A DNA stretch of 64,000 bases, from the NCBI RefSeq assembly GCF_010500835.1, contig NZ_JAAAMJ010000001.1:1-64000 (forward strand), written 5' to 3'. Shown piece after piece: positions 1-64,000 of the stretch; within the stretch, counting starts at the first letter, position 1; every line of letters starts with the position of its first letter. Under the pieces are notes generated by a model. The model did not search any database. It was not told the origin of the DNA and was given only the letters and a program-made list of their open reading frames with translations. The stretch comes from Aurantimonas aggregata (GTDB taxonomy: Bacteria; Pseudomonadota; Alphaproteobacteria; Rhizobiales; Rhizobiaceae). Position numbers and translations under genes: made by a program.

Positions 1-106
1 CTACGACGACATCGTCGCCCACTGCTGTGACGCTTGGAACAAGCTCGTCGATCAGCCCTGGAAAATCATCTCAATCGGAATGCGGGACTGGGCGCATGAG
101 TTCTGA
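1..106 (+). mobile_element. IS630-family transposase, C-terminal fragment (cut by window edge)
   Basis: From base 2 the plus strand reads 34 codons and ends in TGA at 104-106. The peptide has the tail typical of IS630-family transposases: a Cys-Asp-Ala-Trp-Asn segment, then an Ile-Ser-Ile-Gly-Met-Arg-Asp-Trp-Ala-His ending. The catalytic DDE domain would lie left of the window, so activity cannot be judged. Only 16 bases separate this stop from the stop of the opposing DUF1467 gene, so the right end of the element must fall at about 107-122. IS630 elements insert at TA, and a TA lies at 121-122. The terminal inverted repeat cannot be verified without the left end. Confidence 0.75.
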
Positions 107-122
107 TCAGCGCACGTTGGTA

Positions 123-389
123 TCAGCTATGCGGGATGAAATTGGGGAAGTCGTCGGGGCTAAGGCCCCAGACCTGCGTCACCAGATAGAACGCAGCAAA
201 GACCACGCTGGCCAGAATCGTCGTCTGGATGAACTTGCGGCCCATCCGCGCGTTCGACGGCGCCCCGTGGTCGGTGCCAAGCGTCACCTGGTCGTTCTCG
301 ATCTGGGAACGGTGGCCGAGCGGCAGAATGACGAACAGCGACGTCCACCAGATGATGAAATAAACGGCGAGCGCCGAGATCCAGCCCAT
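123..389 (-). CDS. DUF1467 family membrane protein
   Basis: This 88-residue protein has two hydrophobic segments, one near the N-terminus (Ala-Val-Tyr-Phe-Ile-Ile-Trp-Trp) and one near the C-terminus. That pattern, with the HRSQ-type loop and the TLGTDHGAPSNARM segment between them, is typical of DUF1467 proteins of alphaproteobacteria; their function is unknown. I chose the ATG at 389 because an AGGAGG lies 7 bases upstream; the GTG at 395 would be only one base from it. It is the last gene of the run nuo-birA-rnj-mce. The IS630 remnant lies immediately beyond its stop, where related genomes usually carry proS. Confidence 0.85.
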   Translation of the reverse strand: MGWISALAVYFIIWWTSLFVILPLGHRSQIENDQVTLGTDHGAPSNARMGRKFIQTTILASVVFAAFYLVTQVWGLSPDDFPNFIPHS

Positions 390-391
390 CG

Positions 392-796
392 TCACGCCTC
401 CTCTAGTTCGGTGAGTGTGCCGAACAGATCGCCCGGATGCACGAACAGCACCGGTCTGCCATGGGCCCCTATCATAGGCTCCCCGTCGCCGAGCACCCGG
501 CCGCCGGCGGCCAGGATCCGGTCCCGGGCGACCCTGATGTCACTCACTTCGTAGCACACATGATGCATGCCGCCTTTTGGGCTCTTTGCCAGGAAGGCCG
601 CAATCGGCGAATTGTCGCCGAGCGGTTCAAGCAGTTCGAGCTTGGTGTTGCCGAGATCGACGAACACCACCGTCACGCCATGCTCCGGCAGCGCCAGCGG
701 TGCCGATATCTCGGCACCGAGCATTGCCTGGTAGCGCTCGACCGCGACGGAAAGATCCGGCACGGCGAGCGCCACATGGTTCAGGCGACCGAGCAT
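392..796 (-). CDS. mce: Methylmalonyl-CoA epimerase
   Basis: This 134-aa protein of the VOC (glyoxalase-like) superfamily opens with LGRLNHVALAVPDL, the standard start of bacterial methylmalonyl-CoA epimerases. The paired beta-alpha-beta repeats carry the expected metal ligands: His near residue 7, the HHVCYEV segment and a late Glu in TELEE. It interconverts (2R)- and (2S)-methylmalonyl-CoA in propionyl-CoA catabolism. It lies 9 bases after RNase J and 2 bases before DUF1467, an arrangement common in Hyphomicrobiales. It is full length for the family. Confidence 0.93.
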   Translation of the reverse strand: MLGRLNHVALAVPDLSVAVERYQAMLGAEISAPLALPEHGVTVVFVDLGNTKLELLEPLGDNSPIAAFLAKSPKGGMHHVCYEVSDIRVARDRILAAGGRVLGDGEPMIGAHGRPVLFVHPGDLFGTLTELEEA

Positions 797-805
797 CGCG
801 CTTCC

Positions 806-2467
806 TCAGGAACGGGTGACGAACACCGTCACGATCGGCTTCTTGCCCCAGGCCTCGAAGGCTGCCCCGCGGACGGCCCGCCGAACCGATTCCGCCACGA
901 GGTCGAGGTCCTTGCGCCGGTTGGGCGGGATGCTCTCGACGGCGCCCGCGGCGGCGTCGATCATGATCTCCTCGATCTCCTCGCCGCCAGCATCGTCTTT
1001 CGGCATGCCGAGCGCGACGAGGTCGGGATCCTCGCGCATCTGCAGCTTGGCGGTCAATTCGACCAGCACCGAAACCTGCCCGACATTCGACAGCCGGCGC
1101 CGTTCGTTGATGCCCATCTCTTCGGCCGAGCCGATCAGGCGGCCATCCTTGTAGAGACGGCCGACCGGGACCTCGTCGATGATCGCGGCGGCACCCGGCG
1201 ACAGTCGGACGACCCCGCCATTGCGCACCGGGATGACCTCGCGCACGCCGAGTTCGCTTGCCAGCAGCGCGTGCGCCGCCAGATGCGCCGCCTCGCCATG
1301 GGCGGGGATGGCGATCTTCGGCCGAACCCACTCGTACATCTGGCGCATTTCGCTGCGCCGCGGGTGACCGGACACGTGGACGAGCTTGGCGCCGTCCTCC
1401 AGCACCTCGATGCCACGTTCGACCAGGGCGTTCTTGATCTCGATGATGCCCTTCTCGTTGCCGGGGATCGAGCGCGAGGAGAAGATCACCAGGTCGCCCT
1501 TGGACAGCGAGACCGAGGGGTGCTCGTTGCGCGACAGGCGCGCCAACGCGGCGCGGGGCTCGCCCTGGCTGCCGGTGAGGATGATCACGGCCTTCTCCGG
1601 CGGGATGTAGCCGAAATCCTGTTCGCCCAGGAACGGCGGAATGCCTTCCAGATAGCCGAGCTCGCCGGCGACGTCGCAGACTCGCCGCATCGACCGGCCC
1701 ATCAGCAGGACCTGGCGCCCGGCGTCGCGCGCGGCGGCCGCGATCGAGCGGATGCGCCCGACATTGGAGGAGAAGGTGGTTACCGCCACGCGCCCCTTGG
1801 CGGCGCGGATGATGTCGCCGAGCGAAGCGGAGACTTCCTTCTCGCTGGGGCTGATGCCCTCGCGCATGGCGTTGGTCGAATCGGCGATCATCGCCAGAAC
1901 GCCCTCGTCGCCGATCTCGCGCAGGCGCTTCTCGTCGGTCGGCTTGCCGAGGACGGGCGTCGCGTCGATCTTCCAGTCGCCGGTGTGGACGACCGTGCCG
2001 GCGGGCGAGCGGATCGCCAGCGCGACCGGTTCCGGGATCGAATGGGTGACGTTGATCGCCTCGATCTCGAACGGGCCGACCTTGAACCGGTCGCCGGCGG
2101 CGAAGATCTCGACCGGGATCTTCGGCGCGCCGGCCTCGCCTTCGCGCTTGGCCGCGAGCAGCGCCGCCGTGAACGCCGTCGCGTAGACCGGCACCTTGTT
2201 CAGCCGCGGCCAGAGATCGAGCAGCGCGCCGTAATGGTCTTCATGGGCATGGGTGATGACGATACCCTTCAGCGCATGCTTCTCTTCCTCGAGAAACCGC
2301 GTGTCGGGAAAGATCAGGTCGGCGCCCGGGAAATCCGGCCCGGCAAAGGAGACACCGCAGTCGACCATGATCCACTCGCGGTCTTCTTCCGGACCATAGC
2401 CGTAGAGGGCGAGATTCATGCCGATCTCGCCGATGCCGCCTAGCGGCACGAACAATAGCTCACTCAA
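806..2467 (-). CDS. rnj: Ribonuclease J
   Basis: This 553-aa protein is an RNase J, a beta-CASP metallo-beta-lactamase ribonuclease with 5' exonuclease and endonuclease activity in mRNA and rRNA processing. The metal-binding motif HAHEDH is at residues 73-78. Further ligands are visible in the VTHSIPE and HTGDWKID segments, followed by the beta-CASP segment (TFSSNVGRI) and the HVSGHP motif. The start is a TTG at 2467 that fits the family N-terminus (LLFVPLGGIGEIGMN); no in-frame ATG is better placed. It lies about 60 bases after birA and just before mce. Alphaproteobacteria commonly use RNase J together with RNase E. Confidence 0.93.
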   Translation of the reverse strand: MSELLFVPLGGIGEIGMNLALYGYGPEEDREWIMVDCGVSFAGPDFPGADLIFPDTRFLEEEKHALKGIVITHAHEDHYGALLDLWPRLNKVPVYATAFTAALLAAKREGEAGAPKIPVEIFAAGDRFKVGPFEIEAINVTHSIPEPVALAIRSPAGTVVHTGDWKIDATPVLGKPTDEKRLREIGDEGVLAMIADSTNAMREGISPSEKEVSASLGDIIRAAKGRVAVTTFSSNVGRIRSIAAAARDAGRQVLLMGRSMRRVCDVAGELGYLEGIPPFLGEQDFGYIPPEKAVIILTGSQGEPRAALARLSRNEHPSVSLSKGDLVIFSSRSIPGNEKGIIEIKNALVERGIEVLEDGAKLVHVSGHPRRSEMRQMYEWVRPKIAIPAHGEAAHLAAHALLASELGVREVIPVRNGGVVRLSPGAAAIIDEVPVGRLYKDGRLIGSAEEMGINERRRLSNVGQVSVLVELTAKLQMREDPDLVALGMPKDDAGGEEIEEIMIDAAAGAVESIPPNRRKDLDLVAESVRRAVRGAAFEAWGKKPIVTVFVTRS

Positions 2468-2527
2468 GGATGTTCTTCTTTCGCGTCATGTCACGGCGCG
2501 GGAAGCCGCGCTCGATGGGTTTCGTTC

Positions 2528-3337
2528 TCAGTCCAAATTCGTCGTGGCGGCAGGAGCCGTCGTGTCGGAGGGCGCCTTGCGGGCGTCTGCCTCCAGAAAG
2601 AAAAGATCGCCGGCGGAAATCGCCATGCGCGTTTCGTCCTCCCGCAGGAGGATCAGCCGTCCGTCCTCGTCGAGCGCCTCGAACCGCCCGGCCAGTGTCC
2701 GATCCGCCATGGCGACGCGACATTCGGCGCCGACGCCGACCGCGACGCCCAGCCATTCGCGGCGAACGTCGTCGAAGCCCCGCCCCCGATCGAACCGGGA
2801 CAAGGCGCCGGCGAGGCCTTCGGCCACGGCGTCGAAGACGGTATCGAGTGCCAGGTCGGAAGCCCCTTCCCGCGCCAGGGAGGTGACCGGATAGGGAGCC
2901 TCATCGGGTATCAGTGAAACGTTGACCCCGCAACCGATCACCACCGCCATTCGCCCGTCCGGCAACCGTTCGCTCTCGAGCAGGATGCCGACCGCCTTGG
3001 CGCCGCCGATCAGAACGTCGTTCGGCCACTTGACCGCGACCGCCGCCGCGTCCGGCAACAGCCAAGCGAGCCCGTCGCGAATGCCGAGCGAGGCGACGAG
3101 GGGCAGCTTCGACAGATGTTCGAGCGGCGCCGGGTCCATCAGCAGCAGGCTGGCGTAGAGATTGCCCGGCTCGGAGGCCCAGCTGCGCCCTCGCCTGCCC
3201 CGCCCGGCGGACTGCCGCTCGGCGGTGACCCAGAGCGGGCCCGGATCGCCGGAACGCGCCGCCTCCAGCGCCACGCTGTTGGTCGAGGTGACCTCGCCGA
3301 GCGCCAGACGCCGCGGTCCTGAAGACGCCCCTTCCAC
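2528..3337 (-). CDS. birA: Biotin--[acetyl-CoA-carboxylase] ligase (monofunctional)
   Basis: This 269-aa protein attaches biotin to the carrier protein of acetyl-CoA carboxylase through biotinyl-AMP. The catalytic GRGRRGR loop is at residues 46-52 and KWPNDVLI at 103-110, followed by the ILLE and GCGVNV segments and a C-terminal SH3-like domain. There is no N-terminal helix-turn-helix, so it is the enzyme-only form that does not repress bio genes. The proposed start is the GTG at 3337, three bases after the nuoN stop; no other start sits upstream of the conserved ALGEVTSTN segment. It is apparently co-transcribed with nuoN. Confidence 0.9.
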   Translation of the reverse strand: MEGASSGPRRLALGEVTSTNSVALEAARSGDPGPLWVTAERQSAGRGRRGRSWASEPGNLYASLLLMDPAPLEHLSKLPLVASLGIRDGLAWLLPDAAAVAVKWPNDVLIGGAKAVGILLESERLPDGRMAVVIGCGVNVSLIPDEAPYPVTSLAREGASDLALDTVFDAVAEGLAGALSRFDRGRGFDDVRREWLGVAVGVGAECRVAMADRTLAGRFEALDEDGRLILLREDETRMAISAGDLFFLEADARKAPSDTTAPAATTNLD

Positions 3338-3339
3338 CG

Positions 3340-4782
3340 TCAGAAGAAGGTGCGGGCCGCCGCCTCGGCGGCGGCGAAGATCGGGCCGCCGACGAGGAGA
3401 TAGACCGGGAAGATGAACAGCGCCGAGACGCCGAGGACGACGCGCAGTTCCGTCGCCATCGGAACGAAGTCCTCCGAGGCGTCGTCGAACCACATCACCT
3501 TGACGATCCGCAGGTAGTAATAGAGGCCGACGACGCTGGCGAGGACGCCGATCACCGCCAGCGCGTAGAGCCCCGCCTCGACCGCCGCCATGAAGACGAA
3601 ATACTTGGCGAAGAAGCCGGCAAGCGGCGGCAGGCCGGCCAGCGACAGCATCAGGATGGTCAGGAACAGCGCCATCGCCGGATTGGTCTTCGACAGGCCG
3701 GCGAGGTCGTCGATGTCCTCGACCATGCCGTCCTTGCGCCGCATGGCGAGGATGACCGCGAAGCTGCCTAGCGTCATGGCCAGGTAGATCGCCATGTAGA
3801 GCAGCACGCCGCGCACGCCCTCGGCCGTACCGGCGGACAGGCCAACGAGGGCGTAGCCCATGTGGCTGATCGAGGAGTAGGCCATCAGCCGCTTGATGTT
3901 GCGCTGCCCGATGGCGGCGAACGCCCCGAACACCATCGAGGCGATCGAGATGAATACCAGCACCTGCTGCCAGTCGACCGTCAGCGGCCCGAAGCCCTGG
4001 ACGGTGAAGCGGGTCAGCAGCGCCATGGCGGCGACCTTCGGCGCCCCGGCCATGAAGGCAGTGATCGGCGTCGGCGCGCCTTCGTAGACGTCGGGTGTCC
4101 ACATGTGGAACGGCACGGCAGAGATCTTGAAGGCGAGACCGGCGAGGACGAAGACCAGGCCGACGATGATGCCGAGCGAACGCTCGCCGAGCGCGACGGA
4201 CGCCGCGATCGCGTGGAATTCGATCTGGCCGGTGAAGCCGTAGATCAGCGATGCGCCGTAGAGCAGCATGCCCGACGACAGCGCACCGAGGACGAAATAT
4301 TTCAGGCCCGCCTCGGTCGAGCGCACGGAATCGCGGTTGATGGCGGCCAGCACGTAGATCGCCAGCGACTGCAGCTCGAGCCCCAGATAGAGGCCGATCA
4401 TGTCCCCGGCCGAGACCATCATCATCATGCCGGTGGTCGACAGGACGATCAGCACCGGAAACTCGAAGCGGTTGAAGCGCTCGCTTTCGGCAAAGCCGAC
4501 GGACATCACCACCGCCGCCGCAGCGCCGATCAGCACCAGCACCTTCATGAATACGGCGAACGGGTCGAGGATGAACGATCCGCCGAACGCCACGCCGAGC
4601 GGCGTCACCAGCACCAGCCACAGCCCGGCGATGATGATCAGGGCCACCGACAGACCGGTGACGGTCTGGGCGCTGCGCTCCCCGGCAAAGACGCCGTACA
4701 TCAGCAGCAGCATCGCGCCGACCGCCATGATCAGTTCGGGCGCGACGATCGGAAGGCTCGTGGCCAACATGTCCGAAAGCAT
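3340..4782 (-). CDS. nuoN: NADH-quinone oxidoreductase subunit N
   Basis: This 480-aa polytopic membrane subunit belongs to complex I and is related to Mrp antiporter subunits. It takes part in proton pumping by the membrane arm. About fourteen hydrophobic segments are visible. The conserved charged and broken-helix region is present (Lys in [14 protein letters not shown], and [21 protein letters not shown]). It is the last complex I gene in the operon, 19 bases after nuoM and followed almost directly by birA. Length is normal for alphaproteobacterial NuoN. An ATG at 4770 is an alternative start. Confidence 0.96.
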
Positions 4783-4801
4783 AGGCGTTCCGTTCCCGCT
4801 G

Positions 4802-6310
4802 TTACTGTGCCCGAGCGACCGCCGAGGCGGCTTCGAGCGCTGCCGTGTAGCCGCCGACGAGGTTCTCGACGGAGACGGCTGTCACGTTGAAGACCGGCAT
4901 CGGATAGACGCCGAAGAAGATGATCAGGATCACCAGCGGATACAGGAGAATCTTCTCGCGCCGCGACAGATCCAGGATCGAACGCAGGCTCTCCTTCTCG
5001 AGAACGCCGTAGATTACCCGGCGATAGAGCCAGAGTGCGTAGGCGGCCGACAGGATCACGCCGGTGGCGGCGAAGATCGCCACCCAGGAATTCACCTGGA
5101 ACACGCCGATCAGAGTCAGGAACTCGCCGACGAAGCCGCTGGTCCCCGGCAGACCGACATTGGCCATGGTGAAGATCAGCATCACCACCGCATAGTTCGG
5201 CATGCGGCTGACCAGCCCGCCATAGGCGGCGATCTCGCGGGTGTGCATGCGATCGTAGATGACGCCGACGCAGAGGAACAGCGCGCCCGAGACCAGGCCG
5301 TGCGACAGCATCTGGAAGATCGCGCCTTCGACGCCCTGCTGATTGGCGGCGAAGATGCCCATCGTCACGAATCCCATATGGGCGACGGAGGAGTAGGCGA
5401 TGAGCTTCTTGATGTCCGTCTGCACCAGCGCGACCAGCGAGGTGTAGATGATCGCGACGACCGACAGGGTGAACACCAGCGGCGCGAAGTCGGCGGAAGC
5501 CAGCGGAAACATCGGCAGCGAGAAGCGCAGGAAGCCGTAGCCGCCGAGCTTCAGAAGGATACCCGCCAGGATCACCGAGCCCGCCGTCGGCGCCTCGACA
5601 TGCGCGTCCGGAAGCCAGGTGTGCACCGGCCACATCGGCATCTTCACCGCGAAGGAGGCGAAGAAGGCGAACCACAGCCAGGGCTGCATCGACGCCGGGA
5701 AGTCATGCGCTAGGAGATCCGGGATCGAGGTCGTGCCGGCGTCCCAGTACATCGCCATGATGGCGACGAGCATCAGCACCGAGCCGAGGAAGGTGTAGAG
5801 GAAGAACTTGTAGCTGGCGTAGATCCGCCGCTTGCCGCCCCACACGCCGATGATCAGGAACATCGGGATCAGGCCGCCCTCGAAGAACACGTAGAACAGC
5901 ACGAGATCGAGCGCGCAGAAGACGCCGATGACCAGCGTTTCCAGGACGAGGAACGCGATCATGTACTCCTTCACACGGAACTGCACCGACTCGACGCTGG
6001 CGAGGATGCAGATCGGCATCAGGAAGGTCGTCAGGATGACGAACAGCATGGAAATGCCGTCGACACCCATGTGGTAGGTGATGCCGCCGCCCAGCCAGTC
6101 GGCCTGCTCGACCATCTGGAAGCCGGCGATGGTCGGATCGAAGTCGACCCAGATCCACAACGACAGGACGAAGGTGAACGCCGTCGTCCATAGCGCCACG
6201 GCACGGATGTTCCGGCGCGCCAGGTCGTTGTCGTCGCGGATGAACAGGATCAGCAGCGCCCCGACCAGCGGCAGGAACGTGACGGTCGAGAGGATCGGCC
6301 AGTCGGTCAT
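4802..6310 (-). CDS. nuoM: NADH-quinone oxidoreductase subunit M
   Basis: This 502-aa antiporter-like membrane subunit of complex I shows the conserved Glu in [15 protein letters not shown], the broken-helix region [21 protein letters not shown], and a Lys in [16 protein letters not shown] placed the start at the ATG at 6310 rather than the longer reading from 6337, because it gives the family N-terminus (TDWPIL). It also overlaps the nuoL stop by one base (TGATG), a sign of translational coupling. It pumps protons during NADH:quinone electron transfer. Confidence 0.96.
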
Positions 6311-8298
6311 CAATTGACTCCCCCGAGCATCATCCACGTGACGAGCGCGGCGACGCCGATCAGCATCGCGAAGGCATAGTGGTAGAGATAGCCGGTCTGC
6401 AGCCGCACGACGTGGTTGGTGACGCCGAGCACCCGCGCCGAGACGCCGTCGGGCCCGAGCCCGTCGATGATCCGCCCGTCACCGGTCTTCCAGAGCATGC
6501 GGCCGAGCGCGATCGCCGGACGCACGAACAGGAAGTTGTAGAGCTCGTCGAAGTACCACTTGTTGAGCAGGAACTGGTAGAGGCCGCGATGGCGCTCCGC
6601 CAGGCGACGCGGCTGTTCCGGAAAGCGGATGTAGAAGAGCCAGGCCAGCGCGAAGCCGAGTGCCATCATCACCGTCGGCAGGAAGACGATCGCGAACGGG
6701 ATCTCGTGCATGTCATGGAGAACGTGGTTCTCCGGCCCGGTGAACAGGGCACTGCGCCAGAAGGCGTCGTAGCCGCCGTCGATGAAGGAGTCGGCAAAGA
6801 CGATGCCGGCAAGCAGCGCGCCGATGGCGAGGACGTAGAGCGGCACGAGCATCACCGGCGGCGACTCGTGGATATGGTGCATGACGTCGGCGGAGGCCCG
6901 CGGCTTGCCGTGGAAGGTCATGAAGATCAGCCGCCATGAATAGAAGCTGGTCAGAAGCGCAGCGAGCACGGTCAGGGCCCAGCCATACATGGCGAAGCTG
7001 TTGTGGCCGACGAAGGCCGCTTCGATCACCGCATCCTTGGAGAAGTAGCCGGCGGTGTACGGAAAACCGGTCAGCGCCAGCGTGCCGATCACCATCATCC
7101 AGTAGGTTTTAGGGATGTGCTTCCGCAGCCCGCCCATGCGGCGCATGTCCTGCTCGTCGGAAACGGCATGGATCACCGAGCCGGCGCCGAGGAACAGCAG
7201 CGCCTTGAAGAAGGCGTGGGTGAACAGGTGGAAGATCGCGACGCTGTAGGCGCCGACGCCGAGCGCGACGAACATGTAGCCGAGCTGCGAACAGGTCGAG
7301 TAGGCGATGACGCGCTTGATGTCGTTCTGCACGAGGCCGACCGTGGCCGCGAAGATCGCCGTGGTCGCGCCGACGAAGGTGACGACGGTCAGGGCGGTGT
7401 GGCTGAGCTCGAAGAGCGGCGACATCCGCGCAACGAGGAAGACGCCGGCGGTGACCATCGTCGCCGCATGGATCAGCGCCGAGACCGGGGTCGGGCCTTC
7501 CATGGCATCGGGCAGCCAGGTGTGAAGGCCGAGCTGCGCCGACTTGCCCATGGCGCCCATGAACAGCAGCAGGCAGACCGTGGTCAGCGCCGCGCCCATG
7601 CCGAGTGAATAGCCGGCGAAGCTCAGGACAGGCGCGCCAGTCGCCGCGGCGGCTTCCGCACCCTCCCCGCCCATCTGGGCCATGAGGTCGGCCGCACCGG
7701 CAAAGATCGTGTCGAGATTGACCGATCCGAACAGCACGTAGATGCCGAAGATGCCGAGGATGAAACCGAAATCGCCGACGCGGTTGACGATGAAGGCCTT
7801 CATCGCGGCGGCATTGGCCGACGGCTTCTTGTACCAGAAGCCGATCAGAAGATAGGACGCGAGGCCCACGCCTTCCCAGCCGAAGAACATCTGCACCAGG
7901 TTGTTCGACGTCACCAGCATCAGCATGGCGAAGGTGAACAGCGACAGATAGGCGAAGAAGCGCGGCCGATGCGGGTCGTGGTGCATGTAGCCGATCGAGT
8001 AGATGTGCACCAAGGCCGAGACGGTGTTCACCACCACCAGCATGACGAGCGTCAGCCTGTCGATCCGCAGCGACCAGGAAATGTCCAGCCCGCCGGACTG
8101 GATCCACGTCAGCAGCGTGACCCGAAGCGTCTCGCCGTTGCCGAAGCCGAAGGTGACGAAGGCGAACCAGGAAAGGGCCGCGGCGACGACCAGGAAGGCC
8201 GAGGTGATGTACTCGGCCTCCTTGGCGCCGATAGCGTTGCCGAACAGCCCGGCGACCAGGAAGCCGGCGAGCGGCAGCAGGACGATGATCTGATACAC
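6310..8298 (-). CDS. nuoL: NADH-quinone oxidoreductase subunit L
   Basis: This 662-aa protein is the largest antiporter-like membrane subunit of complex I. It has the conserved [17 protein letters not shown] segment, the broken-helix region ([23 protein letters not shown]) and [18 protein letters not shown]. The C-terminus contains the family's long lateral amphipathic helix region and a final membrane anchor. The start is a GTG at 8298, six bases after the nuoK stop. The nuoM ATG overlaps its stop codon. Length is normal. Confidence 0.96.
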
Positions 8299-8304
8299 GC
8301 TCGA

Positions 8305-8613
8305 TCAGCCTTTCATCGTGTTGACGTCGTCGACGGCGATGGAGCCGCGAATACGGAAGAAGACCACCAGGATGGCGAGGCCGATCGCGGCCTCGGCCGC
8401 CGCGACGGTCAGGATGAAGAGCGCGAAGACCTGCCCGACGAGATCGTTGAGAAAGGCCGAGAACGCCACGAAATTGATGTTGACGGCGAGCAGGATCAGC
8501 TCGACCGACATCAGGATCGTGATGATGTTCTTGCGGTTCATGAAGATGCCGAAGACGCCCGTGACGAACAGGATCGCTCCGACGGTAAGGTAGTGTCCGA
8601 GACCGACTTCCAT
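8305..8613 (-). CDS. nuoK: NADH-quinone oxidoreductase subunit K
   Basis: This 102-aa protein with three transmembrane helices is the small membrane subunit K of complex I. It carries the expected glutamates within the membrane ([11 protein letters not shown] and [11 protein letters not shown]), which form part of the proton pathway. The ATG at 8613 gives the usual N-terminus (MEVGLGHYL); a TTG at 8619 would add two residues. It lies between nuoJ and nuoL with short spacers. Confidence 0.96.
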
Positions 8614-8630
8614 TGCCAATTCCTTCGCTC

Positions 8631-9248
8631 TCAGATGCCCTTGCCGCTCTCGACCTTGCGGATCTCGATGGCGGTAGCCGGATTGCGCGCGACCTGCGTC
8701 GGGATCGACTGGCGCTTCAGCCCTTCCTTGTGTCGCAGCGTCAGGACGATCGCCCCGATCATCGCGACGAAGAGGATCAGCCCGGCCAGCTGGAAGAACA
8801 GGACGTAGCGCGTGTAGAGCACGGTCCCGAGCTGCTCGATGTTCGACATGGCCGCGAGCGGCAGCATCGGCATTGCCGTCGCGGCGGAAAGCTGCGGATC
8901 GTAGTAGCTGCCGGTCACCGCGATGATCAGCTGAGCGAGCAGGACCATGCCGATGATCGCCCCGATCGGCGCGTATTTCAGCGCCCCCTGCTTCATCCGC
9001 CCGAAATCGAGGTCGAGCATCATCACCACGAACAGGAACAGGATCGCGACGGCGCCGACATAGACGACGATGAGGATCAGCGCCAGGAACTCCGCCCCGA
9101 CGAGCAGGAACAGCCCGGCTGCCGCGACGAAGGTCAGGATCAGGAACAGCACCGAGTGCACCGGATTGCGCGCGAACACGACCATCACGGCGGCACCGAC
9201 CGCGATCAGCGCGAAGACGTAGAAGAACAGTGCCGGAAGGCCCAGCAT
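8631..9248 (-). CDS. nuoJ: NADH-quinone oxidoreductase subunit J
   Basis: This 205-aa membrane subunit of complex I has five predicted hydrophobic helices. It includes the diagnostic [20 protein letters not shown] segment, which forms the kinked helix near the E-channel. It follows nuoI after a 126-bp gap, the second largest spacer inside the nuo run, in which I see no gene. It is followed closely by nuoK. Confidence 0.95.
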
Positions 9249-9374
9249 GATCGGGCTCCTTGTGGTGGTCTTTAGGCCGCCCGCAGGCCGCCTTCTCGGA
9301 AAGTCAGGTGCTGGCGGAAGCCGGTCCCGCAGGCGAATTCGGGTGGTCGACCGGGGCGGAGAGGCCCCCGCCGC

Positions 9375-9866
9375 TTAGCGGTAAGGCGCGTCGAGCGCAA
9401 TGTTGCGGGCGAGTTCCCGCTCCCAGCGATCGCCGTTGGCGAGCAGCCGTTCCTTGTCGTAGTAGAGCTCTTCACGCGTCTCGGTGGCGAACTCAAAATT
9501 CGGCCCCTCGACGATCGCGTCGACCGGGCAGGCTTCCTGGCAGAAGCCGCAGTAGATGCATTTCACCATATCGATGTCGTAGCGCACCGTCCGGCGCGTT
9601 CCGTCGTTGCGACGCGGGCCGGCTTCGATGGTGATGGCCTGCGCCGGGCAGATCGCCTCGCAGAGCTTGCAGGCGATGCAGCGCTCCTGGCCGTTCGGAT
9701 AGCGGCGCAGCGCGTGTTCGCCGCGAAAGCGCGGGCTCACCGGGTTCTTCTCGAACGGATAGTTCACGGTCGCTTTCGGCGCGAAGAAGTACCGCATCGA
9801 CAGGCCGAAGGCCTTGACGAACTCGACGAGAAACAGCGACCGGACGGTCTGGGCGATGGCGTTCAT
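9375..9866 (-). CDS. nuoI: NADH-quinone oxidoreductase subunit I (two [4Fe-4S] clusters)
   Basis: This 163-aa ferredoxin-like subunit carries clusters N6a and N6b in the peripheral arm of complex I. Two CxxCxxCxxxCP motifs are visible, at residues 63-74 ([12 protein letters not shown]) and 103-114 ([12 protein letters not shown]). The N-terminal amphipathic helix that rests on the membrane is present. The length matches alphaproteobacterial homologues. The gene upstream is a small unassigned membrane protein rather than nuoH itself. Confidence 0.97.
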
Positions 9867-9872
9867 GAAAAC

Positions 9873-10094
9873 CTAGCCTCCCAAGCTCGAGGCAACGACC
9901 GGTCCGACGAACCAGCCGACGATGGGAAAGAGGATCAACTGGGTGAACCGCGCGATATTCAGGGCGAGGCCAGGGCCAACCGGCTCCGACGCGCGCCGAC
10001 GCGCCATCATGTCCCGCATGTAGCCGAGGACGAAGAAATCCGCGACGCCGATGAGGAGCCCAACCAGCGCACCGATGAAGGCCGGATCGCTCAT
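9873..10094 (-). CDS. Small two-helix membrane protein between nuoH and nuoI, function unknown
   Basis: This 73-aa open frame starts at an ATG that overlaps the nuoH stop by four bases (ATGA) and ends six bases before nuoI starts. It is therefore wired into the operon by translational coupling. Two hydrophobic segments are visible, at residues 5-26 and about 49-72. They are joined by a basic loop ([12 protein letters not shown]), which suggests a helical hairpin with the loop on the cytoplasmic side. I do not recognise a family, and it is not one of the fourteen core Nuo subunits. It could be an accessory or assembly protein of the membrane arm, but that is inferred from position only. Confidence 0.8.
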
Positions 10095-11146
10095 AGACGC
10101 ACCGGGCCCCAGCCCATGAACTGCAGCACGAAGGCGACGATCACGACCATCGCCAGCGAGATCGGCAGGAAGACCTTCCAGCCGAGCCGCATCAGCTGGT
10201 CGTAGCGGTAGCGCGGCACGAAGGCCTTCACCATGGCGAACATGAAGAAGCACAGCGCAACCTTGGCGAGGAACCAGATGACGCCCGGCACCCAGGTGAA
10301 CGGGGCGAAGGCGAACGGTGGCAGCCACCCGCCCATGAACAGGATGGTCATGAGGCAGCACATCAGGGTGATGGCCGCATATTCGCCGAGCATGAACATC
10401 ATGTACGGCGTCGAGCCGTATTCGACCATGAAGCCGGCGACGAGCTCGGATTCGGCCTCCGGCAGGTCGAAGGGCGGCCGGTTGGTCTCGGCCAGCGCCG
10501 AGATGAAGAAAACCACGAACATCGGGAACAGGCCGAGCCAGTGCCAGTCGAGGAAGGTGCCCGGCAGGCCGAGCATGGTGCCGATGCCGACCTGCTGTGC
10601 CAGCACGATGTCGGTCAGGTTGAGCGACCCGACGCAGAGCAGCACGGTGACGATGACGAAGCCGATCGAGACCTCGTAGGACACCATCTGCGCGGCCGAG
10701 CGCAGCGCGCCGAGAAAGGCGTATTTCGAGTTCGACGCCCAGCCGCCCATGATGACGCCGTAGACCTCGAGCGAGGAGATGGCGAAGACGTAGAGGATGC
10801 CGAGATTGATGTCGGCGATCACCCAGCCGTTGGCGACCGGCACCACCGCGAAGGTCGCGAGCGCCAGCGTCACCGCCACCAGCGGCGCCAGAAGGAAGAC
10901 GATCTTGTCGGCACTCGCCGGGATCACCGGCTCCTTCAGGACGAACTTCAACAGGTCGGCGAAGGACTGGAACAGGCCCCAGGGCCCGACGACGTTTGGG
11001 CCGCGGCGCAGCTGCACGGCCGCCCAGATCTTGCGATCGGCGAGCAGGATGTAGGCGATCAGCACCAGGAGGACGACCAGGAACAGGACGCTCTGCGCCA
11101 GGATGATCAGGCCCGGGATGACGTAGAGGGAAAACATGTCTGCCAC
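10091..11146 (-). CDS. nuoH: NADH-quinone oxidoreductase subunit H
   Basis: This 351-aa membrane subunit helps form the quinone-binding site and the E-channel. Diagnostic segments are [22 protein letters not shown], the FKEPVIPA-type loop (here [12 protein letters not shown]), and the acidic loop [20 protein letters not shown]. The GTG at 11146 and an ATG three codons later (11137) are both possible starts. It follows nuoG closely, and the 73-aa membrane protein overlaps its stop. Confidence 0.96.
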
Positions 11147-11158
11147 GGTCGCCGTCCC

Positions 11159-13234
11159 TTACTCTGCGGCTTCGAGCTGCGCGGCATGCGCAAGCTGCGA
11201 ACATTCGGCCATCACCTTCGAGGCACGAGCGATCGGATTGGTCAGGTAGAAATCGCCGATCGGCGAAGCGAAGGAGAGACCCGAGAGCGTGGTTGCCCGG
11301 TCGGCGAGCGCCAGGACGCCCGAAGGGTCGGCTGGCTCGACGAAATCGGACTGCATCCACGGGTGCGACTGATACAAGTCCTGCCGCAGCGCCGCAAGGG
11401 AATCGAAGGGGAGCGTGCGTCCCAGCACCGCCGACAGGGCCCGAAGGATCGCCCAGTCCTCGCGGGCGTCGCCCGGCGGGAAGGAGGCGCGGCTGCCGAC
11501 CTGTGCCCTGCCCTCGACGTTTACCCAGGTACCGGATTTCTCGGTATAGGCCGCGCCCGGCAGGATCACGTCGGCGCGGTGCGCACCGCGATCGCCATGC
11601 GTGCCGATATAGACGACGAACGGACCGGCCGCGATGTCGACCTCGTCGGCGCCAAGATTGAACAGCACGTCGACGCCACCCGACGTCATCGCCGCAAAAT
11701 CCTGTCCGGCCTCGCCCGGGACGAAGCCGATGTCGAGCCCACCGACGCGCGATGCGGCGGTGTGCAGGACGTTGAAGCCGTTCCAGCCCTCACTGACCGC
11801 GCCGACCTGGCGGGCAAGCGCTGCGACCATGGCAAGCACGCCGGCGCCGTCACGCCCGGCAAGCGGGCCCTGGCCGAGGATGATCATCGGCCGCTCGGCC
11901 TTCATCAGCGCGTCGAAGAAGCCCTTGCTGGCGCCCTCGATGTCGGAGAGCGTGTCGCTGCCGGCGCCGAGATAGGTGGTGTCGTAGCGAAGGTCGATTG
12001 CCTCGCCGATCACCCCGATCGGGAAGCCGCCCATCCGCCAGCGCTTGCGGATCCGGGCATTGAGCACCGACGATTCGAAACGCGGATTGGCGCCGATGAT
12101 CAAGAGCGCGTCGGCATCCTCGATGCCGGCGATGGTGGTGTTGAAGAGATAGGACGCCCGGCCATTGACCGGATCGAGCTGTGCGCCGTCCTGCCGGCAA
12201 TCGAGACTGGTCGAGCCGAGCTCGGCCACCAGACGCTTCAGCGCCCACATCTCCTCGACCGCGGCGAGGTCGCCGGCGACGGCACCGATGCGGCTGCCGT
12301 CGACGCCCTCGACCCGCGCCTTGATGGCAGCGAAGGCCTCCGCCCAGCTGGCCGGTCGCAGCCGCCCGTCCTGGCGGACATAAGGCTGGTCGAGACGCTG
12401 GGTGCGCAGGCCGTCCCAGACGAAGCGGGTCTTGTCGGAGATCCACTCCTCGTTGATCTCGTCATTGGTGCGCGGCAGGATCCGCATGACCTCGCGGCCG
12501 CGCGTATCCACCCGGATCGCCGAGCCGACCGCGTCCATCACGTCGACGGTCTCGGTCTTCGACAGCTCCCACGGCCGTGCCTGGAAGGCGTAGGGCCGCG
12601 AGGTCAGCGCACCGACCGGGCAGAGGTCGATTACATTGCCCTGCAGCTCGGAGGTCATCGCCTGCTCGAGGAAGGTGGTGATCTCGGCGTCCTCGCCGCG
12701 GCCGACGAGGCCGAGCTCGGAGATGCCGGCGACCTCGGTGGTGAAGCGGACACAGCGGGTGCAGTGGATGCACCGCGTCATGATCGTCTTGACCAGCGGG
12801 CCGATATATTTGTCCTCGACCGCGCGCTTGTTCTCCTGGTAGCGCGAGCGATCGACGCCGAAGGCCATCGCCTGGTCCTGCAGGTCGCATTCGCCGCCCT
12901 GGTCGCAGATCGGGCAGTCCAGCGGATGGTTGATCAACAGGAATTCCAGCACGCCCTCGCGGGCCTTCTTGACCATCGGCGTGGTGGTGAAGACTTCCGG
13001 CAGTTCGCCGTTCGGCCCCGGGCGCAGGTCGCGCACGCCCATGGCGCAGGAGGCCGCCGGCTTCGGCGGTCCACCCTTCACCTCGACAAGGCACATGCGG
13101 CAATTGCCGGCGATCGACAGCCGCTCGTGGAAGCAGAAGCGCGGGATCTCGGCGCCGGCGGCCTCGCACGCCTGCAACAGCGTGAAATGGTCGGGCACCT
13201 CGACCTCGATATTGTCGACTCTCAGCTTGGTCAT
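11159..13234 (-). CDS. nuoG: NADH-quinone oxidoreductase subunit G
   Basis: This 691-aa iron-sulfur subunit of the NADH dehydrogenase module has an N-terminal [2Fe-2S] ferredoxin domain (cysteines in ACEAAG, RFCFHE and NCRMCLVEV). A His/Cys-ligated cluster region follows ([14 protein letters not shown]), then a [4Fe-4S] motif ([10 protein letters not shown]) and a large molybdopterin oxidoreductase-like domain that has lost its cofactor role in this family. Length is typical of alphaproteobacterial and mitochondrial 75-kDa subunits. It lies between nuoF and nuoH with 12-14 base spacers. Confidence 0.96.
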
Positions 13235-13248
13235 CTGCCAGATCCTGC

Positions 13249-14556
<1,308 letters not shown>

Positions 14557-14576
14557 CTATCGTCTCCTCGCCCGCG

Positions 14577-16064
14577 TCATGCGCGGCCCGCGACGTCGCC
14601 CTGCAGCGCGCGCGCCTGGTCGATCCAGCGATCGCGCAGGACGCGGCCCCGGAAGTTCAGGTAGTTGTCGACCCAAACCAGCTCGGCCTCGCGCCACTCG
14701 GCGATCTGCCAGTAGTGGAACACGCCGAGCGCGTTGAGCTTGTTCTCGATCACCGGGCCGATGCCCTTGATCCGCTTCAGATCATCCTTGTCGCCGCGCG
14801 GTTCGGGCAACAGGTCGGTGGGCCGTTCGCCCGCCTCCTTCGCCGCGTCACCGCCCTCGCCCCGGCTGGCGAAGTGATCCTTCGCCGCGGGCCCCGGCGA
14901 CGTATCCGACGTATCGGTTCGGTCGCCTTCGATCTCGGACGGGTCAAGCGGCACGTCACTCACCAGACCGGGCGTGGTGGCACGCCGATCACGCGCAACG
15001 CCCTCGTCGGGACGATACTTGCCGGCGATCGTCGCGGCCTCGGCATCGGCTTCCCGGGCACGCAGATTGCCACCCGCCGGCGCCTCGGCCACCGGGGTGT
15101 CACCGGACACCTGATCCGACTCGGCTGCGTCGCGATCGGCCTGGTCGCTGGGGCGCGCATCGACCGTACCTCCCTCTTGGCCGGATCCCGGGCGTGCGGC
15201 CGCGTCGACCAGCTCGTCCGTCACGTCCTCTTCGGCCGCATGGGAATCGTTCGCCGCATCGGCCTTGCCGGGGGCCGAAATGCTCGGATCGGTCTCTTCG
15301 GCGTAGCTGTCGGGACGGCCCGCCTTGGAATCGTCCTCGGTCACAGCCGAGCCGGCACCGCTGCCCTGCGGCGCAGCGCCCGATGCCGGTCCGTGCGCGC
15401 TGGCTTCCGAACCGCCGGCACTTGCCGTCTGCCCATCGGCGATCAGGTCGTCATAGTCGCCGGTGAGGCTGGTCAGGCCGCCGAGCGGCGCCGACAGATG
15501 GCGGCCGTTCTGGGGGCCGGGCGCGACGTCCGCACCCCTACCCGCCTCGAACAGATCGATGATCTCTTCCAGCCGCTCCGGCGTCAGATCCTCGTAGGTA
15601 TCGTGGAAGACCATGACCATCGGCGCGTTGACGCAGGCCCCGAGGCACTCGACCTCTTCCCAGGACAGCGTCCCGTCGGCGTTGGTGTGGAACGGCTCGG
15701 GATGGATCTTGCTGCGGCAGACGTCCTTCAGGTCGTTGGCGCCGCGCAGCATGCAGGGCGTCGTGCCGCAGACCTGGATATGGGCTCTTGTGCCGACCGG
15801 CTTCAGCTGGAACTGGGTGTAGAAGGTCGCGACCTCGAGGACGCGGATCAGCGGCATCGCCAGCATGTCCGCGACATACTCGATAGCCGCCTTGGTGACC
15901 CAGCCATCCTGATCCTGCGCGCGCATCAGGAGCGGGATTACTGCCGACTGCTGACGGCCCTCGGGATATTTGCGGAGCGTCGCCTCGGCCCAGCGCGCGT
16001 TCGCCTCGGAGAAGGCGAACCCGGCGGGCTGGACGGTATCTTCCGCGAGACGTCTGACAGACAT
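14577..16064 (-). CDS. nuoE: NADH-quinone oxidoreductase subunit E with long disordered linker and C-terminal helix-hairpin-helix domain
   Basis: This 495-aa protein begins as a normal NuoE thioredoxin-like [2Fe-2S] subunit, with cluster N1a ligands Cys99, Cys104, Cys140 and Cys144. After about residue 210 comes a linker of some 200 residues rich in Ala, Asp, Glu, Ser, Gly and Pro. A compact domain at about 426-490 follows; it starts [21 protein letters not shown], a helix-hairpin-helix-like fold. The same domain is found as a C-terminal extension in many alphaproteobacterial NuoE proteins and as small separate proteins. E. coli NuoE (about 166 aa) lacks it. The role of the extension is unknown. 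Confidence 0.93.
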
Positions 16065-16141
16065 CGGACCTCGACTTAGAACCGGTTCAACATTGCGATG
16101 TTGCGCCGCGTTCTATCACATGAATGACAAAAGGCCAGTGG

Positions 16142-16188
16142 CCGAAAGCCGCACGGGCAGGCCCTTTGGCGGCCGCCTCGGCTTTCGG
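16142..16188. repeat. Inverted repeat in the nuoD-nuoE spacer
   Basis: A perfect 10-bp inverted repeat (ccgaaagccg at 16142-16151, cggctttcgg at 16179-16188) encloses 27 GC-rich bases. It lies in the 243-bp gap between nuoD and nuoE, the only long gap among nuoA-nuoH. It could form an mRNA hairpin that tunes processing or stability between the two cistrons, or be a small palindromic repeat element. There is no U-tract, so it is not a classical terminator. Confidence 0.6.
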
Positions 16189-16259
16189 ATGATGGCAGCA
16201 GGTAGTGGTTGGAAGACCGCCGCGACGCCGTGAAACCTGTCGCGACGGCTTGTTCGTTG

Positions 16260-16308
16260 GCAACGAGCGAACCGCCAACCGGCGGTCGCATACCGCCTTT
16301 GTCGTTGC
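16260..16308. repeat. Nested hairpin just after nuoD
   Basis: gcaacga near 16260 pairs with tcgttgc near 16308. Inside lies a second stem, GCGaACCGCC (16267-16276) with GGCGGTCGC (16281-16289), which has one bulged A and a four-base loop. In the minus-strand mRNA this starts right at the nuoD stop codon. It is a likely stabilising or processing structure inside the operon rather than a terminator, because nuoE-N follow. Confidence 0.55.
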
Positions 16309-17498
16309 TAGCGGTCGACCTCGCCGAAGACGATGTCGAGCGTGCCGAGAATCGCCGACACGTCCGCCAGCATGTGGCCCTTGCAAAGGAAATCCATCGC
16401 CTGAAGGTGAGCGAAGCCCGGCGCCTTGATCTTGCAGCGATACGGCTTGTTGGTGCCGTCGGCGACGAGATAGACGCCGAACTCGCCCTTCGGCGCCTCG
16501 ACCGCGGCATACACCTCGCCTTCCGGTACGTGGAAGCCTTCGGTGTAGAGCTTGAAGTGGTGGATCAGCGCTTCCATCGAACGCTTCATGTGGGCGCGGC
16601 TCGGCGGCACGACCTTGCCCTCGGAAGCCGAGACCGGCCCGACGCGGTGCGCTCCCTGAAGCTGCTCGACGCACTGCTTCATGATCTTCACCGACTCGCG
16701 CATCTCGACCATGCGAATGAGATAGCGGTCGTAGCAGTCGCCGTTCTTGCCGATCGGGATGTCGAAATCCATCTCCTCGTAGCACTCGTAGGGCTGCGAC
16801 TTGCGCAGGTCCCAGGCCGCGCCCGAGCCGCGCACCATGACGCCGGAGAAGCCCATCGCCCATGCGTCCTCCAGCGTCACAACGCCAATATCGACATTGC
16901 GCTGCTTGAAGATGCGGTTCTCGGTCAGCAGCCCCTCGATGTCGTCGCAGGTCTTGAGAAACGGGTCGCACCATGCGCCGATGTCGTCAATGAGCTGCGG
17001 CGGCAGGTCGACATGGACGCCGCCCGGACGGAAATAGGCCGCATGAAGCCGCGAACCCGAGGCTCGCTCGTAGAAGCCCATCAGCTTCTCGCGTTCCTCG
17101 AAGCCCCACAGCGGCGGCGTCAGGGCGCCGACGTCCATGGCCTGCGTCGTCACGTTCAACAGATGCGACAGGATCCGGCCGATCTCGCTGTAGAGGACGC
17201 GGATCAGCTGTCCGCGCTTCGGCACGTCGACACCCACCAGCCGTTCGATGGCGAGGCAGAAGGCATGTTCCTGGTTCATCGGCGCGACGTAGTCGAGCCG
17301 GTCGAAATACGGGATCGCCTGCAGGTAGGTCTTGTGTTCGATCAGCTTCTCGGTGCCGCGGTGCAGGAGGCCGATATGCGGGTCGACCCGCTCCACCACC
17401 TCGCCGTCCAGCTCGAGCACCAGGCGCAACACGCCGTGCGCGGCCGGATGCTGCGGGCCGAAATTGATGTTGAAGTTGCGGACGTCGATCTCAGCCAT
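16308..17498 (-). CDS. nuoD: NADH-quinone oxidoreductase subunit D
   Basis: This 396-aa subunit D of complex I is related to the large subunit of [NiFe] hydrogenases and forms the quinone pocket with NuoB. Visible family segments are [21 protein letters not shown] near the N-terminus (the HPAAH His is a quinone-site residue), [14 protein letters not shown] and the final [12 protein letters not shown]. The GFA-family gene upstream overlaps its ATG by eight bases, so its translation may be coupled to that inserted gene. NuoC and NuoD are separate here, unlike the fused form of E. coli. Confidence 0.97.
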
Positions 17499-17928
17499 GC
17501 GGCTCTTCCTGCGTGGGCGCGACTTTGGCGAAGAATTCCGCGCCGGTCAGCATCTCGGTCTGGTTGGCGAAGGCGTACCAGTGCGGCTTGGAGTCGACGA
17601 AGATCTGCCGGGCAAATGGCGGCTCGCCGAGATCGTCTATCGCCGTCGCCGACAGCGCGTAATGCTCGCCATCGACGCTTCGCCAGAACAGCGGTGTTCC
17701 GCAATTGCGGCAGAAGCCCCGCTCGCCCCATTCCGACGAACGGTAGATGCCGAGGGCGTCGATGCCCGCCGGAACGACGTTCGTGGCGCCCTCGACGGTC
17801 AGGAAGGGTCCTGCCGTCCAGCGCCGGCACGCATCGCAGTGGCAGGCGGCAATCTCGAGCTCCTCGAAGTCGGCGTCGATCCGGACGCCGCCACAGAGGC
17901 ATTTGGCATGCAGGCGCTTCTGGCTCAT
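17491..17928 (-). CDS. GFA / CENP-V family zinc-binding protein inserted between nuoC and nuoD
   Basis: This 145-aa protein of the GFA (glutathione-dependent formaldehyde-activating enzyme-like) family shows its zinc ligands: Cys10 and Cys12 (CLCGG), Cys29, Cys31 and Cys34 (CHCDAC), and Cys73 and Cys76 (CRNCG). The conserved LFWRSVDG and ALSATAIDD segments follow. A strong GGAGG lies just before the ATG. It starts 17 bases after nuoC ends and overlaps nuoD by eight bases, so it is translated as part of the complex I operon. It is not a known complex I subunit. Its substrate cannot be told; members range from glutathione-adduct enzymes to uncharacterised zinc proteins. Confidence 0.88.
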
Positions 17929-17945
17929 CTCGCCCTCCTCCAAAC

Positions 17946-18551
17946 CTACTGCTTGGCCTTCTCGTCTCCCGGCAGGACGTACTCCGTCCCCTCCCAGGGC
18001 GAGAGAAAGTCGAAACTGCGGAATTCCTGGCGCAGGTCCACCGGCTCGTAGACCACCTGTTTCTTCTCGTCGTCGTACCGCACCTCGACGAAGCCGGTCA
18101 GCGGGAAGTCCTTGCGCAGCGGATAGCCCTCGAAGCCGTAATCGGTGAGGATCCGGCGCAGATCCGGGTGGCCGGTGAACAGGATGCCGTAAAAATCGTA
18201 GGCTTCCCGCTCGTACCAGTCGGCGGCGGGAAAGACGTCGCAGATCGACGGCACCGGCTCGTCCTCGCCGGTCGAGATCTTGACGCGGATGCGCTGGTTC
18301 TGGCGCGGCGACAGGAGGTGGTAGACCACCTCGAAGCGCTTGACCCGGGCCGGGAAGTCGACCCCGCACAGATCGACGAAATTGACGAACTGCGTCTGCG
18401 GATCGTCGCGCAGGAAGCTCAGCACCCGCACGATGGCTTCCGGGGCCACCGTCAGCGTCAGCTCGCCGAAGGCGAAGCGGCGGTCGATCAGGTGTTCGCC
18501 GAGGGTCTCGGCGACGTAGTCGGCCAGGTCGGTGGTCGCAAATTCGCGCAT
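17946..18551 (-). CDS. nuoC: NADH-quinone oxidoreductase subunit C
   Basis: This 201-aa peripheral-arm subunit (30-kDa type) contains the family signature [20 protein letters not shown], followed by [19 protein letters not shown]. The start is the ATG at 18551, 11 bases after the nuoB stop. A GFA-family gene separates it from nuoD. Length is typical of alphaproteobacteria. Confidence 0.96.
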
Positions 18552-18562
18552 GGAGGTCCCGC

Positions 18563-19150
18563 TCAGCGTTCGATCGTTCCGGTGCGCCGGATCTTGCGCT
18601 GCAGCAGCAGCACGCCATAGAGCAGCGCCTCGGCGGTCGGCGGGCAGCCCGGGACGTAGATGTCCACCGGCACGATCCGGTCGCAGCCGCGCACCACCGA
18701 ATAGGAATAGTGGTAGTAGCCGCCGCCATTGGCGCAGGAGCCCATCGAGATGACGTAGCGCGGCTCCGGCATCTGGTCGTAGACCTTGCGCAGTGCCGGG
18801 GCCATCTTGTTGGTCAGCGTGCCGGCGACGATCATCACGTCGGACTGGCGCGGCGAGGCGCGCGGCGCGAAGCCGAAGCGCTCGGCGTCGTAGCGCGGCA
18901 TCGACATCTGCATCATCTCGACGGCGCAGCAGGCGAGACCGAAGGTCATCCACATCAGCGACCCGGTCCGGGCCCAGTGGATCAGCTCGTCGGTCGAGGT
19001 GACGAGGAAGCCCTTGTCGGCCAGCTCGTCATTGATGTCGGTGACGAAAGGATCGGCGGGAGCCGGCGCCAGCGGCCGCGCCGGAGCTGCCCCGGCATCG
19101 ACAGCCGGCGAACGCAGCAGCAGCGGCTCGGAACCCTTGATCAATCCCAT
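18563..19150 (-). CDS. nuoB: NADH-quinone oxidoreductase subunit B
   Basis: This 195-aa subunit holds the terminal [4Fe-4S] cluster N2, which reduces quinone. The ligands are visible as the tandem cysteines of [10 protein letters not shown], the Cys of [10 protein letters not shown] and the Cys of [10 protein letters not shown] chose the ATG at 19150, which gives the usual MGL start and overlaps the nuoA end by ten bases. A variable, Pro/Ala-rich stretch of about 35 residues precedes the conserved domain. Confidence 0.97.
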
Positions 19151-19506
19151 TCCAACGCGCCTTTCTTCCATTCGTAGATGAAGCCGATCGTCAGCACGCC
19201 GAGGAACACCATCATCGACCAGAAGCCGAACCAGCCCAGCGTCCCGAAGGTCGCTGCCCAGGGAAACAGGAACGCCACTTCGAGATCGAAGATGATGAAT
19301 AGGATCGACACCAGGTAGAACCGTACGTCGAACTTCATCCGCGAATCGTCGAACGCGTCGAACCCGCATTCGTAGGCGGAGAGCTTCTCGTCGTCCGGCG
19401 CCCTGAACGCCACCAGGAACGGCGAAACCAGCAATGCCAGACCGATGAACAGGGCGACGCCCACGAAGATCACGATCGGCAGATAGGATGCGAGAAGCAG
19501 GTCCAT
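19141..19506 (-). CDS. nuoA: NADH-quinone oxidoreductase subunit A
   Basis: This 121-aa membrane subunit of complex I has three helices. It contains the loop [20 protein letters not shown], whose cysteine reports the active/deactive transition in homologues. It is the first gene of the nuo operon. A GAGG lies four bases before the ATG. Its end overlaps nuoB. Confidence 0.96.
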
Positions 19507-19827
19507 CGCCTCGAAGCCTCATATCGGGTTGCCGCGGAACGCCCGCAACGGGCGGATCGTCGCGGTAAACGTGTGCGTCTACCGATCCGTATCGGATCGA
19601 AGCACCGCGGCCAGCGTCTCGGCAATGTCTGCCGCAATGCGGCGAGAACTATCCCCTTCTCCGCAGCGAAGCAAGAAGCCCGGCGGCGGCGGAAGCGGTG
19701 CCGGGAAGGCTTTACCCGGAACACGAGACGTCGCGCTCCGCCGCTACCTCGGCTAGGCTTGCGTTCCCGCCCGCCGAGCGCTGCGGGCCAGCCTGCGTCC
19801 CGACGCCGCCATAGAGGAGAAAGCATC
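19507..19827. promoter_or_regulatory. Divergent upstream region of the nuo operon
   Basis: These 321 bases contain no convincing gene and must carry the nuo promoter (minus strand) and that of the 108-aa gene (plus strand). Two hairpin-forming repeats are visible. One is cgcccg/cgggcg at 19540-19554, which would lie in the nuoA leader. The other is cgatccg/cggatcg around a three-base centre at 19583-19599, which could be an operator. I cannot identify sigma-factor boxes with confidence. Confidence 0.5.
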
Positions 19828-20154
19828 ATGGAAGAACGCGAACCCACCGCCTGGCAGCCGATGTCGAGCGTTCGACGCGACGGCGCGCGGATCCTCGTGA
19901 CGGTCCGCTCGGGCGAACAGGGTCCTGCCGAGGTCGACACAGTCCGCTGGACCAGCGTCCGCGGCGCCCCCGAGAAAGCCTGGGTGGCGACGGACACCGA
20001 TGCCGATTCGCCGGTCGCCTATCAGGACGACGAGTTGCTGGCATGGATGCCCTTCCCCGAGCCGACGGCCGACCGCGAGACGGCCACGTCGCCGCTCTGG
20101 CCGGACCCGGCACTGGAAAGCGATTTCGAGGAGGAGCAGGGCTCCGGCATCTGA
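19828..20154 (+). CDS. Conserved hypothetical protein
   Basis: This 108-aa acidic soluble protein starts at an ATG preceded by AGAGGAGA. The central part (RRDGARILVTVRSGEQGPAEVDTVRW, then a stretch ending DDELLAWMPFPEP) resembles small proteins common in Hyphomicrobiales, which have no known function. No signal peptide or membrane helix is present. It is transcribed divergently from the nuo operon. Plus-strand orientation and a clear ribosome binding site support a real gene rather than a shadow. Confidence 0.7.
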   Translation: MEEREPTAWQPMSSVRRDGARILVTVRSGEQGPAEVDTVRWTSVRGAPEKAWVATDTDADSPVAYQDDELLAWMPFPEPTADRETATSPLWPDPALESDFEEEQGSGI

Positions 20155-20309
20155 CCGCCGCTTCGGCGGAGGCTCGCCGGGAACGCGAAGGGCATGGTCA
20201 GCCCGGAAACGGGGACCAACGCAATGTCATGACCGCAGGAATGACTGCGGCGTCCACGGCTTCGACGATGAATGCTTTGGGAGGGGATCGATACGGATCA
20301 GGTAGAAAC

Positions 20310-20386
20310 TGGCGCGAGTGACGGGGCTCGAACCCGCGACCTCCGGCGTGACAGGCCGGCACTCTAACCGACTGAGCTACACCCGC
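20310..20386 (-). tRNA. tRNA-Asp (GTC)
   Basis: A 77-nt cloverleaf reads on the minus strand. The acceptor stem GCGGGTG pairs with CACTCGC (one G-U). The D arm is AGCTCAGTCGGTTAGAGT, the anticodon loop is CTGTCAC with anticodon GTC, the T loop is GTTCGAG, and CCA is encoded. The anticodon assigns it to aspartate. Confidence 0.97.
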
Positions 20387-20674
20387 GCTCGACCGCTTGT
20401 GGCGGCTTGTGAGCGGTCGTTTACGGGCATCCCCGGGGGCTGTCAAGCGAAAGCCGGCGAGAAAGCCGGCACAAGTCGGCGACCGTCGCCAACCCGTCAT
20501 AAACGGCCGAAATGGGCGGGTTTTTCCTGACGGGCAGCAGAGGGTCGAAAGCGCTCAGGCGCGAATCACGGCGGCAAATCACAGGGCAATCGCGCCGGGC
20601 GAGCGGTTCTTGCCGCCCTGCCTGCCCTGACCGACTCTTGCCAGCGGAGCGGCAAAGTCCTAGACGGAGCCGGC

Positions 20675-20750
20675 GGGCGATTAGCTCAGTTGGTAGAGCG
20701 CCTCGTTTACACCGAGGATGTCGGCAGTTCGAACCTGTCATCGCCCACCA
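20675..20750 (+). tRNA. tRNA-Val (TAC)
   Basis: A 76-nt cloverleaf reads on the plus strand. The acceptor stem GGGCGAT pairs with ATCGCCC. The D arm is AGCTCAGTTGGTAGAGC, the anticodon stem CTCG(T)/(C)CGAG has anticodon TAC, the T loop is GTTCGAA, and CCA is encoded. It stands between tRNA-Asp and hup, as in many rhizobia. Confidence 0.97.
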
Positions 20751-20850
20751 TTCCCCGTAGAAGCCATCAGAACGCCGCCGGCGGCGCATTCTTGCGCGGC
20801 ACCTTATCGTTGCCTGCAAGCCTCCCCCGACCTTTCCTACCCCCCAAACG

Positions 20851-20879
20851 CGAACGGCCGGGACATGCCCGGCCGTTCG
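20851..20879 (-). terminator. Hairpin downstream of hup
   Basis: A perfect 12-bp stem (starting cgaacggccggg) with a five-base loop lies 20 bases beyond the hup stop codon. On the minus strand it is followed by GCGTTT and a G-run, so the U-tract is weak. It also stands between the convergent tRNA-Val and hup and may serve both. Confidence 0.7.
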
Positions 20880-20899
20880 ACGCTTGCTGGCGGTTAAGC

Positions 20900-21178
20900 C
20901 TACTTGTTGTTGACGGCGTCCTTGAGACCCTTGCCGGCAGCGAATTTCGGCACGTTGCGCGCCGGAATGTCGACCTCGGCGCCGGTCGAGGGATTGCGGC
21001 CCTTGGAGGCTGCGCGGTGCGAGACGGAAAACGTCCCGAAGCCGACGAGGCGGATGTCGTCGCCCTTGGCCATTGCGCCCTGGATGATCTCGAAGATCGC
21101 GTCCACGGCGGTGCCTGCCTGCTGCTTGGACAGCTCGGCCTTGTCTGCCACGGCAGACACGAGTTCGTTCTTGTTCAT
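20900..21178 (-). CDS. hup: HU family DNA-binding protein
   Basis: This 92-aa histone-like protein bends and compacts DNA as a dimer. It begins MNKNELVSAVADKAELSK and contains the DNA-binding arm (the RNPSTGAEVDIPARNVPKFA region) and the final KGLKDAVN segment. It sits directly after lon, the classic clpX-lon-hupB order. A strong lon terminator at 21294-21321 separates it from lon, so it has its own promoter in the 115 bases upstream. Confidence 0.97.
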   Translation of the reverse strand: MNKNELVSAVADKAELSKQQAGTAVDAIFEIIQGAMAKGDDIRLVGFGTFSVSHRAASKGRNPSTGAEVDIPARNVPKFAAGKGLKDAVNNK

Positions 21179-21293
21179 TGGATACCCTCCTGATTCGAAA
21201 GTCGTAACGACTCCGTGAGCACGGTGGTCGACTTTCGCGGATCGTCAACGCTTCGGCAACGGCAAAGTGCCGGATTCCGGGGACTTTGCTAAA

Positions 21294-21321
21294 AAAATGC
21301 CGCCCCGGAGGGCGGCATTTT
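21294..21321 (-). terminator. Rho-independent terminator of lon
   Basis: A perfect 12-bp stem (AAAATGCCGCCC with GGGCGGCATTTT) with a four-base loop is followed on the minus strand by a run of seven T. It starts 22 bases after the lon stop. The matching A-run on the other side makes it potentially bidirectional. Confidence 0.93.
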
Positions 21322-21342
21322 CGATAATCGGCTCTGTTGCGT

Positions 21343-23763
21343 TCAGTGGGCAACAGCCGTTGCGCCGTCGTCGACCAGCGGAGTCCCCGTCATCGGCTCC
21401 TCCTTCTCGGACCACTCGACCGGCACGAGCGGCTCCGTGAGGGCATGCTTGAGCACCTCGCCCATGCGCGAGACCGGGATGATCTCCATCCGGTTCTTCA
21501 CGCTGTCCGGGATCTCGGCGAGATCCTTGGCGTTCTCCTCCGGGATCAGCACCGTCTTGATGCCGCCCCTGAGCGCCGCCAGCAGCTTCTCCTTCAAGCC
21601 GCCGATCGGCAGGACGCGACCCCGCAGCGTGATCTCGCCGGTCATCGCGATATCCCGGCGAACCGGGATGCCGGTCAGCACCGACACGATGGCCGTCGCC
21701 ATTGCGACGCCCGCGGACGGGCCGTCCTTCGGCGTCGCGCCTTCCGGCACGTGGACGTGGATGTCGCGCTTCTCGAACAGCGGCGGCTTGATGCCGTAGT
21801 CGAGCGCACGCGAACGGACATAGGACGCCGCCGCCGAGATCGACTCCTTCATCACCTCCTTGAGGTTGCCGGTCACGGTCATCTTGCCCTTGCCCGGCAT
21901 CATCACGCCTTCGATCGTCAGCAACTCGCCGCCAACCTCGGTCCACGCCAGACCGGTGACGACACCGACCTGGTCCTCGGATTCCGCCTCGCCGTAGCGA
22001 TAGCGGGTGACCCCGAGATAGTCTGACAGGTTCGCCGCCGTGACCTCGACCTTCGTCGCCTCGCCCTTCAGGATCTGCGTCACCGCCTTGCGGGCAAGCT
22101 TCGTCAGTTCCCGCTCGAAGCTGCGCACGCCCGCCTCGCGGGTGTAGCGCTGGGCGATCTCGCGCAGGGCGTCCTCGCTGACCGAGAACTCCTCCGGCTT
22201 CAGGGCATGGTCCTTGATCGCCTTCGGCAGCAGATGCCGGCGCGCGATCTCGACCTTCTCGTCCTCGGTGTAGCCGGCGATCCGGATAATCTCCATCCGG
22301 TCCATCAGCGGCGCCGGGATGTTCAGCGTGTTCGCCGTGGTGACGAACATCGTTGCCGACAGGTCGTATTCGACCTCGAGATAGTGGTCCATGAAGGTGG
22401 CGTTCTGTTCCGGATCGAGCACCTCGAGCAGGGCCGACGACGGATCGCCGCGGAAGTCCTGGCCCATCTTGTCGATCTCGTCGAGCAGGAAGAGCGGGTT
22501 AGTCTTCTTGGCCTTCTTCATCGACTGGATGACCTTGCCGGGCATCGAGCCGATATAGGTCCGCCGGTGACCGCGGATCTCCGCCTCGTCGCGCACGCCG
22601 CCCAGCGCCATGCGGACATACTCACGGCCGGTGGCACGCGCGATCGACTTCGCCAGCGAGGTCTTGCCGACGCCCGGAGGGCCGACGAGGCACAGGATCG
22701 GACCCTTGAGCTTCGACTGCCGGCTCTGCACCGCCAGATACTCGATGATCCGCTCCTTGACCTTCTCCAGACCGTAATGGTCGGTGTCGAGGATCTCCTC
22801 GGCCTTCTTCAGGTCGATCTTGATGCGCGAGCGATTGCCCCACGGCAGGCCGAGCAGCCAGTCGAGGTAGTTGCGGACGACCGTCGCCTCGGCCGACATC
22901 GGCGACATCTGCCGCAGCTTCTTCATCTCGGCGTTGGCCTTCTCGCGGCCTTCCTTCGAGAGCTTGGTCTTCTTGATGCGGTCTTCCAGCTCGGCCATCT
23001 CGTCGCGGCCGTCCTCGCCGTCGCCGAGCTCCTTCTGGATCGCCTTCATCTGCTCGTTGAGGTAGTACTCGCGCTGGGTCTTCTCCATCTGGCGCTTGAC
23101 GCGCGAGCGGATGCGCTTCTCGACCTGGAGAACCGAGATCTCGGACTCCATGAAGCCGAGCGCGCGCTCCAGCCGCTCGCGGACGCTGACGAGGCTCAGC
23201 ATCTCCTGCTTCTCGGGCAGCTTGATCGCCAGATGCGAAGCGACCGTGTCGGCGAGCTTGGAATAATCGTCGATCTGCCCTGCAGCACCAACGACTTCCG
23301 GCGAGATCTTCTTGTTGAGCTTGACGTAGTTTTCAAACTCCGAGACCACGGAGCGGGCCAGTGCCTCGATCTCGACCGGATCCTCGTCGGCTTCCTCGAT
23401 GATGTCGGCATAGGCTTCGTGCCACTCGGAGCGGGCCGTGAAGCTTTCGATCCGCGCGCGATCGATGCCCTCGACCAGCACCTTCACGGTGCCGTCGGGA
23501 AGCTTCAGGAGCTGCAGGACGTTCGCCACCGTGCCGACCTCGTAAATCGCTTCGGCGGCCGGGTCCTCGTCGCTGGCGTTCTTCTGGGTGGCAAGCAGGA
23601 TCTGCTTGTCCGCGCCCATCACTTCCTCGAGCGCCTTGATCGACTTTTCACGGCCGACGAAGAGCGGGACGATCATGTGCGGGAACACGACGATGTCGCG
23701 GAGAGGCAGCACCGGGTAGAGGCTCGCTTCGCCCCCGCCGGAACGTTCGGATGTATGGGACAT
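21343..23763 (-). CDS. lon: ATP-dependent protease La
   Basis: This 806-aa Lon protease degrades misfolded and regulatory proteins. The N-terminal substrate domain ([20 protein letters not shown]) is followed by a coiled-coil region. The AAA+ module has Walker [10 protein letters not shown] and Walker [11 protein letters not shown]. The C-terminal protease domain has the catalytic Ser in [14 protein letters not shown] and the Lys in [12 protein letters not shown] chose the ATG at 23763, preceded by AAAGGA, over a 19-codon longer reading. It is probably heat-inducible in this family, but I cannot identify a promoter. Confidence 0.97.
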
Positions 23764-23920
23764 GGTGTTCCTTTCTACGGCATCACGCCGTCCAGGCCGT
23801 CCGCGGCAGACCTTCATCAAGCATCCGCGGCGAACGCCTCAATGATCACTATCTGGGCAGGGAGCCCCTGCCATTCAAGCGGTTGCGGCACTACGCACTG
23901 GTCATCAAACCGTCACCAAA

Positions 23921-23953
23921 GAGCCCGCCCCGGCGGGAAGCCGGGACGGGCTC
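23921..23953 (-). terminator. Terminator downstream of clpX
   Basis: A 14-bp stem with one G-U pair (gagcccg... with ...cgggctc) and a five-base loop lies 37 bases after the clpX stop. On the minus strand it is followed by TTTGG, a modest U-tract. It separates clpX from lon. Confidence 0.75.
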
Positions 23954-23989
23954 CTGTCCGTCCTCAGAGAATCCCGATTTGTAGGAACG

Positions 23990-25258
<1,269 letters not shown>

Positions 25259-25477
25259 TCGTCTTTCCTTCCGATCCGGTCCCCTCCAGGGAATCCGTTT
25301 ATCGCTTCCGCGTCGAGCCTATCGCCACTTCACCGGCTCGCATAGGACCTGCCGGGGCAGACCTGCGATTTCGCACCGCACATTGTCGCACATTACAGCG
25401 TAGGCGCGAATGCTTGAGTGGCGCTTAACACCCTGGCAGGCATTATCCGCCCGCAAGTGTGGCCGGGACGTGGCGTC

Positions 25478-26110
25478 TCAGCTCTTGACTTCGGTCTCGA
25501 GGGCCACCCGCGAGGAGTAGACCTTGTCGACGATGCCGAATTCCCGCGCTTCTTCCGCCGTCATGAAGTGGTCGCGATCGAGCGTCCGTTCAATGGTCTC
25601 GTAGTCCTGGCCGGTGTGCTCGACATAGACCTCGTTCAACCGGCGCTTCAGCTTGATGATGTCCTGGGCGTGGCGTTCGATGTCTGACGCCTGTCCCGAG
25701 AAGCCGCCCGACGGCTGATGCACCATGATGCGGGCGTTCGGCGTGGCGAAGCGCATATCCTTGTGGCCGGCGCAGAGCAGCAGCGAGCCCATCGATGCGG
25801 CCTGGCCGATGCACAGGGTCGAGACCGCAGGACGGATGAACTGCATCGTGTCGTAGATCGCCATGCCGCTGGTGACGATGCCGCCTGGCGAGTTGATGTA
25901 GAGGGCGATTTCCTTCTTCGGGTTCTCGGCCTCGAGGAACAGCAGCTGGGCACAGACCAGCGTCGCCATCGAATCCTCGATGGGGCCGGTGATGAAGATC
26001 ACCCGCTCCTTGAGCAGCCGGGAGAAGATGTCGTATGCGCGCTCGCCGCGGTTGGTCTGCTCGACCACCATCGGGACGAGGTTCATCGCGGTTTCGACGG
26101 GATGTGTCAT
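25478..26110 (-). CDS. clpP: ATP-dependent Clp protease proteolytic subunit
   Basis: This 210-aa serine protease forms the tetradecameric chamber of ClpXP and ClpAP. The catalytic triad is visible as Ser106 (GQAASMGS), His131 (MVHQPSGG) and Asp180 (TLDRDHFM). The [19 protein letters not shown] entry and YINSPGG segments are canonical. It precedes clpX in the usual order; an MscS-type channel gene rather than tig itself lies upstream. Confidence 0.97.
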
Positions 26111-26283
26111 GGAAGCGTCTCGCTGCTAGGTCGGATGACGGCCACCGGGTGATGGCGCCACAGAATCAGGTCGGGCCTGCGACCCCGTAGATAGGGCTTT
26201 GCAATCGGCCAGTGCAAGGCGGGTTGACAGCGGCGGTATTTTGACTGGGGTCATGCCGCATAGCCGGCACTCCACCCCCGGTA

Positions 26284-28647
26284 TCAGCCGCGCCCGTCGC
26301 CGGAGCTGTCGATGTCGCTTTCGCCCGGCGGAATAGGCTTGCCGACGGCGTCCACCGAGCCATGCTGCGAGGTGCCGTCGCGTTCCGGCGGGTCGGCGGG
26401 CGCCAATGACGGCGGCAGGCTCTCGACCGGCCGAGGCCCCTCCGGCGCGTCCTGCGCCTCGACACGCACCGGCGGCGCCCTGCCCTTGCGGTCCTCGCCG
26501 AACCAGATGGTCGTCTGCGGGAACGGAATCTCGATGCCGCGCTCGTCCGCCATCCGCTTGACGATCTCCCGATAGGCACGGCCGATGCCCCATTGGGTTC
26601 CCGGTTTGGTCATCACCCGGCCGCGAACGACGACGGCCGAATTGCCAAGCTCCTGGACACCCCACATGTCGAACTCGCTGATCAGGTTCTCGCCGACGGC
26701 GCCCTGCTTCAGCTCGTCGAAGGCGTCGTGCATCATCTGCTTCACGTCGCCGATGTTCTCGCGATAGGCGACGCCGACATCCGCGACGTAATAGGCGAAG
26801 TCCTTGGAGAAATTCGCGACCTGGTCGACCGACGAGAAGGGAATCAGGTACCAGGTCCCCTCAACCGTCCTGAGTCCGACCGACCGGACAGTCAGGTGCT
26901 CCACCGTTCCCGAGATGCCGTTGACCTCGACGATATCGCCTTCGTTCATCGCGTTCTGGATTTGGATGAAAGCCCCGGTGATGATGTCCTGGACAAATTT
27001 CTGCGCGCCGAAACCGATGGCGAGGCCGACCACGCCGGCACCGGCGAGCAGCGGCGCGATGTTGATGCCGAGCTGCGACAGCACCAGCATCGTCACGATC
27101 ACCACCATGGCGATGGTGAAGGCATTCCGGAACAGCGACAGGAGCGTGCGCTCGCGGGCCGTCGGGACGGTGCCGTAATGCGGGTTGAGCCGATACTCGA
27201 CCCATGAGGACACGGCGATGTAGACCCCGACGCCGAGCACCAGTACGATGCCCGCGCCGATGACACTGCCGACGAAAAGCTGCCCGAGCGACGTCGCCAG
27301 CCAGGAACTGACGCTGAGCAGGTTCCAGACCTCCAATATGTACGCGACGACGATCAGGATCACGACGACCCGGATTACCGTCAGCGCGTTCGGAATGAAC
27401 GAGTTCACCCGCTTTTCGAGCAGCGGCAGCCGGTCCTTGGCGGATTGCGGGATGGGGATGCCGCTGGCGATCACCCGCGACAGGACCGAGACGATCAGCC
27501 CGCCGATGGCCATCGCCGCGATCGACTTCAGGGAAGCGGTCGCCAGGAACGTCAGGCCGGTCTCCGGACTGCGCAGCCAGACGACGAACACGGTCAGCGC
27601 GAAGCCAATGGCGAGCAGCCACCAGACCTGCCCGAGAAAGGCGTTGATGCGCGCACCGAAGCTCTTGTCGCCGCGGTGCTTGGCGCGCTTCAGCCGCTCG
27701 CGGACGACGCCGCGATTGCGCAGGATGAGCCCGATCGTCAGGCCGAGCGTCAGCAGCACCACGACGAAGCGAACCGCGTCCGCCGCGGCTGCGCTCGACG
27801 ACTGCTGGACGATCGGAGCCACGAACAGGAAGGTGTAGCCGAGGATCGAGATCAGCCGCGAAATCCAGAAATACCAGTAGCGGGCCTGCCGGTCCGAGAA
27901 CGGCGTCAGGCGCAGCTCCGGGTATCGCGGCGACACGAACGCCGCTACCGCCACCTTGATCGTCTCGATCAGCAGGAACGCGTTGAGGAACAGCGCCTGG
28001 TTGATGCCCGGGCGCCCATCGTTGAAGATCGTCGCGGCGAGAAAACCGCCGGCCCCGCAGAGAAAGATCGAAAAGGCGTCTGCCAGACCCGAGACGACAA
28101 GCAGGGCCAGCTTGCGCAGCGGCCCCGCATGCTCGGCGCCGCGTGCCAGCCGACGGAACATCGGCGTCTTGGCAAGCCGCCCGACCGCCAGGATCAGGAA
28201 GACGACGACGGCGACCAGGCCGACCGGCGCCACCGCGTCGAAGATCCGGGGAATGTTGATGCGGCCGACGCCGGAGAGCATGTCGAGCGACGCCAGGCCA
28301 CTGTCGCTCAGATGCGTCCAGGTCTCGCCAAGCCTGCCGATCAGGGCGCTGGAGTAGACGGCAATCTGGCCTGGCAACGTCAAGGCGGCGGCCTCGGCGA
28401 CCGGATCGCCCGCCGCTTCCACGGGCGCACGATAGGCGGCCGCCTTCAGCGACTCGATGAGCCTGGCTCGTGTATCGTCGTTCTCGAGGATCCGGATCAG
28501 ATCGTCGAGCGATGCCTCGTTTTCCGTCGTCGCCTCGTCCGTCCCGGCCCCGAGCGACAGGCTCGGCATCTGCGCCGGCACGGCGCTGGTCCACAGCAGC
28601 ACGGCCATGAGACCGGCAAGGAAGGCGGCAGGGTGAAAGAGCGTCAT
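26284..28647 (-). CDS. Large MscS-family mechanosensitive ion channel
   Basis: This 787-aa protein has an N-terminal signal peptide (cleavage near AVPAQ) and a periplasmic region of about 100 residues. About ten or eleven membrane helices follow, then the MscS pore helix and beta domain (LLAGAGVVGLAIGFGAQKFVQDIITG, then GDIVEVNGISGTVEHLTVRSVGLR). It ends in a Pro/acidic-rich cytoplasmic tail. It is far larger than E. coli MscS (286 aa) and resembles the MscK/YbiO-like class that opens on osmotic downshock. It is inserted between tig and clpP, which are usually neighbours, but on the same strand. Confidence 0.9.
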   Translation of the reverse strand: MTLFHPAAFLAGLMAVLLWTSAVPAQMPSLSLGAGTDEATTENEASLDDLIRILENDDTRARLIESLKAAAYRAPVEAAGDPVAEAAALTLPGQIAVYSSALIGRLGETWTHLSDSGLASLDMLSGVGRINIPRIFDAVAPVGLVAVVVFLILAVGRLAKTPMFRRLARGAEHAGPLRKLALLVVSGLADAFSIFLCGAGGFLAATIFNDGRPGINQALFLNAFLLIETIKVAVAAFVSPRYPELRLTPFSDRQARYWYFWISRLISILGYTFLFVAPIVQQSSSAAAADAVRFVVVLLTLGLTIGLILRNRGVVRERLKRAKHRGDKSFGARINAFLGQVWWLLAIGFALTVFVVWLRSPETGLTFLATASLKSIAAMAIGGLIVSVLSRVIASGIPIPQSAKDRLPLLEKRVNSFIPNALTVIRVVVILIVVAYILEVWNLLSVSSWLATSLGQLFVGSVIGAGIVLVLGVGVYIAVSSWVEYRLNPHYGTVPTARERTLLSLFRNAFTIAMVVIVTMLVLSQLGINIAPLLAGAGVVGLAIGFGAQKFVQDIITGAFIQIQNAMNEGDIVEVNGISGTVEHLTVRSVGLRTVEGTWYLIPFSSVDQVANFSKDFAYYVADVGVAYRENIGDVKQMMHDAFDELKQGAVGENLISEFDMWGVQELGNSAVVVRGRVMTKPGTQWGIGRAYREIVKRMADERGIEIPFPQTTIWFGEDRKGRAPPVRVEAQDAPEGPRPVESLPPSLAPADPPERDGTSQHGSVDAVGKPIPPGESDIDSSGDGRG

Positions 28648-28780
28648 GCAGGAAGAACCGTGTTTGCCTCGGATGCCGGTGGGGGTCTGGCGCGGGCTGC
28701 ACCCTATCCCCTCGCCGGCAGTTCGTACCGGAAGCCCATCCTATTTCGAGGCGCTTTGACGAGACTGAGGCGCCCTAACG

Positions 28781-28808
28781 AAAAGGGCCGACTTGCGCCG
28801 GCCCTTTT
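28781..28808 (-). terminator. Rho-independent terminator of tig
   Basis: A 10-bp stem (aaaagggccg/cggccctttt) with an eight-base loop lies 26 bases after the tig stop. In the minus-strand transcript it ends in CCCTTTTCG. It separates tig from the channel gene. Confidence 0.82.
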
Positions 28809-28833
28809 ATGATGACGTCTCGATCGGCGAGGA

Positions 28834-30198
28834 TCAGGACCCGGCGATCATCGCCTTGTCGTCCTCGTCCTCGGCCATCAGCTCTTCCTTGGTGACCGTC
28901 TTGTCGGTCACGTCGGCTTCGGCCAGGAGGTGGTCGACGACCTTCTCCTCGTAGATCGGCGCGCGCAGGCTGGCGAGTGCGTCCGGGTTCTTCTGGAAAT
29001 ACTCGTAGAGCTGCTGCTCCTGGCCCGGATAGCGCCGGAGCTGCTCGAACATCGCCCGCTGCAGTTCCTCGTCGGTGATCTGGACGTTGGCCTTCTCGCC
29101 GATCTGCGAGAGCACCAGTCCGAGCCGGACGCGGCGCTCGGCCAGACGGCGATACTCGGCGCGCGCCTCGTCCTCGGTCGTGTCCTCGTCCTCGAAGGAC
29201 TTGCCGGCCTGCGTCAGCTCGTTCTGGACCTGCGTCCAGATGTTGCCGAACTCGGCCTCGACCAGCTTCTCCGGCAGCTCGAAATCGTAGGTCTCGTCGA
29301 GCGCGTCGAGCAGCTGGCGCTTGACCTTCTGGCGGGTCGCTACGCCGTACTGGCTCTCGATCTGCTCGCGAACGACTTCCTTGAGGCGTGCGACCGACTC
29401 GATGCCGAGCTTCTTGGCCAGCTCGTCGTCGATCTCGGTCTCGAGCGGGGCCGCCACCGACTTGATGGTGACGTCGAAGGTCGCGGCCTTGCCGGCGAGA
29501 TGCGCGGCGCCGTAATCTTCGGGGAAGGTCAGCTCGACGACCTTCTCGTCGCCGGCGGCAACGCCGATCAGCTGGTCCTCGAAGCCCGGAATGAACTGGC
29601 CGGATCCGAGCACGAGATTGGAGTCGCTCGCGGTACCGCCATCGAAGGGCTCGCCGTCGACCTTGCCGACGAAGTCCATCGTCACGCGGTCGCCGGTCTC
29701 GGCCTTGCCGTCCTTCGGCTCGTAGGTCTTGGCGCTATCGGCGATGCGCTTGACCTGCTCGTCGACTTCCTCGTCGGCGATCTCGACGATCGGCCGCTCG
29801 ATCTTGATGCCGCTCGTGTCCTTCAGTTCGAAGGTCGGCAGCGTCTCGTAGGAGAGCGTGAAGCTGAAGTCGGACTTGCCGTCGAGGACCTTCTCGGCCT
29901 CGCCCTCGTCTTCGGTCATCACGATTTCCGGCTGCATGGCGGAGCGCTCGTTGCGCTCGGCGATGACGTTGCGCGGGGTCTCGTTGATGATCTGGTTGAC
30001 GATCTCCGCCATCATCGACTTGCCGTACATTTTGCGCATGTGCGAGATCGGCACCTTGCCCGGCCGGAAACCCTTCAGCTGCACCCGGTCCTTGGCTTCG
30101 TAGAGCCGTGTCTGGAGGCGCGCTTCAAGGTCCGAAGCCGGCACGACGATCTGGATCTCGCGCTTCAGGCCCTCGGCCTTGGTTTCCGTTACCTGCAT
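28834..30198 (-). CDS. tig: Trigger factor (ribosome-associated chaperone and prolyl isomerase)
   Basis: This 454-aa protein has the three-domain layout of trigger factor. The N-terminal ribosome-binding domain contains [19 protein letters not shown]. An FKBP-type prolyl isomerase domain follows ([35 protein letters not shown]). The long helical C-terminal chaperone domain is rich in acidic residues. It heads the tig-(mscS)-clpP-clpX-lon block. Length is normal for the order. Confidence 0.97.
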
Positions 30199-30275
30199 TC
30201 TCGATACCTTCTTGGTCTTGATAAGAGCCGATCCGTCACGCGGTCGGGCTTGTCACGAATTCGTCAGCAGCAGAC

Positions 30276-30360
30276 TGGTGCGGGTGGAGGGACTTGAACC
30301 CCCATGCCTCTCGGCGCTTGGACCTAAACCAAGTGCGTCTGCCAATTCCGCCACACCCGC
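30276..30360 (-). tRNA. tRNA-Leu (TAG)
   Basis: An 85-nt class II tRNA reads on the minus strand. The acceptor stem GCGGGTG pairs with CACCCGC. The anticodon stem CTTGG/CCAAG has loop TTTAGGT (anticodon TAG). A long variable arm (GCGCCGAGAGGCAT region), the T loop GTTCAAG and an encoded CCA complete it. Confidence 0.96.
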
Positions 30361-30752
30361 AGGAGCGCCGACATAGGGCGACGCGAGGCGCCGGCCTCTA
30401 TATCACCCGCATCCGGGGCACGAAAGGGCAAATCGCGGCAGAAAACCCGGCCATTTGTGCCGAAAACCGCCGGTTTAGCTAATGAAGCGGCGTCACCTGC
30501 CTGTAGAGCTGCAGGTGGGGAGCATCGCCGGTCAGCACCACCCTCGTCGTGCGGATCCGGCGCCACCCGCCCAAGCTGCTGATTCGACTGTGCGAACCAT
30601 CACCATGCTGCATTGCACCAAGCGCAAGGCTGTTATGCGCATTCGCGTCTAGCGAGGCCGCTCGCAGCCACCTAACTTCCTGACACCGAAGCGGCGCAGA
30701 CAAATCACCAACGGCGCTTCAATCGATTGAAATTTTATCCGGGCGACACGAC
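30361..30752. other. Gene-poor region upstream of DUF1127, with a palindrome
   Basis: This stretch of 392 bases separates tRNA-Leu from the DUF1127 gene. No open frame in it has a ribosome binding site or a recognisable product. It has a 7-bp inverted repeat (cacctgc at 30494-30500, gcaggtg at 30511-30517) and a perfect 14-bp palindrome, TTCAATCGATTGAA, at 30718-30731. The palindrome is only 21 bases before the DUF1127 start. The promoter driving DUF1127 and the sRNA array should lie here, but I cannot assign -35/-10 boxes. Confidence 0.5.
30718..30731. promoter_or_regulatory. Perfect 14-bp palindrome before DUF1127
   Basis: TTCAATCGATTGAA is fully self-complementary and is followed by an AT-rich stretch (attttat). 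Its position 21 bases before the start codon makes it a candidate operator for a dimeric regulator, or part of the promoter or leader of the DUF1127-sRNA unit. No regulator is identified from sequence. Confidence 0.45.
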
Positions 30753-30896
30753 ATGAACCTCATGCGGTCTTACAGCAACTGGCGGCGCTACCGCGAAACG
30801 GTCAACGAGTTGAACCGGCTTTCGCAGCGCGAGCTTTCGGATCTGGGCATCTCGCGCTCCGACATTCCTTCCCTGGCTCGCCGCGCAATCGGCTGA
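30753..30896 (+). CDS. Small DUF1127 (YjiS-like) protein, CcaF1-type
   Basis: This 47-aa basic protein carries the DUF1127 signature: a tryptophan-containing basic helix (SNWRRYRETVNELNRLS) followed by RELSDLGISRSDIPSLAR. In Rhodobacter sphaeroides a DUF1127 protein of this size, CcaF1, is encoded just before a cluster of CCUCCUCCC-motif sRNAs, is co-transcribed with them and acts as an RNA-binding protein in their maturation. Here the gene stands directly before the same kind of array, so that role is the best inference. No strong Shine-Dalgarno is visible (cgggcgacacgac precedes ATG). Confidence 0.88.
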   Translation: MNLMRSYSNWRRYRETVNELNRLSQRELSDLGISRSDIPSLARRAIG

Positions 30897-30911
30897 CGCC
30901 TGACGACATCG

Positions 30912-31023
30912 AGTTTCGCGACGGCCCACCTCCTCCCGGGTCCTAGCGGATACGGGGCTGCCACTCCTCCTCCCAATCGGCAGTCTCATCCTAGTCGCCC
31001 GCCGGGTCCTCCCCCCGGCGGGC
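30912..31023 (+). ncRNA. Cuckoo/CcsR-like sRNA, unit 1
   Basis: Three hairpins follow the DUF1127 stop. Hairpin 1 (30923-30942) has a 5-bp stem and a loop with CCTCCTCCC at 30929-30937. Hairpin 2 (30958-30983) is CTGCC/GGCAG with CCTCCTCCC at 30966-30974. Hairpin 3 (30997-31023) has a perfect 10-bp GC stem with loop TCCTCCC. This is the design of the cuckoo/CcsR sRNAs: short stems that present an anti-Shine-Dalgarno-like motif, then a strong stem that ends or protects the RNA. The ends are approximate, as I cannot see separate promoters; processing from the DUF1127 transcript is likely by analogy. Confidence 0.8.
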
Positions 31024-31041
31024 GCTCAGAATTGCAGAGAT

Positions 31042-31153
31042 TTCACCGAAAGCCTTCTCCTCCCTAGGCTTAGGTGAATGTCGACCCGCGCATCCTCCTC
31101 CCAAAGCGCGCGGGTTTTTCTTGGTCGCTCGCCGGGTCCTCCCCCCGGCGAGC
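31042..31153 (+). ncRNA. Cuckoo/CcsR-like sRNA, unit 2 (divergent)
   Basis: This is the second three-hairpin unit. Hairpin 1 is longer than in its neighbours: outer stem TTCACC/GGTGAA (31042-31047, 31073-31078) and inner stem AAGCCT/AGGCTT, with CTCCTCCC in the loop at 31057-31064. Hairpin 2 (31084-31115) is ACCCGCGC/GCGCGGGT with CCTCCTCCC at 31094-31102. A run of five T (31115-31119) follows it, so it could itself act as a terminator. Hairpin 3 (31127-31153) repeats the 10-bp stem with loop TCCTCCC and differs from that of unit 1 by one compensated base pair. Confidence 0.78.
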
Positions 31154-31166
31154 GTGCCGGGAAACA

Positions 31167-31282
31167 AGTTTCGCGACGACCCACCTCCTCCCGGGTCCGA
31201 GCGGATTGGTGCCTGCGCATCCTCCTCCCAGCGCAGGTTCAGTAGCGACGCCCGTCAGGTCCTCCCCCTGGCGGGCGTCTTC
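31167..31282 (+). ncRNA. Cuckoo/CcsR-like sRNA, unit 3
   Basis: The 5' part is nearly identical to unit 1 (tttcgcgacg then cccacctcctcccgggtcc). Hairpin 1 (31178-31197) is GACCC/GGGTC with CCTCCTCCC at 31184-31192. Hairpin 2 (31212-31237) is CCTGCGC/GCGCAGG with CCTCCTCCC at 31221-31229. Hairpin 3 (31247-31279) has a 13-bp stem with one G-U pair and loop TCCTCCC, followed by TTCGTTT, and is the likely final terminator of the array. Loops are conserved while stems change with compensation, the mark of a structured RNA. Confidence 0.8.
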
Positions 31283-31350
31283 GTTTGTCGGGACGCACGT
31301 TCGAATTGCCGGCTCTTTCGGCAAGCGCGTTGCGCTGCTAGACTCGGCCC

Positions 31351-32772
31351 ATGTCAAACAAACCCATTCACATCGTTGGCGGCGGTCTCGCCGGCTCGGA
31401 AGCCGCATGGCAAATCGCCGAGCAGGGCGTGCCCGTGGTGCTGCACGAGATGCGCCCCACCCGCGGCACTGAAGCCCACAAGACCGAGCACCTCGCCGAA
31501 CTCGTCTGCTCGAACTCGTTCCGTTCGGACGACGCCGAGTCGAACGCCGTCGGCGTTCTGCACGCCGAGATGCGGCTGGCCGGCTCGCTGATCATGCGCG
31601 CCGCCGATTCCCATCAGGTGCCCGCCGGCGGGGCGTTGGCGGTCGACCGCGACGGATTCGCCGCTGCCGTTACCGCCGCCATCGAGGCACATCCGCTGAT
31701 CCGCATCGAACGCGGCGAGGTCGAGGGGCTGCCTCCGGCGGAATGGGGCTCGTCCATCGTCGCCACCGGGCCGCTGACCGCTCCGGGTCTAGCCGAGTCG
31801 ATACGCGCCGCAACGGGCGCCGACGCGCTGGCATTCTTCGACGCCATCGCGCCGATCGTGCATTTCGATTCGATCGACCTCGACAAGGCCTGGTTCCAGT
31901 CGCGCTACGACAAGATCGGCCCCGGCGGCACCGGCAAGGACTACATCAACTGCCCGCTCGACAAGGAAACCTACGAGCGCTTCGTCGCGGCGCTGGTCGA
32001 GGGTGACCGGGCCGAGTTCAAGGAATGGGAGGGAACGCCCTATTTCGACGGCTGCCTGCCCATCGAGGTGATGGCCGAGCGCGGCCCGGAGACGCTGCGT
32101 CACGGGCCGATGAAGCCGATGGGCCTGACCAATGCGCACCAGCCGGACATCAAGCCCTATGCCGTGGTTCAGCTGCGCCAGGACAATGCGCTGGGCACGC
32201 TCTACAACATCGTCGGTTTCCAGACGAAGCTGAAATACGGCGCCCAGGCCGGCATCTTCCGGATGATCCCGGGGCTCGAGAATGCCGAGTTCGCCCGGCT
32301 CGGCGGCCTGCACCGCAACACCTATCTCAACTCGCCGGTCTTCCTGGACTCCCGCCTCCGCCTGAAGGCGCTGCCGCATGTGCGCTTCGCCGGGCAGATC
32401 ACCGGCTGCGAGGGCTACGTGGAATCGGCCGCGATCGGGCTCGTCGCCGGACGCTTCGCCGCGATGGAGGCACTCGGCGCGGAGATGGCGCCGCCGCCAC
32501 AGACCACCGCGATGGGCGCTCTGCTCGCCCACATCACCGGCGGCCACCTCGCCCACGAGGAAGAAGGCGGCAAGCGCTCCTTCCAGCCGATGAACGTCAA
32601 TTTCGGGCTGTTCCCGCCGCTTGAGCCGGGCACGATCCAGAAGCCGGAAGGCCTGAAGCGTTTCCGCGGCAAGGAGAAATCGGCCGCCCGCAAGAAGGCG
32701 ATGTCGGCCCGGGCGCTAGGCGACTTCGCCGCGTGGCTGTCGCCACAGGCGCTCGCCGACGCGGCCGAATAG
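31351..32772 (+). CDS. trmFO: Methylenetetrahydrofolate--tRNA-(uracil-5-)-methyltransferase
   Basis: This 473-aa FAD protein makes ribothymidine at position 54 of tRNA using methylenetetrahydrofolate. The FAD-binding motif [15 protein letters not shown] is at residues 9-23. Family segments [38 protein letters not shown] and [20 protein letters not shown] are intact. It lies about 70 bases after the sRNA array. A transcript reading through the array could reach it, although the last hairpin should limit that. Confidence 0.96.
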
Positions 32773-32811
32773 GCGTCGAGCGGCCCCCGGCCTAGGTCGG
32801 CCCGAACCGGC

Positions 32812-34620
32812 TTAAATCGGCTCCCATTCGCTGGCGCGGAAAAACAGGATCACTGTCGCGGCGCTGATGGCGCCGTCATTGCCCTCCTGGATAAGCTGCC
32901 GCAGCACCACGCGGAGCCGCCGCCCGGCGGCTCCCTCCAGATCCAGCACCGGCGGGACAAGTCGCTCAGGCTCGGTCGCAAAGACCGCTTCGGGAAGCTG
33001 CGCGACGGCTGGTGCAAGATCGAACCGATCATCGACGGTCCCGATCCGCACGACGAGCCGGTCCCCCTCGATCCAGGCGACGGGCCCGGCCACGGGAACT
33101 GGCTCCACAGGTGCGTCACCCGCAGCCATCGCCGCGACCGACAGCTCGGTCGTGGCGCGATCGAAGCCGTCGGTTTCGACGATGACACCCGCTGCAGCGG
33201 TAAAGCTTCGGACCGTCTGCAAGGCAGATGGTCGTGACAGGCCGAGCCCCACCATCAGGACGTCGAATGCCGCCGTATCGGTCACCCGCGTCTCCGCCGC
33301 CGCGACACGCTCGCGCAAGGCCGGATCGAGATAGGGTAGCACGCGCGCGATCTGCCCGGCCTCTTCCAGCGCCCGCAGTCGCGATCGCAAGCGCCGCTGC
33401 GCGACCGGATCGCGATCCGCGTCGCTGAGCGTCGCGGCTCCCGCGGCCCCGCCTGCCTCCGCGACGATCAGCGCCGTCTGGCTGCGACCGACGGTACTGG
33501 CTGCGCCCCAGGGTCCGAACGAGGAGAGGGCCAGCAGCACGAGCGGGACACCCGCCATGACGCGAATGTCGCCGCGCAACCGCTTCACCGCCTGCATCGC
33601 GACGACGAGACCGGCAGCCAGGATGCCGAGCGCCAGGTAATAGCGCGGCAGCGTCGCCCCTTCCGCGGCGATGCGGATGGTCGCGGCAATGGCCAGCAGC
33701 ACCAGCGGCACGACGAGGATCGCCACGTAGCTCCGTCCGAACAGCCGGATCGGCGGCGTCGACTCCGAGAGGAAGGGCGCGATCGCGATCCGCAGCGAGA
33801 GGACGAGAAGCGCGAAGAAGGTGACGATCCAGCCGATCTCGTTCGCCGGCAGGCTCGCCGTCGACAGGATCTTCACGGCGTAGAGGTGGAGAACCAGTGC
33901 GGTGACGAGCGCCAGCGGCGCTGCGATCCAGCCCACCATGATCCGGACGCCCGCAACCAGCCGATCCTCCGGTCCCGGCAGGGCTTCGTCGAAACCGGTG
34001 GGCACGCGCCCCAGCGCGAACAGCGGACCGACCAGGGTAAAGGCGGCGACGAAAATGTGCTCATAGGCGTCGCCCGACAGCCCGACCGCGAACAGGAAGC
34101 GGATCATCTCGAGGATCGCCGACAGGCCGAGCGTGAACAGCAGCACCGACAGGAATGCGAGGACGACGCCGACGAAGGTCCACAGCGTATAGGTCCAGAA
34201 GCGCATGCCGTCGCCGCGCCCGACAAACGGCGACAGCGGCACCGCGAGCGTCACGGCCGCGATCAGTGCCGGGGGAAAGATGCCGAAGCGCGGCCCGAAC
34301 CAGACGGCGAAACCGATCACCGCCGACACGGCCAGTGCACCGCCGTGTCGCAGCGGTGCAGCGAGTGAACGCGCCTCGGCCGCGAGCGTCGCCACGACGG
34401 CGCTTGCAGCCGCGCCATAGAGCGAGGCCAGCAGCCAGGGAAAATCCGCTTCGTTTGGGATAAAGCGTTCGCGGACCGCCAGGTTGGACAACAGGGAAAT
34501 CGCGACGATCAGCAGGGTCGCCACCGGGAAACGCGCCGCGGCCGTTCCCGCACCGCGCGCCAGCGCCGCCGTCAGGCGCCTGATTCGTGCCGATCCTGTG
34601 GGGACCATCCCGCTCGCCAT
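32812..34620 (-). CDS. DUF4153 multi-pass membrane protein
   Basis: This 602-aa protein has about twelve hydrophobic segments in its first two-thirds and a soluble C-terminal third of about 200 residues ending near the membrane-free tail. The FWTYTLWTFVGVVLAFLSVLLFTLGLSAIL segment region is characteristic of DUF4153 proteins. The function is unknown. It is convergent with trmFO and starts just after the squalene-synthase-like gene on the same strand, 51 bases downstream of it, so the two may share a transcript. Confidence 0.82.
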   Translation of the reverse strand: MASGMVPTGSARIRRLTAALARGAGTAAARFPVATLLIVAISLLSNLAVRERFIPNEADFPWLLASLYGAAASAVVATLAAEARSLAAPLRHGGALAVSAVIGFAVWFGPRFGIFPPALIAAVTLAVPLSPFVGRGDGMRFWTYTLWTFVGVVLAFLSVLLFTLGLSAILEMIRFLFAVGLSGDAYEHIFVAAFTLVGPLFALGRVPTGFDEALPGPEDRLVAGVRIMVGWIAAPLALVTALVLHLYAVKILSTASLPANEIGWIVTFFALLVLSLRIAIAPFLSESTPPIRLFGRSYVAILVVPLVLLAIAATIRIAAEGATLPRYYLALGILAAGLVVAMQAVKRLRGDIRVMAGVPLVLLALSSFGPWGAASTVGRSQTALIVAEAGGAAGAATLSDADRDPVAQRRLRSRLRALEEAGQIARVLPYLDPALRERVAAAETRVTDTAAFDVLMVGLGLSRPSALQTVRSFTAAAGVIVETDGFDRATTELSVAAMAAGDAPVEPVPVAGPVAWIEGDRLVVRIGTVDDRFDLAPAVAQLPEAVFATEPERLVPPVLDLEGAAGRRLRVVLRQLIQEGNDGAISAATVILFFRASEWEPI

Positions 34621-34671
34621 CCTGACAGCCTGTCCTTCCGGCCGGTCCCCGCGGACCGGTCCTGTTCGGTC

Positions 34672-35505
34672 CTAGCGCCGCATCCAGCGCCAGTAGTCGA
34701 AACTCTTGCGCAGCGCCGCGATCTGGACCGGGCGCTCGAGCGCCCCGGGCCCAGCCGCTTCGATCCGGTCGAGATATCGGGCGGCGAGAATGGCCGGCAG
34801 GAAAGCCGGGCGAAGGGCGAGCGGCATCCCGGCGGCATGCGACTGGAATGCCGCGATGTGCTCCCTGCCGAGAGCGACCATCGCCGCGATCGCGCGCGCT
34901 GCGGGTTCCCTGTCGCCGCGCAGCAGTTCTTCCGTCGTACAGCCCGCCGCCTGCAATAGGTCGCCCGGCAGGAACACTTGGCCCCGCGCGCGGTGGATGG
35001 GCAGGAGCAGCAGCGTTCCGGCGACCAACTGCGCCACACCCGCATGTCCCGCAGCATTCGCCGCATCGCCCGCCTCGTCCCGCGACAGCACCAGGCTCGC
35101 CAGCATGATCAGGGCCGACGCCGTCTCGCCGGCATAGGCCTCGTAGGCCTCCCGGGACGGCATCGGGTCGTCGTAGAGATCGAAGATCCGCGCCTCGAGC
35201 ATGCGGTCGAAGGCATCGCGCGGCAGCTGATGGCGATCGATCGTCTCCAGCAGCGCCGCCGCCACCGGGTTGGCCGCCGCCTCGCCGGGCGACGCACCTT
35301 CTATCGTGTCGCGCCACCATTGCAGCCGGATCTCGCCGGGCAGCGGCTGGCTGACCTGCTCGCGCACCCGCGCCACTTCATAGTTGAAGGCGTACAGCGC
35401 TGCGAGATCGCCCCTCGCCTCGGCCGGCGCGAAGGCCAGCGAGAGCGCGCGGTCGCGGTCGTGCGTTTCGACCAGGCGCAGGCACTCGGCGGCGTCGGCG
35501 TTCAT
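34672..35505 (-). CDS. Squalene/phytoene synthase family protein, NDUFAF6-like
   Basis: This 277-aa protein of the trans-isoprenyl diphosphate synthase fold opens with the DRDRALSLAFAPAEARGDLAALYAFNYEVARV segment. It keeps an RLQWWRDTI motif where true synthases have their aspartate-rich site, and a weak YDDPMPS region. That pattern fits the NDUFAF6-like branch, whose mitochondrial member is a complex I assembly factor, rather than carotenoid enzymes. No carotenoid genes are nearby. The next gene upstream is an NDUFAF3-like protein. Enzyme activity is doubtful and has not been shown from sequence. Confidence 0.85.
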   Translation of the reverse strand: MNADAAECLRLVETHDRDRALSLAFAPAEARGDLAALYAFNYEVARVREQVSQPLPGEIRLQWWRDTIEGASPGEAAANPVAAALLETIDRHQLPRDAFDRMLEARIFDLYDDPMPSREAYEAYAGETASALIMLASLVLSRDEAGDAANAAGHAGVAQLVAGTLLLLPIHRARGQVFLPGDLLQAAGCTTEELLRGDREPAARAIAAMVALGREHIAAFQSHAAGMPLALRPAFLPAILAARYLDRIEAAGPGALERPVQIAALRKSFDYWRWMRR

Positions 35506-35541
35506 GCCGTACGGCTCCCGGGAGTCAACGAGGCGCGCGCC

Positions 35542-35931
35542 TCAATCCACCGCGATGAGAGCGGCGGCCACCGGCCGGCCCTCGGAGAGCATGATGTTGA
35601 ACGTTCGAACCGCGGCGCCCGTCGACATCGGATCGCAGGAGATGCCGGCCTGGCGCAGGCGATCGGCGAGCGCCGGCGGCAGTCGCCGGATGTCGCGGCC
35701 GGTGCCGAACAGGAGAAACCGGATGCCATCGGCCTCTTCGAACACCTTGAGCAGCCGCTCGCCGTGGAAGGGCTGCTCGGCCGTCGCGTCCCAGCCATAG
35801 ATCCCGGATGGCAGGCAGAGGATCGAGCCGCGATGCGACATGTCGGCAAAGCGAAAGCCGCCATTGCCATACGCCTCGATGGGTGCCCGCCCGGGGAAAT
35901 GGGCGGCACGGATTTCGATCCCAGGCGCCAT
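35542..35931 (-). CDS. Mth938-like domain protein, NDUFAF3 homologue
   Basis: This 129-aa protein of the Mth938-like (former DUF498) family has the conserved core FGTGRDIRRLPPALADRLRQ, then GISCDPMSTGAAVRTFNIM near the C-terminus. The human member NDUFAF3 takes part in complex I assembly. In alphaproteobacteria the gene typically sits beside secDF and yajC, as here (seven bases after secDF). Together with the NDUFAF6-like gene it suggests a small bacterial complex I assembly module. Confidence 0.9.
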   Translation of the reverse strand: MAPGIEIRAAHFPGRAPIEAYGNGGFRFADMSHRGSILCLPSGIYGWDATAEQPFHGERLLKVFEEADGIRFLLFGTGRDIRRLPPALADRLRQAGISCDPMSTGAAVRTFNIMLSEGRPVAAALIAVD

Positions 35932-35938
35932 CCGGCGG

Positions 35939-38503
35939 TCAGGCCTTGCCTGCTGCCGAACCCGCGCGCTCGGCTTCCTCTTCTTCCTTCTTCGCCGCGA
36001 AATCCGCCGGGCGCAGCTTGAAGAAGATCAGCACCGGCGCCGCCACGAAGATTGTCGACAGCGCGCCGACCCCGACGCCGAACAGCATCGACGCGACGAA
36101 GGAACGGATCACCTCCCCACCGAAGATGAACAAAGCGAGCAGTGCCAGGAGGGTCGTCAACGTCGTCATGACGGTTCGCGCCAGCATCTCGTTGTCCGAG
36201 AGGTCGAGCAGCTCGCCGATCGGCATCTTCTTGAAGCGCCGGAGGTTCTCGCGGATTCGGTCGTAGATGACGACAGTGTCGTTCAGCGAGTAGCCGACGA
36301 TAGTCAGGATCGCCGCAACGGTCGACAGGTTGAACTCCAGCTGGGTCACCGCGAGGAAGCCCAACGTCAGGATCACGTCGTTGATCGTCGCAATGATCGC
36401 ACCGACCGCGAACTGCCACTCGAAGCGGATCCAGACATATACGAGGATGGCGAACAGCGCGGCGAGGACCCCGGTCACCGCCGCCCATGCCAGCTCGCCA
36501 GACACGGTCGGACCGACGACCTCGGTCCGCCGAAAATCGTAGTCGTCGCCAAGCGCCTGCTGCGCGGACTGGACGAGCGCCGCCTGAGCCGTATCGCCAC
36601 CCTCGGCCGTGCCGAAGCGAACGAGAGCTTCGGTCTCGGATCCGAACTCCTGGACCTGGCTTTCGACGATGCCGACCGCGTTGAGCCGCTCGCGGATGTC
36701 GCCGACATCGGCGGTTCCGGATTTCGCCTGAACCTCGATCACCGTGCCGCCGGTGAAATCGATGCCGAAGTTCAGTCCCGCCGTGAACAGCATGACGATG
36801 GAAGCAAGGCACAGGAAGATCGACAGGGCGAAGACCTGCAGGCGGACCTTCATGAAGCGGATCGCGGTCACGTCCGGGACAAGCTTGATGAAGCCGCGCG
36901 GCAACTGCTTCGGCCGACGCCGCCGCACCCATTCCGAAGCGAGCAGCCGCGTCAGGGTAAAAGCAGTGAAGACCGTGGTGACGATGCCGATGGCCAGCGT
37001 CACGGCGAAACCGCGAACCGGGCCGGAGCCGAGGAAGAACAGGACGACGGCTGCGATCAGCGTCGTGATGTTGGCGTCGACGATCGTGCCGAGCGCCTTC
37101 TGAAAGCCGGTGTCGATCGACTGGATCACCGACCGACCCTGGCGCCGCTCGTCGCGGATGCGTTCGAAGATGAGGACGTTGGAATCGACCGCCATGCCGA
37201 CGGTCAGCACGATGCCGGCGATGCCGGGCAAGGTCAGGGTCGCGCCGATGACGGTCAGGATAGCGAAGAGGATCAGGACGTTGGCGATCAGCGCAATGTT
37301 CGCCAATACGCCGAGGAAACCGTAGGCCGCCAGCATGAAGACGACGACGAGGATTGCCCCGATGACGCCCGCCGTCTCGCCGGCCGCGATCGAGTCGGCG
37401 CCGAGGCCGGGTCCGACCGTCCGCTCCTCGATGATGTTCAGCGTCGCCGGCAGCGCGCCGGCGCGCAGCAGCACCGAGAGATCGTTGGCGGTCTGGACGG
37501 TGAAATTGCCGCTGATCTGCGCCTGGCCGCCGAGGATCGGCTCGCGGATGTTCGGCGCCGACAGCACCTGCTCGTCGAGCACGATGGCGAAGGGGCTGCC
37601 GACGTTCTGCTGCGTGACGGCGCCGAAACGCTGGGCGCCCTGGCTGTCGAAGCGGATGTTGACGACCGGCTGGTTGGTCTGGCTGTCGAAGCCCGCCTGG
37701 GCGTCCGTCAGGTTCTCGCCGGAGACCATGATCTGGCGCTGTACCAGGATCGGCAGCGGCGGATTGTCGTTGGTGTAGAGAAGTTCCGAACCCGCGGGCG
37801 GCCGCGTGCCGCGCGCCACCTCGTCCGCCGAGGCGGACTGATCGACGAGACGGAAGCTCAGCTTGGCGGTCTGGTTCAGCAGCGACTTCAGCCGCTGCGG
37901 ATCCTCCAGACCCGGCACCTGCACCATGATCCGGTCGTCGCCCTGGCGCTGGATCAGCGGCTCGGTGGTGCCCAGCTCGTCGACGCGGCGCCGCACCACC
38001 TCGATCGACTGCGCGACGGCGTTGGTCAGCCGGTAGTTCACGCCCGCATCGGTAAGCGTCAGCGTGATGACGCCCGGCTGCGGCTGCGCCAAATCAACCT
38101 CGGCAACGGAGGCGGTCCCCATCATGCCCGACGACAGAGGCGTCGCCAGAGGCTGGAGCGCTTCGATCGCAGCGTCGGCCTGCGCCGGATCACGCAACCG
38201 GACGGTAACGGTGGTTCCCGTGTCGGAGAGGCCCGCGTAGCCGATGCGCGCGGTGCGCAACGTCTGGCGCGCGTCGTCGCTCAGCGTCTGGACGCGCTCG
38301 CCCTGCAGTGACTGCCGGTCGATCTCGAGCAGGATATAGGATCCGCCCTGAAGATCGAGGCCGAGCGTCACCTGCTGCTTGGGTACGAACGAGGGCAGCT
38401 GATCGAGCATCTGCCGCGGGAAGAAGTTTGGGGCCGCATAGAGAATGCCGACGGCCACCATCAGCAGGACGAGAAACTTCTTCCAGGGCGAGAAATACAG
38501 CAT
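35939..38503 (-). CDS. secDF: Protein translocase subunit SecDF (fused)
   Basis: This 854-aa fusion of SecD and SecF uses the proton gradient to pull exported proteins across the membrane. The SecD half has the first helix, the periplasmic P1 domain (LGLDLQGGSYILLEID) and GMAVDSNVLIFERIRDE. The SecF half begins near residue 550 and has FGIDFTGGTVIEVQ and GYSLNDTVVIYDRIREN. Twelve membrane helices are expected. Fusion is common in Hyphomicrobiales. It lies 134 bases after yajC on the same strand. Confidence 0.97.
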   Translation of the reverse strand: MLYFSPWKKFLVLLMVAVGILYAAPNFFPRQMLDQLPSFVPKQQVTLGLDLQGGSYILLEIDRQSLQGERVQTLSDDARQTLRTARIGYAGLSDTGTTVTVRLRDPAQADAAIEALQPLATPLSSGMMGTASVAEVDLAQPQPGVITLTLTDAGVNYRLTNAVAQSIEVVRRRVDELGTTEPLIQRQGDDRIMVQVPGLEDPQRLKSLLNQTAKLSFRLVDQSASADEVARGTRPPAGSELLYTNDNPPLPILVQRQIMVSGENLTDAQAGFDSQTNQPVVNIRFDSQGAQRFGAVTQQNVGSPFAIVLDEQVLSAPNIREPILGGQAQISGNFTVQTANDLSVLLRAGALPATLNIIEERTVGPGLGADSIAAGETAGVIGAILVVVFMLAAYGFLGVLANIALIANVLILFAILTVIGATLTLPGIAGIVLTVGMAVDSNVLIFERIRDERRQGRSVIQSIDTGFQKALGTIVDANITTLIAAVVLFFLGSGPVRGFAVTLAIGIVTTVFTAFTLTRLLASEWVRRRRPKQLPRGFIKLVPDVTAIRFMKVRLQVFALSIFLCLASIVMLFTAGLNFGIDFTGGTVIEVQAKSGTADVGDIRERLNAVGIVESQVQEFGSETEALVRFGTAEGGDTAQAALVQSAQQALGDDYDFRRTEVVGPTVSGELAWAAVTGVLAALFAILVYVWIRFEWQFAVGAIIATINDVILTLGFLAVTQLEFNLSTVAAILTIVGYSLNDTVVIYDRIRENLRRFKKMPIGELLDLSDNEMLARTVMTTLTTLLALLALFIFGGEVIRSFVASMLFGVGVGALSTIFVAAPVLIFFKLRPADFAAKKEEEEAERAGSAAGKA

Positions 38504-38637
38504 AGGGATCCAAGCGGGTCGACGGACGTGCGGGTGGCAGCGTCCGTCCGTGGCATTCCGTCCACACGGTCGGCAAGTGCCGAGGCCGAGACATAGTCGA
38601 AGCTACGGCATCGGCGCCGTATCCTCAACAATCACGG

Positions 38638-38979
38638 CTATTTGGTGTTGGCAGCCGCCGGCTCGCCCTTGACCCGGACGTCGCTGACCATGGTCTGCAG
38701 CACCCGGACGCGGACCTGCTCCGAGATCTGGACCTCGAGTTCACCGTTATCCATGACCTTCGTCACCTTGGCGATGATGCCGCCGCCGGTGACGACCGTG
38801 TCGCCGCGACGGATGTTGCTCAGCATCGCCTCGCGCTTCTTCATCGCCGTGCGCTGCGGCCGGATGATGAGGAAATACATGATGGCGAAGACGGCGACGA
38901 AGGGCAGCACGCTGATCAGGAGATCGCTTCCACCGGCAGCGGAAACGCCGCTCTGCGCGAAAGCCTCGGACACGAACAT
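38638..38979 (-). CDS. yajC: Preprotein translocase subunit YajC
   Basis: This 113-aa single-span protein associates with SecDF. The membrane helix (LLISVLPFVAVFAIMYFLII) is followed by the RPQRTAMKKREAMLSNIRRGD signature and the GGIIAKVTKV beta segment. I chose the ATG at 38979, giving the usual SEAFAQ lead; a longer frame upstream runs into the divergent ATPase gene and is not supported. Confidence 0.95.
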   Translation of the reverse strand: MFVSEAFAQSGVSAAGGSDLLISVLPFVAVFAIMYFLIIRPQRTAMKKREAMLSNIRRGDTVVTGGGIIAKVTKVMDNGELEVQISEQVRVRVLQTMVSDVRVKGEPAAANTK

Positions 38980-39109
38980 CGGGAACCTCTTCGGAATCGA
39001 GGGCGGGAAGCCCTTTACGGAGTGCGCGGAATATACGAACGGTCGCCCCGAATGCAACAAGGCGTCCGTTTCACGCGACGGACATAGCCCAGGACTGATC
39101 GAAGACGCC

Positions 39110-39994
39110 ATGGATGTCGAAGAATTTGCCCGGCTGCGGGAGACGATGGAGCGCATTGCCGCCAGCCTCGAGCGGCTTGCTCCCTCGCCGCCCCAGGCAC
39201 CGGACTTTGCTGCTGCCGACTGCTTCGTGTTCGAGCCGCCGGCGGGCCTCGTGCCGGTCCAGATGGTCAACCGCGTGCCGATCGAACTGCTCAAGGGCGT
39301 CGACCGCTCGCGCGACATCCTGCTCGACAACACGTCACGCTTCGCGCGCGGGCTGCCCGCCAACAACGTCCTGCTGTGGGGCGCCCGCGGCATGGGCAAG
39401 TCGTCGCTGGTGAAGGCCGCCCATGCTTCGGTGAACGCGTCGCTGCCCGCCGGCAAGCCGCGGCTGAAGCTGATCGAGATCCACCGCGAGGACGTCGACG
39501 ACCTGCCGCGCCTGATGGGCTTCGTGCGTGCCGCGCCCTACCCGTTCCTGCTGTTCTGCGACGACCTTTCCTTCGACATCGGCGATTCGTCGTACAAGTC
39601 GCTGAAGGCAGCACTGGAAGGTGGTGTCGAAGGACGACCGGCGAACGTCCTGTTCTACGCGACGTCCAACCGCCGGCACCTGCTGCCGCGTGACATGATC
39701 GAGAACGAGCGCTCGACGGCGATCAATCCGGCCGAGGCGGTGGAGGAAAAGGTCTCGCTGTCGGACCGATTCGGCCTATGGCTCGGCTTTCACCGATGCA
39801 GCCAGGATGATTATCTGGCGATGATCGACGGTTATCTTTCAGCCTACGGCATCGAGGCCGACCAGGCCGCCGTGCACCACGAAGCGCTGGAATGGTCGAC
39901 GACCCGCGGCAGTCGGTCCGGCCGCGTCGCCTTCCAGTTCGTCCAGGACCTCGCCGGTCGGATGGGCCGGACGCTCGACGCGCCGGCAGCCTGA
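39110..39994 (+). CDS. DUF815 family AAA ATPase
   Basis: This 294-aa ATPase has Walker A GARGMGKS at residues 91-98, Walker B LLFCDDLSFD, and the diagnostic LLDNTSRFARGLPANNVLLWG and VLFYATSNRRHLLPRD segments of the DUF815 family. Its role is unknown. The start is the ATG at 39110, since the in-frame upstream sequence is antisense to yajC. It is divergent from yajC and convergent with the LytM gene. The same neighbours (yajC, LytM lipoprotein) recur across alphaproteobacteria. Confidence 0.9.
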   Translation: MDVEEFARLRETMERIAASLERLAPSPPQAPDFAAADCFVFEPPAGLVPVQMVNRVPIELLKGVDRSRDILLDNTSRFARGLPANNVLLWGARGMGKSSLVKAAHASVNASLPAGKPRLKLIEIHREDVDDLPRLMGFVRAAPYPFLLFCDDLSFDIGDSSYKSLKAALEGGVEGRPANVLFYATSNRRHLLPRDMIENERSTAINPAEAVEEKVSLSDRFGLWLGFHRCSQDDYLAMIDGYLSAYGIEADQAAVHHEALEWSTTRGSRSGRVAFQFVQDLAGRMGRTLDAPAA

Positions 39995-40002
39995 AACAAA
40001 GA

Positions 40003-40038
40003 GGCCCGGTTCCTCCCCTGGTGGAGCGGAACCGGGCC
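40003..40038. terminator. Shared terminator of the DUF815 and LytM genes
   Basis: An 11-bp perfect stem (ggcccggttcc/ggaaccgggcc) with a 14-base loop lies between the two convergent genes, 8 bases after the ATPase stop and 20 after the LytM stop. It is flanked by aaacaaa on the left, which gives TTTGTTT in the minus-strand RNA. Confidence 0.75.
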
Positions 40039-40058
40039 GAACGCCTGGAGGTCGGCGT

Positions 40059-41291
40059 TTACTGGAGGAACTTGGTCGGATCGACGGGGGTCGAATCCTT
40101 GCGAACCTCGAAGTGCAGGACTGGAACGTCCGTGTCCCCGCTCATGCCGGACTTGGCGACTTCCTGGCCCCGCTTGACGGTCGCGCCGCGCTGCACCGAG
40201 AGCGTATCGGCATGTCCGTAGACGGTGACCATGCCGTTGTCGTGCTTGACCAGCACCGTGTTGCCGAATTCCTTCAGGCCGTCGCCGGCATAGATCACGA
40301 CGCCGTTCTCGGCGGCCTTCACCGAGGTGCCGCGTGGCACCGAGATGTTCAGGCCGTCGTTGCGGCGCGAGCCCACCTTCTCGCCGAAGCGATTGACGAC
40401 GCGGCCCTGGACCGGCCAGCGGAACTGGCTGATGCCGGTGGAGGTCGGCGCGATGGCGGCCACCTGCTGCTCGGCTTCCTGCGCCACCGTGCTGGTGGGT
40501 GCGGCGGCCGGTGCTGCGGGCGCGGCGGCCTGTTCGGTGGACGGGCGGCCGGATTTCTCGGCCGTCGCCGGCGGCGTGTAGGCGACCGGCGTTACCGCCG
40601 GCTTGGTCTTCTCCGTCGGGGTCTGCGTCGCCGCGGCAGCCGGCTGGTTGCTGGCGACCTGTGTCGGGGCAGAGCCGCCTCCCGGCACGGTCAGCGACTG
40701 GCCGATGCGAATCGAATCGTCGCTAAGGCCGTTGGCCTGCTTCAACGCGCTGACGGATGTCCCGGTGCGACGGGCGATCGCGGCGAGCGTATCGCCGGAA
40801 CTCACCGTCACCGAACCGCCCTGAGCCGACGACGCGGTACGCTGGTCGTTCGAGGGGCGGCGCTGCGGGGCCGACATCTGGGATGCCTGTGCCTGCAGCG
40901 TCGAGGGCGGCGCTCCGCGGTTGGCGTCGCTGGCGCCGACCGGCGCTGCGGCCATCGACGTCGAGCCGGCATTCGAGCCGTAGTTCGGCGCGGGCGGCGG
41001 CGGCAGAGATCCGCTCTGCACCGACGGCGTCGCGGCGCTGGCGCCGTAGGTCGGGGTCTGCTGGTAGGCTGGCGTGCCGATGGCGCCGGTGTTCAGCTGG
41101 TCGACGCCGCCCGGGTAGGGCTGCGCGGCAGCAGTCTGGGTCATCCCCGCCCGCGGCACCGCTCCGGTGTAGAAGCCGTCGTCGAATCGAGCCACGTCGG
41201 AGCTGCATCCGGCCGCGAGGCCCGCCAGGGCAACCATCGCAGCGGAACGCACCATACGGAGCCGTAGAGGTTTCAGCACATCGATACGCAT
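40059..41291 (-). CDS. LysM plus degenerate LytM (M23-like) lipoprotein, NlpD/DipM type
   Basis: This 410-aa predicted lipoprotein has lipobox LAAGC (Cys29). A disordered Ser/Pro/Gln-rich stretch, one LysM peptidoglycan-binding domain (VSSGDTLAAIARRTGTSVSALKQ) and a C-terminal LytM domain follow. The LytM zinc site is broken: the first His and the Asp of the HxxxD motif are both Asn (RRNDGLNISV), and the first His of the HxH motif is Val (VLHFEV). Such degenerate LytM factors activate amidases or organise septal wall hydrolysis rather than cut peptidoglycan. It follows surE-pcm, the same order as E. coli surE-pcm-nlpD. I used the ATG at 41291. Confidence 0.9.
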   Translation of the reverse strand: MRIDVLKPLRLRMVRSAAMVALAGLAAGCSSDVARFDDGFYTGAVPRAGMTQTAAAQPYPGGVDQLNTGAIGTPAYQQTPTYGASAATPSVQSGSLPPPPAPNYGSNAGSTSMAAAPVGASDANRGAPPSTLQAQASQMSAPQRRPSNDQRTASSAQGGSVTVSSGDTLAAIARRTGTSVSALKQANGLSDDSIRIGQSLTVPGGGSAPTQVASNQPAAAATQTPTEKTKPAVTPVAYTPPATAEKSGRPSTEQAAAPAAPAAAPTSTVAQEAEQQVAAIAPTSTGISQFRWPVQGRVVNRFGEKVGSRRNDGLNISVPRGTSVKAAENGVVIYAGDGLKEFGNTVLVKHDNGMVTVYGHADTLSVQRGATVKRGQEVAKSGMSGDTDVPVLHFEVRKDSTPVDPTKFLQ

Positions 41292-41476
41292 CGCCGTCCC
41301 TTGCACGCAGAAATTCACTCTCGGGAGCATTGAAGCGCGTTAATGTTACTGCCGGGTTAAGTCTCTGGAGACGGACGTCGATTCTGTGCCGCCGCGGCAC
41401 GAAAGCAGTAGTTTTCCACCGCCTCGAGCTCTGTCGGATGCATGGCGCGCCGTCGCGATCGGCCGCGCTTCGTCGC

Positions 41477-42127
41477 TCAGAGAACTTCGGCGGTTCCGAA
41501 GGCCAGAGGCTGGTAACGGACGGGCCAGAGATCCTCGCGCTCGAATCGGCTCCCGACCTTTCGGAGCCGAACCAGCGATTGCTCGCCGTCGCCCGGGCCA
41601 ATCGCGCAGATCAGCACCGCCTGCATGCCGAGCTGTTCGAGGAACTGGCGGGGCACGCTCGGAAACGCGGCATGGACGATTGCCCGGTCGAAGGGCGCCC
41701 CGCCGGGAAAGCCGTCCCGCCCGTCCTCGAGGAAGAGCGAGACGTTGGTGACCCCGACCTGCTTCAGGCGCGCGCCGGCTGGCTCGACCAGCCCGCGGAA
41801 GCGATCGAAGGAGGAGACGTGCGCCGTCATGCGGGCGAGAAGCGCGGTCACGTAGCCGCTGCCTGTGCCGATCTCGAGGACGCGGTGTTCCGGCTCGAGC
41901 TCGAGCGCCGCCACGAGACGCGCTGCCGCGATCGCACCCGGCATCGTCTCGCCGCAGGCCAGCGGGGCAGCGCGGTCCTCGTAGGCATCCTCGACGCCAT
42001 CGGGAACGAACAGTCGCCGCGGCACCGAGGCCACCGCCTGGTGCAGGGTCGGTCCGCCGATCCGCTGCGAGCGCAAGGCCAGCAGGAAGGCCGCGAGATC
42101 TTCGCGGTCACGGCCCTCCGGGTTCAT
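41477..42127 (-). CDS. pcm: Protein-L-isoaspartate O-methyltransferase
   Basis: This 216-aa SAM-dependent methyltransferase repairs isoaspartyl residues in aged proteins. The SAM motif [20 protein letters not shown] starts at residue 81, preceded by the CGETMPG segment, which takes the place of the usual GQTIS loop. The [20 protein letters not shown] region is motif II. Its ATG overlaps the surE stop by four bases, so the two are coupled. Some substitutions make substrate specificity less certain than family membership. Confidence 0.9.
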
Positions 42128-42879
42128 GCGAACAGCGCGCCGAGATCGTCGCGCAGTTCGTGCGCGGTCAGGTCGAGCTGCAGCGGCGTGATCGATATGC
42201 GGCCTGCCTGCAGCGCGGCGATGTCGGAATTCTCGACTTCCGCCCCGGCCTGGCGGCCGAAGGTCAGCCAGAAATACGGAAAGCCCCGGCCGTCGCGGCG
42301 CTCTTCCATGCCGAGCGAATAGTCGAGCTTGCCCTGCCGCGTCACCGAAACGCCGGCCACCTCGTCCGCCGGCACGGCCGGGAAGTTGATGTTGATCAGG
42401 TGGCCGCGCGGCAGCGGGAAGCCGGCCAATCGTTCGAGCACGGCGGGTGCATGGCGCTCGGCCGTCTCCCACAGCGCCTCGCGATCGCGTCCCGGCGTGA
42501 AGGCCTGGCTGAGCGCCACCGAGCGCAGGCCGAGCATCGTGCCCTCCATGGCGCCGGCGACAGTGCCCGAATAGGTGACGTCGTCGCAGATGTTCTGGCC
42601 GGCATTGACGCCGGAAAGGACGAGGTCCGGCGGCGAGTCCATCAGGCGCTTCACCGCCATGATCACGCAGTCCGTAGGCGTTCCCGAGAGAGCGTAGCGC
42701 TTCTCGGAGACCTCGCGCAGCCGCAGCGGCGAGGACAGCGTCAGCGAATGCGACAGGCCGCTCTGGTCGGTCTCGGGCGCGACGATCCAGACGTCGTCGG
42801 TCAGCGTCCGGGCGATCCGTTCGAGGACCGCCAGCCCTTCGGCGTGGATGCCGTCGTCGTTGGTAAGGAGAAGACGCAT
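42124..42879 (-). CDS. surE: 5'/3'-nucleotidase SurE
   Basis: This 251-aa metal-dependent phosphatase acts on nucleoside monophosphates. The metal site NDDG is at residues 7-10, with the conserved [15 protein letters not shown] and [25 protein letters not shown] segments. Its ATG overlaps the serS stop by one base and its stop overlaps pcm, giving a tightly coupled serS-surE-pcm run. Confidence 0.96.
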
Positions 42880-44162
42880 CAGCCGGGTCCCCCGATCTGG
42901 TCAATTCCGCCCATATAGGGCCGGAGCACCGGCGGGACGGTGATGCTGCCGTCCTCGTTCTGGTAGTTCTCCATTACCGCGATCAGCGCCCGCCCGACGG
43001 CGACGCCGGACCCGTTCAGCGTATGGACGAACTGCGCCGCCTTCTCGCCCTCGGCGCGGTAGCGCGCATTCATCCGGCGGGCCTGGAAGTCGCCGCAGAC
43101 CGAACAGCTGGAAATTTCGCGATAGGCGCCCTGCCCCGGCAGCCAGACCTCGATGTCGTAGGTCTTGCGGGCGCCGAAGCCCATGTCGCCGGTGCACAGC
43201 GTCACCACCCGGTACGCCAGCCCGAGGCGTTTGAGAACTTCCTCGGCGGCGCCGGTCATGCGCTCGTGCTCGTCGACGGACGTATCGCTCGTCGTGATCG
43301 AGACCATCTCGACCTTGTTGAACTGGTGCTGGCGCAGCATGCCGCGCGTATCGCGTCCCGCTGATCCGGCTTCCGAGCGAAAGCATGGGGTCAGCGCCGT
43401 GACGCGCATCGGCAGCTCGGCGACGTCGATGATGCGCTCGCGGGCGAGATTGGTCAGCGGCACTTCCGCGGTCGGGATCAGCCAGCGGCCTTCCGTCGTA
43501 TGGAATTGGTCCTCGGCAAATTTCGGCAACTGGCTGGTGCCGAACAGCGCCTCGTCGCGCACCAATAAGGGTACGGCGACTTCCTGGTAGCCGTGCTCGC
43601 TCGTGTGGAGGTCCAGCATGAACTGGCCGAGCGCCCGCTCCAGCCGCGCAAGGGCGCCCTTCAGGATGGTGAAACGGGAGCCGGAAATCTTCGCGGCCTG
43701 GTCGAAGTCCATGAGGCCCATGGCCTCGCCGAGCTCGTAATGCTCCCGTGGCTTGAAGGCGAAGTCGGGACGCTCGCCGACCCGGCGAAGCTCGACATTG
43801 TCTGCCTCGTCCTTGCCGACCGGAACGTCGTCGAACGGCAGGTTCGGAATCCGCGCCAGCGCGTCCTCGAGAGAGCCGTCGAGACGCCGCTCGGTCTCCT
43901 CGCCATCCTGGATCTCGGCCTTGATCTCGGCGATTTCGGCGATCAGCCGCTCGGCCAGCGTCTCGTCTTTCGTGGCCTTGGCCTTGCCGATCTCGCGGGA
44001 GGCTTCGTTGCGCCGGTTCTGAAGCTCCTGCAGGCGCTTCAGATGCTCCCGGCGCGCCTCGTCGAGCTTGATCAGGTCGGCGGCGGCAGGCGGAGCGCCG
44101 CGACGCGCCAAAGCCTCGTCCAGCTTTTCCGGATTTTCCCGTATCCACTTGATGTCGAGCAT
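42879..44162 (-). CDS. serS: Serine--tRNA ligase
   Basis: This 427-aa class II aminoacyl-tRNA synthetase has an N-terminal coiled-coil tRNA-binding arm at about residues 30-105. The catalytic core carries motif 2 ([17 protein letters not shown]), HQFNKVEM, and motif 3 with [18 protein letters not shown]. The start is the ATG at 44162, giving [18 protein letters not shown]. It lies 47 bases after tatC. Confidence 0.97.
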
Positions 44163-44209
44163 GAAATTCCCGTTCCCGTCGAAATGCGACGGGACACGGG
44201 TCGCGGGTC

Positions 44210-45028
44210 TCAGCTCTCGGCTTGAGCCCCGTCGCCGCCGAGCGCCTCGGCCGCCCGCTTCTTCTCGATCATCCGCGCCACAATGATCGACACCTCGTAG
44301 AGAAGGATCGTGGGCAGGGCAAGACCGATCTGGGAGACCGGATCGGGCGGCGTCAGGATCGCCGCAGCGACGAAGGCGATGACGATGGCGTATTTGCGCT
44401 TCGACGCCAAGCCGTCCGCTGTCGTGAGGCCTGCCCGCACCAGCAATGTCGCCACGACGGGCAGCTGGAACACCAGCCCGAAGGCGAAGATCAGCGTCAT
44501 GATCAGCGACAGATATTCCGAAACCCGCGGCAGCAGCTGGATCGCCGCCTGGCCGCCGGTGCCGGTCTGTTCCATCGACAGGAAGAACCACATCACCATC
44601 GGGGTGAAGAAATAATAGACCAGCATCGCCCCCATCAGGAACAGCACCGGCGTTGCAACGAGGAACGGCAGGAAGGCGTGGCGCTCGTTGCGGTAGAGGC
44701 CGGGCGCGACGAACTTGTAGATCTGGCTGGCGATGATCGGAAAGGCCAGGAACAGGCCGCCAAACGCCGCGATCTTCACCTGGGTGAAGAAGAATTCCTG
44801 CGGCGCGGTGTAGATCAGCTCGACCTGGCGGTCGTCTATCCCGGCCCAGACAGTCGCCGTCTGGTAGGGCACGACGAGGAAATTGAAGATTTCCTTGGCG
44901 AAGAAGAAGCAGCAGATGAAGGCGATCATGAAGCCGCCGATGCTCCACATCAGCCGACGCCGCAGCTCGAGCAGATGCTCCATCAGCGGGGCGGAGGAGG
45001 CCTCGATATCGTCCTTGGGTGCACTCAC
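44210..45028 (-). CDS. tatC: Sec-independent protein translocase subunit TatC
   Basis: This 272-aa membrane protein has six helices and is the twin-arginine signal receptor. The N-terminal signature [16 protein letters not shown] carries the conserved Glu and Arg; the later [10 protein letters not shown] region is also present. It starts at a GTG that overlaps the tatB stop (GTGA). The C-terminal tail is charged and alanine-rich. Confidence 0.96.
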
Positions 45029-45480
45029 GCGGCGTCCTCGGTCTTGCGGGCCTTGGCCTCGCTCGTCGACGCCGCGCCGGCATCGGTATTCGCTTCTGTC
45101 GGCGCGGTAGAGCCGGGTTTATCCGGTTCGGCAGGCTCTGCCGGGGCCGTCGGCGACGGCACCTTCGGCTCCGGCGCCTTGGTCGCCGCGGTCAGCGATG
45201 AGCGTATTTCATCGCCGATCGCTTTCATCGGATTCATCGCCGCGCGCACGTCCTTGGTCGGGTCGAACTTCTTGGCGTCGGCCACCGTCTGGCGGACTTC
45301 GTCGAGTTCGGCCTCGCGCAGCGCATCGTCGAACTGGCGGCGAAAATCGGACGCCATCGAACGCACCTGCTTGGTGGTGCGCCCGAACGTCCGCAGCATC
45401 CGCGGCAGGTCCTTGGGGCCGACGATGACCACAAGGACGACCGCGATCACCAGTAGCTCGGTCCAGCCGATATCGAACAT
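45025..45480 (-). CDS. tatB: Sec-independent protein translocase subunit TatB
   Basis: This 151-aa protein has a single N-terminal helix ([22 protein letters not shown], with the family Glu and Gly-Pro), an amphipathic helix ([21 protein letters not shown]) and a long Pro/Ala/Glu-rich tail. It receives Tat substrates together with TatC. It follows tatA after 76 bases and overlaps tatC. Confidence 0.95.
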
Positions 45481-45556
45481 GTCATTAACTCGAAGGCGAC
45501 GACGCGAGACGGTGGCGGAGCGGCACGCCCCGCGCCCTCCGCCGCCGATCGACCTG

Positions 45557-45790
45557 TCAGCTGACCGACTTTTCCGTCTTCACGTCGCGGGCGACGACAT
45601 CGCCTTCGCGATGGTCGAGCGCGCGGCGCTCCTGGGCAGCGGCTTCGGTCTCTTCCTCCGACATGCCCTTCTTGAAGCTCTTGATGCCCTTGGCGACATC
45701 GCCCATCAGCTCGGGAATCTTGCCCCGACCGAAGAGAAGCAGCACGACGGCGAGGACGATGAGCCAGTGCCAGATGCTGAAGCTACCCAT
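45557..45790 (-). CDS. tatA: Sec-independent protein translocase subunit TatA
   Basis: This 77-aa protein consists of a short membrane helix ([19 protein letters not shown]), the hinge [21 protein letters not shown] and an acidic tail. It forms the Tat pore. The ATG at 45790 gives the usual MGSFSIWHW start. It is the first gene of tatABC-serS-surE-pcm. The gene before it is an ABC ATPase, not scpB as in most relatives. Confidence 0.95.
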
Positions 45791-45835
45791 AACCAAATCT
45801 CCTATGAGCGCGTGAGCGCGCTCGCTTTCGCCATG

Positions 45836-47032
45836 CTAACGATCGTCGGCGGACTTTTCAAACACGATAACGTCCTGCGGATCAACGGAAACAACGACAT
45901 CCCGCTTGGTCGCCGGCACGATTCCGGCCCGCATCCGCGAACGAAGCGGCTTGTCGAGCCCTTCGATGGCCACCGTCATCAGGTCGACGCCGCCGAGGAA
46001 GCGCCTTGCGGTGATCCGTCCCGATACGCCGCCGGGCCGCTCGTCGAGCCGCAGCCCTGTTAAACGCAGGGCAACGGTCACCCGCGTACCGTCGGATGAT
46101 GACGAATCTGCGACGGGTCCGAGCGCCGTCACGACCCGTCCGCCGTGAACTTCGCCCTCGACGACGTTGAGCTCCGAGAAGAATCCGGCGGCGAAGAGAT
46201 TGACCGGCCGGCTGTATAGTTCGGCCGCAGTGCCGGTCTGGACGATCCGCCCGTCCCGCAGCAGCGCGATGCGATCCCCGAGCCGCATCGCCTCCTCCGC
46301 ATCATGAGTGACGATGATCGCGGTCGCCCGGCTCTCGCGCAGGATCTGCAGCGTGTCGGTGCGCACGACGTCCTTGAGGCGGCTGTCGAGACCGGAAAAC
46401 GGCTCGTCCATCAACAAGACGGACGGCCGCGGCGTCAGCGCCCGGGCGAGCGCGACGCGCTGCTGCTCGCCGCCGGACAGCGTGTGCGGATACTGGCCGG
46501 CGGCACTGGCGAGCCCGACCCGTTCGAGCGCGACCAGCGCTTCCTTCCGGGCGGCGGCCCCCGGCATGGCGGTCAGGCCGAAGCGCACATTGTCGAGGAT
46601 CGTCATGTGCGGAAACAGCGCGAAATCCTGGAACATCAGGCCGATGCCGCGCCGCTCCGGCGGCACGAACACCTTGTCGCCGGCAATCTCCTGACCGTTG
46701 AGGACCAACCGCCCGGCGCTCTGCCGCTCGATCCCGGCGGCGACCCGCAGCATCGTCGTCTTGCCGGAGCCGGAAGGCCCCAGAAGACAGAGCACCTCGC
46801 CGGGCTCGGCCGTCAGGTCGATGCCATCGAGGATCTGGACGGAGCCGGCCGCGTGGGAGACGTTCTCGAAGCTGAGCCGCGCCGCGAAGCTGACGCCGGC
46901 ACTCGTTCGGCCGCTGGTCTTTGATGAGACGGTATCGTGGTCCTGCAAGTCCTGGCCCGCTCGCTCGCTGCCATCAGCGTGCGTGTCGCCGACGGGGCCT
47001 TCGCTACGCCTTCGGGCCTGTGGCGGCAACAT
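45836..47032 (-). CDS. Orphan ABC transporter ATP-binding protein (CysA/PotA/FbpC type)
   Basis: This 398-aa ATPase subunit has Walker A GPSGSGKT at 85-92, signature LSGGEQQRVALARAL, Walker B VLLMDEPFSG and a C-terminal TOBE-like regulatory domain. It resembles ATPases of iron, spermidine or sulfate importers; the substrate cannot be told. About 50 unusual hydrophilic residues precede the domain, so the true start may be later, although no good start codon is seen there. No permease or binding protein is nearby. The ATG lies one base after the nagZ stop, so the two are probably co-translated. Confidence 0.9.
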   Translation of the reverse strand: MLPPQARRRSEGPVGDTHADGSERAGQDLQDHDTVSSKTSGRTSAGVSFAARLSFENVSHAAGSVQILDGIDLTAEPGEVLCLLGPSGSGKTTMLRVAAGIERQSAGRLVLNGQEIAGDKVFVPPERRGIGLMFQDFALFPHMTILDNVRFGLTAMPGAAARKEALVALERVGLASAAGQYPHTLSGGEQQRVALARALTPRPSVLLMDEPFSGLDSRLKDVVRTDTLQILRESRATAIIVTHDAEEAMRLGDRIALLRDGRIVQTGTAAELYSRPVNLFAAGFFSELNVVEGEVHGGRVVTALGPVADSSSSDGTRVTVALRLTGLRLDERPGGVSGRITARRFLGGVDLMTVAIEGLDKPLRSRMRAGIVPATKRDVVVSVDPQDVIVFEKSADDR

Positions 47033-47033
47033 G

Positions 47034-48059
47034 TCAGGCAATACGGCTCATCAACTCTTGGTATTCCGCGCGAAATGCCGCGTCGTCTCTGGCGCCGGCG
47101 ATCCCTCGCGCGATGACGGCTTCGGCATCGCGCGCCCGGCGCTCGGCATCGCCGCTGAGCGGCCCGGCGGCCGCGGCGATGCGGCGCATCTCGTCCATCT
47201 CGCCGTTGCAATGAAGCAGCACGTCGCAGCCGGCTTCGAGGGCCCTCCGCCCGAGATCGAGGAGATCACCGGCCAGCGCCTTCATCGACATGTCGTCTGT
47301 CATCAACAATCCGTCAAAGCCGATCTCGGTCCGGATGACGTCCCCGATGACGCTCGGCGACAAGGTGGCCGGCGCCGACGCATCGATGTCGCTGTAGAGG
47401 ATATGCGCCGTCATGGCTGCCGGGAGGGCGCGAAGCGCACGGAACGGCGCGAAGTCGGTACGCGCCAGCTCGTCCCGGCTCGTGGCGACGACCGGCAGCG
47501 CGTGGTGGCTGTCGGCATTGCCGCGGCCGTGGCCGGGTATGTGCTTCATCACCGGCAGCACGCCGCCCGCCATCAGCCCCTCCGCCACCGCCTTGCCTAG
47601 CGCGGCGACAGCCGCCGGCGTCTCGGCATAGGCGCGATCGCCGATGACGGAGTTGGCGCCCGGCACCGGCACGTCGACGCAGGGAATGCAGTCGGCATTG
47701 ATCCCGTAGGGCATCAGGTCGGCGGCCAGCAGCCGCCCCTGCAGCCAGGCAGCTCGCTCGCCGGCTTCGGCGTCCGCCGCATGGAGTTTCCCGATGTCGG
47801 CGGGCGTCGGATAGCTCGGCGCCAGCGGGGGCTTCAGGCGATTGATGCGCCCACCTTCCTGGTCGACGAAGATCGGTGTCGATTCCCGCCCGCCGACATC
47901 ACGCAGTTCCGCGACGAGATCGGACAGCTGGCTGCCGCTGGCGATGTTGCGACCGAACAGGATGAAGCCGTAAGGCCGCTCCCCGGCAAAGAAGGCACGC
48001 TCCTCCGCCGACAGACGCTGTCCCAGGGGCGCGGCAATCCACGCCTTCGATCCGCTCAT
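47034..48059 (-). CDS. nagZ: Beta-N-acetylhexosaminidase (glycoside hydrolase family 3)
   Basis: This 341-aa cytoplasmic enzyme removes N-acetylglucosamine from recycled muropeptides. It shows the family 3 core VDQEGGRINRL, the catalytic loop KHIPGHGRGNADSHHALPVV (the Asp-His pair), and the nucleophile Asp in LLMTDDMSMKAL. The start is the ATG at 48059, because a longer frame overlaps the SPOR gene. A terminator of the SPOR gene lies in the gap upstream, so nagZ probably has its own promoter. Confidence 0.95.
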   Translation of the reverse strand: MSGSKAWIAAPLGQRLSAEERAFFAGERPYGFILFGRNIASGSQLSDLVAELRDVGGRESTPIFVDQEGGRINRLKPPLAPSYPTPADIGKLHAADAEAGERAAWLQGRLLAADLMPYGINADCIPCVDVPVPGANSVIGDRAYAETPAAVAALGKAVAEGLMAGGVLPVMKHIPGHGRGNADSHHALPVVATSRDELARTDFAPFRALRALPAAMTAHILYSDIDASAPATLSPSVIGDVIRTEIGFDGLLMTDDMSMKALAGDLLDLGRRALEAGCDVLLHCNGEMDEMRRIAAAAGPLSGDAERRARDAEAVIARGIAGARDDAAFRAEYQELMSRIA

Positions 48060-48130
48060 GCTGCACTCCGGGGACGACGCCGAGCCGCAATCGCGGCCGG
48101 CCGGCCCGCCCGATGATGATGTGGGGGAAA

Positions 48131-48153
48131 AGGCCGGCCCCGAGGACCGGCCG
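48131..48153 (-). terminator. Terminator of the SPOR-domain gene
   Basis: On the minus strand the stem GGCCGG/CCGGCC, extended by flanking pairs and closed by a nine-base loop, is followed by TTTTCCCC. It lies 23 bases after the SPOR gene stop. Confidence 0.7.
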
Positions 48154-48175
48154 AGAAGGCCGAGCGTCGCGGCGC

Positions 48176-50077
48176 CTAGCGCGACACGAAGCAGCTGCCG
48201 CCGGCGGATTTCAACCGTTGGCATAGATCGTTGGCCTCGTTCTTCGAACCGGTGGCGACCCTGACGCGGTGATAGGTGCCCTTGCCCGGAATGTCGGCCG
48301 ACTGGATCACCAGGCTGCGACCGCCGATGACGTCGGAAAAGCGCTGGCCGAGGGTCCGCGAAGAGTCCTCGGCAGCCTCCCGGGACGGGTGCGACGAGAT
48401 CTGGACGTAGTAGCTGCCCTCTGCGGCAGCAGCGGGCGGCGTCGCCGCCGGGAGGGCTGCGACTTCGGTCGCAACCGGCTCCGGCGCAGGCGCCTCGATG
48501 GCCGCCGGTACTTCAGCGGGAGCCGCTTCCGTCACGACGGCGGTCGGCTGCGGCTCTGCGGGCGCTGCGGCCGCGACCTGCACCGGGGCAGCCGGCTCGG
48601 TTCCCGGCTTCATCGACGGCATCGGGATGCCAGGCGCGGGATCGCCTTCTGCCGCCGTGTCGGAGGCGGCCTGCGCCGCCGGCGCGCCAGTCTCCAGGGA
48701 ACCGATCGGACGAGACGCCGCCTCGATCAGAGCCGGGTTCTCGCCGCGCAGTTCCTGCAGCGACGTCGACGGCACCTGTTCTGTGGCCACCAGCGTGCCA
48801 TCGGGATTTACCGTCAGCGTCCGCACACGCCGCGGCGTCAGGACCGCGATCGGCGAGCTGTCGCCCGCATCGGCAACGCGGATGGGTTCGGCTGCCAACG
48901 CGGTCCCGATGGGGTTCAGGTCGACGCCGGGCAGATCCGACAAAGCCGGCTCGGGTTCCGGTTGCGGCAGTTCCGCCGGCTCCTCGGCCGCAGTCAGCAG
49001 AGTCTGCTGGGAGGGCTCGATGGCAGCGTCGGCGCTCTGGACGCGCTCGTAGACGGCCTTGTTCTGATTGGGGATCGCCCGTCCGCCCGGATCCTTCGGC
49101 GCTACCTTGACCGGCTCAGGGTCCGCCTGAACGATGAGTGGCGCGTCGTAGACCTTTCCGCCGTCACCGGTGAGCATGTAGGCGCCCGCACCGCCAACCA
49201 GCGCGATGACGAGCAGACTGGCGCCGACGCTCATCATTCGCCGGGACATTGGCTGCCGCGCTGCGCCCGGCGAGGCACCGGTCGCGGCAAAGCCTACGCG
49301 CCGGCTGGACCCCGCCTGTCGACGGGCAGCATGGGCTGCCTGACGCACCTCGGGATCCGCCTGCGAATAGTCCTCATGGCCGGATGCCGGCGCATCCCTT
49401 TCGGCCGAACCATACATCGCGAAGACCGGGGTAGCCTCGGCGGCGGGAACGGCCGGTACCGGCTTCTGCATGGCCGCAAGTTCACTGGCGATCAACGCAT
49501 CGAAATCGTCGAAGAGCTGGGCGGTGGGTTCATGGGCCGCAGCGTCCGCCTTGCGAGCCGGTGCGAACGCCTCACTCTCCTGGTACTTCGAGTCTCGCGG
49601 ATTGGCGGGCGCCGAAAGCCCGCGGAACGCTGCCTCGAGGACCGGGTCGGAGACCGGCTCCTCGGCTGCGGCCTGGGCAGATGGCGCTGCCGACGAAACG
49701 GAGGGAGCCGCAGGTACCGTCACGACCGGCATGCGCGGTGCAGGCGACAACCAGCTGGAATAGGACGCCGCAGCCTTCGGGGCGGGAACCGCGGAAGCGA
49801 CCGGTGGCGCTGCCGCCACGACTGCGGCCGAGCTGACGCTATCGCGCGCCAGCTCTTCGTCGAGCGCGCCGGCGAAGGCGTCCATGTCGAGATCGAACTC
49901 AGGGTCCGAAACAGATTCGAAGTGTAGTTCCTCCAGGGGCGGTGCCGGCGCGACCGCAGGCCGCTCGGCCTCCGTCGTATCGATCAACCTGGCGAGTTCC
50001 GCGAAAGGATCGTCATCGAACGGCTCGGCCTGTCTGCCGACCCCGCGTTCGTCGTCCGTCAATTCCCCCATCGACAT
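48176..50077 (-). CDS. SPOR-domain membrane protein
   Basis: This 633-aa protein has a largely disordered, acidic and Ala/Pro-rich cytoplasmic part of about 280 residues. One membrane helix follows (MMSVGASLLVIALVGGAGAYML), then a disordered periplasmic stretch rich in Pro, Ala and Glu, and a C-terminal SPOR domain (SYYVQISSHPSREAAEDSSRTLGQ to the end). SPOR domains bind denuded glycan strands at the division septum. The place between argS and nagZ is conserved in alphaproteobacteria. I chose the ATG at 50077 (MSMGELTDDERG); an ATG at 50071 is equally possible. Confidence 0.9.
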   Translation of the reverse strand: MSMGELTDDERGVGRQAEPFDDDPFAELARLIDTTEAERPAVAPAPPLEELHFESVSDPEFDLDMDAFAGALDEELARDSVSSAAVVAAAPPVASAVPAPKAAASYSSWLSPAPRMPVVTVPAAPSVSSAAPSAQAAAEEPVSDPVLEAAFRGLSAPANPRDSKYQESEAFAPARKADAAAHEPTAQLFDDFDALIASELAAMQKPVPAVPAAEATPVFAMYGSAERDAPASGHEDYSQADPEVRQAAHAARRQAGSSRRVGFAATGASPGAARQPMSRRMMSVGASLLVIALVGGAGAYMLTGDGGKVYDAPLIVQADPEPVKVAPKDPGGRAIPNQNKAVYERVQSADAAIEPSQQTLLTAAEEPAELPQPEPEPALSDLPGVDLNPIGTALAAEPIRVADAGDSSPIAVLTPRRVRTLTVNPDGTLVATEQVPSTSLQELRGENPALIEAASRPIGSLETGAPAAQAASDTAAEGDPAPGIPMPSMKPGTEPAAPVQVAAAAPAEPQPTAVVTEAAPAEVPAAIEAPAPEPVATEVAALPAATPPAAAAEGSYYVQISSHPSREAAEDSSRTLGQRFSDVIGGRSLVIQSADIPGKGTYHRVRVATGSKNEANDLCQRLKSAGGSCFVSR

Positions 50078-50162
50078 CGTCCCCGCCTGTTCCCCTCGCG
50101 CCGGAGGCCCAAGGCCTCCGTGTTCCAGCGCTATGAGAGGAAGTTGACCAAAGCGTGATGGC

Positions 50163-51908
50163 TCACCGCATTTCTTCCGGAGCGTCGGCCCCAACGAGGC
50201 CGAGTCCTGATTTGATGACGATGGCAACTGCCCGAACCAGGGCCAGTCTAGCCTCAGTCACTTTTGGCTCGTCAGGGTTAACAAACCGTAAGTGCGGCAA
50301 GTCCTTGCCGCGATTGTACTGGGCATGGAACGTCGCCGCGACGTCGTAGAGGTAGAACGCCAGCCGATGCGGCTCCTTGGCCTCTGCGGCCGAGGCAATC
50401 AGCCGGGGGAACTCGGCGAGCTTGCGGATCAGGCCGAGTTCGCCCTCGTCGGTCAGGCACGCGAGATCCATCTCGCCAACCCGGGCGAAGTCGGGCGCGG
50501 CGATGCCGGTCTCCGCCGCCTGGCGGAAGATCGCGGCGGCGCGGGCGTGGGCGTACTGCACGTAGAAGACCGGGTTGTCCTTCGACTGCTCCGTCACCTT
50601 CTCGAAGTCGAAGTCGAGCGGCGCATCGCTCTTGCGGTAGAGCATCATGAACCGGACCGGATCGCGGCCGACCTCCTCGACCACGTCGGCGAGCGTGACG
50701 AAGCTGCCGGAGCGTTTCGACATGGTGACCGGCTCGCCGTTGCGGAACAGCTTCACCAATTGGCAGAGCACCACGTCGACATGCGCCGTCTCGCCGGCCA
50801 CGGCGCGCGCCACCGCTTCCAGCCGCTTGACGTAGCCGCCATGGTCGGCGCCGAGCACGTAGACCATCTCCTCGAAGCCGCGCCGGTACTTGTCCCGGAA
50901 ATAGGCGACGTCGGCGGCGAAGTAGGTGTAGGCGCCGTCGGACTTCACCAGCGGCCGGTCCTGGTCGTCGCCGACCTCGGTCGAGCGAAGCAGCGTCTGC
51001 TCGCGATCCTCCCACTCCTCCGGAACCTGGCCCTTCGGCGGCGGCAGGGCTCCCTGGTAGATGAAGCCCTTGGCGCGCAGATCCTCGATTGCCGCGCCGA
51101 TAAGGCCCTCGTCGTGCAGCTTGCGCTCGGAGAAGAACACGTCGTGCTCGACGCCGAGGAGCTTCAGGTCGGAGCGGATCATCGCCATCATGGCCGTGAT
51201 CGCCCGCTCGCGGACCAGCGGCAGCCACTCGGCCTCGTCCATCGCGGCCAGCCGGTCGCCGTATTCGGCGGCCAGCGCCTCGCCCACCGGCTTGAGGTAG
51301 TCCCCGGGATAGAGCCCGGCCGGGATCTCGCCGATCGTCACGCCCCGCGCCTCGCGGTAGCGCAGGAAGGCCGAGCGGGCGAGAACGTTCACCTGCTCGC
51401 CGGCGTCGTTGATGTAGTATTCGCTGGTGACCTCGGCGCCGACGAAGGCGAGGATGTTGGCGATGGCGTCGCCGACAACGGCGCCGCGTGTATGGCCGAC
51501 ATGCATCGGGCCGGTCGGATTGGCCGAGACATATTCGACGTTCACCTTGCGGCCGGTCGGCTTGCCGCGCCCGTAGTCGGTACCCGCCGTCAGGATGTCG
51601 GCGAGATGCGCCGACCAGAAGCCCGGCTTCAGCCGGAGATTGATGAAGCCCGGGCCGGCGACCTCGGCCGTCTCGACATCCGGATCGCGGGCGAGGCGCG
51701 CGGCGATCTTCGTCGCCAGTTCCCGCGGCTTTGCCCCGAGCGGCTTGGCCAGCACCATCGCGGCGTTGGTCGCCAGGTCTCCATGGGTCGCGTCCCGCGG
51801 CGGCTCGACGGTCACGCGCGAGAGGTCCTGAGAAGGCATTTCGCCATCCGACAGAACTGTTTCCACCGCGTGTCTCACCCGGTTCTCGAAGTCAGCGAAG
51901 ATGTTCAT
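50163..51908 (-). CDS. argS: Arginine--tRNA ligase
   Basis: This 581-aa class I synthetase has the N-terminal tRNA-binding domain, the HIGH-type motif HVGH at 136-139 within [20 protein letters not shown], the MSKRSG signature loop and a C-terminal DALR anticodon-binding domain. The start is the ATG at 51908 ([15 protein letters not shown]). It lies between dgt and the SPOR gene, all on the minus strand. Confidence 0.97.
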
Positions 51909-52017
51909 CCGATTGCCTTGCATGATTCCGGAGCGTCCGGGCCGGTCGTCCGGCCTGGTACGACCTGCTGGATCGCCTGCCGCCTGTGCCGATCGGGCCT
52001 GAAGGGAGACTGGCCGG

Positions 52018-53232
52018 CTAGCGCAAACGCGGCGTGGCGTCAAACAACCGGCTGTGTTCGCTCAGGGCATAGGTGTCGGTCATGCCGGCGAGATAGTCGG
52101 CCACCCGGCGCGCCAGGCGGTCGTCGCTGAGACGATCGGAGGCGACACTCCAGGCCCCGGGCATCAGGTCCGGGCGCTCGATCAGCCGGTCGAAGAGGTT
52201 CTCGACAATCCCTTCGGCGGTCCGCATGACGCGCATGACGCTGTCATGGCGATAGACCCGCTCGAAGAGGAAGCGTCGCGTCTGGTCGACGGCCGCCCGC
52301 ATCGGCGCCGAGAAGGCGACGAGCGTCCGGTCCGCGCCGCGAACCGCTGCCGCGTCGCCGGGTCCCAGGTCACCGATCCCCCTGACCGTCGTCTCGATGA
52401 CGTCTTCCACCATCCGCGTGATGTGCCGCCGCATGATCTCGTGCGCCGTGCGGGCCGGATCGAGAGCGGGATAGGCCGCGCGGACTTCGGCGAGGATCGC
52501 CCCGGCAAGGTCGAGCCCCGCAAGGTCGTCGAGATCGATCAGCCCGGCCCGCAACCCGTCGTCGAGATCGTGGGTGTTGTAGGCAATGTCGTCCGAGATT
52601 GCCGCGGCCTGGGCTTCGAGGCTGGCGAAGCTGGCGAGATCGAGCGGAAACAACTTGTCGAAATCGGCGATCGGCCGTGGCACTGGACAAGCTTCGGGTG
52701 CATTCGGTCCAACCAGGGGCCCGTTGTGCTTGACGAGGCCCTCCAGCGTTTCCCAGGCAAGGTTCAACCCGTCGAACTCGGCGTAGTGGCGTTCCAGTGC
52801 GGTAACGATCCGCAGCGACTGGGCATTGTGGTCGAAGCCGCCATAGGGCCGCATCCGCCGGTCCAGCGCCCGCTCGCCCGCATGGCCGAACGGCGTGTGG
52901 CCGAAATCGTGGACGAGCGCGATGGCCTCAGTGAGGTCCTCGTCGAGACGCAGGGCCCGGGCAAAGGCACGGGCGATCTGCGAGACCTCGATCGTATGGG
53001 TGAGCCGCGTGCGGAAATGGTCGCCTTCGGTCGCCACGAAGACCTGCGTCTTGTGCTTCAGCCGGCGAAACGCCGTCGCGTGCACGATACGGTCGCGGTC
53101 GCGCTGAAAGGGTGTGCGCGTCGGGCTGGCCGCTTCGGCGAACAGCCGGCCCCGCGTTTCCTCCGGCTGCACGGCATAGGCGGCGCGCGCCAGACCGCCC
53201 ATTCCGATCTGTGCGATCGTGTTCACTTGCAT
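52018..53232 (-). CDS. dgt: Deoxyguanosinetriphosphate triphosphohydrolase-like protein
   Basis: This 404-aa HD-domain phosphohydrolase has metal ligands at His79 ([15 protein letters not shown]), His108-Asp109 ([13 protein letters not shown]) and a later Asp in [14 protein letters not shown]. It hydrolyses dNTPs to nucleosides and triphosphate. It belongs to the Dgt type 2 subfamily common in alphaproteobacteria; exact dNTP preference is not predictable. It is divergent from erpA. Confidence 0.94.
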
Positions 53233-53338
53233 GGGAAACGATGTGTCCCGATTGACCGGCCTCTCCCCGCTCCATACTTAGGGAAGAGCCCGCGAACAAG
53301 GAGCGGCCCCGGCGAAAGCCGCTGCGCCGATGTACCAG

Positions 53339-53680
53339 ATGAGCGACACGATCAATTTGCCCGTCACGATATCCGACACCGCCGCCCGGCGCATCGCGGC
53401 GATTCTCGCCCGCAGTGCGGACGCCGACTCGCTGCGGATCTCCGTCGAAGGGGGCGGCTGTTCCGGCTTCTCCTACAAATACGACCTGACGCACGAGCGC
53501 GAGGAGGACGATCTGGTGCTGGAGCGCGACGGCGCCCGGGTGCTGATCGACCAGGTCTCGCTGGCCTATCTCGAAGGCTCGGTGGTGGATTTTGTCGACG
53601 ACCTGATGGGGCAGTCCTTCCAGATCCGCAATCCGAACGCGGTCGCCGCATGCGGCTGCGGCACCAGCTTCTCGGTCTGA
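53339..53680 (+). CDS. erpA: Iron-sulfur cluster insertion protein ErpA
   Basis: This 113-aa A-type carrier passes iron-sulfur clusters to target proteins. The three cluster-binding cysteines are in GGGCSGF and the C-terminal CGCGTSF motif. An ATG three codons earlier (53330) is also possible. It is divergent from dgt and is followed after 7 bases by xthA. Complex I is a typical client of such carriers, but a link here is only inference. Confidence 0.95.
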   Translation: MSDTINLPVTISDTAARRIAAILARSADADSLRISVEGGGCSGFSYKYDLTHEREEDDLVLERDGARVLIDQVSLAYLEGSVVDFVDDLMGQSFQIRNPNAVAACGCGTSFSV

Positions 53681-53687
53681 CCCACAC

Positions 53688-54467
53688 GTGATCATCGCCA
53701 CCTGGAACATCAACGGCGTCAAGGCGCGCATCGAGGGCCTGACTGCCTGGCTCGCTGCGCGCTCGCCCGACATCGCCTGCCTGCAGGAGATCAAGAGCGT
53801 CGACGAGACCTTCCCGCGCGAGCCGATCGAGGCGCTCGGCTACCATGTCGAGACGCATGGCCAGAAGGGCTTCAACGGCGTCGCGCTGCTGTCGAAGCAG
53901 AAGCCGCTGTCGATCGAGCCGCGGCTGCCCGGCGACACGGCCGACGAGCATTCACGGTTTATCGAAGGCGTATGGGACTTCAACGGCCAGACGCTGCGTG
54001 TCGCCTCGCTGTATCTGCCGAACGGCAATCCGATCGGCACGGAAAAATTCACCTACAAGCTCGCCTGGATGGACCGGCTCATCGCCCACGCGAAACAGTC
54101 GCTGGCGCGGGAGGAAATGCTGGTCCTCGCCGGTGACTACAATGTCATCCCCGAGCCGGCGGACGCCGCCAATCCGGCTGTCTGGCGCGACGACGCGCTG
54201 TTCCAGCCGGAGACCCGGGCGGCCTACCGGCGGCTGCTCAATCTCGGCCTCGCGGACGGGCTGCGCGCGTCGACCGACGCGGCGGGCACCTACACGTTCT
54301 GGGACTATCAGGCCGGCGCCTGGCAGAAGAACAACGGCATCCGCATCGACCATCTGCTGCTCTCGCCGGAAGCGCAGGTCCAACTCGTGTCGGCCGGGAT
54401 CGACAGCCATGTCCGGGGCTGGGAAAAGCCCTCAGACCACGTGCCTGTGCTGATCGAACTCGCCTGA
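53688..54467 (+). CDS. xthA: Exodeoxyribonuclease III
   Basis: This 259-aa AP endonuclease and 3' exonuclease of base excision repair shows the catalytic motifs IATWNINGVKARIEG, CLQEIKSVDETFP (metal Glu), LAGDYNVIPEPAD, and the final SDHVPVLIEL. It starts at a GTG seven bases after the erpA stop. Confidence 0.96.
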   Translation: MIIATWNINGVKARIEGLTAWLAARSPDIACLQEIKSVDETFPREPIEALGYHVETHGQKGFNGVALLSKQKPLSIEPRLPGDTADEHSRFIEGVWDFNGQTLRVASLYLPNGNPIGTEKFTYKLAWMDRLIAHAKQSLAREEMLVLAGDYNVIPEPADAANPAVWRDDALFQPETRAAYRRLLNLGLADGLRASTDAAGTYTFWDYQAGAWQKNNGIRIDHLLLSPEAQVQLVSAGIDSHVRGWEKPSDHVPVLIELA

Positions 54468-54495
54468 CGGCCGAGGAGAGGAAGCGGCCCGTCAG
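54464..54495. terminator. Bulged hairpin over the convergent xthA/exoR stops
   Basis: ctgacggccg (54464-54473) pairs with cggcccgtcag (54485-54495) with one bulge. It includes both stop codons and is followed on the plus strand by ttctt. It may serve as a compact bidirectional terminator, although the U-tract is weak. Confidence 0.45.
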
Positions 54496-55311
54496 TTCTT
54501 GGCGACGGAGGCGCTGCCCGCCGATGCCAGCTGCTGCTCCGCATAGGCCAGCGCCGTGCGTCGATCGGCTTCCGAGGCCATCGCGAAGACCTCTTCCTGC
54601 AACGGACGGATCCACTGCGCGTCGGTCGTCGACGCGCTCTTGAGCGCCAGGGTCAGCATGCCGAGACCCTGCACGGGCTGCGCCGGCAGGGAAATCTTCT
54701 CGCCATCGAACAACAGATAGCCGAGCAGCGCCCGAGCGCCGACATGCTCCTTTTCAGCCGCCAGCTTCAGCCAGCGCGCCGCCTGCCGTGCGTCGGCCTT
54801 GCCGCCCTCCCCCTGCAGGATCATTCGGCCCAGTTCGAACTGCGCCTTGGGATCGCCAAAGAACGAAGCGGCATGAAAATAGAACTGCCGCGCGCGCGGC
54901 AGGTCCGAGCCGACCGGGGTACTCGGAATGCCCCGGCGCAGGTAGTCGCCAAGCGCGACGACGGCGCTCGAGACATAGGCGGCGTTGGTATAGCCGCCGC
55001 CATCCTCGTCCTGATCGCGAACGATCTGCTCGAAGATCTTGAAGGCCTCGTAGTCGTTTTCGGGCACGCCGTCGCCGTCGGCGTACATCTTGCCGAGCTT
55101 CCAGCGGGCGCCAGGATGCCCCTTGTCAGCGGCGTAGCGCAGGGCCTCGAACGCCTCGAGCTTTTCGCCACGCTGATAGGCCTTGAAGCCGAAGGAGAAC
55201 AGCTCCAGCGGTCCTGCCTCCGGGTTCACCCGGGCAGCCGGATCCAGTGCCGCTGCGCCGCCTGCCGAAAACAGCATGGCGCCGGCGAACGACGCCGAAA
55301 GAGCGATTCGT

Positions 55312-55325
<14 letters not shown>
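54492..55325 (-). CDS. exoR: ExoR, periplasmic Sel1-repeat regulator of ExoS/ChvI
   Basis: This 277-aa secreted protein has a signal peptide (cleavage near GGAAALDP) and a chain of Sel1-like repeats, visible as [36 protein letters not shown] and [17 protein letters not shown]. Length and the repeated [25 protein letters not shown] opening match rhizobial ExoR. In Sinorhizobium and Agrobacterium ExoR binds and restrains the sensor ExoS/ChvG, controlling exopolysaccharide, motility and host interaction. The ATG lies 14 bases inside the 3' end of ilvD, so it may depend on ilvD transcription. Confidence 0.9.
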
Positions 55326-57036
<1,711 letters not shown>

Positions 57037-57222
57037 CGTCTCTCCCAACTCTTCACAAAGCACCGAGCCGCACCTCCGCGCTCCGTCCGGGGTGACGGCG
57101 TTTTGTGGCGGTAACGCGGCGGATTTTCCGTCACCGACTATAGGGGATGCAGCGTTGCAATAGTGTTGCGTCAATCACACATCCGGTCTTTCGTGGAACG
57201 AAGCCGGAACCTTCAACGCGAA

Positions 57223-57248
57223 AAGGGCGCGCCCATAGACGCGCCCTT
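57223..57248 (-). terminator. Terminator of the FadL-type porin gene
   Basis: A 9-bp stem (aagggcgcg/cgcgccctt) with an eight-base loop lies 34 bases after the porin stop. On the minus strand it reads into CCCTTTTCG. Confidence 0.75.
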
Positions 57249-57281
57249 CCACCAACGAGGCTTCGTGATTTCAGCGAATTT

Positions 57282-58697
57282 TCAGAAGGTGAACTTGAAC
57301 GATGCGTTGCCGCCGATCACGAGGTCTTCGCCGACGCTGCCGTCGAAATATGCCCCGTCGCTGATCGACTGGTCGCCATCCGTCCAATAGCCGACGACAC
57401 CGCCGAAGCGCAGTTCGCTCCACTTGTTCGCCTTGAACGAGACGCCACCCGCGACGGTGTAGAGATCCGTGTAGGTCGTTTCCGAACCGGTCGACACGCC
57501 GCGGTCGTAGCCGAGGGCGATCGCCCCCGAGATCTGTTCGTTGAAGGCCCGGCCGATGCCGATGGATGCGGTATAGCCGTCACGCCAGTTATAGGGCGAG
57601 TAGCTCGACGACTCGCCGGTCTGCGGGCTGTAGATCGTGCTGACGACAGACTTGTTGGTGCTCCAGTCGGTCCAGCGGAACGAACCGATGAGGAGCGTTC
57701 CCTCGGCGATGCCGGTCTGTGCGTTGATCGTCAGGCTCTGCGGGCTGATCGCGGTGTTGAGGCTCGACTCGACGTCGATGACACGGCCGGTGACGAGGCC
57801 AGCCTGGGCGCCGGCTGCGTTGATCCCCAGCTGCAGCGGGATCGGGACCGATATGGCCTGGCCATTCAGGGAGGCGTAGGCGGTATCGGTGATCGTCACC
57901 GTGCCGGTGCCGTTGACATTGTCGTGCTCGACTTCGGATCGGTAGAGGACCTGCGCGCGAAGGGCGATTTCAGGCTTTTCGTAGGCGAAACCGACGCGGT
58001 AGCCAGCCTTGTATCCGCCCTGTGAGTCGACCTCGACCAGCGACGGAACGGTGATCTGAGCGCCGGGTACGGCCCGGGTGAGCCCACCGACCAAGAGCTG
58101 ACCCGACGGGCCGGTCTGCGCGACCTGACCATTGATGAACCGGTTGCCGTAGCTGGATCCCTCGAAGCTGAAATCCTCCGCGAACACGCCGCCCAGCAAG
58201 CTGAATCGGCCGATATCGGCCGTGTAGCTGACCCGGCACGTCAGGCCGAATTCATTGGAATCGAAGCCGATCGTCCGGGTGCGGGACGTCGAGGTCGCTC
58301 CCGCGAAGTTGAGCCGGTCGGCGTTCGAGGTGCTCTGCGTCGAGCTTACCTGCCGCGGCAGGGCGCCATCCAGCGTGTCCGTGTAGTCGGCTGTCGCCGC
58401 GAAGGATTCCGTGTAGGTGCCGGCGCAGCCGAACATGTCGCCGCCGAACCCGACGGAGTAGGAAGGGATGGTGTAGTTGCCGGTGAAATCGCCGAAATCG
58501 CCGCCAACCCCGTTGACCGATTCGTATCCACGCTGCGGCGAGATGTAGGTCACGCCGGTCCGCATGTTGAACGTTCCCGGCTCGTAGAGGATGTCGGTGT
58601 CGGCGGTACCGCGCTGGAAGCCCCCGGCCAGTGCCGTCGAGGACAGCGCGATCGTTGCGATCGTTGCGCCGGTCATGATCATGCGGAAATATGACAT
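57282..58697 (-). CDS. OmpP1/FadL-family outer membrane porin
   Basis: This 471-aa predicted beta-barrel has a signal peptide (cleavage after ALA24). The mature N-terminus (GGFQRGTADTDILYEPG) resembles the FadL hatch, and alternating hydrophobic strands end in a C-terminal Phe (NASFKFTF). FadL proteins import long-chain fatty acids or other hydrophobic compounds. It stands alone with its own terminator and a 320-base upstream region. The substrate is not predictable. Confidence 0.92.
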   Translation of the reverse strand: MSYFRMIMTGATIATIALSSTALAGGFQRGTADTDILYEPGTFNMRTGVTYISPQRGYESVNGVGGDFGDFTGNYTIPSYSVGFGGDMFGCAGTYTESFAATADYTDTLDGALPRQVSSTQSTSNADRLNFAGATSTSRTRTIGFDSNEFGLTCRVSYTADIGRFSLLGGVFAEDFSFEGSSYGNRFINGQVAQTGPSGQLLVGGLTRAVPGAQITVPSLVEVDSQGGYKAGYRVGFAYEKPEIALRAQVLYRSEVEHDNVNGTGTVTITDTAYASLNGQAISVPIPLQLGINAAGAQAGLVTGRVIDVESSLNTAISPQSLTINAQTGIAEGTLLIGSFRWTDWSTNKSVVSTIYSPQTGESSSYSPYNWRDGYTASIGIGRAFNEQISGAIALGYDRGVSTGSETTYTDLYTVAGGVSFKANKWSELRFGGVVGYWTDGDQSISDGAYFDGSVGEDLVIGGNASFKFTF

Positions 58698-59017
58698 AGT
58701 TTCCCCCTCACACATTTTCTCTGCTGCGCGCCTCCGCCCATCAGCAGTTGACGCGAACGTAAACGAGAAAATGCCGGTCGGGAACACACTTCGTTACGTG
58801 AGGGCCACAATTGCGGCAATCCAGCAACAGCAGTCTGGACGAGTGGCCTGCGACCAAAAACACAGCATAACACGCTGTAATTTCTGGATAATGAATGCTC
58901 GAAAGCGGGCCGTTCGGCCCCCACCCGGGCGCCGAACGCATGAAGCCGGTTAGCGACTGAACCGATCCTGCCCCGACCGTGTCAGAACTGTGACACCTCC
59001 GAGGCAGGCGGGGCGCT
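58698..59017. promoter_or_regulatory. Upstream region of the porin gene
   Basis: I see no gene in these 320 bases. The middle is more AT-rich than its surroundings (58850-58900). It contains a partial palindrome, acagc (58862-58866) with gctgt (58874-58878) around ataacac, a possible operator. A small stem gtgtca/tgacac at 58979-58996 lies just beyond the valS stop and may help end valS transcription. A GAGGG ribosome binding site precedes the porin ATG. Confidence 0.4.
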
Positions 59018-61858
59018 TCAGCGAAGCCGTTCCAAAGCGGCCGAGAGCTTCTCTTCCTCGGCCCGGTAGGCCGCCTGCTTCTCGCGCTCCTGCGCGACCA
59101 CTTCATCAGGCGCGTTGGCGACGAAGCGCTCGTTGGAGAGCTTGCCGTCGATGCGCTTGATCTCGGTGCTGGCCTTCACCCGCGCCTTCTCGAGACGCAC
59201 GCGTTCCGCGGCAATGTCGATCATCCCCGCCAGCGGCAGCGCGAAGGTCAGGCCGCCGACGATGATCTGCGCCGCCTGCTCAGGCGCCTGCTCCGCCGCA
59301 GAAACCGACGTGACGCGCGCCAGCCGCTGCAGCGCCGCCCCGTGCCGTTCGAGCCGCTGCATCGCCAGCGCATCGGCGCCGATGGCGACCAGCGCCGCCT
59401 CGGCTGCCGCCGGCACGTTCATCTCGGAGCGGACCGAACGGATCTCGCTGACGAGGTCGACCAGCCAGTTGATGTCGTCGGCGGCCTCCGCATCGGCGAA
59501 GTCGAGTGCCGGCCATTCCGTATGGCACAGCAGCCGCGGGCGCTGTCCTTCGACCGTCGCCGCCCAGAGTTCCTCCGTGACGAACGGCATGAACGGATGG
59601 AGCAGCGCGAAGATACGGTCGAGCACCATGCCGGTAACCGCCCGGACCTCGTTGGCGGCGACATCGTCTCCCGCCAACGCGGGCTTGGCGAGCTCCACGT
59701 ACCAATCGCAGAAGGTGTTCCAGACGAAGCGGTAGAGCGCCGCCGCGGCGTCGTTGAAGCGGTACGCCTCCAGCGCCGCCCGCGTCTCCTCGGCCGTCCG
59801 GGCGAGTTCCGTCACGATCCAGCGGTTGAGCGGCAGCGTCAGCGCTTCGGTATTAACCGCCGCGCCGTGAACCGCGCCGTTCATCTCGGCAAAGCGAGTG
59901 GCGTTCCACAGCTTGGTGCCGAAATTCCGATAACCGGCGATGCGCTGGGTATCGAGCTTCACGTCCCTGCCCTGCGCGGCCATGATCGCCAGCGTGAAGC
60001 GCAGCGCGTCGGCGCCGTATTCGTCGATCAGCTCCAGCGGGTCGACGACGTTGCCCTTCGACTTCGACATCTTGGCACCGGTCTTGTCGCGCACGAGAGC
60101 GTGGACATAGACGGTGTGGAACGGCTCCTCACCCATGAACTCGATTCCCATCATCATCATCCGCGCTACCCAGAAGAAGATGATGTCGAAGCCGGTGACG
60201 AGGACGCTGGTCGGATAATAGGTCGCCAGTTCCGGCGTCTTCTCCGGCCAGCCGAGCGTCGAGAACGGCCAGAGGCCCGACGAGAACCAGGTGTCGAGCA
60301 CGTCCTCGTCGCGCCGCAGGAAACCGTCGCGGCGAGCGGGGTCGGCGGCCATGGCCCGGGCCTCGTCGTCGCTGATCGTCCCGTTGGTCACGTAATGCGA
60401 CAAAGCAGAGGCGACGGCCTCTTCCTCGCTCTTCTCGACGAAGATCTCGCCGTCCGGCCCGTACCAGGCCGGGATTTGGTGCCCCCACCAGAGCTGGCGC
60501 GAGATGCACCAGGGCTGGATGTTCTCCATCCAGTCGAAATAGGTCTTCTCCCAGTTCTTCGGCACGAACTTGGTGCGGCCCTCGCGCACGCTGGAGATCG
60601 CCGGCTGCGCCAGCGTCTTGGCGTCGACATACCACTGGTCGGTCAGGTACGGCTCGATCGGCACGCCGCCGCGGTCGCCATGCGGCACCGTGTGCGGATG
60701 GTCCTCGACGCCGGCGAGGAGGCCAAGCGCGTCCATCATGACGACGATGCGTTCGCGGGCGACGAAGCGGTCCTGGCCTTCCAGCTCGACGATCGTCTCG
60801 GCCAGCGCCTCGCTGCGCTCCAGCCCGTCGAGGAAGTCCTCGTTCTCCTCGAGCGTGATGGCGGCGGCCACCGTGAAGACGTTGATCATCGCCAGGTCGT
60901 GGCGCTTGCCGACCTCGAAATCGTTGAAATCATGTGCCGGCGTCATCTTGACCGCACCTGTCCCGGCTTCCGGGTCCGGGTATTCGTCGCCAACGATCGG
61001 GATGCGGCGGCCGACCAGCGGCAGGATGACGTGCTTGCCGACGAGATCCCCGTAGCGCGGATCTTCGGGGTGAACCGCGACGCCGCTGTCGCCCAGCATG
61101 GTCTCCGGCCGCGTTGTCGCCACGACGAGATAGTCGCGCGTCTCGTAGCCCGCCGGTTCTCCGTCCGAAGGCTTCCAGGCGGTGCGGTTGCCCTCTTCGT
61201 CCAGATTGTACGGATGCTCGTAGGTAACGCCGTCGGCAAGCGGATAGCGGAAGTGCCAGAGATGGCCCTTCACTTCCCTCTGTTCGACCTCGAGGTCGGA
61301 GATCGCGGTCAGCAGCTTCGGGTCCCAGTTGACCAGCCGCTTGTCCTTGTAGATCAGCCCCTTGCGGTAGAGCTCGACAAAGACGTGCAGGACGGCCTTC
61401 GACAGGCCATCGTCCATGGTGAAGCGCTCGCGCGACCAGTCGCAGGACGCGCCGAGCCGGCGCAGCTGGCCGAGGATGGCCCCGCCGGACTCGCCCTTCC
61501 ACTGCCAGACCCGCTCGACGAAGGCCTCGCGCCCCATGGCGCGGCGCCCTGGCTCCTGTCGCTCCGCCAGCTGGCGCTCGACGACCATCTGCGTCGCGAT
61601 GCCAGCATGGTCGAGGCCGGGCTGCCACAGGACGTTCTTGCCGCGCATCCGCTCGAACCGCACCAGGATGTCCTGCAGCGTGTCGTTCAGCGCGTGGCCC
61701 ATGTGCAGCGAGCCAGTGACGTTGGGCGGCGGGATGACGATCGAGAAGGGCTCTGCCCCCTCAGCCGCGCCGGCACCGGCGCGAAATGCCCCGGCGTCTT
61801 CCCAGCATTGGGCAATGCGCGGCTCGATGGCCGCGGCGTCGTAGGTTTTCTCGATCAT
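59018..61858 (-). CDS. valS: Valine--tRNA ligase
   Basis: This 946-aa class I synthetase has the HIGH motif as HMGH at 52-55 ([18 protein letters not shown]), a CP1 editing domain, the [12 protein letters not shown] loop, an anticodon-binding domain and a C-terminal coiled coil ([13 protein letters not shown]). Length is standard. It follows popZ after a 123-base gap. Confidence 0.97.
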
Positions 61859-61981
61859 GCTGTGTCCGGGGGAGCGTTGCGCGTCGCCACCGGTTACAGC
61901 CTCGCTTTCGGCACTGTCAACGCAGCGCCCGGTTGGCGGACGGTCCGGAGGCTTGATTCGCGCGTCCCGGAGCGTCTCTTC

Positions 61982-62776
61982 CTAGCGGCGACCGCCGGTC
62001 GCGACGCGCTCGATTTCCTCGCGCACCAGCCGCTCGACAAGGCGTGGCAGATTGTCGTCGAGCCATTCCTGCAGCATCGGACGCAGCATGTCCTGCACCG
62101 CATCCTCCACCGACCGCATCTGGTCCTCCCGCATCGCCCGAGCCAGATCCTCGAACGAGGCGGCGACGCGCGCGCCGGCTTCCTGGGAGATGATCCGGTG
62201 AGTCTCGGCGGGGTCGGCTAGCGCCCCCGCAGGCCCGAACGGGGGCTCGTCCTGATCCTCTTGGGGGGATCGACGACGGCCTGCCTCGTCGCTGTTGGCG
62301 GCCTCGAAGCGGGCCAGTCCGTCCCAGTCGTCCGCCTGATCTGCGTCAGCGAAACCTTCGTCGGCACCCTCGTCGCCGTCGCCGATCAGCTGGACCAGTT
62401 CGGATTCGAAGGCGTCGTCGTCGAACCGGTTGCTGCCGAATGCGGCCCGGCTGATCGCCGATTCCTCGTCCGGCGTCAGGAAAGCCTCGCTGGTATCGGG
62501 GAGACGCTGCGCGAAATCTTCATCGCGGTCCCGCAGTTCGGACCGGGCATGGGAATGGCCTGCGCCCTGATCATCGAGCGTCTCGTCGCGATGCTCGTCG
62601 GCCATGGGTCGCAGCGCCGCGGCATAGCTGGCGGGGAACGACGAAACAACAGCCCGGCTTCCGGCATCCGTCGGAGAACGCCTGGCGACCTTCTCGTCCC
62701 CGCTCTCAATGATGCGCTTTATCGACGCGAGGATTTCGTCCATCGACGGATCGGGGGCCGGAAGGGCATTGCTCAT
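61982..62776 (-). CDS. popZ: PopZ-family polar organising protein (DUF2497)
   Basis: This 264-aa acidic protein has the PopZ layout. A short conserved N-terminal helix (PSMDEILASIKRIIESGDE) comes first, then a long disordered, Asp/Glu-rich middle. The C-terminal helical oligomerisation region follows (VQDMLRPMLQEWLDDNLPRLVERLVREEIERVA). In Caulobacter PopZ forms the polar matrix that anchors chromosome origins; in Agrobacterium it marks the growth pole. The position beside valS and tolC is usual in Hyphomicrobiales. Confidence 0.88.
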   Translation of the reverse strand: MSNALPAPDPSMDEILASIKRIIESGDEKVARRSPTDAGSRAVVSSFPASYAAALRPMADEHRDETLDDQGAGHSHARSELRDRDEDFAQRLPDTSEAFLTPDEESAISRAAFGSNRFDDDAFESELVQLIGDGDEGADEGFADADQADDWDGLARFEAANSDEAGRRRSPQEDQDEPPFGPAGALADPAETHRIISQEAGARVAASFEDLARAMREDQMRSVEDAVQDMLRPMLQEWLDDNLPRLVERLVREEIERVATGGRR

Positions 62777-62950
62777 GGGAAGCTCCCGCAGGTTGCACGA
62801 CAGGGCGGCACCCTATCGAGCGAATCGTGCGTGGAGCCTAAGCTTCGGTGGCCTCAAGGTGAATCCCGGAATGTCGTCCGACGGGACTATCACCAACTTA
62901 CTGCAGGCCGTGTGGCCAGCCGGACTCATGCCCGGCGAAGACGCCCGATA

Positions 62951-64000
62951 TCAGCGGCCGTCCGGCGTGCGCAGGCCGAACCATTTGTCCTCGACCTGGA
63001 TGTAGTGATCCTGCGGATCATACTTGCGGCCGGCGAGCGACAGGCGTTCGGCCGAAAGCCAGCCGGTCGCCGACAGCAGGCCGTAGGCTGCAACCACCTC
63101 GTCGCGCTGCGAGCCGACCAGGAGGATCTGTGCCGAAATCACGTCGGCCTGGGCGTTCAGGACGTCGAGCGTCGTGCGCTGGCCGACATTGCGCTCTTCA
63201 ATCACGCCGTTGAGCGCCAATCTTGCCGCCTGCACCTGCGCCTGAAAGCCCGTGATGTTGGCGCGGGCGGCCTGCAGTTCGGCCCAGGACGTCGCCACCG
63301 CGGCGCGAACCTGGTCGCGTGCGTTGTCAACCTCGATCCGGCGCTGGCCCAGCACTTCCTTGGACTGGCGGACGACCGAGCTGGCGCGGCCACCCTGATA
63401 GATCGGGATCGTCAGCTGCGCCCCGATGGTCGCGGAAACCTCGTTCTGCGTGTTGACGCTCGGCCGTCCCGCCGACGTGTCCACGCCCGGAAGATCGCCG
63501 CCCTCAGACTTGCTGAGAGAATAGGTGTCGTTGACCTGGCCTACCACGCTCAGCTGCGGCAGCAGTGCACCTTCAGCAGATTTCACCTGGAAGGCGGAGG
63601 CGTCCACCGCTGCCAGCGTGGCGAGGATCGCAGGATGTTCCTGCTGCGAGATCGCGAAGGCGGAATCGACGGACTTCGGCAGGACATCCATCGGCGCCCG
63701 GCCGGGCTCGAGATCGGTCGGCGGGTCACCGATCACATCGAAATAGGTCGCCTCGCTCGCCGCGACCTGCGAGAGGGCGCTGTTCAGCAAAGCTGTGGCC
63801 AGAGCCTGCTGCGATTCAGCCTGGGCGACGTCCGTCCGTGTGCCTTCGCCGACCTCGAAGCGGGCGCCCGCCGCGCGGACCTGCTCCTGGAGAAAGCCGA
63901 GATTCTGGCGCCGCAGCGTGGCAATCTGCCGATCGCGCAGCACGTCCATGTAGGCGGCGACGGCGTCGAACAGCGTGTTCTGCTCGGTATTGGCCAGGTT
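62951..64000 (-). CDS. tolC: TolC-family outer membrane efflux protein (5' end beyond the window)
   Basis: The visible 349 C-terminal residues show the paired TolC/OEP repeats: ARFEVGEGTRTDVAQAESQQALA and later EERNVGQRTTLDVLNAQADV, the hallmark of the trimeric exit duct. The frame stays open to the right edge, so the signal peptide and first barrel strands are not seen. It works with inner-membrane transporters and adaptor proteins in type I secretion and drug efflux; no partner lies in the window. The C-terminal tail (VEDKWFGLRTPDGR) is typical of rhizobial TolC. Confidence 0.94.
   Translation of the reverse strand, partial: NLANTEQNTLFDAVAAYMDVLRDRQIATLRRQNLGFLQEQVRAAGARFEVGEGTRTDVAQAESQQALATALLNSALSQVAASEATYFDVIGDPPTDLEPGRAPMDVLPKSVDSAFAISQQEHPAILATLAAVDASAFQVKSAEGALLPQLSVVGQVNDTYSLSKSEGGDLPGVDTSAGRPSVNTQNEVSATIGAQLTIPIYQGGRASSVVRQSKEVLGQRRIEVDNARDQVRAAVATSWAELQAARANITGFQAQVQAARLALNGVIEERNVGQRTTLDVLNAQADVISAQILLVGSQRDEVVAAYGLLSATGWLSAERLSLAGRKYDPQDHYIQVEDKWFGLRTPDGR

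Follow-up and report, generated by a model that had tools for sequence, protein, structure and literature searches.

A conserved DUF1127 gene with three tandem alpha-r14-type RNA units and a putative LsrB-type promoter box in Aurantimonas aggregata

Several described systems of Alphaproteobacteria resemble the locus considered here, each in part. NfeR1 of Sinorhizobium meliloti, a member of the alpha-r14 family, is activated by LsrB and folds into three hairpins with the CCUCCUCCC motif in each, its three redundant loops blocking ribosome-binding sites (PMC10746234), and the SmelA075 and SmelA099 models of the same family have three and four such motif hairpins, respectively (PMC3927594). AbcR1 and AbcR2 (alpha-r15, RF02345) also carry anti-Shine-Dalgarno motifs and target transport genes, AbcR1 being activated by LsrB/VtlR, for which a consensus GCAT-N3-TG-N3-T is available (PMC8844928). 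Loci of the CIN1 type are defined, as cited in PMC10253847, by a short DUF1127 gene with CcsR-like RNAs; in Rhodobacter sphaeroides, according to the same source, CcsR1-4 are made as one precursor that is then cut, and the DUF1127 protein CcaF1 is RNA-binding. Some other DUF1127 proteins have sensor kinases as their target and make contacts with protein, not RNA (PMC12501420), while short DUF1127 genes activated by VtlR/LsrB include atu1667 of Agrobacterium and BAB1_0914 and others of Brucella (PMC7486931, PMC12595884).

The locus lies in a stretch of 64 kb of Aurantimonas aggregata, hereafter the window, and it is real, well conserved and functional-looking, although its family and its three-loop design are already known; the parts that add something are a putative promoter link to LsrB and a shortened third loop. 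The preferred reading, with a probability of roughly 0.8, is a conserved operon in which an LsrB-activated transcript would give rise to the DUF1127 mRNA and to three anti-Shine-Dalgarno sRNAs repressing transport and metabolic mRNAs.

The hairpin array and its family

The coding and RNA features of the locus are as follows.

30753..30896, plus strand: DUF1127 gene, 47 aa (PF06568, E = 2.5e-16)
30911..31030, plus strand: alpha-r14 unit 1 (RF02344, 60.1 bits), hairpins at about 30915-30950, 30954-30987 and 30996-31024
31037..31159, plus strand: alpha-r14 unit 2 (RF02344, 48.8 bits), hairpins at about 31042-31078, 31083-31116 and 31126-31154
31166..31282, plus strand: alpha-r14 unit 3 (RF02344, 63.4 bits), hairpins at about 31170-31205, 31211-31238 and 31247-31279
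31247..31286, plus strand: closing hairpin of unit 3 with the short T-rich tail TTCGTTT (terminator scan)

When folded alone, positions 30905-31285 form nine hairpins (-188.4 kcal/mol, z = -7.4, none of 100 shuffles as good), and this fold agrees with the compensated pairs on the arrangement in three tandem units that the initial annotation had proposed; the unit length of about 110 nt given there was too short, however, since the actual repeat period is 126-129 nt. The two loop sequences described earlier were both recovered: CTCCTCCC occurs in six loops, loop 4 being UCUCCUCCC and the remaining five CCUCCUCCC or UCCUCCUCCC, and UCCUCCC occurs in all three closing loops, where it is closed by GGG/CCC in this genus. 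The only six matches to CTCCTCCC in the window are all on the plus strand and all within the 300 nt of 30930-31229, and because shuffled sequence contains 3.9 matches on average anywhere in the window, their total is unremarkable and their clustering remarkable. A reading in which C-rich repeats have come together by chance, and without function, in a genome of high G+C content can thus appeal to a count that is not above chance over the whole window, but it has to place all six matches within 300 nt, it is opposed by the genus-wide conservation and the Rfam matches, and it is contradicted by the covariation described next; it can be regarded as extremely unlikely.

The claim that the stems vary in a compensated manner while the loops stay fixed was examined by aligning nine congeneric arrays and scoring the nine-hairpin structure for pairing and for two-sided changes. 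Across the 91 pairs scored, 99.6% of cells were paired, a figure that is flattered because the alignment scored was also the one whose consensus supplied the structure. Two-sided changes are the more reliable guide; these compensated changes were found at 22 pairs, as many as in none of 500 shuffles, and slid controls gave 0-5. The third hairpin of unit 1 does not vary across the nine species and is uninformative on compensation.

Identical loops on varying stems would suit recognition by a protein too, and this observation, together with the constancy of the third hairpin of unit 1 and the RNA binding reported for CcaF1 (PMC10253847), is consistent with the array being a platform or sponge for a protein, either the DUF1127 protein or a binder of C-rich RNA, and not a set of RNAs that pair with mRNAs. 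Set against this is the finding that loop mutations of NfeR1 abolish ntrB repression in a reporter assay (PMC10746234), so that pairing is the demonstrated mode for one family member, and the platform is considered quite improbable. By analogy with NfeR1, repression through anti-Shine-Dalgarno pairing is the most likely mode of action of the units.

With regard to family, the curated cut-off of RF02344 (ar14), 58.8 bits, is passed by units 1 and 3 but not by unit 2, whose match nevertheless has a genome-wide E of 1.3e-7 and which is kept in all congeners, whereas RF02791 (CcsR1; cut-off 65.3 bits) gave 35.7, 33.5 and 23.8 bits on the three units, all below its cut-off. The original assignment to a DUF1127-linked locus of the cuckoo group therefore holds, but the CcsR label within it is replaced by alpha-r14; the loops of this CCUCCUCCC (cuckoo) locus are, as stated there, complementary to Shine-Dalgarno sequences. 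The model matches mark the units as alpha-r14 RNAs (RF02344) of the cuckoo group with three hairpins each; every hairpin has an anti-Shine-Dalgarno loop, the third of which holds only UCCUCCC.

The likeness to alpha-r14 (NfeR1 and the SmelA075/SmelA099 models) extends from the three hairpins per RNA and the anti-Shine-Dalgarno motif in every loop to the variable, compensated stems, the presence of several copies per genome and a putative LsrB-type promoter box. It follows from the published norm (PMC10746234, PMC3927594) and from the RF02344 consensus, whose third loop is CCUCCUCCC, that three motif loops per RNA are not a variation, as had been supposed; what sets this genus apart is the reverse, namely a third loop reduced to UCCUCCC. 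The locus further differs from the single alpha-r14 genes in that three units stand in tandem behind a DUF1127 gene, the third stem is stronger and unit 2 is divergent. It could be speculated that, on one LsrB-controlled transcript linking a DUF1127 protein with nine anti-Shine-Dalgarno loops in this clade, the shortened third hairpins, of which one has the same sequence in all nine species, represent a specialised element, for example a docking site for the DUF1127 protein or for an RNase that sets maturation, and not a third pairing loop, although this appears rather unlikely.

The DUF1127 gene and its promoter region

The 47-aa protein encoded ahead of the array, already recognised as DUF1127 from its sequence, matches PF06568 in a profile search (59.5 bits; cut-off 23.3). 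The gene precedes the array in all nine genomes of the genus (the window and eight congeners). A tRNA-Leu lies upstream of the locus in the window and in each of the eight congeners scanned, and in all of them the CIN1-type order is seen, that is, a short DUF1127 gene followed directly by CCUCCUCCC RNAs. A uORF attenuator has been described for one DUF1127 gene of S. meliloti (PMC12218461); such an element was considered for the gene in the window and rejected, as the predicted leader is short and lacks an ATG.

Upstream of the gene, two promoter elements were delineated.

30614..30638, plus strand: LysR-type box TGCAC-N5-GCA-NN-GCTG-YY-ATGC, conserved in 11 aligned promoters
30672..30677, plus strand: -10-like element CTAACT, at a conserved position 35 nt downstream of the box

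The LsrB/VtlR consensus falls inside the box at 30624-30636; many relatives match it exactly, the window at all but one position. Chance alone often yields a 13-mer this close to a consensus, so that a single-sequence match of this kind is worthless alone, and what argues for a putative LsrB box is its conservation and the company it keeps. The box pattern has one exact match genome-wide, at the array locus, and a related box is found in 16 of 80 named trmFO loci, all 16 with DUF1127 and array and none without an array. When two mismatches are allowed, the pattern has two matches in the genome, but a backward control pattern has five at the same stringency, and for this reason the one of the two that lies before an sRNA candidate draws its weight solely from that neighbour. 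In Mesorhizobium the counterpart of the -10-like element is CTATCT at the same spacing, and transcription is predicted to start at about 30685, which would give the box a position of about -61 to -49, the same as that of the LsrB site of abcR1. A search of the genome with an LsrB protein from a relative, where its gene neighbours an ar15 gene, yielded a single clear orthologue at 67% identity, the next LysR protein reaching 29%.

Near the locus, a scan for the S. meliloti RpoH1 consensus with one fixed spacing and up to three mismatches allowed found no match, and a scan for the sigma-70 consensus found none. From the promoter sequence, control of the locus thus looks LsrB-type and not of the RpoH type known from Rhodobacter ccaF1 (PMC10253847). 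This bears on whether the locus belongs to the CcsR/CcaF1 type of Rhodobacter, in which RpoH would be in control and the DUF1127 protein would bind the RNAs and act in their maturation. The gene order, the loop motif and the DUF1127 partner are indeed alike, and a single precursor is probable here as well, but the units score far below the cut-off of the CcsR1 model, which has two hairpins as opposed to three per unit here, the protein has 47 aa compared with the 71 aa of CcaF1, and in place of an RpoH1 consensus match an LsrB-type box is conserved. Overall, this identification is improbable, while a maturation role of the DUF1127 protein, taken by itself, is possible.

Like atu1667 and BAB1_0914, the DUF1127 gene is short and follows a VtlR/LsrB-type box, with the difference that DUF1127 is here coupled to an sRNA array and that the regulation is a prediction. 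The conserved box would tie the locus to LsrB/VtlR, which the cited papers link separately to NfeR1, AbcR1 and DUF1127 genes.

Proposed working, targets and distribution

All closing hairpins had been described as terminator-like, but the terminator scan supports this for the last one only, the first two leading into linkers without a U-run; in the tail of unit 3, TCGTTT is invariant across nine congeners. Since only the last closing hairpin is terminator-like, one precursor cut into three RNAs is suggested. In the proposed sequence of events, the LysR regulator LsrB/VtlR would activate one promoter with its start at about 30685, a single transcript would span DUF1127 and the nine hairpins and end at the terminator 31247-31279, and an RNase would cut the unpaired linkers to release three RNAs of about 115-125 nt. 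Through their CCUCCUCCC-type loops these may then base-pair at GGGAGGAGG-like ribosome-binding sites and keep many mRNAs from being translated, probably transport and metabolic mRNAs in particular, and the DUF1127 protein may aid RNA maturation or stability.

Candidate targets were surveyed by counting patterns and by looking at a small number of genes. The patterns GGGAGGAG and GGAGGAGG occur shortly before ATG 18 and 33 times, respectively, compared with 5 and 8 for the backward patterns, which are a crude control, given that real ribosome-binding sites are rich in purines in any case. Among the genuine genes behind such sites are those of two DctP solute-binding proteins (G000 C20, C24), an ABC ATPase and an aldehyde dehydrogenase, and other such sites precede spurious frames.

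RF02344 matches are present in 46 of 61 related genomes, and within the genus each of the nine genomes carries three units in tandem, spaced by about 125 nt, most of them with weak single matches elsewhere. Of 80 named Rhizobiales loci, 53 showed a chain of TCCTCCC motifs within the 3 kb preceding trmFO, and by a simple pattern test 26 of these 53 array-bearing loci have a DUF1127-like frame, with examples in Rhizobium, Sinorhizobium, Mesorhizobium, Phyllobacterium, Brucella and Aurantimonas; such anti-Shine-Dalgarno sRNA arrays hence precede trmFO across many Rhizobiales. The nearest named trmFO relatives of the window belong to Aurantimonas (85% identity), in which four units were counted at one locus and about six at another, while Pseudaminobacter and Mesorhizobium jarvisii have three units whose nine loops all carry the full motif. 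In the loci of the latter two species (L101, Mesorhizobium jarvisii; L106, Pseudaminobacter arsenicus), two consecutive DUF1127-like frames stand before the units and downstream of one LsrB-type box.

Other sRNA-like loci

L047:1044-1160 (G000:C4:32043-32159) matches ar14 weakly, at 38.3 bits; it has three hairpin-like stretches, but its motifs are degenerate (CTTCTCCC, TTTCCTCCC and CTCCTCCTTCC). It was not counted as a fourth ar14 copy, because it lacks CTCCTCCC and has no aligned counterpart among the weak extra matches of the congeners. In five congeners (L180-L184; G002, G003, G006, G008 and G007), a further sRNA-like stretch with CCTCCTCCC lies away from the array and has a terminator-like end GAGCCCGG...CCGGGCTCTTT; it likewise does not align with C4:32043-32159.

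AbcR1/AbcR2 differ from the array units in fold and neighbourhood, and an ar15-like candidate is located at a separate locus of this genome. This unannotated sRNA candidate (L131:1565-1700; G000:C1, about 575443-575578) contains CCTCCTCCC and two further TTTCCTCCC stretches, has a strong terminator and a fold z of -8.2, and adjoins a predicted aminotransferase gene; its ar15/AbcR-like score is 25.4 bits, below the cut-off of 40, and one of the two 2-mismatch matches to the LsrB-like box lies about 65 nt before its first motif.
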